Positions 1 through 44,501 of a stretch of 44,501 nt of DNA are shown piece after piece. The stretch is from an uncultured beta proteobacterium (GTDB lineage: Bacteria; Pseudomonadota; Gammaproteobacteria; Burkholderiales; Burkholderiaceae_C): positions 1 to 44,501 of the forward strand of contig CAIVLG010000179.1 of NCBI GenBank assembly GCA_903906695.1, in the 5' to 3' direction. Position 1 is the first letter of the stretch; each line of letters opens with the position of its first letter. Under the pieces are notes generated by a model. That model did no database searches. It saw only the letters and a list, made by a program, of their open reading frames with translations, and was not told the origin of the DNA. Both the position numbers and the translations under genes were made by a program.

Positions 1-1
1 G

Positions 2-274
2 GAACTCACAGGCTCAACCATCACCATCACCAGCCTCGGGGCGCTGGGCGGCATCGTCAGCACACCGGTCATCAATCACCCAGAAGTCGCTATCGTGGGC
101 GTGAACCGCATGGTCGAGCGACCGATGATCCGCAACGGTGCCGTGGTGGCACGCCAGATGATGAACCTGTCGTCCTCGTTCGACCACCGCGTGGTGGATG
201 GCATGCACGGCGCCGAGTTTGTCCAGTTGCTGCGCGGCTATCTCGAATGCCCGGCAACGCTGTTCGTGGAGTAA
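2..274 (+). CDS. bkdB: Branched-chain 2-oxoacid dehydrogenase E2 (dihydrolipoyl acyltransferase), C-terminal end
   Basis: The window opens inside this gene; 90 codons remain before the TAA stop. The visible part is the end of the E2 catalytic (acyltransferase) domain, with the active-site signature SSSFDHRVVDG and a C-terminus PATLFVE that resembles Pseudomonas BkdB. E2 moves the acyl group from lipoyl-lysine to CoA in the core of the complex that oxidises the 2-oxoacids of Val, Leu and Ile. The next gene, three bases on, is an LpdV-type E3, which supports the branched-chain rather than pyruvate or 2-oxoglutarate complex. The lipoyl and E1/E3-binding domains lie outside the window, so substrate type is inferred from context and from the C-terminal residues. 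Confidence 0.93.
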   Translation, partial: ELTGSTITITSLGALGGIVSTPVINHPEVAIVGVNRMVERPMIRNGAVVARQMMNLSSSFDHRVVDGMHGAEFVQLLRGYLECPATLFVE

Positions 275-277
275 GTG

Positions 278-1678
278 ATGGAGACATTGAAAACCACTCT
301 GCTCATCCTTGGCGGCGGGCCAGGCGGCTACGTGGCCGCGATTCGTGCCGGGCAGCTCGGTATCGCGACCACCCTGATCGAGGGCGGCCAGCTCGGCGGA
401 ACCTGCCTGAACATCGGCTGCATTCCGTCCAAGGCCCTGATTCACGCCAGCGATGCGTTCCACAGGACCTGCCAGTACGCCGGCAAATCGCCACTGGGCA
501 TCCAGGTGGACGCGCCGCGCATCGACCTGGCGCAGACCGTGCGCTGGAAGGACGGCATCGTCAGGCGGCTGACGCAGGGTGTCGCGGCGCTGCTCAAGAA
601 GAACGGCGTCACCGTCATCAAGGGCTGGGCGAGTGTCGTTGATGGCAAGACCGTCGAGGTGCAGCCAGCCGACGCCGCAGCAGCGCAACGCATCGTCTGC
701 GAACATCTGCTGCTGGCGACCGGCTCCAGTGAAGTCGCATTGCCCGGGCTGCCGTTTGGCGGACGCGTGATCTCCTCAACGCAGGCCTTGTCACCGGCCA
801 CGCTGCCCAAACGTCTGGTGGTGGTCGGCGCCGGCTATATCGGCCTCGAACTCGGCACCGTCTACCGCAAGCTCGGCGCCGAAGTAACGGTGGTCGAGGC
901 GCTGGACCGCATCCTGCCGATCTACGACGCGGACCTGGTCAAACCGGTCGCGGCATCGCTGCGCAAGTTCGGCGTGCAGGTTCAGCTCAGTTGCCGGGTG
1001 CAAAGGCTCAACGCCGCTGGCGATGCCGTGCAAATCGACAACGCCAGGGGCGAGCTCTCGGAACTGCCAGCCGATCAGGTGCTGGTGGCCATTGGCCGCA
1101 CGCCGCGCAGTCAGGGCTTTGGCCTGGACAGCCTCATGCTCGACATGAACGGACGCGCCGTGAGGATCGACGATCAGTGCCGCACCTCGATGCGCAATGT
1201 CTGGGCCATTGGCGATTTGACGGGTGAGCCGATGCTGGCGCACCGTGCCATGGCGCAAGGCGAAATGGTGGCCGAAATCATCGCCGGCAAGCGCCGCCGT
1301 TTTGTACCAACCGCGATTGCCGCCGTCTGTTTCACCGACCCGGAAATTGTGGTGGCGGGCCAGACGCCGCGGCAGGCGGCGTTGGCGGGTCTCGACTGCA
1401 TTGAGGCCAGCTTTCCGTTCGCCGCCAACGGGCGTGCCATGACACTCGAAGCGGGTGACGGATTTGTGCGGGTGGTAGCGCGGCGCGACAACCATCTGAT
1501 TGTCGGCTGGCAAGCCGTCGGAGTCGGGGTATCGGAGTTGAGCACAGCGTTCTCGCACTCACTGGAAATGGGCGCCTGCCTGGAAGACGTCGCCGGAACC
1601 ATCCACGCGCACCCAACACTGGGTGAAGCGGTTCAGGAAGCAGCGTTAAGGGCGCTGGGTCACGCGCTGCACACCTAA
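278..1678 (+). CDS. lpdV: Dihydrolipoyl dehydrogenase, E3 of the branched-chain 2-oxoacid dehydrogenase complex
   Basis: This 466-residue flavoprotein reoxidises E2-bound dihydrolipoamide with NAD+. Visible landmarks are the N-terminal FAD fold ([10 protein letters not shown]), the redox disulfide [13 protein letters not shown] (Cys43, Cys48), the NAD fold ([10 protein letters not shown]), the second FAD site ([16 protein letters not shown]) and the C-terminal catalytic His-Glu motif HAHPTLGE. Recalled sequence similarity to Pseudomonas LpdV is strong over the whole length, including the C-terminal region ([12 protein letters not shown]), and this is why lpdV is preferred over a generic lpd. 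The ATG at 278 is chosen because GGAG (268-271) sits 6 bases upstream; a GTG at 275 would add one residue. It forms an operon with the preceding E2. Its stop overlaps the stop of the convergent regulator gene. Confidence 0.96.
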
Positions 1679-2298
1679 ACACCAGCCAGCGTTCGAAGGC
1701 CCCCTGGGTCCACCACTTTCAAGAGTCGACCGGAACCGCTGATCAGGCTGCGCTCACGTAAATGGCGCAGCACCCGCGACAGAGTTTCGGGGGCGATACC
1801 AAGCTGTGCAGCGATAGAGCGCTTGCGTTGTTGCAATTGCACCGCCATCACGCCTCTGTCCCCGGTTTCTGCATGGCGCAGCAGCCACTCTGCGCAACGC
1901 GCCTCGGCATCCTTCGCCAACCGGCTGACCGCGAATTCAGTCTGCTGTCGATGCGCCATCGCGACATCGTGCAAAACGGCCTGAGCGGCAGTGCTCATGG
2001 CCGCCAGCGAACGCTGAAACTCGGCAACCGGCACCTGACGCAGATGGATCTCGGTTTCGGAAACGGCGTCTACCGCATGGGGCAGGTTCAGCACGGCAGA
2101 ACTGGCATCCAGCCAACATGGCCCCTCGACAACGCCCAACTGATGCTCCATGACATCACAGTCCAGAATGCCCAGAGCCACTCGACCCGACTCGACATAG
2201 CTGACCCAGGGTAAGGTAAGTGCTCGACTGAGCAATACCTCACCGCGGGCGATAACCCGCACTTCAGCCGGAAAGTCAATAATTTCAGGTGCTAGCAT
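1675..2298 (-). CDS. Crp/Fnr-family transcriptional regulator
   Basis: The 207-residue protein has an N-terminal cyclic-nucleotide-binding-type beta-barrel (about residues 10-110), a dimerisation helix, and a C-terminal winged helix with a clear helix-turn-helix (about 157-180, [20 protein letters not shown]). Three Cys are present (in ILDCD, GPCW and EARCAE), but not in the N-terminal cluster pattern of true FNR, so an oxygen-sensing Fe-S cluster is unlikely. The effector is unknown. The gene converges on lpdV with overlapping stop codons and lies directly downstream of livF on the same strand. Control of branched-chain amino acid genes is a reasonable guess, but no matching operator was identified. 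Confidence 0.88.
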
Positions 2299-2396
2299 GG
2301 GAGCGACTGTGCCGCTCTTGTGCCTTCATGACCTTGCGCAAAATCAAAGAAACTTGACTAAAAGTCTCACAAACCCTGCAAGACCCGAAAATGGAC

Positions 2397-3110
2397 TCAC
2401 TCTCCCAGGTAAGCAGCCCGCACCTTGGGGTCTTTCAGCATCACCTTGGCGTCGCCCGACATGGTCACCAGTCCTGACTCCATGACGTAGCCCCGGTCCG
2501 CAATGGCGAGCGCACGACTGGCGTTCTGCTCCACCAGCAGCACCGTCACGCCCTGCGCATACACATCACGCACCACTTCGAATATCTTGTCCACCATCAG
2601 CGGCGACAAGCCCATCGATGGTTCATCGAGCAAAAGCACCTTGGGACGACTCATCAGCCCGCGCCCCATGGCAAGCATTTGCTGCTCGCCGCCCGACAGC
2701 GTGCCAGCCAGCTGATCGCGCCGCTCTTTCAGGCGCGGGAAGATGGTGAACACCTTGTCGATATCCAGTAGGACCTCGGCCTTGTCGTTGCGGATGTACG
2801 CGCCCATCTGCAGGTTCTCGACAATCGTCATGCGGGCAAAGACACCGCGTCCTTCGGGCACCATCGCCAGACCCTGCTTGACCAGGTCCCAGGGTCCCTG
2901 GCCACGAATGCTCTTGCCCATGTACTGAATATCGCCATCGTTGATCGGCAAAATGCCGGTAATGGCCTTCATGGTCGTCGTCTTGCCAGCGCCGTTGGAG
3001 CCGATCAGAGACACCAGTTCACCTTCATGCACTTCAAAGTCGACACCCTTGACCGCCTGGATACCACCGTAGGCGACTTTGAGACCCGTCACTTTAAGAA
3101 GAATGTTCAT
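2397..3110 (-). CDS. livF: Branched-chain amino acid ABC transporter ATP-binding protein LivF
   Basis: A 237-residue ATPase of the high-affinity branched-chain amino acid (HAAT-type) importer. It carries Walker A (GSNGAGKTT), the ABC signature (LSGGEQQMLAMGRGLM), Walker B (LLLDEPSMGLSP) and the switch His region converted to VEQN, which is typical of LivF. It works as a heterodimer with LivG on the cytoplasmic face of LivH/LivM. The ATG has an AAGGA ribosome site eight bases upstream. It is last in the livH-livM-livG-livF order, separated from livG by about 105 bases that hold two copies of a palindromic repeat. No periplasmic binding protein (livK/J) gene is in the window. Confidence 0.95.
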   Translation of the reverse strand: MNILLKVTGLKVAYGGIQAVKGVDFEVHEGELVSLIGSNGAGKTTTMKAITGILPINDGDIQYMGKSIRGQGPWDLVKQGLAMVPEGRGVFARMTIVENLQMGAYIRNDKAEVLLDIDKVFTIFPRLKERRDQLAGTLSGGEQQMLAMGRGLMSRPKVLLLDEPSMGLSPLMVDKIFEVVRDVYAQGVTVLLVEQNASRALAIADRGYVMESGLVTMSGDAKVMLKDPKVRAAYLGE

Positions 3111-3120
3111 CTTGATTTCC

Positions 3121-3151
3121 TTGCGGGACAGGTCTTTACTTTGTCCCCAAC
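3121..3151. repeat. Short copy of an intergenic palindromic (REP-like) element
   Basis: This 31-bp sequence begins TTGCGGGACAG and ends TGTCCCCAAC, the same ends as the two 49-bp copies at 3164-3212 and 3999-4047, but with a shorter unrelated middle. The ends are inverted repeats of one another (GGGACA/TGTCCC) and would form a hairpin in the livG-livF transcript. No transposase is nearby. Confidence 0.6.
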
Positions 3152-3163
3152 TTCCTTATCTGT

Positions 3164-3212
3164 TTGCGGGACAGACCGAAGCCACACGAAGTGGGCAAGC
3201 TCTGTCCCCAAC
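3164..3212 (-). repeat. 49-bp palindromic (REP-like) element, copy between livG and livF
   Basis: Read on the minus strand it starts GTTGGGGACAGAGCTTG and ends CGGTCTGTCCCGCAA. These 17-bp and 15-bp ends match the copy at 3999-4047, which lies in the opposite orientation. The outer arms GGGACAGA/TCTGTCCC pair. The central part differs between copies but forms its own small stem here (CCAC/GTGG around ACGAA). It sits in the untranslated gap just after the livG stop. Confidence 0.75.
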
Positions 3213-3215
3213 CGA

Positions 3216-3983
3216 TTAATGACTAACGCCAAGATAGGCCTCGATCACTTTTTCGTCCTTCTGCACGTCAGCTGGCGTGCCTTCGGCGATCTGTTTACCG
3301 TAGTCGAGCACGGTGACCCGGTCGCACAGGCCCATCACGAGTTTGACATCATGCTCGATCAACAGAATGGTGCGGTCGTCATGTCGGATCTTGTCGATCA
3401 ATTCCCGCAACAGGACTTTTTCAGTGGCGTTCATGCCCGCGGCGGGTTCGTCCAGCGCAATCAATTGAGGATCGGTCGCCAGGGCCCGGGCGATTTCGAG
3501 TCGACGCTGGTCACCGTAGCTCAGGGTGCGGGCCTTGTAATCGGCAAGTTTGCCAATGCCCACGTACTCAAGCAACTGCTGCGCGCGCTGGGCGATCGCC
3601 GCCTCTTCGATTTTGAAACCGGGCGTGCGGAAAATGGCGCCGATCAGGCCCGAATGGGTGCGAATGTGTCGCCCAACCATGACATTCTCCAGCGCCGTCA
3701 TTTCGGCAAACAGGCGAATATTCTGAAAAGTGCGCGCAATACCGGCTTTGGCCACTTCATGCACTGCCGTCGGTTGGTAAGGTTTTCCGGCTAATTCAAA
3801 AGTCCCGCTGTCGGGGGTGTAAAGCCCGGTCAGCACGTTGAAAAATGTAGTCTTGCCAGCGCCGTTGGGGCCGATCAGACCATAGACCTGACCACGGCGA
3901 ATACGGATGCCGACATCGCTAAGCGCTTGCAGTCCCCCGAAGCGCTTGGAAACGGCGGCGACGTTGAGTACGGTGTCTGTCAT
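3216..3983 (-). CDS. livG: Branched-chain amino acid ABC transporter ATP-binding protein LivG
   Basis: This is the second ATPase of the Liv importer, 255 residues from the preferred start. Walker A is GPNGAGKTT, the signature is LSYGDQRRLEIARAL, Walker B is LIALDEPAAGMN and the switch region ends in IEHD, all typical of LivG. LivG-type proteins carry the family's longer insert between Walker A and the signature, also seen here. The ATG at 3981-3983 is preferred because AAGGA lies five bases upstream; the ATG at 3987-3989 would add two residues but has the ribosome site directly against it. It is flanked on both sides by copies of the 49-bp palindromic repeat, one in each intergenic gap. Confidence 0.95.
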   Translation of the reverse strand: MTDTVLNVAAVSKRFGGLQALSDVGIRIRRGQVYGLIGPNGAGKTTFFNVLTGLYTPDSGTFELAGKPYQPTAVHEVAKAGIARTFQNIRLFAEMTALENVMVGRHIRTHSGLIGAIFRTPGFKIEEAAIAQRAQQLLEYVGIGKLADYKARTLSYGDQRRLEIARALATDPQLIALDEPAAGMNATEKVLLRELIDKIRHDDRTILLIEHDVKLVMGLCDRVTVLDYGKQIAEGTPADVQKDEKVIEAYLGVSH

Positions 3984-3998
3984 GTTCATCCTTAATCA

Positions 3999-4047
3999 GT
4001 TGGGGACAGAGCTTGTTCGCTTCGCGTAACTACGGTCTGTCCCGCAA
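3999..4047 (+). repeat. 49-bp palindromic (REP-like) element, copy between livM and livG
   Basis: It starts GTTGGGGACAGAGCTTG and ends CGGTCTGTCCCGCAA on the plus strand, so it is inverted relative to 3164-3212. Outer arms pair (GGGACAGA/TCTGTCCC). The centre GTTCGCTTCGCGTAAC can also fold (GTT/AAC and CGC/GCG). It differs from the other copy in sequence but keeps a stem, which suggests selection on the fold. Confidence 0.75.
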
Positions 4048-4053
4048 GTTTCA

Positions 4054-5127
4054 TCATTTCTGCAGTGACTTGCCGTGATCGGGCGACGGCCACAAGCCGC
4101 GCGGCCTTGAGAGCATGATGATGATCATGGCCAGCGCGATCAACAACTGACGCAGGATGGCGGAATCCAGACGACCATCGGTCATGGACTGCAACGGGCC
4201 GGCGACATAGCGCAGCACCTCCGGCAAAGCCGATAGCAGCACGGCGCCCAGAATGACACCCGGCAAATGTCCGATGCCACCGAGCACCACCATCGCCACA
4301 ATCATGACCGACTCCATCAGGCTGAAGGATTCCGGAGAAATGAAGCCCTGAAAAGAAGCAAACATCGCACCTGAGACGCCGCCAAAAGTCGCGCCCATGC
4401 CGAACGCAAGCAATTTGAGATTGCGGGTATTGATGCCCATCGCCTTGGCCGCAATTTCATCCTCGCGAATCGCCATCCAGGCGCGCCCGACCCTCGATGT
4501 TTCCAGACGGTGCGAGATCACCACGCTGAACACCACCAGCGCCAAGAACAGGTAGTAGTAAAGCGATACCGAGGCCATGTCGAAACCGGCCACTGTTACG
4601 GTCTTGCCCAGGTTCAGGCCAAAGAAACTCAAGGAATCAATCTGCCCGAGACCCTTGGGACCGTTGGTGATATTGACCGGATGATCCAGGTTGTTCAGGA
4701 AGACGCGAATGATTTCGCCAAAACCCAGCGTCACAATCGCCAGGTAGTCACCCCGCAATCGCAGGGTCGGCGCACCGAGCAGCACACCAAAAAAGCCGGC
4801 CAGACCGGCAGCCGCCGGTACCACGATCCACAAAGGGGTATGCAGTCCGTCTGGAAACAAGGCGGCAAACATCTGAAAGGTTTCGGTCAGATGCGGTGAC
4901 GCCAGCAGGCCATACATGTAAGCGCCGATGGCAAAAAAAGCCACATAACCCAGATCAAGCAGCCCCGCGTAGCCGACCACAATATTGAGCCCGAGAGACA
5001 GCAGCACATAGAGCAATGCCATGTCGGCAATGCGCACCCAGGCGTTGCCAAAGCTCTGGAGCAGCAAGGGCAGAACCAGCAGGCCGACAGCGGCCAGCAG
5101 GAAGACAATGATTTGTTTTTGTTTCAT
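4054..5127 (-). CDS. livM: Branched-chain amino acid ABC transporter permease LivM
   Basis: A 357-residue polytopic inner-membrane protein with about ten hydrophobic segments. It contains the LivM-type motifs GLNIVVGYAGLLDLGYVAFF near the N-terminus and GAPTLRLRGDYLAIVTLGFG in the middle. The conserved permease loop that docks on the ATPases is seen in the region VGRAWMAIREDEIAAKAMGI. With LivH it forms the translocation path for Leu, Ile and Val. The ATG has an AGGA ribosome site. It follows livH by 18 bases, which implies cotranscription. Confidence 0.95.
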   Translation of the reverse strand: MKQKQIIVFLLAAVGLLVLPLLLQSFGNAWVRIADMALLYVLLSLGLNIVVGYAGLLDLGYVAFFAIGAYMYGLLASPHLTETFQMFAALFPDGLHTPLWIVVPAAAGLAGFFGVLLGAPTLRLRGDYLAIVTLGFGEIIRVFLNNLDHPVNITNGPKGLGQIDSLSFFGLNLGKTVTVAGFDMASVSLYYYLFLALVVFSVVISHRLETSRVGRAWMAIREDEIAAKAMGINTRNLKLLAFGMGATFGGVSGAMFASFQGFISPESFSLMESVMIVAMVVLGGIGHLPGVILGAVLLSALPEVLRYVAGPLQSMTDGRLDSAILRQLLIALAMIIIMLSRPRGLWPSPDHGKSLQK

Positions 5128-5145
5128 AACTATCCTTTCGTGGCA

Positions 5146-6075
5146 TCAAGCGCGATCGGCCACCCGCTCACCGAGCAGACCCGAAGGTCGCAGTGTCAGC
5201 ACCGCGATCAGAACGATGAAGGCAAAAATATCCGAATAGTGACTGCCGAGCACACCACCCGTCAGCGCGCCAATGTAGCCCGCGCCCAGGGATTCGATCA
5301 GCCCCAGCAGGATGCCGCCAACCACGGCACCGGCCAAGTTGCCAATACCACCGAAAACTGCCGCCGTAAATGCTTTGAGACCCGGCAAAAAACCCATGCT
5401 GTGCTGTACCGTGCCGTAGTTGGCGGCCCACATGACACCGGCGATCGCAGCCAGCACCGCACCGATGACGAAGGTGGCGGAAATCACCACGTCGGGCTTC
5501 ACGCCCATCAAGGCGGCAACGCGTGGATTCTCGGCCGTGGCACGCATGGCACGTCCCAGCTTGGTGTAGTTCACCAGCCACATCAGGACTGCCAGTGACA
5601 CCGCCGTCATACCGAGAATCAGCACCTGCGTCGGTGTAATTACGGCGCCGCCAATGTCAAACGGCACGCTCGGGAGCAAAGTGGGATAAGGTTTGTAGTT
5701 CGGTTTCCAGATGATCATGGCCAGCGTCTGCAGCAGCAAGGACATGCCGATGGCGGTGATCAGGGGCGCCAGCTTGGGGCTGTTTCGCAGCGGTCGGTAA
5801 GCTACTTTTTCAATCACAAAATTGAGCGTTGCCGCCACAATGCAGGCAATCACGGTGGCAATCAGCAGCACCAGCCAACCCGCTGTGTTCGGCATGGCCT
5901 CTTTCATCAAGCCGATGATGGACCAGCTGGTCAACGCTCCCACCATCAGCACCTCACCGTGCGCAAAGTTGATCAAGCCGATGATGCCGTAGACCATGGT
6001 GTAACCCAGCGCTACCAGGGCATACATGCTGCCCAACACCAGACCATTGATGATCTGCTGTATGAAGGTATCCAT
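5146..6075 (-). CDS. livH: Branched-chain amino acid ABC transporter permease LivH
   Basis: This 309-residue inner-membrane permease begins with the family's typical N-terminus (QQIINGLVLGSMYALVALGY) and has about eight hydrophobic segments. The ATPase-docking loop is visible at LGRAMRATAENPRVAALMGV. It is the first liv gene in the window; GGAG lies six bases before its ATG. The operon promoter should lie in 6076-6374, but no convincing -35/-10 pair was found on the minus strand. Confidence 0.95.
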   Translation of the reverse strand: MDTFIQQIINGLVLGSMYALVALGYTMVYGIIGLINFAHGEVLMVGALTSWSIIGLMKEAMPNTAGWLVLLIATVIACIVAATLNFVIEKVAYRPLRNSPKLAPLITAIGMSLLLQTLAMIIWKPNYKPYPTLLPSVPFDIGGAVITPTQVLILGMTAVSLAVLMWLVNYTKLGRAMRATAENPRVAALMGVKPDVVISATFVIGAVLAAIAGVMWAANYGTVQHSMGFLPGLKAFTAAVFGGIGNLAGAVVGGILLGLIESLGAGYIGALTGGVLGSHYSDIFAFIVLIAVLTLRPSGLLGERVADRA

Positions 6076-6374
6076 AAACTTCTCCGATTATTGGCCGTTG
6101 CATGGAAATTAGCTGCGTGCCGACAAGCGGCGTCACCGCTTGGTCTCTGCAATTATTCCAAGCAATAAACCTGCCAGCAATGCGATCAAAGCGACAGAAC
6201 CAGCGGCTTGGTGATCGGGATTGTAGCGAAGGGGTACTCTCGCCTCGCCCTGCATTCCCATGGGTTTACCCTCGGATTTGGAACTTCTCCGTGAGGTTCA
6301 TCAGGGAAATTATTGTGTTTCGATCGACCCATACAAAGACTATATTTGGTCATTGATGAACCGAGGAAAGCACC
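6076..6374. other. Intergenic region between livH and the toxin-antitoxin pair
   Basis: These 299 bases separate divergent transcription units, so they should hold promoters for livH (leftward) and the antitoxin gene (rightward). AT-rich stretches are present (TTGTGT at 6313 and TATATT at 6341), but they are 22 bases apart, too far for a standard sigma-70 promoter. No gene, strong hairpin or repeat was seen. Type II antitoxins usually bind their own promoter, so an operator is expected near 6320-6370. Confidence 0.4.
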
Positions 6375-6650
6375 ATGCGCTATAGCACCCAGATCCAACC
6401 CATCAGCTACCTGAAGGCCAACGCGGCAAAGGTGTTGCTTCAACTCGCCGAGCAGCGTGAGCCCATGATCATCACGCAAAACGGCGAGGCGAAAGCCGTG
6501 ATTCAGGATGTCGACTCGTTTGAGAAAACGCAGGAAACCCTGGCGCTGCTAAAGATTATTGCCTTGGGCCAGCAGGAGATTGATAACGGCAAGGTCAAGA
6601 CGGAGACTCACGTTGTGGCACGATTGCGGGCAAAGCTGGCAGCGGTTTGA
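6375..6650 (+). CDS. Phd/YefM-family antitoxin
   Basis: The 91-residue protein has the Phd/YefM pattern. An N-terminal DNA-binding half contains ISYLKANAAKVLLQLAE followed by the conserved hydrophobic/polar signature EPMIITQNGEAKAVIQD. A flexible C-terminal half, rich in charged residues, would wrap the toxin. It neutralises the adjacent ParE/RelE-type toxin and probably represses the operon. The stop codon overlaps the toxin ATG (TGATG), which is typical translational coupling. Confidence 0.9.
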   Translation: MRYSTQIQPISYLKANAAKVLLQLAEQREPMIITQNGEAKAVIQDVDSFEKTQETLALLKIIALGQQEIDNGKVKTETHVVARLRAKLAAV

Positions 6651-6985
6651 TGCCAGCGCAACGGGATGAGGTGCTGCTTACCGAAGGCGCGGAGCAGGAC
6701 CTGGAGGAACTCTGCGACTACATCGCAGAGTTTGACTCTATTGCAAACGCCGACCTTGTGCTGGATCGCCCGCTCGAAGTGGCAGAAAGTCTGGAACAGT
6801 TTCCCGAGCGCGGCGCCTTCCCCAAGGAATTGCTCGAACTGGGTTTTCGGGATTACAGACAGACCTCATTCAAGCCCTACCGCATTATTTACCGGGTGCT
6901 GGACCTCAAGGTCTATATTCATTTGATTGTGGACGGGCGCCGCAACACGCAGTCATTGCTGTTACGCCGCGTGCTGGGTAAGTAA
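6650..6985 (+). CDS. RelE/ParE-superfamily toxin
   Basis: A 111-residue protein of the RelE/ParE fold. It opens with a helix bearing the family pattern EQDLEELCDYIAEFDS and has the central segment LEQFPERGAFPKEL. It ends in the beta-strand region YRIIYRVLDLKVYIHLIVDGRR. The start at 6650 overlaps the antitoxin stop; a TTG at 6647 would add one residue. Whether it poisons gyrase (ParE) or cleaves mRNA (RelE) cannot be told from the sequence. The pair lies alone between the liv and ygfK transcription units. Confidence 0.88.
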   Translation: MPAQRDEVLLTEGAEQDLEELCDYIAEFDSIANADLVLDRPLEVAESLEQFPERGAFPKELLELGFRDYRQTSFKPYRIIYRVLDLKVYIHLIVDGRRNTQSLLLRRVLGK

Positions 6986-7012
6986 CCGGCATCCTGCTGT
7001 TAATATCTTCGC

Positions 7013-8830
7013 ATGAGCGAGCTCGCCCCCTACCCCATCGCTGGCTTGGCGCGGCGCATGCTGCGCGAGTTCGACACACGCCAGTCGATCTTTGACTTGC
7101 CCAAGCGCAAGTTCGTGCTTGGCGATCCGCGCATTGACCTGTCGGTGCGTTCGCATGGTCACAGCGCTGCCACACCGTTCGGCCCGGCAGCCGGGCCCAA
7201 CACTCAGTTGGCGCAGAACATCGTGCTGTGCTGGCTGGCTGGCGGCCGTGTCATTGAACTTAAGACAGTCCAGATTCTGGACCGCCTCACGCTGCCGCGA
7301 CCGTGCATCGACATGCAAACCGTTGGTTACAACGTCGAGTGGTCACAGGAACTGACGCTGCAACAGTCGCTCGAAGAATATGTGAAGGCGGCGATGCTGA
7401 TCCGCATTCTCGAAGCCAGCGGTCGCCTTGCGCTGGCACCGGGTTTCGGCCGCACCCTATTCGACATGAGCGTCGGCTACGACCTGGCGGGCATCCGCAG
7501 CGAACGGGTGCAGGCATTCATTCGCGGCATGATGGACGCCACGGCCGTGGTTGAGCGGCTGCGGCGTGAGCTGCCGGCCGAGCTGGGGCCGCTGCGCGAC
7601 CTCGATTTCGCCACACGGATTTCAGACACGCTGACGCTGAGCACCTTTCATGGCTGTCCACCCGGCGAGATCGAGGCGATGGTCGGGCATCTGATGCGCG
7701 AGCATGGCCTGTCCTGCGTCGTCAAACTGAACCCGACCCTGCTTGGCGCCACCGAGGCACGCAGATTGCTGCACGACGCGCTCGGCTACAACGAGCTGCG
7801 CATTCCCGACGACGCGTTTGCCAAGGACGCCAAATGGGAACAGGCCACCGCGTTCATGGACCGCCTGGACGGCGTCGCCCAATCGCTCGGACTGCATCTG
7901 GGTGTGAAATTTTCAAACACCTTGATCGTGGAGAACCACAAGAGCTTTTTCCCGGCGAGCGAGAAATTCATGTACCTGTCGGGGCCACCACTGCACGTGC
8001 TGGCGATGCATCTGGTGCAGCGCTGGCGAAGTGCCATGGGCGATCGCTTTCCGGTATCGTTCTCTGCCGGTATTGAGCGCGCCAACTTCCCGGATGCGGT
8101 CGCTCTCGGGCTGGTGCCGGTCACGGTCTGCACCGACCTGCTGCAAGCCGGCGGCTACTGGCGCGGCTTCGGCTACTTCGAGGAACTGGCACTGCGTATG
8201 GATGCGGTGGGCGCGACCACGATCGACGAATTCATCCAACGCGCTTACGGTGAGACCGACTCCAAGGACCTCAGCGCGGCCAAGCTGCGAAACACCGAGA
8301 TTTACCTGGACCGCATCAGCGCTGACCCCCGTTACCATGCCGACAATCACCGCAAAGGACCGCGCAAGATCGACCGGCGCCTTCAGTTCTTTGATTGCGT
8401 CACCTGCAACAAATGCATCCCGGTCTGCCCCAATGACGCCAACTTCAGTATCCGCGTGCCATCCACTCCGAAGGTCCCGCTGAAGATGACGCGCCAGATC
8501 GTCAACTTTGCCGACTTCTGCAACGATTGTGGCAACTGCGACGTCTTCTGTCTGGAGGATGGTGGCCCTTACCTGCTCAAGCCACGCCTGTTCGTGAACC
8601 GCGAGCGCTGGCTGAACGATGCACCACGCGATGCTGTGCTGATCGAGCCCGACGCAATCAGTGGGCGCTTCGACGGCGTGGTGCTGCGGGTGGCGAGCGG
8701 CGAGGAGCCCGGCGACGAGCCGAGAGCCCTGGCACTGTGCAGCTTGCGCGATGCGCTACTGGATCCGCTCGACACCAACCACGTGAACGAGTTTCTGCAC
8801 TGCACCACATCCCCGTCACAGGCTAGCTGA
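7013..8830 (+). CDS. ygfK: YgfK-like protein without the FAD/NAD(P)H domain (DHOD-like barrel plus ferredoxin)
   Basis: The 605-residue protein matches the two ends of E. coli YgfK, which is about 1030 residues. Residues 1-430 align with its dihydroorotate-dehydrogenase-like barrel (for example PFGPAAGPNTQLAQNIV, RVIELKTVQILDRL, TLSTFHGCPPGEIEAM, KLNPTLLG). Residues 455-520 match its terminal ferredoxin region, with eight Cys in two groups (462, 465, 468, 472 and 503, 506, 509, 513), enough for two 4Fe-4S clusters. The YgfK middle, a dihydropyrimidine-dehydrogenase-like Fe-S and FAD/NAD(P)H unit, is absent, and the frame runs through the junction without a stop. The result resembles PreA in layout. 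YgfK is annotated as a putative selenate reductase/oxidoreductase of unproven function. Its stop abuts that of convergent ssnA. Confidence 0.87.
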   Translation: MSELAPYPIAGLARRMLREFDTRQSIFDLPKRKFVLGDPRIDLSVRSHGHSAATPFGPAAGPNTQLAQNIVLCWLAGGRVIELKTVQILDRLTLPRPCIDMQTVGYNVEWSQELTLQQSLEEYVKAAMLIRILEASGRLALAPGFGRTLFDMSVGYDLAGIRSERVQAFIRGMMDATAVVERLRRELPAELGPLRDLDFATRISDTLTLSTFHGCPPGEIEAMVGHLMREHGLSCVVKLNPTLLGATEARRLLHDALGYNELRIPDDAFAKDAKWEQATAFMDRLDGVAQSLGLHLGVKFSNTLIVENHKSFFPASEKFMYLSGPPLHVLAMHLVQRWRSAMGDRFPVSFSAGIERANFPDAVALGLVPVTVCTDLLQAGGYWRGFGYFEELALRMDAVGATTIDEFIQRAYGETDSKDLSAAKLRNTEIYLDRISADPRYHADNHRKGPRKIDRRLQFFDCVTCNKCIPVCPNDANFSIRVPSTPKVPLKMTRQIVNFADFCNDCGNCDVFCLEDGGPYLLKPRLFVNRERWLNDAPRDAVLIEPDAISGRFDGVVLRVASGEEPGDEPRALALCSLRDALLDPLDTNHVNEFLHCTTSPSQAS

Positions 8831-9826
8831 TCAGAACTTCTCCATGCGCAACCAGAGCTGCTGTGCCTGCGCGGCGGCCTCTGCCCGGATCGCATCCATG
8901 TCGATGCTGGGTGCCGCGCCAACGACCGGTAGCGCTCCCTCAAAACGCTCGGCCAGCAAGGCATGGCCGGCGTGCAGCCGCCGCGCTGCCACCACCGGAT
9001 CGTCGCCATGGCGCTTAGCGTCTTCCATTAGGGTCATGCGTTCAGCATTCAAGTCGGACGCATAACCGTCGGTGCCAAGCGCCACGTGGGCGCTGACGCG
9101 CAGCGCGGCGGGATAGCCGACGCGGTTGCCACGGTTGGAGCGTGGATTCTGCACCAGCCAGCAACCGAGCTGCTCGGCGCGCAGAACCTGCGCTTCACTC
9201 AGGTGCACGCCGTGCGCCAGAATGGAGCCCGGCGGCAGCGCGCCGAGCTGGGCCAGCCGCTCAAGAGGACCGGCCCAGCCCCGTCTTACCGAGTCGTCTA
9301 CATCGGCAAGATCCTCGGCAACATGCACGTGCAGAACCGTTCTCAACTCGCGACACAAAGCCGCCGCTTCGCGCACGGTTTCGTCAGATACCGTAAACGA
9401 TGCGTGCAAACCGACCACGCCGCGCACCAGGGGGCGTGTGTTGCTCTGGATGAAACGACGACACTCGGCGAGACCGCGCTGGGCCTCTTCGCGCCCACCA
9501 TTGCGCTCGCTGGCACCATAGCAGAGCACGGCCGGCATTCCCATGGTCTGGCAAACGTCGGCCAGGATATCGAGCGAGCCTTCGATCAGTTGTGGCGACT
9601 CGTGATGGTCGATCAACCCAACCGTGCCGAGCCGCAGCGCCTCGGCCACGTACCACTGCGCCGAAGCGCGCAACGATGCGGCATCGAGCGCACGATCCAG
9701 ACGCCACCATACGCGCTCCAGAATCTGGACAAAGTTCGCGGGCGGCTCGACTGGCGCGGGCATGCCAAACGGCACCAGCCCCGAATAAAGGTGCGTGTGC
9801 GCGTTGACAAAATCTTGGTCGCTCAT
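8831..9826 (-). CDS. ssnA: SsnA-like amidohydrolase, short form lacking the beta-sandwich domain
   Basis: This metal-dependent hydrolase of the amidohydrolase superfamily is 331 residues against about 442 for E. coli SsnA. The metal-binding and catalytic motifs are present: [10 protein letters not shown] (HxH), [17 protein letters not shown] and GTDGYASD. The protein starts right at the HxH strand, so the N-terminal beta-strands are missing. The block equivalent to SsnA residues about 365-415 is also absent, while the extreme tail ([11 protein letters not shown]) is kept. The N- and C-terminal strands form one composite beta-sandwich in this superfamily, so a whole structural unit has gone. 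The ATG overlaps the hydroxylase stop by four bases, indicating coupling. Substrate is unknown; a purine or other N-heterocycle is suggested by context. Confidence 0.88.
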
Positions 9827-12447
9827 TGAGTCGTCAATGGCATACCGACACTCATCGCTCGCGCAGCCGGCGAGTCCTTCATCGGCAGCGTTCTGCGACG
9901 AATTCCGTCGAACGCCTCCAGCGCGCCAGCCACTGCGGCTGCTGTCGGCACCAGACCAATTTCGCCCACGCCCTTGGCGCCCATAGGCCCTTCGGGCTCA
10001 GGCTCCTCAATCAGAATCACATCGACTGTCGGCATGTCGCGCGCGCGCAGAACACCCAATTCCTTGAGCTTGAAAGTCACCGGCATGCCGTTCTCGCAGC
10101 GCAGTTCCTCGGTCAGCGCGTAACCCAGTCCCATGTGGATGGCACCTTCGATCTGGCCGGTGCAGAGCGCCGGGTTCACGACCCGTCCCGCATCATGCGC
10201 AGCAACCACCCGTTCGACGCGTCCGTTGGCATCCAAAATGACGAGCTGCGTTGCGTAACCGAAGGTCGTATGGGTTTTGATCTTGGCCACCGGTGCACCA
10301 AGCGCGGTGGTGTCGCCAATCAGGATGTCACCCGCATAGACCCGACCCACCAGCGCCGCCAGCGCGTGCCCGGCGTCCAGGTCAGCTCTGAGTTTCTCGG
10401 CCGCCATCAGCACGGCGCGCCCGCTCAGCAGCGTGCCCCGCGACCCCGTCGTCTGGCCGCACTGCAAGTCAAAGGTCGAGTCCACTTTCGGTACAAAGCA
10501 GGACGCCGGCAGTCCCGTCGCCTCGACTGCAAACTGAACCAGCACGGTCAGAAGGCCCTGCCCCATCTCGGTGAAGCCGTTGTAGAGCGAAACGGTCCCG
10601 TCCGGTTCGACGACCAACCTGGCTTTGCCCGATTCCTGGACGCCGTTGCCGATGCCGCTGTTCTTGACGCCACAGGCAATGCCCACTGCGCGCCCTTCAC
10701 GCAGCGCAGCGTCATAGAGCGGCTTTACTGCTTGCAGCGTCTTGCGGATACCGACCGATTTCTCCAACACCTGCCCGGTGGCGAAGGTATCGCCAACGCT
10801 CAGGGCATTGCGCCAGCGGATCTCCCAGCGGTCCAGCCCCGCCTTCCGGGCCAGCAGGTCCAGACACCCCTCCATCGCGAAGTTCGACTGATTGGCGCCG
10901 AAGCCCCGCATCGCGCCGCATGGCGGGTTGTTGGTGTAGACGGCGAGCGACTCGACGTCCACGTTGGGCACACGGTAGGGGCCGCAGGCGTGGCCCGCCG
11001 CCCGCTCAAGCACCTTGGCGCCGACTGAAGCGTACGCGCCGGAGTCACCGACCATGCGCGCCCTGACGGCGGTAATGCGGCCTTCTTCATCGCAGCCCAC
11101 GGTGTAATCCAGCGACAGCGGGTGACGCTTGGGGTGGATTCGAATCGACTCTTCGCGGCTCAGTGTCAACTTCACCGGGGCGCCAGTCAGCCGCGCCAGC
11201 AGCGCGGTTTGGGCCTGAACCGACATGTCCTCCTTGCCACCAAAGGCGCCGCCATTGGGCACCAGTTCGACGAATATCTTTTCCTCGCCGAGGCCCAGAA
11301 AACTCGCCAATTGGCGGCGATCCTCGAAGATGCCCTGGCCCTGCGAGCGCAGGTGCAAGCCGCCATCGGACAGCGGCTCGGCCAGTGCGCTCTCGGGCTC
11401 AAGGAAAAGATGCTCGATGCGCTGCGTCACCCAGGTGCCGCTCACCACATGCGCGCTGGCTGCAAGCGCCGCTGCGACATCGCCACGGCGCACGATGGCG
11501 TGCTCCAGCAGATTCTCGTGCTGCGGGTTGACGCGCGGTGCACCGGTTGCCAATGCGCGCTGCGGTTCGAGCACCGGCTCCAGCACGTCGTAGGTCACAT
11601 CAACCAGCTTGGCGGCTTCGCGCGCGGTGTGGCGGTCGACGGCCGCAACCGCTGCCAGCACATCGCCAACGCAACGCACTTCCTCCCCCACTGCGACAAA
11701 GCCGGGCCAGTCGTTGTGCAGCAAACCGTACCAGCGTTTGCCCGGAACATCGGCAGCGGTCGCCACCGCCCGCACGCCCGGCAGAGCACGGGCGCGCGTG
11801 GTATCGATGTGCAGGACACGGGCACGCGGATGCGGGGACAGTGTCAGAGCACCGTGCAGCATGCCCGGCACGTTGAGGTCGGCAATAAAGGGTCGCTCTC
11901 CAAGCACGCTCTGTGCGCTTCCAATGCGCATCAATGACTGACCGACCCGTCCATCAGTGCAGGCCGGCGGGATGGTAGCGCCGCGCTTGGCCGCCGCCAA
12001 CAATTCAACGGCATCAATGATCTTGACGTAGCCGGTGCAGCGACACAGGTGCAAGTCGAGCGCGCGCGCAATCGCCTGGCGTGTCGGTGCCGGATCGCGG
12101 TCCGTGATCGCCTTGGCGCGCAACGCAATGCCCGGGATGCAGAAACCGCATTGCAGACCGGCCGTGGCGCCAAAGCAGTCAGCGAGCTGCTGGCGCTCCT
12201 TGGCCGGCAGGCCGTCAAGTGTCACGATGGTCTTGCCATTGGCGACCCGGGCCGGCATGGCGCAAGTGGTCTTGGGCAGACCATCGACCAGCGCGACGCA
12301 GCAACCGCACTGACCCTGCGGGCTGCAGCCGTCCTTGAGCGACGTGACTGAGCAACGCTCGCGCAGCGTCTCCAGCAGTCTTTCGTCGGAACGCGGTTCA
12401 ACCCGCCAAGGGGTTCCGTTCAGCACAAATTCGATTACGGCAGCCAT
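9823..12447 (-). CDS. XdhD-type molybdenum hydroxylase with fused 2Fe-2S domain (selenium-dependent xanthine dehydrogenase-like)
   Basis: An 874-residue fusion. Residues 1-150 are a two-cluster iron-sulfur domain: plant-ferredoxin type Cys41, Cys47, Cys50 and Cys62 (with five rather than four residues between the first two), then the helical domain with CGFC and CRCTGY. Residues 170-874 are the molybdopterin domain of the xanthine dehydrogenase family, with [29 protein letters not shown] and the catalytic-Glu motif [10 protein letters not shown]. No FAD domain is present, and no CoxM/YgfM-type FAD gene lies in the locus. The adjoining ssnA and ygfK genes point to the E. coli XdhD / selenium-dependent hydroxylase group. 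Selenium dependence itself cannot be read from the sequence. Substrate is likely a purine or similar heterocycle. The start lies four bases after the pap stop. Confidence 0.9.
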
Positions 12448-12451
12448 TCGA

Positions 12452-13945
12452 TCAATCCTGTTTATTCTTCATGGCAGCTTCGATCTGACGGCACAGGGTT
12501 TTCAGTATCTTGATCCGCGCAAAGTTCTTGTCGTTGGCTTCCACCAATGTCCAGGGCGCTACTTCGGTACTGGTTCTGTCGACCATATCGCATACTGCTT
12601 GCTCATATTGAGCCCATTTGTCGCGGTTGCGCCAATCCTCTTCGGTAATTTTGAAACGCTTGAAGCCAGTGTTCTCGCGCTCTTTGAAGCGTCGGAACTG
12701 TTCGTCCTTGCTGATGGACAGCCAGAATTTGATCACGATGATATTGTGGCGCACCATTTGCGCTTCAAAATCATTGATTTCGCCGTAAGCCCGCATCCAG
12801 TCGGGCTCGGGGCAGAAGCCTTCCACTCTCTCAACCAGAACCCGGCCATACCAGGAACGGTCAAAGATCGTGACCCGACCACGTCGTGGGATGTGGCGCC
12901 AGAAACGCCACAAATAGGGCTGGGCGCGTTCTTCTTCGGTCGGCGCTGCCACTGCAATGATGGTGTAGTCACGCGCATCCAGCGCACCTGTGATGCGCCG
13001 AATGGCGCCTCCCTTGCCCGCCGCGTCGTTGCCTTCAAAGAGGGCAATGACGGTGATGTTCTTAAATGTCGGTCGGCGCAGCAACATCGCGAGCCTGCCC
13101 TGATATTTCTCCAGCTGAATGTCAAAAGTCTCATTGGCCAACTTCTGGCTGAGATCCAGTGTCTTGAGAATATCGAGTCGATCGATGGACGGCAGCGGAG
13201 GGTGCGCTTTGATGATGGTGGACCTCTCGCCTGCCTGCTCCAGCCGTTTGCGTATCGCGTCGAGAATGATCCGTCCGACGGTCAAGCTGCGGTAATGCGG
13301 ATCGTAGCCTTCGACAATCGACCAAGGTGCCTCGGCGGTACTGGTGTGCCGAATAACGCTTTCGTTGATCACGCGAAATCTATCGTACAGTTTGTGACGA
13401 TCCCAGTCGCGTTCGGTGACTCGCCAACGCGTCTTGGGATCTTTTTCCAGTAGCTTGAGGCGTTTCTTCTGCCTCTTCTGAGACAGATGCATCCAGAATT
13501 TGATCAGTAGCGCACCCTCATCGCTGAGCATCTTCTCCAGGCGTCGTGCACGCTCCAGACTCTGATCAAGTTCGGCCACTTTGGTACGACCCGCGACTCG
13601 ATTTAGGATCGGCCATGTATACCAGGAACCGAGGAAGATGCCGATGATTCCTTTGGGTGGCAGCGCACGCCAGAAACGCCACATCATCGGGCGGTCGAGT
13701 TCCTCGTCCGACGGATCGCCCATGCCATGGGTCTGAAGATAGCGCGGATCCATCCATTCGTTGAGCAGGTTGACGGTTTCTCCACGCCCTGCGCCATCGA
13801 CCCCGCCAATCAAGATAATGACCGGGAACTTGGCGAGTTTGGCAAGTTCCATCTGGGCATCGAGCAGTGCTTCGCGCAGCCCGGGCACTTCTGCATCGTA
13901 AGTGGCCTTGTCTATCTGGTGTCCAAGTTCCGCGGATTCAAACAT
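12452..13945 (-). CDS. pap: Polyphosphate:AMP phosphotransferase (class II PPK2)
   Basis: This 497-residue protein is built of two tandem PPK2 P-loop domains. The N-terminal one has a P-loop GGVDGAGRGE (about residue 47) with Arg where the active domain has Lys. The C-terminal one has FEGNDAAGKGG (about 301), followed by the lid and Walker B region YLWRFWRHIPRRG and FDRSWYGRVLVERVEGF. In class II PPK2 enzymes such as Acinetobacter PAP, the second domain is the active one; it phosphorylates AMP to ADP using polyphosphate. The gene overlaps the end of rarA by eight bases and is followed after four bases by the hydroxylase, so rarA-pap-xdh-ssnA could be one transcript. Confidence 0.93.
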   Translation of the reverse strand: MFESAELGHQIDKATYDAEVPGLREALLDAQMELAKLAKFPVIILIGGVDGAGRGETVNLLNEWMDPRYLQTHGMGDPSDEELDRPMMWRFWRALPPKGIIGIFLGSWYTWPILNRVAGRTKVAELDQSLERARRLEKMLSDEGALLIKFWMHLSQKRQKKRLKLLEKDPKTRWRVTERDWDRHKLYDRFRVINESVIRHTSTAEAPWSIVEGYDPHYRSLTVGRIILDAIRKRLEQAGERSTIIKAHPPLPSIDRLDILKTLDLSQKLANETFDIQLEKYQGRLAMLLRRPTFKNITVIALFEGNDAAGKGGAIRRITGALDARDYTIIAVAAPTEEERAQPYLWRFWRHIPRRGRVTIFDRSWYGRVLVERVEGFCPEPDWMRAYGEINDFEAQMVRHNIIVIKFWLSISKDEQFRRFKERENTGFKRFKITEEDWRNRDKWAQYEQAVCDMVDRTSTEVAPWTLVEANDKNFARIKILKTLCRQIEAAMKNKQD

Positions 13946-15257
13946 GAGGTACTCCGGTCGAATTGACTATCGTCTGCGCCTGATTCAGCGCCCGCAACTG
14001 GCGCAACTTCTCGGCGATTCGAATCTCAAGTCCGCGCTCAACCGGGCGGTAAAAACCGGGCGCTGGCATGCCGTCGGGCAGGTAGTGTTCACCGGCGGCA
14101 AAACCGCCCTCCTCGTCATGCGCGTAGCGATAATCCTTGCCATAGTCGAGGTCCTTCATCAGCTGAGTCGGCGCATTGCGCAGGTGCATGGGCACGGGCC
14201 GCGTGCTGTCCTTCTTGACGAAGGTCTTGGCTTCATTAAAGGCCATGTAAACCGCATTCGATTTAGGCGCAACCGCAAGGTACACGACACACTCGGCCAG
14301 CGCCAGTTCACCCTCGGGCGTCCCCAGCCGCTCATAGACGTCGGCCGCATCGAGCGACAGACGCAAGGCGCGCGGGTCGGCCAGGCCGATATCCTCACTG
14401 GCCATGCGGATCATGCGGCGCGCCAGATAGCGCGGGTCGACGCCGCCATCGAGCATGCGCACGAACCAGTAGAGCGCAGCGTCGGGGTCGGAACCACGCA
14501 CCGATTTGTGCAGCGCCGAAATCGTGTCATAAAACTGTTCACCACCTTTGTCAAAGCGGCGCAACTGCTGCCCCAGAACCTTGAGTAGCCAGTCGTCGCT
14601 GATGCAGTCGAGTCCGTGCTGGCTTGACGCCACTGCCAGCGTCTCCAGCGCATTGAGCAGGCGCCGGGCGTCACCGTCTGCGTAGGCAACCAGACGCTCG
14701 GATGCTGCGGCTTCGATCGCTGGCAGCACCTGCAAGGCGAGGGCTTTGGCAATGATCTGCTCCAGGTCCGGTCCGGACAGCGGCTGCAAAACATAGACTG
14801 CCGCTCTTGACAGCAGCGCCGAGTTGACCTCGAACGACGGGTTCTCGGTCGTCGCTCCCACAAACGTAAACAGGCCGCTTTCAACGTGCGGCAAAAAGGC
14901 GTCCTGCTGACTCTTGTTGAAACGGTGCACCTCGTCGACAAAGACAATCATGCGCCTGCCTTGCGCCTGATCGAGACGAGCCTTTTCGACTGCCTCACGA
15001 ATCTCTTTGACCCCGCCAAGCACGGCGCTGATGGTGATGAACTGGGCGTCGAACGCATCGGCCATCAGCCGCGCAATGGTGGTCTTGCCGGTGCCTGGCG
15101 GACCCCACAGAATGCAACTGTGCGGCTGCCCGGACTCAAACGCAGTGCGCAACGCCATTCCTTCGCCCAGAAGGTGCTGCTGGCCGATCACTTCAGCCAG
15201 AGTTTTGGGACGCAGCCGCTCGGCCAGCGGCTGAAGATTGGATGCTGGGGTCTTCAT
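13938..15257 (-). CDS. rarA: Replication-associated recombination protein A (AAA+ ATPase)
   Basis: A 439-residue AAA+ clamp-loader-like ATPase (MgsA/RarA/WRNIP1 family) that acts at stalled replication forks. Motifs in order: N-terminal LAERLRPKTLAEVIGQ, Walker A GPPGTGKTT (52-60), Walker B FVDEVHRFNKSQQDAFLP, sensor 1 GATTENPSFE, and the C-terminal oligomerisation region beginning near LARRMIRMASEDIGLADP. Length and motifs are those of a full-length family member. It is the first gene of the tightly packed minus-strand group that continues into pap. The 84 bases between it and the divergent gene at 15342 must hold its promoter. Confidence 0.96.
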   Translation of the reverse strand: MKTPASNLQPLAERLRPKTLAEVIGQQHLLGEGMALRTAFESGQPHSCILWGPPGTGKTTIARLMADAFDAQFITISAVLGGVKEIREAVEKARLDQAQGRRMIVFVDEVHRFNKSQQDAFLPHVESGLFTFVGATTENPSFEVNSALLSRAAVYVLQPLSGPDLEQIIAKALALQVLPAIEAAASERLVAYADGDARRLLNALETLAVASSQHGLDCISDDWLLKVLGQQLRRFDKGGEQFYDTISALHKSVRGSDPDAALYWFVRMLDGGVDPRYLARRMIRMASEDIGLADPRALRLSLDAADVYERLGTPEGELALAECVVYLAVAPKSNAVYMAFNEAKTFVKKDSTRPVPMHLRNAPTQLMKDLDYGKDYRYAHDEEGGFAAGEHYLPDGMPAPGFYRPVERGLEIRIAEKLRQLRALNQAQTIVNSTGVPHV

Positions 15258-15341
15258 CTGTCTGTATTGTGGCCTACGGCGGGCAGGGTGAGGGCTTTCA
15301 TGGCGATCAATGACTCTTCAGCGATGCGATACTGATGCCCT

Positions 15342-16388
15342 ATGTGGTTGAAATATCTATCAGTCCCGGCAGGTGATCGACGAGCGCAAGACGCGGACCG
15401 CGCTGCGCCGCCGATTGACGAATGCCGCGACGCGATCGCCGCCTGGCTGACATCCGCCAACATCCAGCAGACTTGCGGCGCCGGGCGCGGCGGCATCACT
15501 GGCAAATTCGATGCGAATGGAAAGCCACTGTTCTTGTATGGCGAAATCACCGGCTACTGGCTGCGCTGGGCATCGCTTTACGCGCCCGATCCGCAGCGCA
15601 TGGGTGCAGCGGTCCAGTTCCTGCACGACCAATGGTCCGGACCCGACCCTGCGCCGACGCGCTTCGGCGCCGTAGCCGATTGGCGCAACAGTGCCCTCTT
15701 CAGCTTCGACCTCGCGATGATGCTGCGCGGCCTGGCTGACGCAACCCCGGTCGCTGGGCACGATCGCTGCGCACGGACAGCGGCGCGGATTGTGCCGTGG
15801 CTGGACCGCATGATCGATGCGCAGGGGCTGTTGCAGTCCCATCGCACGTTGAACAATGCCGAGCTACCTTCGCGTTGGTCCACGCTTTCGGGTCCGTCCC
15901 AAGCCAAGACGGCGGCAGCGATCCTGCAGGCCGATGAATGGCTAACGCCGCAATTGCGCAGTGCGGCGCGGCAGACACTGGCGCATTGGTGTAATCGGGC
16001 GACCGAGCATCGCGATCTTCATCCGCGCTTCTACGCATGGGAGGGGCAGGCGTGCGCGGGGGCTGCAATCGACATCGCGAGCGTGCTGGCCGACTGTGAC
16101 GACGCCGGCATGTTCCCCGAGCAGGCCGGCATTCCCGGCAGTCCGTCCCGCGGCGACATCCAGGCGCAGGGTCTGCGGCTATTGTGCCTCGGCGCGGCGC
16201 CCGACCAGACACGCGAAGCCGTAGCCGCAGGACTGATTCAGCATGTGCAGGCCGATGGCTCGGTCTGCTGCCACCTCGATGAACCCGGCGCCAATGTATG
16301 GTGCGCGCTGTTCGCCCATCAGGCGCTGGATTGGTTGTGTGCGCAGCGCCGCAATGCGTCAGCACCGGATGCCACAACCGTCATTTGA
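15342..16388 (+). CDS. Hypothetical protein, probably alpha-helical toroid-like
   Basis: I do not recognise this 348-residue protein. It has no signal peptide or membrane segment and is rich in helices. Spaced segments such as FLYGEITGYWLRWASLY, DLAMMLRGLADA, PWLDRMIDAQGLL, TAAAILQADEWL and ANVWCALFAHQALDWL recall the repeated helical hairpins of (alpha/alpha) barrels found in some glycan-active enzymes and terpenoid cyclases; this is fold-level impression only. It heads a four-gene plus-strand group with a glycosyltransferase, a methyltransferase and a sugar-nucleotide epimerase, so a role in building or trimming a surface glycan is a context guess. Base composition looks richer in GC than the flanking housekeeping genes. 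Confidence 0.75.
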   Translation: MWLKYLSVPAGDRRAQDADRAAPPIDECRDAIAAWLTSANIQQTCGAGRGGITGKFDANGKPLFLYGEITGYWLRWASLYAPDPQRMGAAVQFLHDQWSGPDPAPTRFGAVADWRNSALFSFDLAMMLRGLADATPVAGHDRCARTAARIVPWLDRMIDAQGLLQSHRTLNNAELPSRWSTLSGPSQAKTAAAILQADEWLTPQLRSAARQTLAHWCNRATEHRDLHPRFYAWEGQACAGAAIDIASVLADCDDAGMFPEQAGIPGSPSRGDIQAQGLRLLCLGAAPDQTREAVAAGLIQHVQADGSVCCHLDEPGANVWCALFAHQALDWLCAQRRNASAPDATTVI

Positions 16389-16427
16389 AAGGCTACCTGT
16401 GACACTTGCTGAATCGACAAGAAAGCA

Positions 16428-18644
16428 ATGCGGCCCGGTCGCATTTTCTGCGCTCCAGTGCTTTGGCGGCGACGGACGATAAGCGTGGGGTGGCTGCAGC
16501 GTTTCGCGGTAAAGGTAGGCAGGGCGGCGCGGCTGCGGCTGCTGCGGGCGTCGGTGCGATCAAGCATCAAGGGCGATGTGAGGCCATCGGCCCCGGTGCT
16601 GCGGGCCGCCTGGCAGCCAGGTTTGAGCGTGGTGATTCCAGAGCGCGGCACGCCGGAGTTGCTCGATCGGGCGCTCGGCGGCCTGGGTCCGGCGCTGGAG
16701 GGCATCACCGAAGCAGTCGAGATCATCGTCGTGGTCAATGGCGCGCCGGCCACGCTGTACGCCGGCGTGCAGGCACGTTTCCCGCAGGTGCGCTGGCAGT
16801 TCCACGACGCGCCGCTGGGATTCTCCGGCGCGTTGGCGCGCGGCCTGGCGGCAGCTCGATTCGGCGGCGTGTATCTGCACAACAGCGACATGGTGCTGGA
16901 GCCCGAAACGCTCACGCAGTTGCTGCCGTGGCGCGCACCGCATGTCTTCGCGGTAGCTTCTCAGATCTTCTTCGACAATCCGGACAAGCGGCGCGAGGAA
17001 ACCGGCTGGGGCGAGATGCGGCTGGTTGACGGTCTGCCCGAGCCTTATGAGCGTGAGCCGCAAGGCGACGGCCTGGTGCGTAGCAGCCTGTATGCCAGCG
17101 GTGGCTCCACCCTGTTCGACACCGCGCTGCTGCGCCTATTTTCGGCCAACACCCAGTCGTACGCGCCTTTCTACTGGGAAGACCTGGATTGGGGCATTCA
17201 GGCCTGGCGCAGCGGACTGGAAGTGCTGTTCCATCCGGGTTCGGTCGCCTGGCACCGCCACCGCGCGACGGTCGCGCACTTCTACTCGTTCAGAGAGATC
17301 GAGCGCATCTTGGCGCGCAACAAGCTGCTGTTCCGCTTGCGCTACCTTGATGCGAAGCGCGCGCTGGACGACGCCGGGCACTGCGACGCCGACACGGTCC
17401 GCGAGATAACCAGCCGCACCGCACTGCGCGAGATCCGGCAGATTCGTGCGGACGGCCGGCGCGCGCCGTTTCCGCAAATCGAGCAGCACCTGCAGGCGGA
17501 TCGCTTCTACGCACGGCCAAGTGTCGCCGACGGACGACCGCTGGTGCTGGTGGTGTCTCCGTTCCACATCCTGCCGCCGCGTCACGGCGGCGCGCGGCGC
17601 ACCTGGCGGCTGTGCGACGAGTTGTCGTCGCGCTGGCGCTTTATTCTGCTGAGCGACGAAGGCAATGCCTACGACGGCGACTCCTGGCAACATGTAGGGC
17701 CGTTCGAGAGCGTGCACCTCGTCAGTGGCCGACCCAACGGCGGTGCCGGCCGCATCGAGCGCATCCGGACCCATTCGCATGCGCGGCTGCAGGACGAGCT
17801 CGACCGCCTGGTGGCGGTGCACCAGCCCGACCTGATTCAGTTCGAGCATGTCGAGCTGGCCGCGCTGCACTGGCCTGTCGGCGTGCCGGCACTGCTGAGC
17901 GCGCACGATGTGCTGTTGACGATCGACGGCGACACGCAGGCCGATGCACTCGAACGCGATCTGCTGGCGCGGTTCTGCGCGCGGGTGGCCTGCTCGCGCG
18001 AGGATGCAGCGCTGCTGGCACCGCTTTCAAGTCGTGTGGTGCCCAACGGTACACAGCTGTTCGCTGCCACTCCTTCATCGAAGGGCTTGCACAGCCTTCT
18101 GTTTGCCGGGCCGTTCCGCTATTCTCCCAACCTCGAAGGCCTGCGCCGGTTCCTGGTGCAGGTCTTCCCCGAACTGCGGCGCCGCTTTCCAGACCTGGAG
18201 ATCACCGTGCTGGGCGGAGCAGGTGCACGCCAATTTGCCGCGAGCGATCCGCTGCTGAGTCAGCCGGGCGTCTGGGTCATGGATGCCGTCGACGACGTCG
18301 GCCCATGGCTCTCGCGCTGCGCGCTGACCATCAATCCTCTGGTCGGCACACGCGGATCGAGCTTGAAGCTGATCGAGTCGCTGGCCGCGGGCCGGATCTG
18401 CGTCTGCACCGTCGATGGCGCGCGCGGATTTCTGGACAGCGCTCTGCCGGCATTGCTGATCGCCCACGACATCCCCAGCATGCTCGAACCGATCGCGCGC
18501 ATGCTCGCTGATGAGCCCGCGCGCCTGGCGCTGGAACGACCCGACCGCGCGCAACTCCAGCCATATTCATGGGCGAGCGCAGCGACGAAGCTCGAGCAGG
18601 TCTATCGCAACCTGCTGGACAACGCGCAAAAGGGGCCCCGATGA
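16428..18644 (+). CDS. Two-domain glycosyltransferase (GT2-like plus GT4-like fusion)
   Basis: The 738-residue protein carries two glycosyltransferase units. Residues about 65-300 form a GT-A fold of family 2: start LSVVIPERGTPELL, an acidic metal/nucleotide motif HNSD (151-154) and the acceptor-site motif YWEDLDW (about 249-255). Residues about 370-735 are a GT-B unit like family 4: SPFHILPPRHGGARRTW at its start, then SLLFAGPFRYSPNLEGL and the nucleotide-sugar site GSSLKLIESLAAGR. No membrane segment is evident. One polypeptide could add two sugars in succession. The start at 16428 is uncertain because the basic first 55 residues are poorly conserved-looking; a GTG 19 codons further on is possible. 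It overlaps the methyltransferase start (ATGA). Confidence 0.85.
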   Translation: MRPGRIFCAPVLWRRRTISVGWLQRFAVKVGRAARLRLLRASVRSSIKGDVRPSAPVLRAAWQPGLSVVIPERGTPELLDRALGGLGPALEGITEAVEIIVVVNGAPATLYAGVQARFPQVRWQFHDAPLGFSGALARGLAAARFGGVYLHNSDMVLEPETLTQLLPWRAPHVFAVASQIFFDNPDKRREETGWGEMRLVDGLPEPYEREPQGDGLVRSSLYASGGSTLFDTALLRLFSANTQSYAPFYWEDLDWGIQAWRSGLEVLFHPGSVAWHRHRATVAHFYSFREIERILARNKLLFRLRYLDAKRALDDAGHCDADTVREITSRTALREIRQIRADGRRAPFPQIEQHLQADRFYARPSVADGRPLVLVVSPFHILPPRHGGARRTWRLCDELSSRWRFILLSDEGNAYDGDSWQHVGPFESVHLVSGRPNGGAGRIERIRTHSHARLQDELDRLVAVHQPDLIQFEHVELAALHWPVGVPALLSAHDVLLTIDGDTQADALERDLLARFCARVACSREDAALLAPLSSRVVPNGTQLFAATPSSKGLHSLLFAGPFRYSPNLEGLRRFLVQVFPELRRRFPDLEITVLGGAGARQFAASDPLLSQPGVWVMDAVDDVGPWLSRCALTINPLVGTRGSSLKLIESLAAGRICVCTVDGARGFLDSALPALLIAHDIPSMLEPIARMLADEPARLALERPDRAQLQPYSWASAATKLEQVYRNLLDNAQKGPR

Positions 18645-19447
18645 CATGGCCCTATGACCTGACGGCAGAGTTCTACGATGAGGACATGGGCCGCAACAAC
18701 GACGGACGTGATGTCGCTTGGTACGTCGGGCAGGCTAGGAACGCGCCGGCCGGCACGATTCTGGAACTCGGCTGCGGCACCGGCCGCGTGACCGTGCCTC
18801 TGGCGCAAGCTGGATTTACGGTCGTTGCCGCCGATTGCTCAGTGCCGATGTTGCGCGAGTTGGCAGTGAAGTCCGCCGCCGCGCAACTTACGCAGCGTAT
18901 TGCTCCGCTGGCAATGGACATGGGAAAGTGGAGCCTCGCCACGCAGTTCTCAGCACGATTTGCCGCGATCTTCTGCCCGTTTTCCGCGTTCACGTATCTG
19001 GTGGACGAGGACCACCGCGCGAGCATGCTGGCAGGCGCGCGCGCCTGTCTGGCGCCAGGTGGCGTGCTGGCGCTGGACACCTTCGTACCCGACGTGCGGC
19101 TCGACTCGCTCAACGACCGGGACCGGATCGATGACTATCGTCGCGCATTGCCCGAACGCTGGCGCCCGGCCGTGACGCTTGCCCGCTCCAAGCGACTGAC
19201 GCGTAATGTCAGGCCCGGCGTCAACCTGATCGAACGGCAATACCGATTCCTGAATGATCAGGGTGCCGTGCTCCGGGACGTCGAAACCGAAAGCTTCCAG
19301 CGGCCCTACGCGCCCGCCGAATTGCTGGCCACGCTAGCGGCGGCCGGGTTCACCAATGTGCGGGCCTGCGGCGATTTCGACGCTGCAACCCCGGCCCGGG
19401 CGCCGGCACGGACGATCGCCGTGGCGGCGCAGCAGACCCACCGATGA
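18641..19447 (+). CDS. Class I SAM-dependent methyltransferase
   Basis: A 268-residue methyltransferase with motif I at TILELGCGTGRVTVPLA, the acidic end of strand 2 at VVAADCSVPML, and a motif like post-II at FAAIFCPFSAFTYL, followed by the C-terminal strands. The frame is open 72 bases further upstream, but the ATG at 18641 is preferred. It overlaps the glycosyltransferase stop (ATGA), and the protein then starts MTWPYDLTAEFYDEDMG, a natural N-terminus for this family. The target is unknown. Its place between a glycosyltransferase and a UDP-GlcNAc 2-epimerase suggests methylation of a sugar in a polysaccharide or glycolipid. The next gene also overlaps by four bases. Confidence 0.87.
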   Translation: MTWPYDLTAEFYDEDMGRNNDGRDVAWYVGQARNAPAGTILELGCGTGRVTVPLAQAGFTVVAADCSVPMLRELAVKSAAAQLTQRIAPLAMDMGKWSLATQFSARFAAIFCPFSAFTYLVDEDHRASMLAGARACLAPGGVLALDTFVPDVRLDSLNDRDRIDDYRRALPERWRPAVTLARSKRLTRNVRPGVNLIERQYRFLNDQGAVLRDVETESFQRPYAPAELLATLAAAGFTNVRACGDFDAATPARAPARTIAVAAQQTHR

Positions 19448-20565
19448 AATTGATCGCCATCGTGTTCGGGACTCGACCCGAAGTCATCAAGCTGGTACCG
19501 GTCATCACGCGGCTGCGGGCGGCGCAGTGGTGTAAGGTCGCGTTGCTGCCGACCGGCCAACACGGCCACCTGCTGGGTCAGGCGATGAACGAATGCGGCT
19601 TGCAGCCGATGCCCCTGCCGCCACCTCCGATGCTGCAGGATCCAGCGCGCTTGGTGCGCACTCTGACCCAACGGGCGCGGGCGATGCTCGACGCTGTGCG
19701 CCCCCACCTGGTGCTCGTCCACGGCGACACCGCAACCGCGCTGGCCGGCGCCCAGGCAGCCGTCGATCTGGGGTTGCCGTTGGGCCACGTCGAAGCCGGT
19801 TTGCGGACCTACGATCTTCAGAACCCTTACCCCGAAGAACAGAACCGGCAAACCATCGCCCGACTGGCCCAACTGCATTTCGCGCCGACGGCGGCGGCGG
19901 GCCGCAACCTGCTCAACGAGGGCATTGCGTCCACCTCGGTCTTTGTGACCGGCAATACCATTGTGGACATGCTGCAAAGCGTCCGCCTGACCACCGCCGC
20001 GCCGATCCGCGATGGCGAGCGCCTTGCCGTGGTGACACTGCATCGACGTGAACTGGTGCCATATCTGGATCAGGTGGTGGCCGGTTTGAATTCGGCGGTC
20101 GACTGCCATGCGGATTTGCGGGTCGTAATACCACTGCATCACAACCCGGCGATCGCGGAGCCCTTGCGCGCGGCGTTTGGCCATCATCCGCGTATCGAAC
20201 TGATTCCCGCCCTGCCTTATCCGAAATTCCTCGCGCTGCTTGCGAGCGCCTGCCTCGTGGTGACGGATTCCGGCGGTGTGCAGGAAGAAGCGGCAATCCT
20301 GGGAGTGCCACTGGTGGTCGCCCGACGCTTGACTGAGCGGCCCGAAGTGCTCAGCAACGGCCGAGGGGTGGTGACGGGATTCGACGCCATCGCGATCGAG
20401 CAAGCGGTCGATTGGGCGCTCCGGCTCGGGCCGGCCACCGGCCGCGACGACGGTCTCGGCGACGGCCGCGCAGCCGAGCGCATCGAGCTGGTCTTGAAGG
20501 ATTTCCTGTGCGGGCAGTCACGCCGCCCGATCTCTGCTGGCACTTGTGGACTACCAGGGATATAG
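19444..20565 (+). CDS. wecB: UDP-N-acetylglucosamine 2-epimerase (non-hydrolysing)
   Basis: This 373-residue GT-B-fold enzyme interconverts UDP-GlcNAc and UDP-ManNAc in the cytoplasm. Conserved sites are visible: FGTRPEVIK at the N-terminus, HGDTAT (catalytic Asp), HVEAGLRT (Glu), YPEEQNRQ (Glu), LHRRE (His), TDSGGVQEEA and LTERPEVLSNG. After HRRE most members have Asn; here it is Leu. The last 20 residues (Arg/Ser/Gly rich) look like an extension without function. No UDP-ManNAc dehydrogenase (wecC) follows, so ManNAc itself or a use elsewhere is implied. It ends the four-gene glycan module. Confidence 0.9.
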   Translation: MKLIAIVFGTRPEVIKLVPVITRLRAAQWCKVALLPTGQHGHLLGQAMNECGLQPMPLPPPPMLQDPARLVRTLTQRARAMLDAVRPHLVLVHGDTATALAGAQAAVDLGLPLGHVEAGLRTYDLQNPYPEEQNRQTIARLAQLHFAPTAAAGRNLLNEGIASTSVFVTGNTIVDMLQSVRLTTAAPIRDGERLAVVTLHRRELVPYLDQVVAGLNSAVDCHADLRVVIPLHHNPAIAEPLRAAFGHHPRIELIPALPYPKFLALLASACLVVTDSGGVQEEAAILGVPLVVARRLTERPEVLSNGRGVVTGFDAIAIEQAVDWALRLGPATGRDDGLGDGRAAERIELVLKDFLCGQSRRPISAGTCGLPGI

Positions 20566-20698
20566 GTGACTCCAGTCAGGTGGCCTGCCTTCATTGGCTG
20601 GCGATACGGCGGGGATCAAATTCAGCTGTATTCAAGGTTTGTAGGATGCCCGCCCGCAGAGGTGTACCAAGCTCGCACCGATTAGACGATCTGCGCTG

Positions 20699-22651
20699 TC
20701 ACAGTAACACGGCGTCGAGCTGGCTTGAAAGGCTCAGCCACCGGTCTTCGAGGCTCTGCAATTCATCGTTGACGGTCTTGAGTCGTTTGCCAAGTTCCGC
20801 GATTTCTGCCGGATGTGGCGCCGCACTCAAGTTGGCCTCGAGTGCCGCGCCTTCGCCGTTGAGGGTCGTCATGCGGGCCTCAACGTCTTCGAGTTGGCGC
20901 CTGAGTGTGCCCCGCGCCGCAGGTTTGGTTTTGTTCGGCGTTGCCGCCTGTGTCTGCGCTTTGCGCTCGGCCTTGGCAGCCGCACTGCTGGCCTCCTTGA
21001 TCGCGTCGCGCTGTCGTCTGGCCTCGTCGAGCAGGTAGCGCTGGTAATCGTCCAGGTCGCCATCAAATGGGGCGACGCCGCCGCGCGACACCATCCAGAA
21101 CTCGTCGCAGACGGCGCGCAGCAGGGCGCGGTCATGGCTAACCAGCATCACCGTGCCCTCGAATTCGTTGAGCGCCATGGAGAGCGCCTCGCGGGTTGCC
21201 AGGTCGAGGTGATTTGTGGGCTCGTCGAGCAGCAACAGGTTGGGGCGCTGCCAGACGATCATGCAAAGCACCAGACGTGCTTTTTCGCCGCCGCTCATGC
21301 TGCCTACCGCCTGCTTGACCATGTCGCCACTGAAGTTGAAGGTTCCCAGAAAGCTGCGCAGGTCCTGTTCGCGCATCGCCTGACCGGCGACCTTGCCAGC
21401 GGCAGCCATGTCCTTGGCCAGTCGAACCATGTGTTCGATCGGTGTGTCGGTAGGCCGCAGCACGTCCAGTTCCTGCTGCGCAAAATACCCGATGTTGAGG
21501 CCTTTGCCCTCGATCAAGTCACCGTCGATCGGCGCCAGGGCGCGGGCAACGGTCTTGACCAGGGTTGACTTGCCCTGACCGTTAGCGCCGAGAATTCCGA
21601 TGCGTTGGCCGGCCAGAACCGAGCGACTGACTTTCTCGACGATGATTGCAGGGGGCGTACCAGGCGGACTGCCCTCAGGCGGCGGGTAGCCAAAGCTAAC
21701 CCCCTGCATGGAAAGCATCGGATTGGGCAGATTGGCCGGCTCCTTGAACTCAAAGGTGAAATCGGCTTCGCTGAGCAGTGGTGCAATCTTCTCCATACGA
21801 TCAAGCGCCTTGACACGACTTTGCGCCTGTTTGGCCTTGCTGGCTTTGGCTTTGAAGCGGGCAATGAATTTTTGCAGGTGGGCGATTCTGTCCTGCTGTT
21901 TAGCGTAGGCGTTCTGCTGCAATTCGATCTGTTCGGCACGCATATCTTCAAACTTGCTGTAGTTGCCACCGTAGCGCACCAGTTTGGTGGCATCGATGTG
22001 CAGAGTAACGCTGGTGACGGCATCCAGAAATTCCCGATCATGGCTGATGACAACCATGGTGCCCTCGTACTTCTTGAGCCATGTCTCCAGCCATACCAGT
22101 GCGTCCAGATCCAGGTGATTGGTCGGTTCGTCCAACAGCAGCAGATCGGAAGGGCACATCAGCGCTCGGGCCAGTTGCAAACGCATGCGCCAGCCACCTG
22201 AGAAGCTGTTGACCGGATTGGCGAGTTCGGTGGTCTTGAAGCCCAGGCCCAGGATCAGCGCCTGCGCCCGGGCAGCGGCGTCATTGACTCCGGTATCCTG
22301 CAATTGCATGTAGGCGTGCGCCATGCGATCATAGTCGTCGGTCGCTTCGGCAAGGGCCACTTCCTGCTGTGCCGCCAGCAGCGCGGTGTCGCCTTCGACC
22401 ACAAAGTCGGTAGCGCTTTGACCGGTCTCGGGCATATCCTGCGCCACCTGTCCCAGTCGCCACTGGGTCGGGACGGAGCACTCGCCGGCGTCTTCATGCA
22501 GCATGCCATTGAGCAGCGCAAACAGTGAAGACTTGCCGCTGCCGTTGCGGCCAACCAGTCCGACTTTCTCACCGGGGTTGATGGTGGCGCTGGCTGCGTC
22601 GAGAAGCACTTTTGCGCCGCGGCGCAGAGTGACGTTTTTTAGGCTTATCAA
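20699..22651 (-). CDS. ABC-F family ATPase, YheS-like
   Basis: A 650-residue soluble protein with two ABC domains and no membrane segments. The first has Walker A GRNGSGKSSL, signature FSGGWRMRLQLARAL and Walker B LLLDEPTNHLDLDALVWL. The linker is rich in basic helices (IARFKAKASKAKQAQSRVKA). The second ABC domain has GANGQGKSTL, MSGGEKARLVL and LLLDEPTNHLDL. A C-terminal charged coiled coil follows (from about residue 545). ABC-F proteins act on ribosomes at the E site, and the layout fits YheS. The start is TTG: an in-frame TGA lies 12 bases upstream and no ATG lies between, and the alignment with YheS begins exactly here. It is the last of the minus-strand run from dapC. Confidence 0.92.
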   Translation of the reverse strand: MISLKNVTLRRGAKVLLDAASATINPGEKVGLVGRNGSGKSSLFALLNGMLHEDAGECSVPTQWRLGQVAQDMPETGQSATDFVVEGDTALLAAQQEVALAEATDDYDRMAHAYMQLQDTGVNDAAARAQALILGLGFKTTELANPVNSFSGGWRMRLQLARALMCPSDLLLLDEPTNHLDLDALVWLETWLKKYEGTMVVISHDREFLDAVTSVTLHIDATKLVRYGGNYSKFEDMRAEQIELQQNAYAKQQDRIAHLQKFIARFKAKASKAKQAQSRVKALDRMEKIAPLLSEADFTFEFKEPANLPNPMLSMQGVSFGYPPPEGSPPGTPPAIIVEKVSRSVLAGQRIGILGANGQGKSTLVKTVARALAPIDGDLIEGKGLNIGYFAQQELDVLRPTDTPIEHMVRLAKDMAAAGKVAGQAMREQDLRSFLGTFNFSGDMVKQAVGSMSGGEKARLVLCMIVWQRPNLLLLDEPTNHLDLATREALSMALNEFEGTVMLVSHDRALLRAVCDEFWMVSRGGVAPFDGDLDDYQRYLLDEARRQRDAIKEASSAAAKAERKAQTQAATPNKTKPAARGTLRRQLEDVEARMTTLNGEGAALEANLSAAPHPAEIAELGKRLKTVNDELQSLEDRWLSLSSQLDAVLL

Positions 22652-22746
22652 AGGAATCTTTCAGAGACTATAGTGGGCGCAATGCAGGCTGTGAAGAAAA
22701 CCCGAACTGGTCTCGACTTGCCGACCTGCGTTGGCACGTTGCAGCT

Positions 22747-23637
22747 TCAGTATTTTAGAAGCGCGTCGCGGCTTAGCAGCAATACCTGATCAGTTCCGGC
22801 ACTGGTTTCAAGCCATACGGCTTCGAGTTGACCGAAGGCGGCCTCAAAGTGCTCGCGCTCGTTGCCAACTTCGAGCACCAGCACGGCCTGTGGGCTCATG
22901 TGCCGGGGGGCATCCTTCATAAGTTGACGGACAAAGTCCATGCCGTCGCTGCCACCGTGCCGGTTTCCGTCGAGCGCCATCGCAGGCTCGGCGCGATACT
23001 CTGGTGGCAGAGTGGCCATGCTCTGCGCGTTGACATAGGGCGGGTTACAAAGTATCAGGTCGTATGGACCTCCAATCCCTGACATGCCGTCGCAGCACAG
23101 CAGCGCAATTCGATGCCGCAATTGGTGTCTGTCAATGTTGATGGCAGCCACCGTCAGTGCATCGGCAGAGATGTCGGTGGCGTCGACACTCACGTCGGCG
23201 TAGGTCTTTGCAGCAAGGATTGCCAGGCTGGCATTGCCGGTGCACAGGTCAAGCACTTTGTTCGTGGCAGAACTAAGCCAGGGGTCAATGGCGCCGTTGA
23301 CCAGAAGTTCGGCGATCAGGGAGCGCGGCACGATGACGCGCTCGTCGACATAAAAGGCAAGGCCCTGCAACCAGGCTTCGTGCGTCAGGTAGGCAGCGGG
23401 CTTGCGCGACGAAACTCTCTGCGCCAGCAGCGCTGCTACACCCGACTGCTGCGCCGGGGTCGGCGTCTGCTGTGCCACCGAAGCATTGCCTTCCAGCGGT
23501 GAATCCAGTGGCAAGCCAAGTTGCCACAGGACCAGCCAAGCTGCCTCGTCGAAAGCGTTCTGCGTGCCATGTCCGAACTGCACGCCGGCCGCAATGAGTT
23601 GACGAGCGCCCGCTTCGATCAATTCAAGAATATTCAT
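22747..23637 (-). CDS. prmB: Ribosomal protein uL3 glutamine N5-methyltransferase
   Basis: The 296-residue protein is a HemK/PrmB-type class I methyltransferase. It has an N-terminal helical domain (WLVLWQLGLPLDSPL), an SAM-binding motif I (VLDLCTGNASLAILAA) and the glutamine-methylating motif ILCNPPYVNA. The PrmB-type insert DERVIVPRSLIAELL before motif I separates it from PrmC. It methylates a conserved Gln of ribosomal protein L3. Motif I is slightly odd: family members usually have GSG where this has GNA. It lies between pilU and the ABC-F gene on the same strand, with gaps of 64 and 95 bases. Confidence 0.92.
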   Translation of the reverse strand: MNILELIEAGARQLIAAGVQFGHGTQNAFDEAAWLVLWQLGLPLDSPLEGNASVAQQTPTPAQQSGVAALLAQRVSSRKPAAYLTHEAWLQGLAFYVDERVIVPRSLIAELLVNGAIDPWLSSATNKVLDLCTGNASLAILAAKTYADVSVDATDISADALTVAAINIDRHQLRHRIALLCCDGMSGIGGPYDLILCNPPYVNAQSMATLPPEYRAEPAMALDGNRHGGSDGMDFVRQLMKDAPRHMSPQAVLVLEVGNEREHFEAAFGQLEAVWLETSAGTDQVLLLSRDALLKY

Positions 23638-23701
23638 GGCTGCGCTTGAGTATCAAGCGTGCTCAGGACAATGCTCGACCGCCAGCGGTTTATCACTGCG
23701 T

Positions 23702-24865
23702 TCAATGCTTGACGTCGAGTGTGATTTCGGTGAACGACGGCTCGTCATCAGGGTCTTCGATCGGCTCCTCCACCTTGGCCTTGGCACTAAAGTCGTTCTG
23801 CAGTCGCCACATCAAATTGGTCGGTGAGTCAGCTTGAGACAGCCCTTCGTTTCGGTCCACCTGGCCTTCCAGAATCAGGCGCGCAATATCCTGCTCGAAA
23901 GTTTGCCCGCCTTGCACCATCGATTTTTCCATCGCGTCCTGAAGACTGGAGAATTCGCCTTTCTGAATCAGTTCTGCCACCAGTGCGGTGTTAAACAGGA
24001 TTTCAACTGCAGGCATTCGCCCACTGGTGGTCGTGCGCAACAAGCGCTGCGACACCACTGCTCGCAGGGAGGCTGCCAGGTCCCCCAACATGGTCGAGCG
24101 GACCTCCACCGGATAAAAACTCAGAACTCGATTAAGTGCATGGTGACTGTTGTTGGCGTGCATGGTTGCCAGGCACAAATGGCCGGATTGCGAGTAGGCC
24201 AGCGCTGCCGACATCGTCTCGCGGTCCCGAATTTCGCCAATCTGGATCACATCGGGCGATTGCCGAAGGGCATTTTTGAGAGCAGTTTGGGCTGATGCAG
24301 TGTCAGCTCCGACTTCGCGCTGATTGACCACAGAGCGTTTGTTCTTGAACAGAAATTCGATCGGATCTTCAATCGTCAGAATATGACCCGACGCGTTCGC
24401 ATTGCGGTGGTCAAGCATGGATGCGAGCGTGGTGCTTTTGCCGGTTCCGGTGGCACCGACCAGCAGCAGCAAACCCCTTCTTTCCATCACCAGATCGCTC
24501 AAAATGGCCGGCAGGAACAGGCTGGCCAAGGGTGGAATATCGAGCGCAATGAACCGAATTACCGCGGCCAGTGTGCCACGTTGACGCATGGCACTAATTC
24601 GAAACCGGCCGACTCCGGGCAAGCCCCAAGCCATGTTCAACTCACTGGTTCGCTCTAGATCCTGTATCTGCTCGGTGGTCAGAATTTCTGCAAGCAGATT
24701 GCGTGGACCATCGGTGGGAAGGTTTTGGTTATTGATTGGAAAACATTGTCCATTGATGCGAATCAGAATCGGTGCGTGGGCCGAGAGATACAGATCGGAG
24801 GCTCCTTTTTCACTCATCAGGCGAAGGAGTCGCTCCATGGTATTCGCACTTTTGTCATTCGCCAT
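23702..24865 (-). CDS. pilU: Type IV pilus retraction ATPase, PilU-type
   Basis: A 387-residue secretion-superfamily ATPase. It starts with the PilT/PilU N-terminal domain (LLRLMSEKGASDLYLSAHAP). It then has Walker A GATGTGKSTT (137-146), an Asp box (ILTIEDPIEF), Walker B (DVIQIGEIRDRETM) and a His box (GHLCLATMHANN). The C-terminal stretch SQADSPTNLMWRLQND and the length beyond PilT favour PilU, the accessory retraction motor. Here it stands apart from pilT, embedded between dapD and prmB on the same strand, so it is probably expressed with housekeeping genes. The PilZ protein at 28071-28376 is a possible c-di-GMP link to pilus function but is not adjacent. Confidence 0.9.
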   Translation of the reverse strand: MANDKSANTMERLLRLMSEKGASDLYLSAHAPILIRINGQCFPINNQNLPTDGPRNLLAEILTTEQIQDLERTSELNMAWGLPGVGRFRISAMRQRGTLAAVIRFIALDIPPLASLFLPAILSDLVMERRGLLLLVGATGTGKSTTLASMLDHRNANASGHILTIEDPIEFLFKNKRSVVNQREVGADTASAQTALKNALRQSPDVIQIGEIRDRETMSAALAYSQSGHLCLATMHANNSHHALNRVLSFYPVEVRSTMLGDLAASLRAVVSQRLLRTTTSGRMPAVEILFNTALVAELIQKGEFSSLQDAMEKSMVQGGQTFEQDIARLILEGQVDRNEGLSQADSPTNLMWRLQNDFSAKAKVEEPIEDPDDEPSFTEITLDVKH

Positions 24866-24904
24866 GATCGAGGCCCCTGTTCTTCTGCGGAGTTCTGAAG
24901 AGGT

Positions 24905-25726
24905 TCAATCGCGCAACAAATCGTTCAGGCTTGTCTTGGCGCGGGTCTGGGCATCAACCCTCTTCACGATGACCGCCGCGTACAGGCTGTATCTGCCACC
25001 GTCTTTTGGCAAACTTCCGCTGATCACAACCGAGCCACTGGGGATTCGTCCATAGCTGATGCTATCGGTCGCACGTTCGTAAATGGGTGTGCTCTGCCCA
25101 AGGTAGACGCCCATCGAGAGAACCGAGTTCTCCTCGACGATCACACCCTCGACGACCTCCGAGCGTGCACCAATAAAGCAGTTGTCCTCGATGATGGTTG
25201 GTCCCGCCTGCATCGGCTCCAGCACGCCGCCAATGCCCACGCCCCCACTCAAATGCACATTCTTGCCGATCTGGGCGCAGGACCCGACGGTCGCCCAGGT
25301 ATCGACCATGGTGCCTTCGTCGACGTAGGCACCGATGTTCACATACGAGGGCATCAAGATCACGCCCTTGCCAATAAAGCTGCCGCGCCGTGCCACGGCG
25401 GGCGGAACGACACGCACGCCAGTCGCTCTCATGCCCTCTTCGTCGATATGGGCAAATTTTGTCTGCACCTTGTCGTAAAAACCCAGGTCGCCGGCCTTGA
25501 TGATGGTGTTGTCCGTCAGGCGAAAACTCAGTAACACCGCCTTCTTGATCCATTGGTGCGTTGTCCACTGGCCGACGCCGTCGCGGGTGGCAACGCGCAA
25601 ACGACCGGTGTTGAGATCCGAGATCACGTGCTCAACTGCCTCACGAACGTGGGGGCTGTTTTCGGCGGTGAGGGAGTTGCGGCCTTCCCACGCCAGTTCA
25701 ATGAGGGCTTGGATTTGTTGGGTCAT
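24905..25726 (-). CDS. dapD: 2,3,4,5-tetrahydropyridine-2,6-dicarboxylate N-succinyltransferase
   Basis: The 273-residue enzyme adds succinyl from succinyl-CoA to tetrahydrodipicolinate in the lysine/diaminopimelate pathway. The N-terminal helical domain is followed by a left-handed beta-helix made of hexapeptide repeats, visible as [31 protein letters not shown] and following turns; the catalytic region includes [10 protein letters not shown]. Length and sequence are those of a normal DapD. It lies 40 bases downstream of dapC, the next enzyme in the same route. Confidence 0.97.
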
Positions 25727-25766
25727 ACAGTAAACAGCGTTCGATGATCAGGAATAAAGCTCGAGT

Positions 25767-26987
25767 TCAGACTCTGGAGTTGACAAATTGGACAATGCGC
25801 TGTGCCGCTTCGACGCATTCGGCAGCTTCGGCCACCAGGGCCATGCGGATGCGCTGCCGCCCCGGGTTGACACCCTGGCGGTCGCGTGACAGGTAGGAGC
25901 CTGGCAACACCGTGACATTGTAGAGAGTGAAAAGTTCGCGTGCGAAATCGACGTCGCTTCCCCTGACCTTGGCCCACAGGTAGAAGCCGGCGTCCGGCAG
26001 GGAAACTTCGAGCACGCCTTGTAGCAAAGGCGTGACCTGAGAAAACTTGCAGCGGTACAGCGTCCGGTTCTCGATCACGTGTTGTTCATCTCGCCAGGCG
26101 GCGATGCTGGCGGCTTGCACTACCGGACTCATCGCGCAGCCATGGTAGGTTCGGTACAGCAGAAACTGTTTGATGAGTGCGGCGTCACCAAAACAAAAAC
26201 CGCTTCGCATGCCTGGCACATTGCTGCGTTTGGACAGGCTCGTCAGCGCGAGCAGGTTCTTGAAGGTGCTGCGCCCGAGTTTGGCAGACGCTTGCATGCC
26301 TCCCAACGGCGGCTCGTCGCCAAAATAGATTTCGCTGTAACACTCGTCCGAAGCGATCACAAAGCCGAACCGATCGCTCAGATCAAAAAGCTTCTTCCAC
26401 TCGGACAAAGGCATTACCGCCCCGGTCGGGTTGCCTGGCGAGCAGACAATGAGCAACTGGGTTTGAGCCCAAACGGAGTCGGGTACAGAGTCCCAGTCCT
26501 GCGCAAAATTGCGCGCCGCGTCGGTCGGTACAAAGTAGGGTTGCGCACCAGCAAGCAAGGCCGCGCCTTCGTAGATTTGGTAGAACGGGTTTGGACACAC
26601 CACGATCGGCTTGGCATCGCCTGTCGTGGTCGTGGGGACCGCGTTGACGATGGTCTGGGTCAGTGCAAACAGGGCTTCACGCGAGCCGGTGACCGGCAGC
26701 ATCTGGCTTGCCGGATCAAGGTCCAGACCATAGCGTTTGCCTAACCAGTCTGCAAAGGCTTCACGCAACTTGACATCGCCTGCGGTCGCAGGGTAAGAGG
26801 CCAGGCCACTGGGAGTGTTCAGCACCGCGTCAATCATTGCCTGTTGAATGAACGCCGGTGTCGGGTGCTTGGGTTCGCCCATGCCCAGACTGATATGTGC
26901 CAGAGCGGGATTCGGCGTGACATCGGAAAAGAGCTGACGCAGTCGCTCGAACGGGTAGGGCTGAAGAAGGGATAGCAGTGAGTTCAT
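25767..26987 (-). CDS. dapC: Succinyldiaminopimelate aminotransferase
   Basis: A 406-residue PLP-dependent class I/II aminotransferase. The PLP lysine lies in SLSKRSNVPGMRSGF, and the pyridine-ring Asp and its context are in FVIASDECYSEIYFGDEPP. The N-terminal motif ISLGMGEPKHPTP is typical of DapC. It converts N-succinyl-2-amino-6-oxopimelate to N-succinyl-LL-DAP using glutamate. It is followed by dapD on the same strand. A small Cys-rich gene lies 67 bases upstream, also on the minus strand. Confidence 0.94.
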   Translation of the reverse strand: MNSLLSLLQPYPFERLRQLFSDVTPNPALAHISLGMGEPKHPTPAFIQQAMIDAVLNTPSGLASYPATAGDVKLREAFADWLGKRYGLDLDPASQMLPVTGSREALFALTQTIVNAVPTTTTGDAKPIVVCPNPFYQIYEGAALLAGAQPYFVPTDAARNFAQDWDSVPDSVWAQTQLLIVCSPGNPTGAVMPLSEWKKLFDLSDRFGFVIASDECYSEIYFGDEPPLGGMQASAKLGRSTFKNLLALTSLSKRSNVPGMRSGFCFGDAALIKQFLLYRTYHGCAMSPVVQAASIAAWRDEQHVIENRTLYRCKFSQVTPLLQGVLEVSLPDAGFYLWAKVRGSDVDFARELFTLYNVTVLPGSYLSRDRQGVNPGRQRIRMALVAEAAECVEAAQRIVQFVNSRV

Positions 26988-27054
26988 GACTCGCGATTAT
27001 CCAGCCTGGCCGCGGGCGGCTCGCCCATTAGCCGAAGAACTAGCGTGGATTTGG

Positions 27055-27192
27055 CTATTTCTTGCGGCGCACTGTCACTGGTTTGGTTTCAGTGGTCTTG
27101 GGCGCGTCGCCCAAAATCGATTTCAGGGGGCAGACTTTGACGACGGGGCATTTGCTGCAACTGGCAACGATCGCGATCGGGCAGACGGTCAT
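27055..27192 (-). CDS. Small Cys-rich protein (45 residues)
   Basis: This short frame reads MTVCPIAIVASCSKC at the start and ends in a basic tail VTVRRKK. Four Cys are arranged as C4, C12, C15 and C21, with CP pairs at three of them, giving a CxxCP(x5)CP core that could bind zinc or an Fe-S cluster. AGGA lies seven bases before the ATG. It is in the right position to be cotranscribed with dapC. I recall similar short CxxCP proteins annotated as hypothetical in betaproteobacteria, but no function is known to me. The Cys pattern, ribosome site and placement support a real gene; it is too short to be certain. Confidence 0.65.
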   Translation of the reverse strand: MTVCPIAIVASCSKCPVVKVCPLKSILGDAPKTTETKPVTVRRKK

Positions 27193-27390
27193 GATGATTC
27201 CTGGGCTCAGGTGTTGATGACTTCGCAGTATGCACTGGATTTATTGATGGGGGCTCGCACAGATTTGTTGTTTTCCCGGCACACTCAAATCGCGGTAACA
27301 TCGCGCCGGTGGCCCCGATCAATCTTGTGATTACCATTTTGACCTGGTTAAAGGTGGTTCTGGCAGGTGCGAGGTCCAATAATTTCAACA

Positions 27391-28074
27391 ATGCCTAACG
27401 TGACAACCGACCCCATCAAGGTGCTGATCGTAGACGGTCAGCGAATCGTGCTTTCCGGATTGAAACTGCTGATTGAGAGTGACGCGCGCTTTCGTGTCAG
27501 CGGAGTCGCTGCTAACCGGGAAGAGGCTCTGCAACAGATCAGCCTGCAAGAACCGGATCTCATTGTTCTTGAGCTTGTCGTTGGGGAAGACAACGCCATT
27601 TACATGATTCCCGTTTTGCTGGCAAAGTGCAGAGCCAACATCGCCATACTGACCGGAAGCAGAAACCTGCCTTTGCATGATCAAGCGGTGATCGCGGGGG
27701 CTCGAGGCGTTATCGCGAAGGATGAGCTACCGCAAACCTTGTTCACGGCGCTTGAAAAAATATATCAAGGGGAGCTTTGGGTCAACCGCAATGCGACAGC
27801 GCGCATCCTGCTGGAAATTGCCAAGGCGCACGCGCCTAAGCAAGCAGGTCCGGAGGAGAAGAAACTCGCGAGCCTGACCAAAAAAGAAGAAAAAGTGCTG
27901 CAGGCGGTCGTGGCGTCGTCTGACAAGCAACTGAAGGTGGTGGCCGACGGCTTATGTATCAGCCAGCATACGCTGCGCAATCATCTTGCAGCAATTTACG
28001 AAAAACTGGGTGTCACCAGTCGTCTTGAGCTTTATGTCTATTGGAAAAAGTATTCTGCTGCCAAGGCGGCTTAA
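27391..28074 (+). CDS. NarL/LuxR-type response regulator with degenerate receiver
   Basis: The 227-residue protein has a receiver-like domain (about 8-130) and a LuxR-type helix-turn-helix domain (about 160-220, SLTKKEEKVLQAV and then LCISQHTLRNHLAAIYEKLGV). The receiver lacks key acidic residues. The acceptor Asp in the usual LLDLxMP is Glu61 here (DLIVLELVVGED), and the paired Asp near the N-terminus has become Gly (IVDGQ). The conserved Thr and Lys positions are kept (ILTGS, VIAKDE). It may therefore be active without phosphorylation. No sensor kinase gene adjoins. ATG at 27391 is chosen; a GTG at 27367 would add eight residues. Its 3' end overlaps the convergent PilZ gene by four bases. 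Confidence 0.88.
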   Translation: MPNVTTDPIKVLIVDGQRIVLSGLKLLIESDARFRVSGVAANREEALQQISLQEPDLIVLELVVGEDNAIYMIPVLLAKCRANIAILTGSRNLPLHDQAVIAGARGVIAKDELPQTLFTALEKIYQGELWVNRNATARILLEIAKAHAPKQAGPEEKKLASLTKKEEKVLQAVVASSDKQLKVVADGLCISQHTLRNHLAAIYEKLGVTSRLELYVYWKKYSAAKAA

Positions 28075-28376
28075 TTTGTCTTTTTCATGACCTGACTGAG
28101 TATCTTGACGCCCAGACCGTAACGGTCATCGACTTTCTCGATACGGATCACCTCACCCTCGCAACACAATTTAAGCTGCCCGCCCGGGGTATCAAGGTCC
28201 ACCCAGAAATCAATTCTGGAACCCGTTTCACATGGCTGATCTTGCACAATATAGAGCCCGGTGGCACTGACGTTGCGCGTCACCCCGCTCACGCCGTTGA
28301 TGGTGGTCGACAGTTCCGCAGCGTATCTCTTGCTTCGGTGCTCTTTGCCAAACGTGGTGGTCGAAAACTTTCTCAT
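28071..28376 (-). CDS. PilZ-domain protein (c-di-GMP receptor)
   Basis: A 101-residue single-domain protein. The PilZ binding motifs are present: RxxxR as R14-S-K-R17 (with H13 before it) and the (D/N)xSxxG motif N35VSATG40, followed by the small beta-barrel ending VDDRYGLGVKIL. Binding of c-di-GMP is therefore likely. The partner is unknown; type IV pili or flagellar motility are common outputs. It converges on, and slightly overlaps, the regulator gene at 27391-28074. Confidence 0.9.
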   Translation of the reverse strand: MRKFSTTTFGKEHRSKRYAAELSTTINGVSGVTRNVSATGLYIVQDQPCETGSRIDFWVDLDTPGGQLKLCCEGEVIRIEKVDDRYGLGVKILSQVMKKTN

Positions 28377-28496
28377 GTTGCCCTCATTCTTCAGGCCGTA
28401 GCATACCCCTTAACGTGTCGCTTCGCATCGCATGAAGCTCGTTTTGGACAAGCGGTGGTTGGCAGGGTAGCTCGGCTCGAAAGGCGTGCGATGCTA

Positions 28497-30044
28497 CTAG
28501 ACGGTGATCGCAATTCCCTTGAATTCGCCGCTCGCAATGCGCTTCTGCCACTCGGCTGGGCCGGTGATGTGGGCACTGGTGCCACCGGCATCAACCGCCA
28601 CGGTCACAGGCATATCGATCACATCGAATTCATAGATCGCTTCCATGCCGAGGTCGGCAAAACCAACCACCTTGGCGGTCTTGATGGCTTTGCTGACCAG
28701 GTAGGCGGCGCCGCCGACGGCCATCAGATAGGCGCTGCCGTGCTTCTTGATGGCCTCGATTGCCATCGGCCCACGTTCGGCCTTGCCGATCATCGAGATA
28801 AGGCCAGTCTGGCTCAACATCATCTCGGTGAAACCGTCCATTCGCGTTGCCGTAGTGGGGCCGGCCGGGCCGACTGCCTCATCTTTGACGGGGTCAACCG
28901 GACCGACGTAATAAATCACGCGGTTGGTGAAATCGACTGGGAGTTTTTCGCCCTTTGCCAGCATGTCCTTGATGCGCTTGTGGGCGGCGTCGCGTCCGGT
29001 CAGCATCTTGCCGTTGAGCAGCAAGGTGTCGCCCGGTTTCCAGCTTGCGACCTGCTCTTTGGTCAGTGTGTTGAGGTCGACTTTTTTGCTCTTGACGTAA
29101 TCGGGCGTCCATTGCACATCGGGCCACAAATCAAGCGAGGGCGGATCCAGGTACACCGGTCCGCTGCCATCCATCACAAAATGTGCATGACGTGTGGCCG
29201 CGCAGTTGGGAATCATGGCGACCGGTTTGCCGGCGGCGTGCGTCGGGTACATCTTGATCTTGATATCGAGCACGGTCGTGAGGCCACCCAGACCCTGCGC
29301 CCCGATGCCCAGTGCGTTGACCTTTTCAAACAGTTCGAGTCGGAGTGCTTCGGTTTTGCTGAGCGTTTGCCCAGACGTCGATTTGGCCTGCAACTCATGC
29401 ATGTCCAGGTCTTCCATCAGGCTTTGTTTGGCCATCAGCACAGCTTTTTCGGCGGTGCCGCCAATGCCGATGCCCAGCATGCCGGGAGGGCACCAGCCGG
29501 CACCCATGGTCGGTACGGTCTTGAGCACCCAGTCGACCACAGAGTCGCCCGGGTTCAGCATGACCATCTTGCTCTTGTTCTCGGATCCACCGCCCTTGGC
29601 TGCCACGGTGACTTCCAGCTTGTCCCCCGGAACCAGTTCCGTGTAGATCACCGCCGGTGTGTTGTCTTTGGTGTTCTTTCGCTCAAATTGCGGATCGTCC
29701 ACGACGCTGGCGCGCAGCGTGTTGTCAGGGTGCTTGTAGGCACGGCGCACGCCTTCGTTGATGGCGTCTTCCAGACTGCCGGTCAGGCCTTCCCAGCGCA
29801 GATCCAGACCCACCTTCAAAAACACGTTGACAATGCCGGTGTCCTGGCAGATTGGTCGATGACCGACGGCGCTCATCTTGCTGTTGGTCAGGATTTGCGC
29901 GATGGCATCTTTGGCCGCCGGACTTTGTTCGCGCTCATAAGCACGTGCCAGGTGGGCGATGTAATCGGACGGATGGTAGTAGCTAATGTATTGGAGTGCA
30001 GCAGCAATGGACTCGATCAGGTCAGACTGGCGTATGGTGGTCAT
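28497..30044 (-). CDS. Class I (Fe-S) fumarate hydratase
   Basis: This 515-residue oxygen-sensitive fumarase contains both the alpha and beta regions in one chain. Three Cys that would hold the 4Fe-4S cluster are seen at C66 (RPICQDTG), C185 (GAGWCPPG) and C281 (IPNCAATRH); the spacing of 119 and about 96 fits the family. The beta region has VGPAGPTTATRMDGF. It interconverts fumarate and malate in the TCA cycle. The gene diverges from acsA, sharing the control region 30045-30227. The gap of 120 bases to the PilZ gene downstream shows no clear terminator. Confidence 0.95.
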   Translation of the reverse strand: MTTIRQSDLIESIAAALQYISYYHPSDYIAHLARAYEREQSPAAKDAIAQILTNSKMSAVGHRPICQDTGIVNVFLKVGLDLRWEGLTGSLEDAINEGVRRAYKHPDNTLRASVVDDPQFERKNTKDNTPAVIYTELVPGDKLEVTVAAKGGGSENKSKMVMLNPGDSVVDWVLKTVPTMGAGWCPPGMLGIGIGGTAEKAVLMAKQSLMEDLDMHELQAKSTSGQTLSKTEALRLELFEKVNALGIGAQGLGGLTTVLDIKIKMYPTHAAGKPVAMIPNCAATRHAHFVMDGSGPVYLDPPSLDLWPDVQWTPDYVKSKKVDLNTLTKEQVASWKPGDTLLLNGKMLTGRDAAHKRIKDMLAKGEKLPVDFTNRVIYYVGPVDPVKDEAVGPAGPTTATRMDGFTEMMLSQTGLISMIGKAERGPMAIEAIKKHGSAYLMAVGGAAYLVSKAIKTAKVVGFADLGMEAIYEFDVIDMPVTVAVDAGGTSAHITGPAEWQKRIASGEFKGIAITV

Positions 30045-30106
30045 GGTGCTATGAAACCTCGGTTGGTGGGTTAAGTGGCGGTTCGTGTGCTGTGAGTTTA
30101 ACGACA

Positions 30107-30137
30107 GCCGCCACGGTGGAGCCGCCTTTGTGGCGAC
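30107..30137. other. Imperfect inverted repeat in the fumarase/acsA divergent region
   Basis: GCCGCCAC (30107-30114) and GTGGCGAC (30130-30137) pair over seven of eight positions around a 15-base loop. It lies in the 183-base region between the divergent fumarase and acetyl-CoA synthetase genes, so it could be an operator or an mRNA hairpin in the leader. No regulator can be named, and no good -35/-10 was recognised. Confidence 0.25.
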
Positions 30138-30227
30138 TTAGAGCAGGAAGTTTGATGCTAGTCAGTAGCTTGTAAGTGCGAACCACCAAAGTCGCTGAAA
30201 ATTTCAATTATTTGAGGAGAATTAATC

Positions 30228-32225
30228 ATGAGTGAACCATCGTCCGCGATCGAATCTGTTTTGATTGAGAACCGAGTGTTTCCGCCAAGTCAGGCGGTGA
30301 TCAAGGCCGCACGTGTTTCAGGTATGGAAAGCTACAACGCCCTGTGTGCCGAAGCAGAGCGTGATTTTGAAGGGTATTGGGCCCGGTTGGCTCGCGAAAA
30401 CGTGGTCTGGAGCAAGCCCTTCAGCAAGACGCTGAACGAGTCAAACGCACCTTTCTACAAATGGTTTGAGGATGGCGAACTCAATGCTTCGGCAAATTGC
30501 CTGGACAAGCACATGGGCACGCCGATCGAAAACAAGACGGCCGTCATCTTTGAGGCCGACGATGGCACCGTCACCAAGACCAGCTACAAGGAATTGTTGC
30601 TGCGCGTCAGTCTGTTCGCGAACGCACTGAAGGCCAAGGGTGTCAAGAAGGGCGATCGGGTTTTGGTCTACATGCCCATGACCCTGGAAGGCGTGATCGC
30701 GATGCAGGCTTGTGCACGCATTGGTGCCACGCACAGTGTTGTGTTTGGCGGTTTTTCAGCCAAGGCCCTGCAGGAGCGCATCATCGACGCTGGCGCAGTG
30801 GCGGTAATTACCGCCAACTATCAGATGCGCGGTGGCAAGGAACTGCCGTTGAAAGCGATTGTGGACGAAGGTCTGGCCCTTGGTGGCTGCGAGTCGATCA
30901 AGTTCGTGTTTGTCTATCAGCGTACCGCAAGTGCCTGCAATATGGTGCCCGGGCGCGATCTTACTTTCACCGAAGCGATGGCCGGTCAGCCCGCCGAATG
31001 TGCTCCGGTGTTCGTCGGTGCAGAGCATCCGCTTTTTATTCTTTACACCTCGGGCTCGACCGGAAAACCCAAGGGGGTGCAGCACTCCACAGGGGGCTTT
31101 CTGTTGTGGGCCAAGCTGACCATGGATTGGACCTTTGATTTGCAGCCATCGGATGTTTTCTGGTGCACAGCCGATATTGGCTGGATCACGGGTCACTCCT
31201 ACGTCGCATATGGCCCGCTGGCGGCGGGCGCCACCGAGATCATCTTTGAAGGTGTCCCCACCTACCCGGATGCAGGTCGTTTCTGGCAGATGATAGCGCG
31301 CCACAAATGCACCATCTTTTACACCGCACCCACAGCCATCCGATCCCTGATCAAGGCGGCCGAAAGCAACGAAAAAATTCACCCGGCACGTTCTGATCTG
31401 AGCAGTTTGCGCATCCTGGGAACGGTTGGTGAGCCGATCAATCCGGAGGCCTGGATGTGGTACTACAGGCATGTCGGCGGCGAGCGTTGCCCCATCGTCG
31501 ATACCTTCTGGCAGACCGAAACGGGTGGTCACATGATCACACCGCTGCCCGGTGCAACCCCGCTGGTCCCTGGCAGTTGTACCTTGCCCCTGCCTGGCAT
31601 CATGGCGGCGATCGTTGATGAAGCGGGGCACGACGTGCCGAACGGATCAGGCGGCATGCTGGTAGTCAAACGGCCATGGCCTTCGATGATTCGCACCATC
31701 TGGAATGACCCTGAGCGTTATAAGAAGAGCTATTTTCCGGATGAGATGGGGGGCACTTATTACTTGGCCGGCGACGGTGCCGTGCGCAGCATAGACCGTG
31801 GCTATTTCCGCATCACGGGACGCATCGATGACGTGTTGAATGTGTCGGGCCACCGCATGGGCACCATGGAAATCGAATCGGCGCTCGTCGCCAAAACCGA
31901 TCTGGTGGCGGAGGCCGCAGTTGTTGGGCGCCCGGATGACATGACGGGCGAAGCGATATGCGCGTTTGTGGTTCTCAAACGCCCTTGCCCGACCGGTGAC
32001 GAAGCCCGGGCGATTGCCAAGGAACTTCGCGACTGGGTCGCCAAGGAGATCGGCCCGATTGCCAAACCCAAGGACATCCGTTTTGGTGAGAATCTGCCGA
32101 AGACGCGATCAGGCAAGATCATGCGTCGTTTGCTGCGCTCCCTGGCGAAAGGTGAATCGATTACCCAGGATACTTCCACCCTGGAGAACCCGGCGATTCT
32201 GAGCCAACTGGGACAGACTTATTGA
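30228..32225 (+). CDS. acsA: Acetyl-CoA synthetase (AMP-forming)
   Basis: The 665-residue adenylate-forming enzyme makes acetyl-CoA from acetate, ATP and CoA. The core motifs are present: P-loop-like [14 protein letters not shown], the central [10 protein letters not shown] whose Trp lines the small acyl pocket, [20 protein letters not shown] at the domain hinge, and C-terminal [10 protein letters not shown] with the lysine that is acetylated to switch Acs off. The Acs-type N-terminus ([20 protein letters not shown]) and full length separate it from shorter acyl-CoA ligases. A strong ribosome site (GAGGAGAATTAATC) precedes the ATG. It diverges from fumarase. Confidence 0.95.
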
Positions 32226-32232
32226 TGAGGAA

Positions 32233-32258
32233 GGTCTGACTATTTCAGGGTCAGGACC
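32233..32258. terminator. Possible bidirectional hairpin between acsA and the cytochrome c gene
   Basis: GGTCTGAC (32233-32240) can pair with GTCA-G-GACC (32250-32258), giving eight pairs with one bulged G and a nine-base loop. It spans the ends of two convergent genes. No T-run follows in either direction, so function as an intrinsic terminator is doubtful. Confidence 0.25.
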
Positions 32259-32545
32259 CAGGCCGCCAGCCTTTTCGCTTCCTCGTCGTTGACCTGTTTG
32301 TTGACCGGCATCGGGACCGCACCCCAGGCCCCGGCGCCACCCTTCATGATCTTGGCAGCGAGTTTGTCTGCCGCGTCCTTTTGCCCGGCATACTTCTTGG
32401 CAACTTCCTGATAAGCTGGGCCCACCACCTTTTTGTCGATGGCGTGACACGACATGCAGTTTTTCGATTTGGCAAGGGCCAGATCGGCCAGCGCCGGGAC
32501 GGCGATTGCAGACCAGATCAGCAACACTAACGGAGCGCGGCCCAT
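32240..32545 (-). CDS. Periplasmic monohaem cytochrome c (c551/c552-type)
   Basis: A 101-residue protein with a signal peptide (about residues 1-20, cleaved after VPALA) and one haem site CMSCH. A probable Met axial ligand lies in AVPMPVNKQ, and the C-terminal helix ([14 protein letters not shown]) is typical of class I small cytochromes. It likely shuttles electrons in the periplasm, for example to the cbb3 oxidase encoded further on, but it is not in that operon. It converges on acsA. Confidence 0.92.
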
Positions 32546-32644
32546 TGTGGGTTTTCTTTGTCGTTTGGGTTACAGTTGATTGATCGAATTGTAATGACTG
32601 TGCCGACCGGGTGCGGGTCGGTGGAATCAACTTAGGAGCAGGAC

Positions 32645-32890
32645 GTGTATCTACTAGGGCTTGGACTGATCTTTCTGGCAATGAAGTTCTTTGGTTGGGG
32701 CATGGTGGCGGCCTGGGATTGGTGGTTTGTGGTGGCGCCGTTTGGGCTTGCCGTGCTGTGGTGGGCCTGGGCAGATTGGTCTGGCTACACCAAGAAGAAA
32801 GTCATGAAACAAGAAGACGCACGCCGCCAGCATCGAGTTGACATGAATCGACAAGCTTTGGGCAGTTCTTCCAAAAAAAAGCGACGCTGA
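32645..32890 (+). CDS. Small Trp-rich membrane protein
   Basis: An 81-residue protein with two hydrophobic segments in the first 45 residues, packed with Trp (FGWGMVAAWDWWF and LWWAWADWSGY), then a highly charged tail ending SSKKKRR. This matches the family I know as 'small Trp-rich protein' (TIGR04438), found mainly in Burkholderiales and without known function. Start is GTG with AGGAG six bases upstream (32634-32638). It converges on ilvD and is divergent from the cytochrome gene. Confidence 0.85.
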   Translation: MYLLGLGLIFLAMKFFGWGMVAAWDWWFVVAPFGLAVLWWAWADWSGYTKKKVMKQEDARRQHRVDMNRQALGSSSKKKRR

Positions 32891-32916
32891 CGAAGCCTCA
32901 AAATAACCCAAACAGC

Positions 32917-32937
32917 GCGCCCAGGTCTGGCGGGTGC
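32917..32937. terminator. Possible terminator hairpin between convergent genes
   Basis: GCGCCC (32917-32922) pairs with GGGTGC (32932-32937), six pairs including one G-T, around a nine-base loop. It lies in the 60-base gap between the ends of the Trp-rich protein gene and ilvD. A T-run is lacking, so this is tentative. Confidence 0.3.
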
Positions 32938-32950
32938 TAAGGCCGGCGGC

Positions 32951-34645
32951 TCAGTAGTTGTCGAGCACGGCGCCCTTGCTGGCTGTTGATGCATTGAAGG
33001 CAAACTTGGCCTGCACGCCACGGGTATAGCGTGGCCGCGGCGCCTTCCAGACAGAGCGGCGCCTGGCAATTTCCTCGTCACTGACATTGAGTTGCAGCAG
33101 CAACTGGTGTGCATCGATGGTGACCGAGTCGCCCTCCTCGATGAACGCAATGGTGCCACCGACTGCTGCTTCGGGCGCGACGTGTCCCACCACCATTCCC
33201 CAGGTGCCGCCGGAAAAGCGACCATCCGTGATCAGACCGACCGACTCGCCCAGTCCCTGACCGACCAGGGCTCCGGTCGGCGCCAGCATCTCGGGCATGC
33301 CGGGGCCACCCTTGGGGCCAAGGTAGCGCAACACCATGATGTCGCCCGCCACGATCTTGCCGGCCAGAATGGCCGCCAAGCCCGATTGTTCGTCGTCGAA
33401 GACGCGCGCCGGGCCGGTGATCACCGGGTTCTTCAGGCCGGTGATTTTGGCGACGCAGCCTTCAGGCGCCAGATTGCCCTTCAGTATGGCAAGGTGCCCC
33501 TGCTGATACATCGGGTTGGACAGCGGGCGAATCACATTCTGGTCAGCGCGTGGTGCTGCTGGCACTTCTTTCAATACCTCGGCGATGGTCTGGCCGGAGA
33601 TCGTGATGCAATCACCATGCAATAGTCCGGCCGACAAAAGCGTCTTCATGACTTGCGGGATGCCGCCAGCCCGGTGCAAATCCACCGCTAAATACTGGCC
33701 ACTGGGTTTCAGGTCGCACAGCACCGGGGTCTTCTGGCGCACTCGTTCAAAATCGTCGATCGTCCACTCCACGCCCGCTGCATGTGCAATTGCGAGAAAG
33801 TGCAGTACCGCATTGGTCGAGCCACCGATGGCCATGATCACGGCGACCGCGTTCTCGATCGACTTGCGGGTCACGATGTCGCGTGGCTTCAGGTCCCTCT
33901 TGATGGCTTCGATCAGTAAGCGCGCCGACTCCCGAGTTGAATCCACTTTTTCCTCATGTGGATTGGCCATGGTACTGGAGTAAGGCAGCGACATGCCGAG
34001 CGCTTCAAAGGCCGACGACATGGTGTTGGCCGTGTACATGCCGCCGCAGGATCCGGTGCCGGGGACGGCGCGTCGCTCGATTTCCAACAGATCTTCATCG
34101 CTCATGCGACCGGCCGCATTCTCGCCGACAGCTTCGAACACACTGACGATATTGAGGTCCTTGCCCTGATAGTGGCCGGGCAGAATGGTGCCGCCATAGA
34201 CAAAGATGGCGGGCACGTTGGCGCGCAACATACCCATCATGCCGCCCGGCATGTTCTTGTCGCAACCACCAACCACCAGTACTCCATCCATCCACTGACC
34301 CTGGACGCAGGTTTCGATGCAGTCCGAGATGACTTCTCGGCTGACCAGCGAATATTTCATGCCCTCGGTACCCATCGACATGCCATCTGAAATGGTGGGT
34401 GTTCCGAACACTTGTGCGTTGCCGCCGGCGTCTTCGATCGCCGCGACGGCCGCATTGGCCAATTTCTGCAGTCCGCTGTTGCAAGGCGTGATTGTGCTGT
34501 GACCGTTGGCGACGCCGACCATGGGCTTGTAGAAATCCTCGGCCTGATAACCCATGGCGTAGTACATGGAGCGATTGGGCGCACGTGACTTGCCTTCGGT
34601 AATATTCTTGCTACGCGGATTGAGGACGACGGGTTGGGTGGCCAT
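32951..34645 (-). CDS. ilvD: Dihydroxy-acid dehydratase
   Basis: The 564-residue Fe-S enzyme dehydrates dihydroxy acids in Val, Leu and Ile synthesis. Cluster-binding Cys are visible at C55 (TPCNSGLQ), C128 ([10 protein letters not shown]) and C200 ([13 protein letters not shown]). The C-terminal part has [21 protein letters not shown] with the catalytic Ser region. The reading frame stays open 148 codons further upstream to 35089, but that stretch overlaps lgt on the other strand. The start [16 protein letters not shown] at 34645 is the usual one for this family. ilvD and lgt diverge from a 126-base AT-richer region (34646-34771) that should contain both promoters. Confidence 0.95.
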
Positions 34646-34771
34646 TGCATGTTTCTCGTAACAAGGATTTGAGGTTCCCGGGCCAGAGCGGTTGCCGGAC
34701 ACTATTGTTTTGTATATTCGGGATATTTTATCGGTCGTTCTGATACTTGTGCTTGCGTGCACAATTCGCCC

Positions 34772-35590
34772 ATGCTGATTCATCCTCAAATCAATCCTGT
34801 CGCACTGCAACTCGGTCCGTTGGCGGTCCACTGGTATGGGCTGACATATTTGGCGGCCTTTGGCCTGTTCATGTTCCTTGGAACCAGGCGCCTGCGGCAT
34901 GAGCCGTTTGCGTTGATCAAGGGCGAGTCTGCCTGGAGCCAAAAGGATGTCGAGGACATCCTGTTCATGGGGGTGATGGGCGTGGTACTGGGGGGGCGGA
35001 TCGGATATTGCCTGTTTTACAAACCGGTCTACTACCTGAACCATCCGCTCGAGATTTTTGCGGTCTGGGCTGGCGGCATGGCTTTTCATGGTGGTCTTAT
35101 CGGGGTCATCGTTGCCATGCTCTGGTTCGCGCGTTCGCGCGGCAAGCCATGGTTACAGGTCGCCGATTTTGTTGCACCCTGTGTGCCAACCGGCCTGGCT
35201 GCAGGGCGCGTCGGCAACTTTATCAATGGCGAACTGTGGGGTCGCGTGTGCAGTCCCGATTTGCCCTGGGGTATGGTGTTTAGGGGTGCCGGCGATTTGC
35301 CGCGCCACCCTTCTCAGGTCTATCAGTTCCTGCTCGAAGGACTGCTACTGTTTGTTCTGCTGTGGTTGTATGCCCGCAAGCCAAGGCATCAGGGGCAGGT
35401 GGCCGCCGCCTTTCTGATCGGTTATGGTGCGTTTCGCTTCATCGCCGAGTTTTTCCGTGAGCCGGACGCCCATCTCGGCATCCTGTCCATGGGCCTGAGC
35501 ATGGGGCAATGGCTCTGCGTACCGATGCTGATCGGCGGCATTGGCTTGTGGTGGCTGGCGCAGCGCTGGTCTGAGCCGGTCGGAAAATGA
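34772..35590 (+). CDS. lgt: Prolipoprotein diacylglyceryl transferase
   Basis: A 272-residue inner-membrane enzyme with about seven membrane segments. It transfers diacylglycerol from phosphatidylglycerol to the lipobox Cys of prolipoproteins. The family signature [14 protein letters not shown] is intact, as are the N-terminal [19 protein letters not shown] and the HGGLIGV region with the essential His. The ATG at 34772 is chosen because Lgt proteins start MLIHPQ; a GTG at 34757 would add five residues. The crotonase gene begins one base after its stop, implying cotranscription. Confidence 0.95.
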
Positions 35591-35591
35591 A

Positions 35592-36389
35592 GTGACTGGC
35601 GCAATACGATTTGAACAACACGCCTGGGTGGGGCGGGTTGTGATCAGCCACCCGCAGCGCTTCAACGCCATGTCGCGCGATATGTGGTGGCAGTTGCGAT
35701 CGGTGTTTGAGGGCCTGCAAGGCAGCGCGGACGTAAGGTGCGTGGTGGTCGCAGGAGAAAATCAGAATTTTTGCGCTGGTGGTGACATTTCCGAATATGC
35801 CGATTTCCGATTCGAGGAGGCGAGTCTGCGCCAGTTCCACGAGGTCGAAGTCTGGGGCGGCCTGCGGGCCATGCTGGACTGCGATATTCCGATCGTCGCG
35901 CAAATCGAAGGCCATTGCATGGGCGCCGGAATGGAAATCGCAAGTTGTTGCGATATTCGCTTGGCGGGCGCATCGACCCGCTTCGGCGCACCGATTGCAC
36001 GGCTTGGTTTTCCCATGGCGCCGCGCGAGGCGGCCCTGGTGGCGCGCGAAGCTGGCTTGAGCGTGGTACGTCAAATGTTGCTGGAGGCCGCGATTCTTTC
36101 CGCTTCCGACATGAAAGCGGTGGCGTTCCTGAACGCCGTGTTGGCAGACACTCAGGTGGTCATTGAGGCACAGGCGACAGCAGAGCGCATCGTGGCGCTG
36201 GCGCCTCAAGCGGCGCGGCTCAACAAGCGAACCCTCAGATCCCTTTTGAGCGCATCGCGATCCGACCAAGCACTGGACGCGGCTCAAGCACTTGACACTG
36301 ACACCGACAGCTCTTACGCCTACGCCAACAGCGCCGAGCACCGCGAAGGCATCCAGGCGTTTCTGGAAAAGAGAAAGCCCGCGTTTTAG
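35592..36389 (+). CDS. Enoyl-CoA hydratase/isomerase (crotonase) family protein, one catalytic Glu replaced
   Basis: The 265-residue crotonase-fold protein has its two oxyanion-hole regions (NFCAGGDISEY and GAGMEIA). Compared with rat enoyl-CoA hydratase, the first catalytic Glu is kept (E115 in GMEIA), but the second, in GQPEI, is Ile135 here (FGAPIARLG). Simple hydration is therefore doubtful; isomerase, thioesterase or another crotonase reaction is possible. GTG at 35592 is the likely start, one base after lgt. An upstream frame beginning at 35541 overlaps lgt and adds non-family residues. The malonyl-CoA synthetase gene follows after 30 bases. Confidence 0.86.
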   Translation: MTGAIRFEQHAWVGRVVISHPQRFNAMSRDMWWQLRSVFEGLQGSADVRCVVVAGENQNFCAGGDISEYADFRFEEASLRQFHEVEVWGGLRAMLDCDIPIVAQIEGHCMGAGMEIASCCDIRLAGASTRFGAPIARLGFPMAPREAALVAREAGLSVVRQMLLEAAILSASDMKAVAFLNAVLADTQVVIEAQATAERIVALAPQAARLNKRTLRSLLSASRSDQALDAAQALDTDTDSSYAYANSAEHREGIQAFLEKRKPAF

Positions 36390-36419
36390 GTTTGATTCAG
36401 CTCAACCCAAGATACCGAT

Positions 36420-37979
36420 ATGCAAAATCAAGACAACACCGGCAACGGCAATCTTTTTGCAGCGCTGCAAGCTGCCTTTCCCGCGGCGTCGGACGACATC
36501 GCGGTTGAAACCGACGACGGTCTGCTTTACTCCTGGCGTGATCTTGATCGCGCGACCGCCATGTTGGCGAATCTGTTGACCTCGCTGGAATTGCCAGCGG
36601 GCGCCCGGATTGCAGCACAACTTGACAAATCGGTCGAGGCCATGCTGCTGTACTTGGCGACTTTGCGCGCGGGCTTTGTCTACCTGCCGCTCAACGCCGC
36701 CTATCAGAGTGCCGAAATTGAATACTTCATTGACAATGCCGAGCCTGCTGTTGTCGTCTGCAGTGGCAAGAACTTTGGCTGGGTCAGCAAGATCGCATTC
36801 ACGGTCGGGACTCAATTTGTCTTTACCCTGAATAGCGACCGCAGTGGTTCATTGCTGGAACGCGCCGCTGCTTGTTCGGATCGACATGTGGTAGCGGTCA
36901 AACAGGCAGATGAACTGGCGGCCATCATTTACACCAGTGGCACCACCGGTCGATCCAAGGGTGCCATGTTGACGCATGGCAATTTGCTCAGCAATGCGCA
37001 GGTATTGAAGAAGTATTGGGGCTGGCGCAGTGCCAAGCAGGGTGGCGATGTGCTGATTCATGCCCTGCCGATCTTCCATGTGCACGGCCTGTTTGTAGCT
37101 CTTCATGGTGCGCTGCTCAACGGCAGCAAGATGATCTGGTTGAACAGGTTCGAGCCCGCACTGGTGCTGGAAAAGATGCCGCAGGCTACCGTCTTCATGG
37201 GTGTTCCAACGCTTTATGTGCGTCTGCTGGCGGAGCCAGGACTGGACAGCGCTGCGACCCGTCATATGCGACTGTTCATCTCCGGTTCGGCGCCTTTGCT
37301 GATCGAAACCTTTACCCTATGGCAGGAAAGAACGGGTCACACCATTCTGGAGCGCTATGGCATGAGTGAGACTGTGATGCTGACCTCCAATCCTTATCAC
37401 CCCGAGCAGGGGCAGCGGCGTGGCAGCACTGTCGGTTTTCCGTTGCCGGGAGTCAGCCTGCGCGTACAGGATGATGCGGGCCAATCGGTACCAGTCGGTG
37501 ACATTGGTGGCATTGAGGTAAAAGGTCCAAACGTTTTCACGGGCTACTGGCGCATGCCGGAAAGAACGGCAGAAGATTTCACTTCTGACGGCTACTTCAA
37601 GACCGGGGACGTCGGCAAGATCGACGCGTCGGGCTACGTAACCATCGTCGGGCGTAGCAAGGATCTATTCATCAGTGGTGGCTATAACGTCTATCCGGCT
37701 GAAATAGAAGGCTACATCAACGAACTGCCGGGAGTGGCAGAAAGTGCTGTGGTGGGCGTCCCGCACGCGGATTTTGGCGAGGTCGGCATCGCTGTGGTGA
37801 TTGCCAGGGAAGGCGCTGCCCTCAACGCCGACGACATCATCGTGCGCCTGAAATCCAGGCTTGCCAATTTCAAAGTACCCAAGCGGTGCTTCGTGGTCAG
37901 TGAACTGCCACGCAACGCCATGGGCAAGGTTCAGAAAAACATCTTGCGCTCGCGCTACGACGCTGCTGTTGCAGCATAG
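36420..37979 (+). CDS. matB: Malonyl-CoA synthetase (MatB-type AMP-forming ligase)
   Basis: A 519-residue ANL-superfamily ligase. Motifs: YTSGTTGRSKGAMLTHGNL (P-loop), HALPIFHVHGLFVA, GSAPLL, RYGMSET, TGDVGKID, GRSKDLFISGGYNVYP at the hinge and the C-terminal catalytic Lys in RNAMGKVQK. The combination HALPIFHVHGLF plus RYGMSETxMLTSNPY with GSTVGFPLPGVSLRV is what I associate with MatB, which joins malonate (or methylmalonate) to CoA; a broader acyl-CoA ligase role cannot be excluded. No malonyl-CoA decarboxylase (matA) or malonate carrier is seen nearby. It follows the crotonase on the same strand. Confidence 0.83.
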   Translation: MQNQDNTGNGNLFAALQAAFPAASDDIAVETDDGLLYSWRDLDRATAMLANLLTSLELPAGARIAAQLDKSVEAMLLYLATLRAGFVYLPLNAAYQSAEIEYFIDNAEPAVVVCSGKNFGWVSKIAFTVGTQFVFTLNSDRSGSLLERAAACSDRHVVAVKQADELAAIIYTSGTTGRSKGAMLTHGNLLSNAQVLKKYWGWRSAKQGGDVLIHALPIFHVHGLFVALHGALLNGSKMIWLNRFEPALVLEKMPQATVFMGVPTLYVRLLAEPGLDSAATRHMRLFISGSAPLLIETFTLWQERTGHTILERYGMSETVMLTSNPYHPEQGQRRGSTVGFPLPGVSLRVQDDAGQSVPVGDIGGIEVKGPNVFTGYWRMPERTAEDFTSDGYFKTGDVGKIDASGYVTIVGRSKDLFISGGYNVYPAEIEGYINELPGVAESAVVGVPHADFGEVGIAVVIAREGAALNADDIIVRLKSRLANFKVPKRCFVVSELPRNAMGKVQKNILRSRYDAAVAA

Positions 37980-38000
37980 CAAATAGCAGATTAACCGTCG

Positions 38001-38444
38001 TCAGCGCAGCACCAGCACCGGCACGTGGGAGTGGGTCAGAACCTGCTGGGTTTCACTGCCCAGCAATAGTCTCTTGATACCGCGCCGACCATGTGATGCC
38101 ATCACGATCAGGTCGCATTTGTGTTTCTTGGCGGCGGCGATAACGGCTTCCGAGATCAGGTCAGACTTGACCGCCATGGCTTTTGCCTTCACGCCCTTTG
38201 CCAATGCCGCTTTCTGTACTGCATCGACGACCGCCTGGGCGTCGTCAGCCCATTGTTTTTCGACCCGGCTGACCTCGGCCGCCTGCAAGGCCAGACCGCC
38301 CTCAAAATAGCTTTGCGGGTAACGCGGGATGACTTTCAGCGCCACCAATTCCGCACCCGTCAGCGCTGCCAGCGCGATTGCGCTGGCCACTGCCTTTTTC
38401 GACAGCGACGAGCCGTCGGTCGCAACAAGAATCCTCTGGTACAT
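38001..38444 (-). CDS. Universal stress protein (UspA family)
   Basis: The 147-residue single Usp domain begins MYQRILVATDGSSLSKKA and ends in the nucleotide-loop motif ASHGRRGIKRLLLGSETQ followed by LTHSHVPVLVLR, which fits an ATP-binding Usp. Usp genes are often induced by low oxygen, and here the gene diverges from the cbb3 assembly gene ccoI. A TTGAT half-site of the FNR type lies in its upstream region (minus-strand reading of 38484-38488), but the other half is poor. Confidence 0.92.
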   Translation of the reverse strand: MYQRILVATDGSSLSKKAVASAIALAALTGAELVALKVIPRYPQSYFEGGLALQAAEVSRVEKQWADDAQAVVDAVQKAALAKGVKAKAMAVKSDLISEAVIAAAKKHKCDLIVMASHGRRGIKRLLLGSETQQVLTHSHVPVLVLR

Positions 38445-38499
38445 GAACTTCTCCTATTGAGTGATGCGCCCAAGCTTACTCTGATCAAGGGGTGTCGAT

Positions 38500-38513
38500 T
38501 TGACTTTGGTCAG
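38500..38513 (+). promoter_or_regulatory. Degenerate FNR/ANR-like site before ccoI
   Basis: TTGAC-TTTG-GTCAG matches seven of the ten defined bases of TTGAT-N4-ATCAA. It lies 33 bases before the ccoI ATG, in the 101-base region shared with the divergent usp gene. With the perfect box upstream of ccoN this is plausible but weak. Confidence 0.3.
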
Positions 38514-38545
38514 GTAAACTGCTTGCTTACGTTCAACTGGACCCT

Positions 38546-40885
38546 ATGCCAACCGCAAGCTCTGCTGTCGTCGAGGCGGCGCCACCCATTGGCGAGAACG
38601 CGAGATTCCCGACCCGGCTTGATTTATCTGAGGCAGGCAGCTCTGCAGAAATATGGGGTGTGCTCGATGACCCACAGGAGTGGTCTGCGTTCAGCCGCCC
38701 CGACGCCCAAAGCAAGAACAGTTGGGAATCCAATTTGTTGATCGAGGGTATGCACTGTGCAGCCTGTGCCATCACCATCGAGGAAGCGCTGCTGCGCGTA
38801 CCGGGTGTGATCGAGGCCGACGTGAGCGCCGGCAGCCACCGGGCGCGCGTTGTCTGGTCTTCGGATTCGGCACAACCATCGGTCTGGATGGGTGCCATAC
38901 AGCAGGCCGGCTACCGTGCCGTTCCAGCCAATGATGCCTTTGCCCGCGAACGGCGCAGGAACGAGGCGCGCAAGGCGCTTTGGCGCCTGGCCGTAGCGGG
39001 CTTGTGCATGATGCAGGTCATGATGTACGCCTATCCGGCTTACGTGGCGGCGCCTGGTGACTTGACGCGGGAGATGGAGCAACTGCTGCGATGGGCTTCC
39101 TGGGTGTTGAGTTTGCCAGTGATCCTGTTTTCCTGTGGCCCCTTTTTTGGCAACGCGCTGAGGGACGTGTTGCAGCGTCGTGTCAGCATGGATTTGCCGG
39201 TGGCGCTGGGCATGGCGATCACCTTTGCAGTCAGCAGCGCCGGCACTTTCGATCCCCGGGGAATTTTCGGTCACGAGGTCTACTTTGATTCGCTGACCAT
39301 GTTTGTCTTCTTCTTGCTGTCAGGCCGCTGGTTGGAATTGCGTTTGCGGGATCGAACTGCAGGCGCGCTTGAGGCACTGATGAATCGTTTGCCTGATAGC
39401 GTGGCGCGTCAGGAGCCGGATGGAAGTTACCAGCGCGTGCCGGTGCGCCGTTTGCAAGCGGGAGACCGGATTCGGATATTGCCGGGTGAGACTTTTCCAG
39501 CCGATGGTCTGATCATGCAGGGCGATACCATGGTCGATGAAGCCCTGCTGACCGGTGAATCCCGGCCGGTCGCCCGCGGTGTCGGCAGTGGCGTGATTGC
39601 GGGCAGCCACAATCTTTCAAATCCGGTTCAGGTCCAGGTCGAGCACACCGCCGAGCAAACGCGTTTTTCACAAATCGTGGCCTTGATGAAAAGTGCCTCG
39701 ATGACCAAGCCACCATTGGCCCAAGTTGCCGACCGAATCGCCAAGCCCTTTTTGATAGCGGTTTTGCTGGCTGCCGCAATTTCCTGTGCGGTATGGTGGG
39801 AGCAAGACCCGGCACGGGCTTTGATGGTGGCGGTTTCCGTGCTGGTAGTGACGTGCCCCTGTGCCTTGTCGCTGGCAACGCCTGCTGCCATGCTGGCAGC
39901 CGCCGGGGCATTGGCACGACGCGGAGTCTTGGTACGCAGACTGGATGCCTTTGAGTCCGCCGTTGACATCGATACGGTGTTGATTGACAAGACCGGGACC
40001 TTGACGCGCGATGCCATGGTTCTGGCGTCGACTACGGTTCGGGACGGAGTTTCCGTCGCGCAGGTTCTGGCCATGGCCGCCACGCTGGCGCAACATTCAT
40101 TGCATCCGGTCTCGAAGGCCTTGTATGCGGTCTGGCAGAAGGGGCATCTACCACTTTGGATCACCGCTGGGGTGCAGGAAGTGGCTGGTGGTGGGCTGTC
40201 TGGTCGGGCCTGGTCCGGCGATGCGGCGCAGTCGGTCCGACAACTGCGTCTTGGGTCAGCCCATTTTTGTGGCCTTCCAGACGACGGGGCAGACACTTTG
40301 CGCAGCCATTTGTGTGACGGACAGGGATGGCTGGCGACGTTTGAATTTCGTGAGGATGTCCGACCCGACGCCAGGACCGCACTGGCGTCACTTAAGAGCG
40401 CCGGCATGGTGCTTCATTTGTTGTCGGGTGACAGTCCCGAGGCGACTGCTCGCGTCGCGGCTGAGGTCGGCATAGGCGAATTCACGGGACATTGTTCGCC
40501 GCAGGACAAGCTTGAATTTCTTCGTGCGACCCAGCAACGTGGTGGCAAAGTGGCTGTGGTCGGCGATGGTCTCAACGATGGCCCGGTGCTGGCTGCTGCG
40601 CACGTCTCGTTTGCCTTTGGCCGGGCCGTGCCGCTGGCGCAGGCGCAGGCCGATTTTGTGGTTCTGGGTGAACAACTCGCTGCTGTTGCGACCACTTTTC
40701 TGGTGGCACGCCGCACGCTCAAGGTGGTTCGGCAGAATCTGTGTTGGGCCGGGTTGTACAACGCCGTATGCGTGCCACTGGCCGTTCTGGGGTGGCTGCC
40801 GGCCTGGCTGGCGGGGCTCGGCATGGCAACAAGCTCCCTGTTGGTGGTGCTCAATGCACTGAGATTATCAAAGATACCCGATTAA
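38546..40885 (+). CDS. ccoI: Copper-transporting P1B-type ATPase for cbb3 oxidase assembly
   Basis: A 779-residue membrane ATPase. The N-terminal heavy-metal domain has GMHCAACA (C71 and C74). The membrane metal site is TCPCALS (C437-P-C439), the phosphorylated Asp is D481 in DKTGTLT, actuator TGES is seen in LLTGESRPVA, and VGDGLNDGPVLAAA closes the P domain. It fits the CcoI/FixI subgroup that exports copper to the periplasm for the CuB centre of cbb3, rather than detoxifying CopA, because ccoS and ccoNOQP follow directly. The first 65 residues before the metal domain are unusually long. ccoS begins 13 bases after the stop. Confidence 0.94.
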   Translation: MPTASSAVVEAAPPIGENARFPTRLDLSEAGSSAEIWGVLDDPQEWSAFSRPDAQSKNSWESNLLIEGMHCAACAITIEEALLRVPGVIEADVSAGSHRARVVWSSDSAQPSVWMGAIQQAGYRAVPANDAFARERRRNEARKALWRLAVAGLCMMQVMMYAYPAYVAAPGDLTREMEQLLRWASWVLSLPVILFSCGPFFGNALRDVLQRRVSMDLPVALGMAITFAVSSAGTFDPRGIFGHEVYFDSLTMFVFFLLSGRWLELRLRDRTAGALEALMNRLPDSVARQEPDGSYQRVPVRRLQAGDRIRILPGETFPADGLIMQGDTMVDEALLTGESRPVARGVGSGVIAGSHNLSNPVQVQVEHTAEQTRFSQIVALMKSASMTKPPLAQVADRIAKPFLIAVLLAAAISCAVWWEQDPARALMVAVSVLVVTCPCALSLATPAAMLAAAGALARRGVLVRRLDAFESAVDIDTVLIDKTGTLTRDAMVLASTTVRDGVSVAQVLAMAATLAQHSLHPVSKALYAVWQKGHLPLWITAGVQEVAGGGLSGRAWSGDAAQSVRQLRLGSAHFCGLPDDGADTLRSHLCDGQGWLATFEFREDVRPDARTALASLKSAGMVLHLLSGDSPEATARVAAEVGIGEFTGHCSPQDKLEFLRATQQRGGKVAVVGDGLNDGPVLAAAHVSFAFGRAVPLAQAQADFVVLGEQLAAVATTFLVARRTLKVVRQNLCWAGLYNAVCVPLAVLGWLPAWLAGLGMATSSLLVVLNALRLSKIPD

Positions 40886-40898
40886 ACGAAGGGCCATT

Positions 40899-41036
40899 GT
40901 GGATATACTTTATCTGCTGATTCCGCTTTCGGTCGTTCTGGTATTTTTCATACTTGCCGGGCTTTGGTGGGCGATCCACCGCGGTCAGTTTGACGACATC
41001 GAGGCGGAGGGTGAACGAATTCTCAGAGATTCTTGA
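40899..41036 (+). CDS. ccoS: cbb3 oxidase assembly protein CcoS
   Basis: This 45-residue gene has a GTG start. The protein begins MDILYLLIPLSVVLVFF, continues as one membrane helix to LAGLWWAIHRGQFDD, and ends with a short acidic tail EAEGERILRDS. This is the standard CcoS/FixS pattern, including the WA-x3-GQFDD motif. CcoS is needed to insert the redox cofactors into CcoN. It sits 13 bases after ccoI, and 86 bases before ccoN with the FNR box between. Confidence 0.93.
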   Translation: MDILYLLIPLSVVLVFFILAGLWWAIHRGQFDDIEAEGERILRDS

Positions 41037-41051
41037 GAATGCCTTTCAAAT

Positions 41052-41065
41052 TTGATGTGGATCAA
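41052..41065. promoter_or_regulatory. FNR/ANR box upstream of ccoN
   Basis: TTGATGTGGATCAA is a perfect match to TTGAT-N4-ATCAA. Its centre is 64.5 bases before the ccoN ATG. A class II arrangement (-41.5) would put transcription start near 41100, although the -10 region is poor. Low-oxygen induction of ccoNOQP by FNR/ANR is well established in proteobacteria. Confidence 0.88.
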
Positions 41066-41122
41066 GCGGGATTCGTGTTTGCCATGAGAGACTTTGCTGA
41101 AACTAACCGACAAGAGGTGTAA

Positions 41123-42559
41123 ATGATATTTCCCAATACGTTAGCAACGAGCTATAACGACAAGGTCGTCAGGCAGTTTGCCATCATGACGGTGGTCTGG
41201 GGCGTGGTTGGCATGCTCGTCGGCGTCATCATCGCGGCGCAGTTGACCTGGCCTGAGCTCAATATGGGTATTCCGTGGTTGACTTACGGACGTCTGCGCC
41301 CCCTGCATACCAATGCGGTCATTTTCGCTTTCGGCGGTTGCGGCCTGTTTGCTACTGCCTATTACGTTTCGCAGCGCACCTGCCAGGTTCGGCTGTTCAG
41401 TGACAAGTTGGCAGCCTTTACCTTTTGGGGCTGGCAATTGGTCATACTCGCTGCAGCGCTGTCCTTACCTCTGGGCTACACCCAAGGCAAGGAATACGCC
41501 GAGCTCGAATGGCCGATCGATATCCTGATTACCGTGGTCTGGGTGTCTTTCGCCATTGTCTTTTTTGGCACCATAGGCACCCGTAAGGTTCGTCACATTT
41601 ATGTGGCCAACTGGTTTTTTGGCGCCATGATTATTGCGGTCGCCCTGCTGCATCTGGTCAACAGCGCCGCTATTCCGGCCGGCCTCATGAAGTCGTACTC
41701 GGCCTATGCCGGCGTCCAGGACGCGATGGTGCAGTGGTGGTACGGCCACAACGCAGTCGGCTTCTTTCTGACGGCGGGCTTTCTTGGAATGATGTACTAC
41801 TTTATTCCAAAGCAGGCCGAGCGACCGGTCTATTCCTACCGCCTGTCGATTGTTCACTTCTGGGCATTGATATTCACCTACATGTGGGCAGGTCCGCACC
41901 ACTTGCACTACACCGCGCTGCCGGATTGGACACAGTCGCTTGGCATGGTGTTTTCCTTGATATTGTTGGCTCCTAGCTGGGGTGGCATGATCAACGGCAT
42001 CATGACCCTGTCGGGCGCCTGGCACAAGCTTCGCGACGATCCGATTCTGCGTTTCCTGATCGTGTCATTGTCGTTTTACGGCATGTCGACCTTTGAAGGT
42101 CCGATGATGTCGATCAAGACCGTCAATGCGCTGTCGCACTATACCGACTGGACCATCGGTCACGTCCACTCGGGTGCCTTGGGCTGGGTTGGTCTGGTCA
42201 CGATGGGGTGCATGTACCACTTGGTTCCACGTCTGTTTGGTCAAAAGCAGATGTACAGCATGAGAGCGGTCGAGGTGCATTTTTGGACGGCGACCATCGG
42301 CATTGTGATCTACATTGCCGCAATGTGGATTGCCGGCGTCATGCAGGGCTTGATGTGGCGTGCGATCAATGCCGATGGCACACTGACCTACACTTTTGTG
42401 GAGTCTGTCAAAGCTACTTTCCCGTTCTATGTGTTGCGTTTGCTGGGTGGATTGCTGTACCTTGCCGGTATGTTGATCATGCTCTGGAACGTGCTCAAAA
42501 CAGCGACACATGGTCGCTCCGTCACGGTCACCATTCCGGCCGCTGTTGCCCACGCCTGA
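41123..42559 (+). CDS. ccoN: cbb3-type cytochrome c oxidase subunit I
   Basis: The 478-residue catalytic subunit spans the membrane about twelve times and carries haem b and the haem b3-CuB centre. Visible ligand motifs: [14 protein letters not shown] (low-spin haem His), [13 protein letters not shown] (CuB His with nearby Tyr), [13 protein letters not shown] (two CuB His) and [14 protein letters not shown] (haem b and b3 His). It reduces oxygen with high affinity and pumps protons. Length and start fit the family. The gene is first in ccoNOQP, behind the FNR box at 41052. Confidence 0.97.
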
Positions 42560-42573
42560 AAAGGATAATTACC

Positions 42574-43200
42574 ATGGCAAATAACAATACAAGCGGCGGA
42601 ATGTCGCACGAAAAGATAGAAACCAGCAACTTCCTGATGATCGTTTTGATTCTGGTCGTATTGCTGTTCGGTGGTCTGGTGGAGATCGTTCCGCTGTTCT
42701 TCCAGAAATCCACAACCGAGCCGGTCAAGGGCTTGCAACCCTACACCGCCTTGCAGTTGGCCGGCCGTGATATCTACACGCGTGAGGGTTGTTACAACTG
42801 CCACTCGCAAATGATTCGACCGTTCCGCGCCGAGACGCTGCGCTACGGGCACTATTCCGTGGCCGGCGAATTTGTTTATGACCACCCGTTTCAGTGGGGT
42901 AGTAAACGTACCGGGCCGGACCTGCATCGCGTCGGAGGCAAGTACAGCGACGAATGGCATCGTAACCATTTGAACAATCCGCGCGACCTGGTGCCGGAAT
43001 CCAATATGCCGCCCTATCCGTGGTTGCTCAAGGACGATGTCGATGCGGACTCCATGCCGGCGCACATGAGGGCTTTGCGAACGGTTGGCGTGCCTTACAC
43101 CGATGAGCAAATTGCCAAGTCGGTCGAAGAACTCAAAGGCAAGAAAGAGATTGATGCAGTCATTGCCTACCTGCAAGTGTTGGGCACTCTGGTCAAATAG
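42574..43200 (+). CDS. ccoO: cbb3-type cytochrome c oxidase subunit II (monohaem)
   Basis: A 208-residue subunit with one N-terminal membrane anchor ([20 protein letters not shown], residues 20-39) and a periplasmic cytochrome c domain. The haem site is C73-Y-N-C76-H77 and the probable axial Met lies in [10 protein letters not shown]. It passes electrons from CcoP to CcoN. The frame is open far upstream to 42208, but that part overlaps ccoN; the ATG at 42574, with AAGGA nearby and 14 bases after ccoN, gives the normal N-terminus. Confidence 0.96.
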
Positions 43201-43213
43201 CGGGAGCATTCAT

Positions 43214-43357
43214 ATGGAATTCGATATCAACTTCCTGCGTTCATTGGCGACAGTAGCGAGCTTTATTATTTTCGTCGGCATTCTGTCGTGGACTTTTTCC
43301 AGTCGAAAGACAGATGACTTTGAACAGGCCGCGAGGCTGCCTTTCGAACAAGACTGA
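43214..43357 (+). CDS. ccoQ: cbb3-type cytochrome oxidase subunit CcoQ
   Basis: This 47-residue single-helix protein reads MEFDINFLRSLATVASF at the start, followed by the membrane stretch IIFVGILSWTFSS, and ends EQAARLPFEQD. CcoQ/FixQ stabilises the CcoNO-CcoP complex. GGGAG precedes the ATG by about seven bases. The gene lies 13 bases after ccoO and 24 before ccoP. A longer in-frame extension upstream overlaps ccoO and is not used. Confidence 0.93.
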   Translation: MEFDINFLRSLATVASFIIFVGILSWTFSSRKTDDFEQAARLPFEQD

Positions 43358-43381
43358 CGAACCGCAATCTGAGGAATTTTT

Positions 43382-44302
43382 ATGAGCGACTTTACAAGCA
43401 ACTTCTGGTCGGTCTATGTCGCCGGCATCACGGTAGTGAGCATATTGGCCTGCCTCTTGCTGCTGTGGTTCACTGGCAAGGCCAAGGCCACGACGGCCAG
43501 TGACAACAGCACTGGTCACGTGTGGGATGGTGATTTGCGCGAGATGAATAACCCCCTGCCGCGCTGGTGGGCATGGTTGTTCGTGATCACCATTGTCTTT
43601 GCCCTGATCTATCTGGCGCTGTACCCCGGTCTGGGTACTTACGACGGCAAATTGGGCTGGACATCTAGCGGTCAGCATCAATCGGAAGTCGACAAAGGAA
43701 ATGCCGAAACCGCGCCCTTGTACGCCAAGTTCATGGCTATGAAACCCGAGGAGGTGGCGAAAGACGCGAAAGCGATGGCCATCGGCGAGCGCCTGTTCAT
43801 GAACAACTGCGCTCAGTGCCACGGCTCGGACGCGCGTGGCAACAAAGGTATTCCTAACCTGACTGACACTTTCTGGCTGGGCGGTGGTACGCCGGAGATC
43901 ATCAAGACAAACATCATCAAGGGTCGCAACGCGATGATGCCACCAATGGCCGCGGCGCTCGGTTCCGCAGATGATGTCAAGAACGTCGCGCAGTATGTCC
44001 TGAGCTTGTCTGGAAGTCCGCACGATTCGGTTCGGGCAGCGCTGGGCAAGGAAAAATTCGTTGTGTGCGCGGCCTGCCACGGAGCCGACGGCAAAGGCTT
44101 GCAAGCCATCGGATCGGGCAATCTGACCGATCCGGGAGTCTGGTTGCACGGCAGGGGCGAGGCCCATATCATTTCCATGATCAACAACGGAAAGACCAAC
44201 CAGATGCCGCCTCAGGGTGACAAGTTCACCGAGGCGCAAATTCACGTTCTCGCCTCTTATGTCTGGGGACTTTCAAACAAGGGTGGTGTGGCAGCGCAGT
44301 AA
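43382..44302 (+). CDS. ccoP: cbb3-type cytochrome c oxidase subunit III (dihaem)
   Basis: A 306-residue subunit with two membrane segments (about 12-31 and 62-81) and two periplasmic cytochrome c domains. The haem sites are C143-A-Q-C146-H147 and C229-A-A-C232-H233; axial Met candidates lie in NAMMPPMA and NQMPPQGDK. It takes electrons from soluble cytochromes or bc1. The two-helix N-terminus is the longer form common in betaproteobacteria. It is last of the four structural genes; ccoG follows after 42 bases. Confidence 0.96.
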   Translation: MSDFTSNFWSVYVAGITVVSILACLLLLWFTGKAKATTASDNSTGHVWDGDLREMNNPLPRWWAWLFVITIVFALIYLALYPGLGTYDGKLGWTSSGQHQSEVDKGNAETAPLYAKFMAMKPEEVAKDAKAMAIGERLFMNNCAQCHGSDARGNKGIPNLTDTFWLGGGTPEIIKTNIIKGRNAMMPPMAAALGSADDVKNVAQYVLSLSGSPHDSVRAALGKEKFVVCAACHGADGKGLQAIGSGNLTDPGVWLHGRGEAHIISMINNGKTNQMPPQGDKFTEAQIHVLASYVWGLSNKGGVAAQ

Positions 44303-44344
44303 ACGGCGCAACCCAATTCTCTCTGCCCGTTGGAAACTGCGCTG

Positions 44345-44501
44345 TTGAACGGGGGTGAGGCCGACCCCCGAAAGATCATCCCGATCGTTCCGGCACAGGC
44401 CAGTGGGGAACTGATCTCCCTGTACGCCTCGCACCAAAGAATCTACCCGCGCAGCACCAGTGGAGTATTCAGCAGCTGGCGCTGGGCGATGGTCTGGCTG
44501 A
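44345..44501 (+). CDS. ccoG: Cytochrome c oxidase accessory protein CcoG, N-terminal part
   Basis: The window ends inside this gene. The visible 52 codons contain RKIIPIVPAQASGEL, then LYASHQRIYPRSTSGVFSSW and RWAMVWL, the typical N-terminus of CcoG/RdxA/FixG. This is an Fe-S membrane protein that reduces copper(II) for cbb3 oxidase assembly. No ATG or GTG exists in frame between the ccoP stop and this conserved part, so the start must be TTG, either at 44345 (chosen, giving MNGGEADPRK) or at 44330. The frame is the same as that of ccoP. Confidence 0.88.
   Translation, partial: MNGGEADPRKIIPIVPAQASGELISLYASHQRIYPRSTSGVFSSWRWAMVWL

Follow-up and report, generated by a model that had tools for sequence, protein, structure and literature searches.

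Which electron carrier could serve a ygfK-ssnA-xdh gene set that has no FAD module for electron uptake from NAD(P)H? Such a set lies in the window, a stretch of 44,501 nucleotides from an uncultured beta proteobacterium (Table 1). A preliminary description took it for a flavin-free variant of the E. coli ygfK-ssnA-ygfM-xdhD set. The gene layout given there was confirmed: xdh and ssnA share four bases, and ygfM is missing at the locus, where no FAD_binding_5 gene stands next to the hydroxylase. Our best reading is that the short YgfK set represents a variant that crosses phyla and receives its electrons from ferredoxin or some other one-electron carrier.

Table 1. Features of the ygfK-ssnA-xdh locus, with positions in the window
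Feature	Position	Strand	Basis
Short YgfK homologue ORF, 605 aa	7013..8830	+	ORF call
Predicted DHOD/PreA-like barrel, YgfK residues 1-410	7013..8242	+	AF2 model, fold search, hhalign
Two CxxCxxCxxxC motifs, YgfK residues 462-513	8396..8551	+	alignment
Compact SsnA-type amidohydrolase ORF, 331 aa	8831..9826	-	ORF call
ATGA, xdh stop/ssnA start, four-base overlap	9823..9826	-	
Single-chain molybdenum hydroxylase (xdh), 874 aa, TIGR03311 type, FAD partner gene absent alongside	9823..12447	-	
Hydroxylase E406 codon	11230..11232	-	alignment
Span of the eight 2Fe-2S Cys, hydroxylase residues 41-137	12037..12327	-	alignment

The short YgfK and its relatives

In the alignment, E. coli YgfK carries about 391 residues (514-904) that are missing from the window protein after residue 464, a position within the first-motif region. 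The eight Cys residues proposed as ligands of two 4Fe-4S clusters are indeed present (462, 465, 468, 472 and 503, 506, 509, 513) and are invariant in a 48-row alignment. The protein scored 403.3 bits against TIGR03315 (YgfK, IPR017701), below the curated cut-off of 835.3, and the best-matching stretch in this profile search was 4-395; the FMN-type N-terminal domain of the YgfK family was found and its FAD/NAD(P)H module was not. With the AF2 model (pLDDT 89.9) as the query of a fold search, all 50 PDB matches listed were dihydroorotate or dihydropyrimidine dehydrogenases, with TM-scores by query length of 0.36-0.41, that is, partial matches, which counts against our main reading. Alignment by hhalign with PreA of the same genome gave a probability of 95 (E 3.7e-8), and K84, C215, K238, G353 and C373 align with PreA residues; PF01180 (DHO_dh) was not among the profile matches up to E 0.01. 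The remaining half of YgfK models as an FMN barrel of the dihydropyrimidine/dihydroorotate dehydrogenase kind, with predicted FMN binding. The term flavin-free is contradicted by the model, the fold search and hhalign, since the predicted FMN barrel is retained and nothing but the FAD on the NAD(P)H side is lacking.

Among the best 80 of 562 matches to the query, 77 have a stop codon inside their stretch, and all 77 are short as judged by protein length (597-718 aa; one of them, L053, starts at a contig edge), while the other three are cut and have no complete 3' end. Loss of the domain in assembly, which the preliminary description had named as a possible refutation, is excluded because all 77 of these relatives, from many phyla, are equally short. 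With an intact ygfK frame and cofactor residues invariant across 48 rows, the chance that the short form reflects an assembly error or a decaying gene is negligible. In a tree made by a quick method from 38 of the 80 short relatives, the window, L162, seven long forms and one unknown (L163, whose YgfK is cut by a contig end), the short YgfK proteins formed one deep clade, at which long branches meet; this clade holds for the sample only, because the 80 are the best matches out of 562. The FAD/NAD(P)H middle is absent as described, but its loss as an event is not borne out by a short form that makes one deep clade in the sample. The record labels in the clade comprise beta- and alphaproteobacteria, Gemmatimonadota, Acidobacteriota, Myxococcota, Planctomycetota, Elusimicrobiota and SAR324. 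Three of the loci (L003, L004 and L006) are, judging by equal lengths or mirrored coordinates, apparently the same contigs as those of genomes G011, G016 and G033, and are not independent of them. Short and E. coli-like long YgfK both occur in the genus of the window, with shared downstream genes that are 77-89% identical. A TIGR03315 search of 369 genomes of the class matched 296, with the matches listed almost all GltD-like (profile positions ~390-970), and was used solely to find genome G226.

The molybdenum hydroxylase and the compact SsnA

The hydroxylase scored 905 bits against TIGR03311 (selenium-dependent XDH; cut-off 830.45) and 224 bits against TIGR03313, the E. coli XdhD family (cut-off 1101.9), and E. 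coli XdhD, the comparator chosen earlier, thus belongs to the wrong family. All eight Cys residues at positions 41-137, which we take to be the 2Fe-2S ligands, are retained in the window hydroxylase, in agreement with the proposed two clusters, whereas E. coli XdhD has none of the eight. E406 is presumably the equivalent of the purine-binding Glu in xanthine dehydrogenase. The Glu/Arg pair of xanthine-oxidising enzymes is kept in the window protein and absent from E. coli XdhD, so the hydroxylase could run as a xanthine oxidiser, against our main reading.

A complete window-type hydroxylase was found in only 24 of the 80 short-YgfK loci (best 80 of 562). No FAD gene adjoins 26 of 27 window-type hydroxylases, as opposed to three of three comparison enzymes with one; five of the 27 are near the end of a contig or stretch (L003, L016, L033, L055 and L164), and away from such ends the count is 21 of 22. 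The exception is L069, where the FAD gene adjacent to the hydroxylase appears to close a separate set of three subunits. In L026, a short YgfK occurs together with FAD-bearing hydroxylases. The reverse combination is found in L164, with a long YgfK and an FAD-less hydroxylase that is 85% identical to that of L003, which in turn shares 89% identity with the window hydroxylase; the fetched stretch covers just 509 bases ahead of the L164 xdh. Because L164 and L026 break the pairing, we reject joint loss, or a matched change, as a general rule.

The SsnA, too, is a variant form. It lacks about 55-60 N-terminal residues, with no N-terminal domain ahead of the HxH motif, has a shorter C-terminus and scored 234.5 bits against TIGR03314 (SsnA), below the cut-off of 455.5. 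H10, H12, H166, H168, H205 and D253, presumably the amidohydrolase metal-site residues, are invariant in 18 rows, and the predicted model has a pLDDT of 93.1.

Downstream genes and the probable electron donor

Elsewhere in the host genome, contig C285 encodes a carbamoylase, a carbon-nitrogen hydrolase and two PLP enzymes. Across 60 genomes, the host's own included, a strong ygfK was found in six, a strong match to the C285 PLP gene in six and both in five (Fisher p 6.5e-6); the exceptions, G033 with ygfK and no PLP gene and G019 with the PLP gene and no ygfK, count against our main reading. Nine downstream-type genes were sought in the 80 short-YgfK loci (best 80 of 562; no background control), and 52 of these loci had one or more of them; one stretch, L011, holds yqeA, hyuA, ygfK, ygeY, ygeW, two PLP genes, ssnA and xdh. 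Downstream genes of the reductive urate pathway are thus linked or co-occurring, by the C285 module, the co-occurrence and the relatives. AllC-like and hydantoinase genes occur in other pathways too, which weakens this argument, and the best hyuA match in the host genome is 40% identical and adjoins PreT-PreA. The set might be only derived from the urate pathway and act on another purine or N-heterocycle, as the divergence of the proteins would allow (403 of 835 bits for TIGR03315 and 235 of 455 bits for TIGR03314). We consider this very improbable, in view of the recurrence of downstream-type genes and of one genus with the same downstream module beside long and short forms.

We place a probability of about 0.6 on the reading that the set, with reactions inferred on the basis of Li et al. 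2025, forms the upstream half of the reductive urate pathway without a self-sufficient intake of electrons from NAD(P)H. The hydroxylase, with Mo and two 2Fe-2S clusters and no FAD, would convert urate to yanthine (2,8-dioxopurine). The short YgfK would pass one-electron equivalents through its two 4Fe-4S clusters to FMN in the DHOD-like barrel, which would reduce, and dearomatise, yanthine; the compact SsnA would then open the ring, and the C285 enzymes would serve the later steps. Li et al. 2025 (PMC12507026) described the pathway as an oxygen-free, reductive breakdown of urate, so electrons most likely flow into, not out of, these enzymes. In the preliminary description, electrons were suggested to run from Mo through 2Fe-2S to an acceptor, a direction at odds with the reductions set out in that paper; the other half of the proposal, Fe-S transfer with an outside carrier as the likeliest substitute for FAD, still stands. 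Since the set has no NADH-side modules, another electron source is probable, and reduced ferredoxin or flavodoxin would probably supply both reductases. The analysis establishes the architecture and predicted fold, the conservation of residues, and the linkage and co-occurrence of the genes; the donor is only inferred. No ferredoxin gene was recognised beside the 80 short-YgfK loci by a motif scan, whose four hits were all judged spurious by eye, and this counts against our main reading. A pyruvate:ferredoxin oxidoreductase (Por) operon near the C285 module was set aside as a ferredoxin supply because G011 does not retain the GltD-like/Por neighbourhood.

Two other arrangements were weighed against supply by a one-electron carrier. 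NAD(P)H could still be the donor if a separate FAD/NAD(P)H protein docked in trans, and the host genome offers candidates of the preT-like kind that, if clearly part of the set, the preliminary description had named as a refutation: PreT, which adjoins PreA on C111, and a GltD-like protein of 540 aa on C285, encoded some 9 kb away from the downstream module's AllC-like gene. The PreA-like fold of the short YgfK would suit such docking, since PreT acts in this way for PreA. We regard it as rather unlikely, since PreT belongs to a pyrimidine set, the C285 neighbourhood is not conserved in G011, and a PreT-like gene exceeded the threshold in only one of 80 loci, where it was the long YgfK of L077. 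Alternatively, the hydroxylase might oxidise a purine and pass the electrons from its 2Fe-2S clusters to the 4Fe-4S clusters of the short YgfK, whose FMN would reduce the next purine in a redox-neutral loop; ring opening would then be free of NAD(P)H and carrier cost. The FAD port missing from both proteins, their Fe-S clusters, the proximity of the genes in many loci and the retained Glu and Arg would fit, but the E. coli XdhD step uses up electrons according to Li et al. (PMC12507026), a hydroxylase of this type goes with a YgfK of the NAD(P)H kind in L164, and C30 of the host genome encodes a conventional FAD-bearing two-chain xanthine-dehydrogenase-like pair, all of which makes the loop quite unlikely. 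Elsewhere in the genome, three FAD_binding_5 genes are found, all of them in other molybdenum-hydroxylase loci. As to maturation, selD was present as sought (425 bits), but yqeB was not: TIGR03309 (YqeB), a marker for TIGR03311 enzymes, reached at best 19.8 bits genome-wide against a cut-off of 220.

Comparison with known systems

Among solved structures, the best full-length relatives of the hydroxylase are two aldehyde oxidoreductases, 1SIJ and 1DGJ, single chains matched end to end (11-858), which we take to be Desulfovibrio enzymes with 2Fe-2S and Mo and without FAD; unlike the window hydroxylase, the Desulfovibrio enzyme acts on an aldehyde and is not known to be linked to YgfK. PreA of NAD-dependent dihydropyrimidine dehydrogenase has an FMN barrel and 4Fe-4S clusters, reduces a pyrimidine and is separate from the FAD subunit. 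Its layout resembles that predicted for the short YgfK, but its partner PreT is encoded alongside in the host genome, and the sequence similarity is low. With the E. coli set, the window shares the N-terminal FMN-type domain and 4Fe-4S motifs of YgfK, an SsnA and a molybdenum hydroxylase, and its relatives share hyuA/ygeW/ygeY/yqeA-type genes. It differs by a YgfK without the FAD/NAD(P)H module, the absence of ygfM, a compact SsnA, a hydroxylase that belongs to a different family and keeps its 2Fe-2S ligands, and other downstream enzymes in the host genome. Because YgfK and SsnA of the window fall below the curated cut-offs, such sets may have escaped surveys based on these families. Since both wirings occur within one genus alongside shared downstream genes, the donor question is open to test by a swap of the upstream genes.

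In E. faecalis, the EF_2570/EF_2581/EF_2582 set tabulated by Haft and Self 2008 (PMC2276186) likewise comprises an XDH that includes the Fe-S subunit, YgfK and SsnA, with no FAD-subunit locus listed, but YqeB and YqeC are listed and YgfK is assumed to be long. The small part surveyed of the literature since 2023 that names YgfK contained no description of a YgfK without the FAD domain, and to this extent the claim of novelty stands; it does not extend to the combination of an FAD-less hydroxylase with an FMN-only reductase. According to Li et al. 2025 (PMC12507026), C. difficile has an XdhD without YgfM and a UacX with FMN and no FAD domain; ferredoxin was suggested there, and the methods set UacX up with reduced methyl viologen. 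Neither enzyme has an FAD partner there, as in the window, where FMN is predicted. The C. difficile set differs by a UacY and by UacX being a PF01180 (DHO_dh) protein, whereas the window protein is a YgfK relative unmatched by PF01180. An FAD-less hydroxylase with an FMN-only reductase is thus known from C. difficile, with a reductase of a family different from YgfK.

The short YgfK and its predicted FMN-type half

Residues 514-904 of E. coli YgfK (NC_000913) have no counterpart in the aligned window YgfK. Among the best 80 of at least 562 stretches encoding YgfK relatives, to which the lengths given here refer alone, 77 are likewise short (597-718 aa, each with an in-stretch stop codon), and contig ends cut 3 of the 80. 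The absence of the FAD/NAD(P)H module from the middle of the window YgfK, as asserted in the preliminary description, is real. In a Thermoanaerobaculia record (L077, 7040-12845), a long YgfK, the E. coli-like form with the module, adjoins a short one.

Genes in and around the 7013-12447 set
Feature	Position in the window	Strand	Domains (Pfam scan) or context
Phd/YefM-ParE toxin-antitoxin pair	6375-6985		between livH and ygfK
ygfK relative, 605 aa	start of 7013-12447	+	4Fe-4S
ssnA relative, 331 aa	within 7013-12447	-	Amidohydro_1
molybdenum hydroxylase, 874 aa	within 7013-12447	-	Ald_Xan_dh_C, MoCoBD_1, MoCoBD_2, Fer2_2
PPK2 gene (two matched stretches)	12452-13945		its end lies 4 bases ahead of the xdh start

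The set had also been called flavin-free, which disagrees with the modelling and alignment of the remaining part of YgfK. The best 50 of 361 PDB matches (E <=0.001) to its AlphaFold2 model (pLDDT 89.9) were all dihydroorotate or dihydropyrimidine dehydrogenases, which are FMN enzymes, with TM-scores by query length of 0.36-0.41. The PreA of the same genome matched the short YgfK in hhalign (probability 95, E 3.7e-8), and MAFFT placed K84, C215 and K238, invariant in 48 aligned rows, opposite Lys-Thr, Cys and Lys-Leu-Thr-Pro residues of PreA, which we take to be FMN and catalytic residues. Based on the predicted fold, the PreA match and these residues, the short YgfK keeps the catalytic half and lacks the NAD(P)H-side half, and is predicted to bind FMN. 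A tree built on the FMN domain united the short YgfK rows in one clade (SH-aLRT 100; one change), suggesting, for the sample examined, an old origin of the short form and no recent deletion.

The molybdenum hydroxylase and its missing FAD partner

The window hydroxylase scored 905 bits against TIGR03311 (cut-off 830) and 224 bits against TIGR03313, the E. coli XdhD family (cut-off 1102). Its closest full-length solved relatives were the aldehyde oxidoreductases 1SIJ and 1DGJ, presumably Desulfovibrio enzymes without FAD. All eight ligand Cys of the two 2Fe-2S clusters align, including four in the domain other than Fer2_2 despite an absent Pfam match, in agreement with the preliminary description. 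No ygfM lies beside xdh, as it also stated; the xdh stop and ssnA start overlap by four bases (ATGA, minus strand), and the three FAD_binding_5 genes of the genome, on contigs C241, C30 and C81, accompany other hydroxylases.

Of 30 complete fused hydroxylases in the examined loci, 27 were of the window type (>=830 bits). An adjacent FAD_binding_5 gene was absent for 26 of these 27, five of which, near a contig or stretch end, were only partly assessable, and present for all three others (E. coli XdhD, that on C81 and that of comparison locus L166). The eight 2Fe-2S Cys, Glu406, the xanthine-enzyme Arg and the final Glu were kept in 27/27 and also in the FAD-paired L166 enzyme, so that these residues cannot separate FAD-paired from FAD-less hydroxylases. 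E. coli XdhD has Gln and Asn at the Glu406 and Arg positions. It (L002, 13317-16187) has none of the eight ligand Cys, its first Cys being residue 190, and works with an FAD subunit, a mirror image of the window hydroxylase. Conventional two-chain xanthine-dehydrogenase-like pairs (Fe-S/FAD and Mo chains) lie near short YgfK in L019, L041, L055 and L077, and would fit conversion of xanthine to urate before the reductive steps.

A joint loss, or matched change, of the YgfK module and the hydroxylase FAD gene had been proposed. Locus L164 (genome G884) encodes a long YgfK (TIGR03315, 901 bits, above cut-off), a compact SsnA (75% to the window SsnA) and a TIGR03311 hydroxylase (902 bits), with no FAD gene recognised in 18 kb; L026 has the reverse pairing, a short YgfK and hydroxylases with FAD subunits. 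These mixed pairings rule out strict joint loss and indicate that the two FAD states are separable.

SsnA, downstream genes and related genomes

The window SsnA, modelled as a confident single barrel (pLDDT 93.1), starts ~10 residues ahead of the HxH motif, as in L005, L006, L007, L011, L015, L017 and L162. Other compact SsnA have longer open frames there, with putative starts; frames in SAR324 and Phycisphaerales relatives span 419-457 aa. L005 aligns to both flanks of the toxin-antitoxin pair (~5927-6235 and 6992-7200), only ~73 bases apart in L005, and ABC-transporter genes take the place of the PPK2 gene in L005 and L007.

As outlined in the available text of Li et al. (2025, PMC12507026), XdhD-YgfM converts urate to yanthine, YgfK performs reductive dearomatisation and SsnA ring opening, followed by HyuA, YgeW or UacY, YgeY and YgeX. 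In a thresholded search without background frequency, 52 of the 80 short-YgfK loci had one or more of nine downstream-type genes (PLPcysK 30, AllC 21, YgeW 17, PLPthrS 10, YgeY 9, YqeA 9, HyuA 6, CN hydrolase 2, E. coli-type YgeX 1); besides these nine, PreT-like genes occurred in 1 locus and yqeC in 0. Absences carry little weight because many stretches are short; by BLAST clustering, 19 loci had CN hydrolases and 21 had PLPthrS. At threshold, AllC/CN-hydrolase genes were present in 21 loci and YgeW/YgeY/YqeA genes in 19. The two groups co-occurred in L078 only, with neither in 41/80 (Fisher p 0.03 for the arm with YgeW/YqeA), and are perhaps two alternative routes of ureido-group removal. 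Adjoining cysteine-synthase-like and threonine-synthase-like PLP enzymes occupy the expected YgeX place in C285:513-3315, L011, L025, L063 and L064.

Elsewhere in the window's genome, genes for an AllC-like carbamoylase, a CN hydrolase and two PLP enzymes follow one another on contig C285, and on C111 a hydantoinase and a carbamoylase accompany PreT-PreA. selD is present, and a profile search of the genome gave no yqeB above cut-off. PorC, PorA-like and PorB genes and a GltD-like 540-aa protein near the C285 module (11605-16095) form a neighbourhood absent in genome G011.

Of the 60 genomes compared, which include the window's own and of which 36 belong to its genus, 14 had ygfK matches at E <=0.001, with strong short-type matches in G000 (own), G011, G016 and G033 and strong long-type matches, 43% identical, in G001 and G021. 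The C285 PLP gene matched 12/60 at 1e-10, with >=88% identity in G000, G001, G011, G016, G021 and G019. Strong matches to both occurred in five genomes, to ygfK only in G033, to PLP only in G019 (71% complete) and to neither in 53 (Fisher p 6.5e-6, a value that counts the query genome and is uncorrected for kinship). The window's genome and the long-type genomes share 77-89% identity in AllC, PLPthrS and PLPcysK. The upstream set differs: in G021 the long YgfK is split over two contig ends, SsnA has 452 aa, yqeC is present, and the Mo chain of the hydroxylase has an FAD match. Such like downstream proteins with unlike upstream sets, within one genus, are the best evidence that the two upstream sets are alike in function and differ in their wiring. 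Few of the family and phylum genomes sampled have the trait: the N-terminal YgfK half matched at 1e-20 in 4/399 and 2/398, respectively, own included in each.

Electron supply and comparison with known pathways

Our own observations concern the architecture, predicted fold, residue conservation and linkage of the set; by analogy, the window enzymes would catalyse the reactions of the literature. The set very probably belongs to the reductive purine pathway. Ferredoxin or another one-electron donor probably supplies the FAD-less set; in the loci scanned for ferredoxins, no donor gene was recognised beside ygfK or xdh. We give the whole explanation, a variant of the pathway fed by such a donor, a probability of roughly 0.6.

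The window YgfK and SsnA scored below the curated cut-offs of their NCBIfam TIGR models, which presumably correspond to IPR017701 and IPR017700. The survey in the available text of Li et al. (2025, PMC12507026) defined the pathway by IPR017700 (SsnA) and IPR017701 (YgfK), and may, judging from these scores, have missed the short-YgfK branch. Titles and abstract openings of the papers listed in searches of the open-licence literature contained no description of a YgfK without the FAD domain, and to that extent the claim of an undescribed form stands; for the hydroxylase it does not. FAD-less hydroxylases of the reductive purine pathway are already known: in the accessible parts of these sources, the FAD subunit is unlisted for E. 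faecalis (Haft and Self 2008, PMC2276186), C. difficile loci without FAD subunits were noted in 2024 (PMC11448449), and C. difficile XdhD appears without YgfM (Li et al. 2025, PMC12507026).
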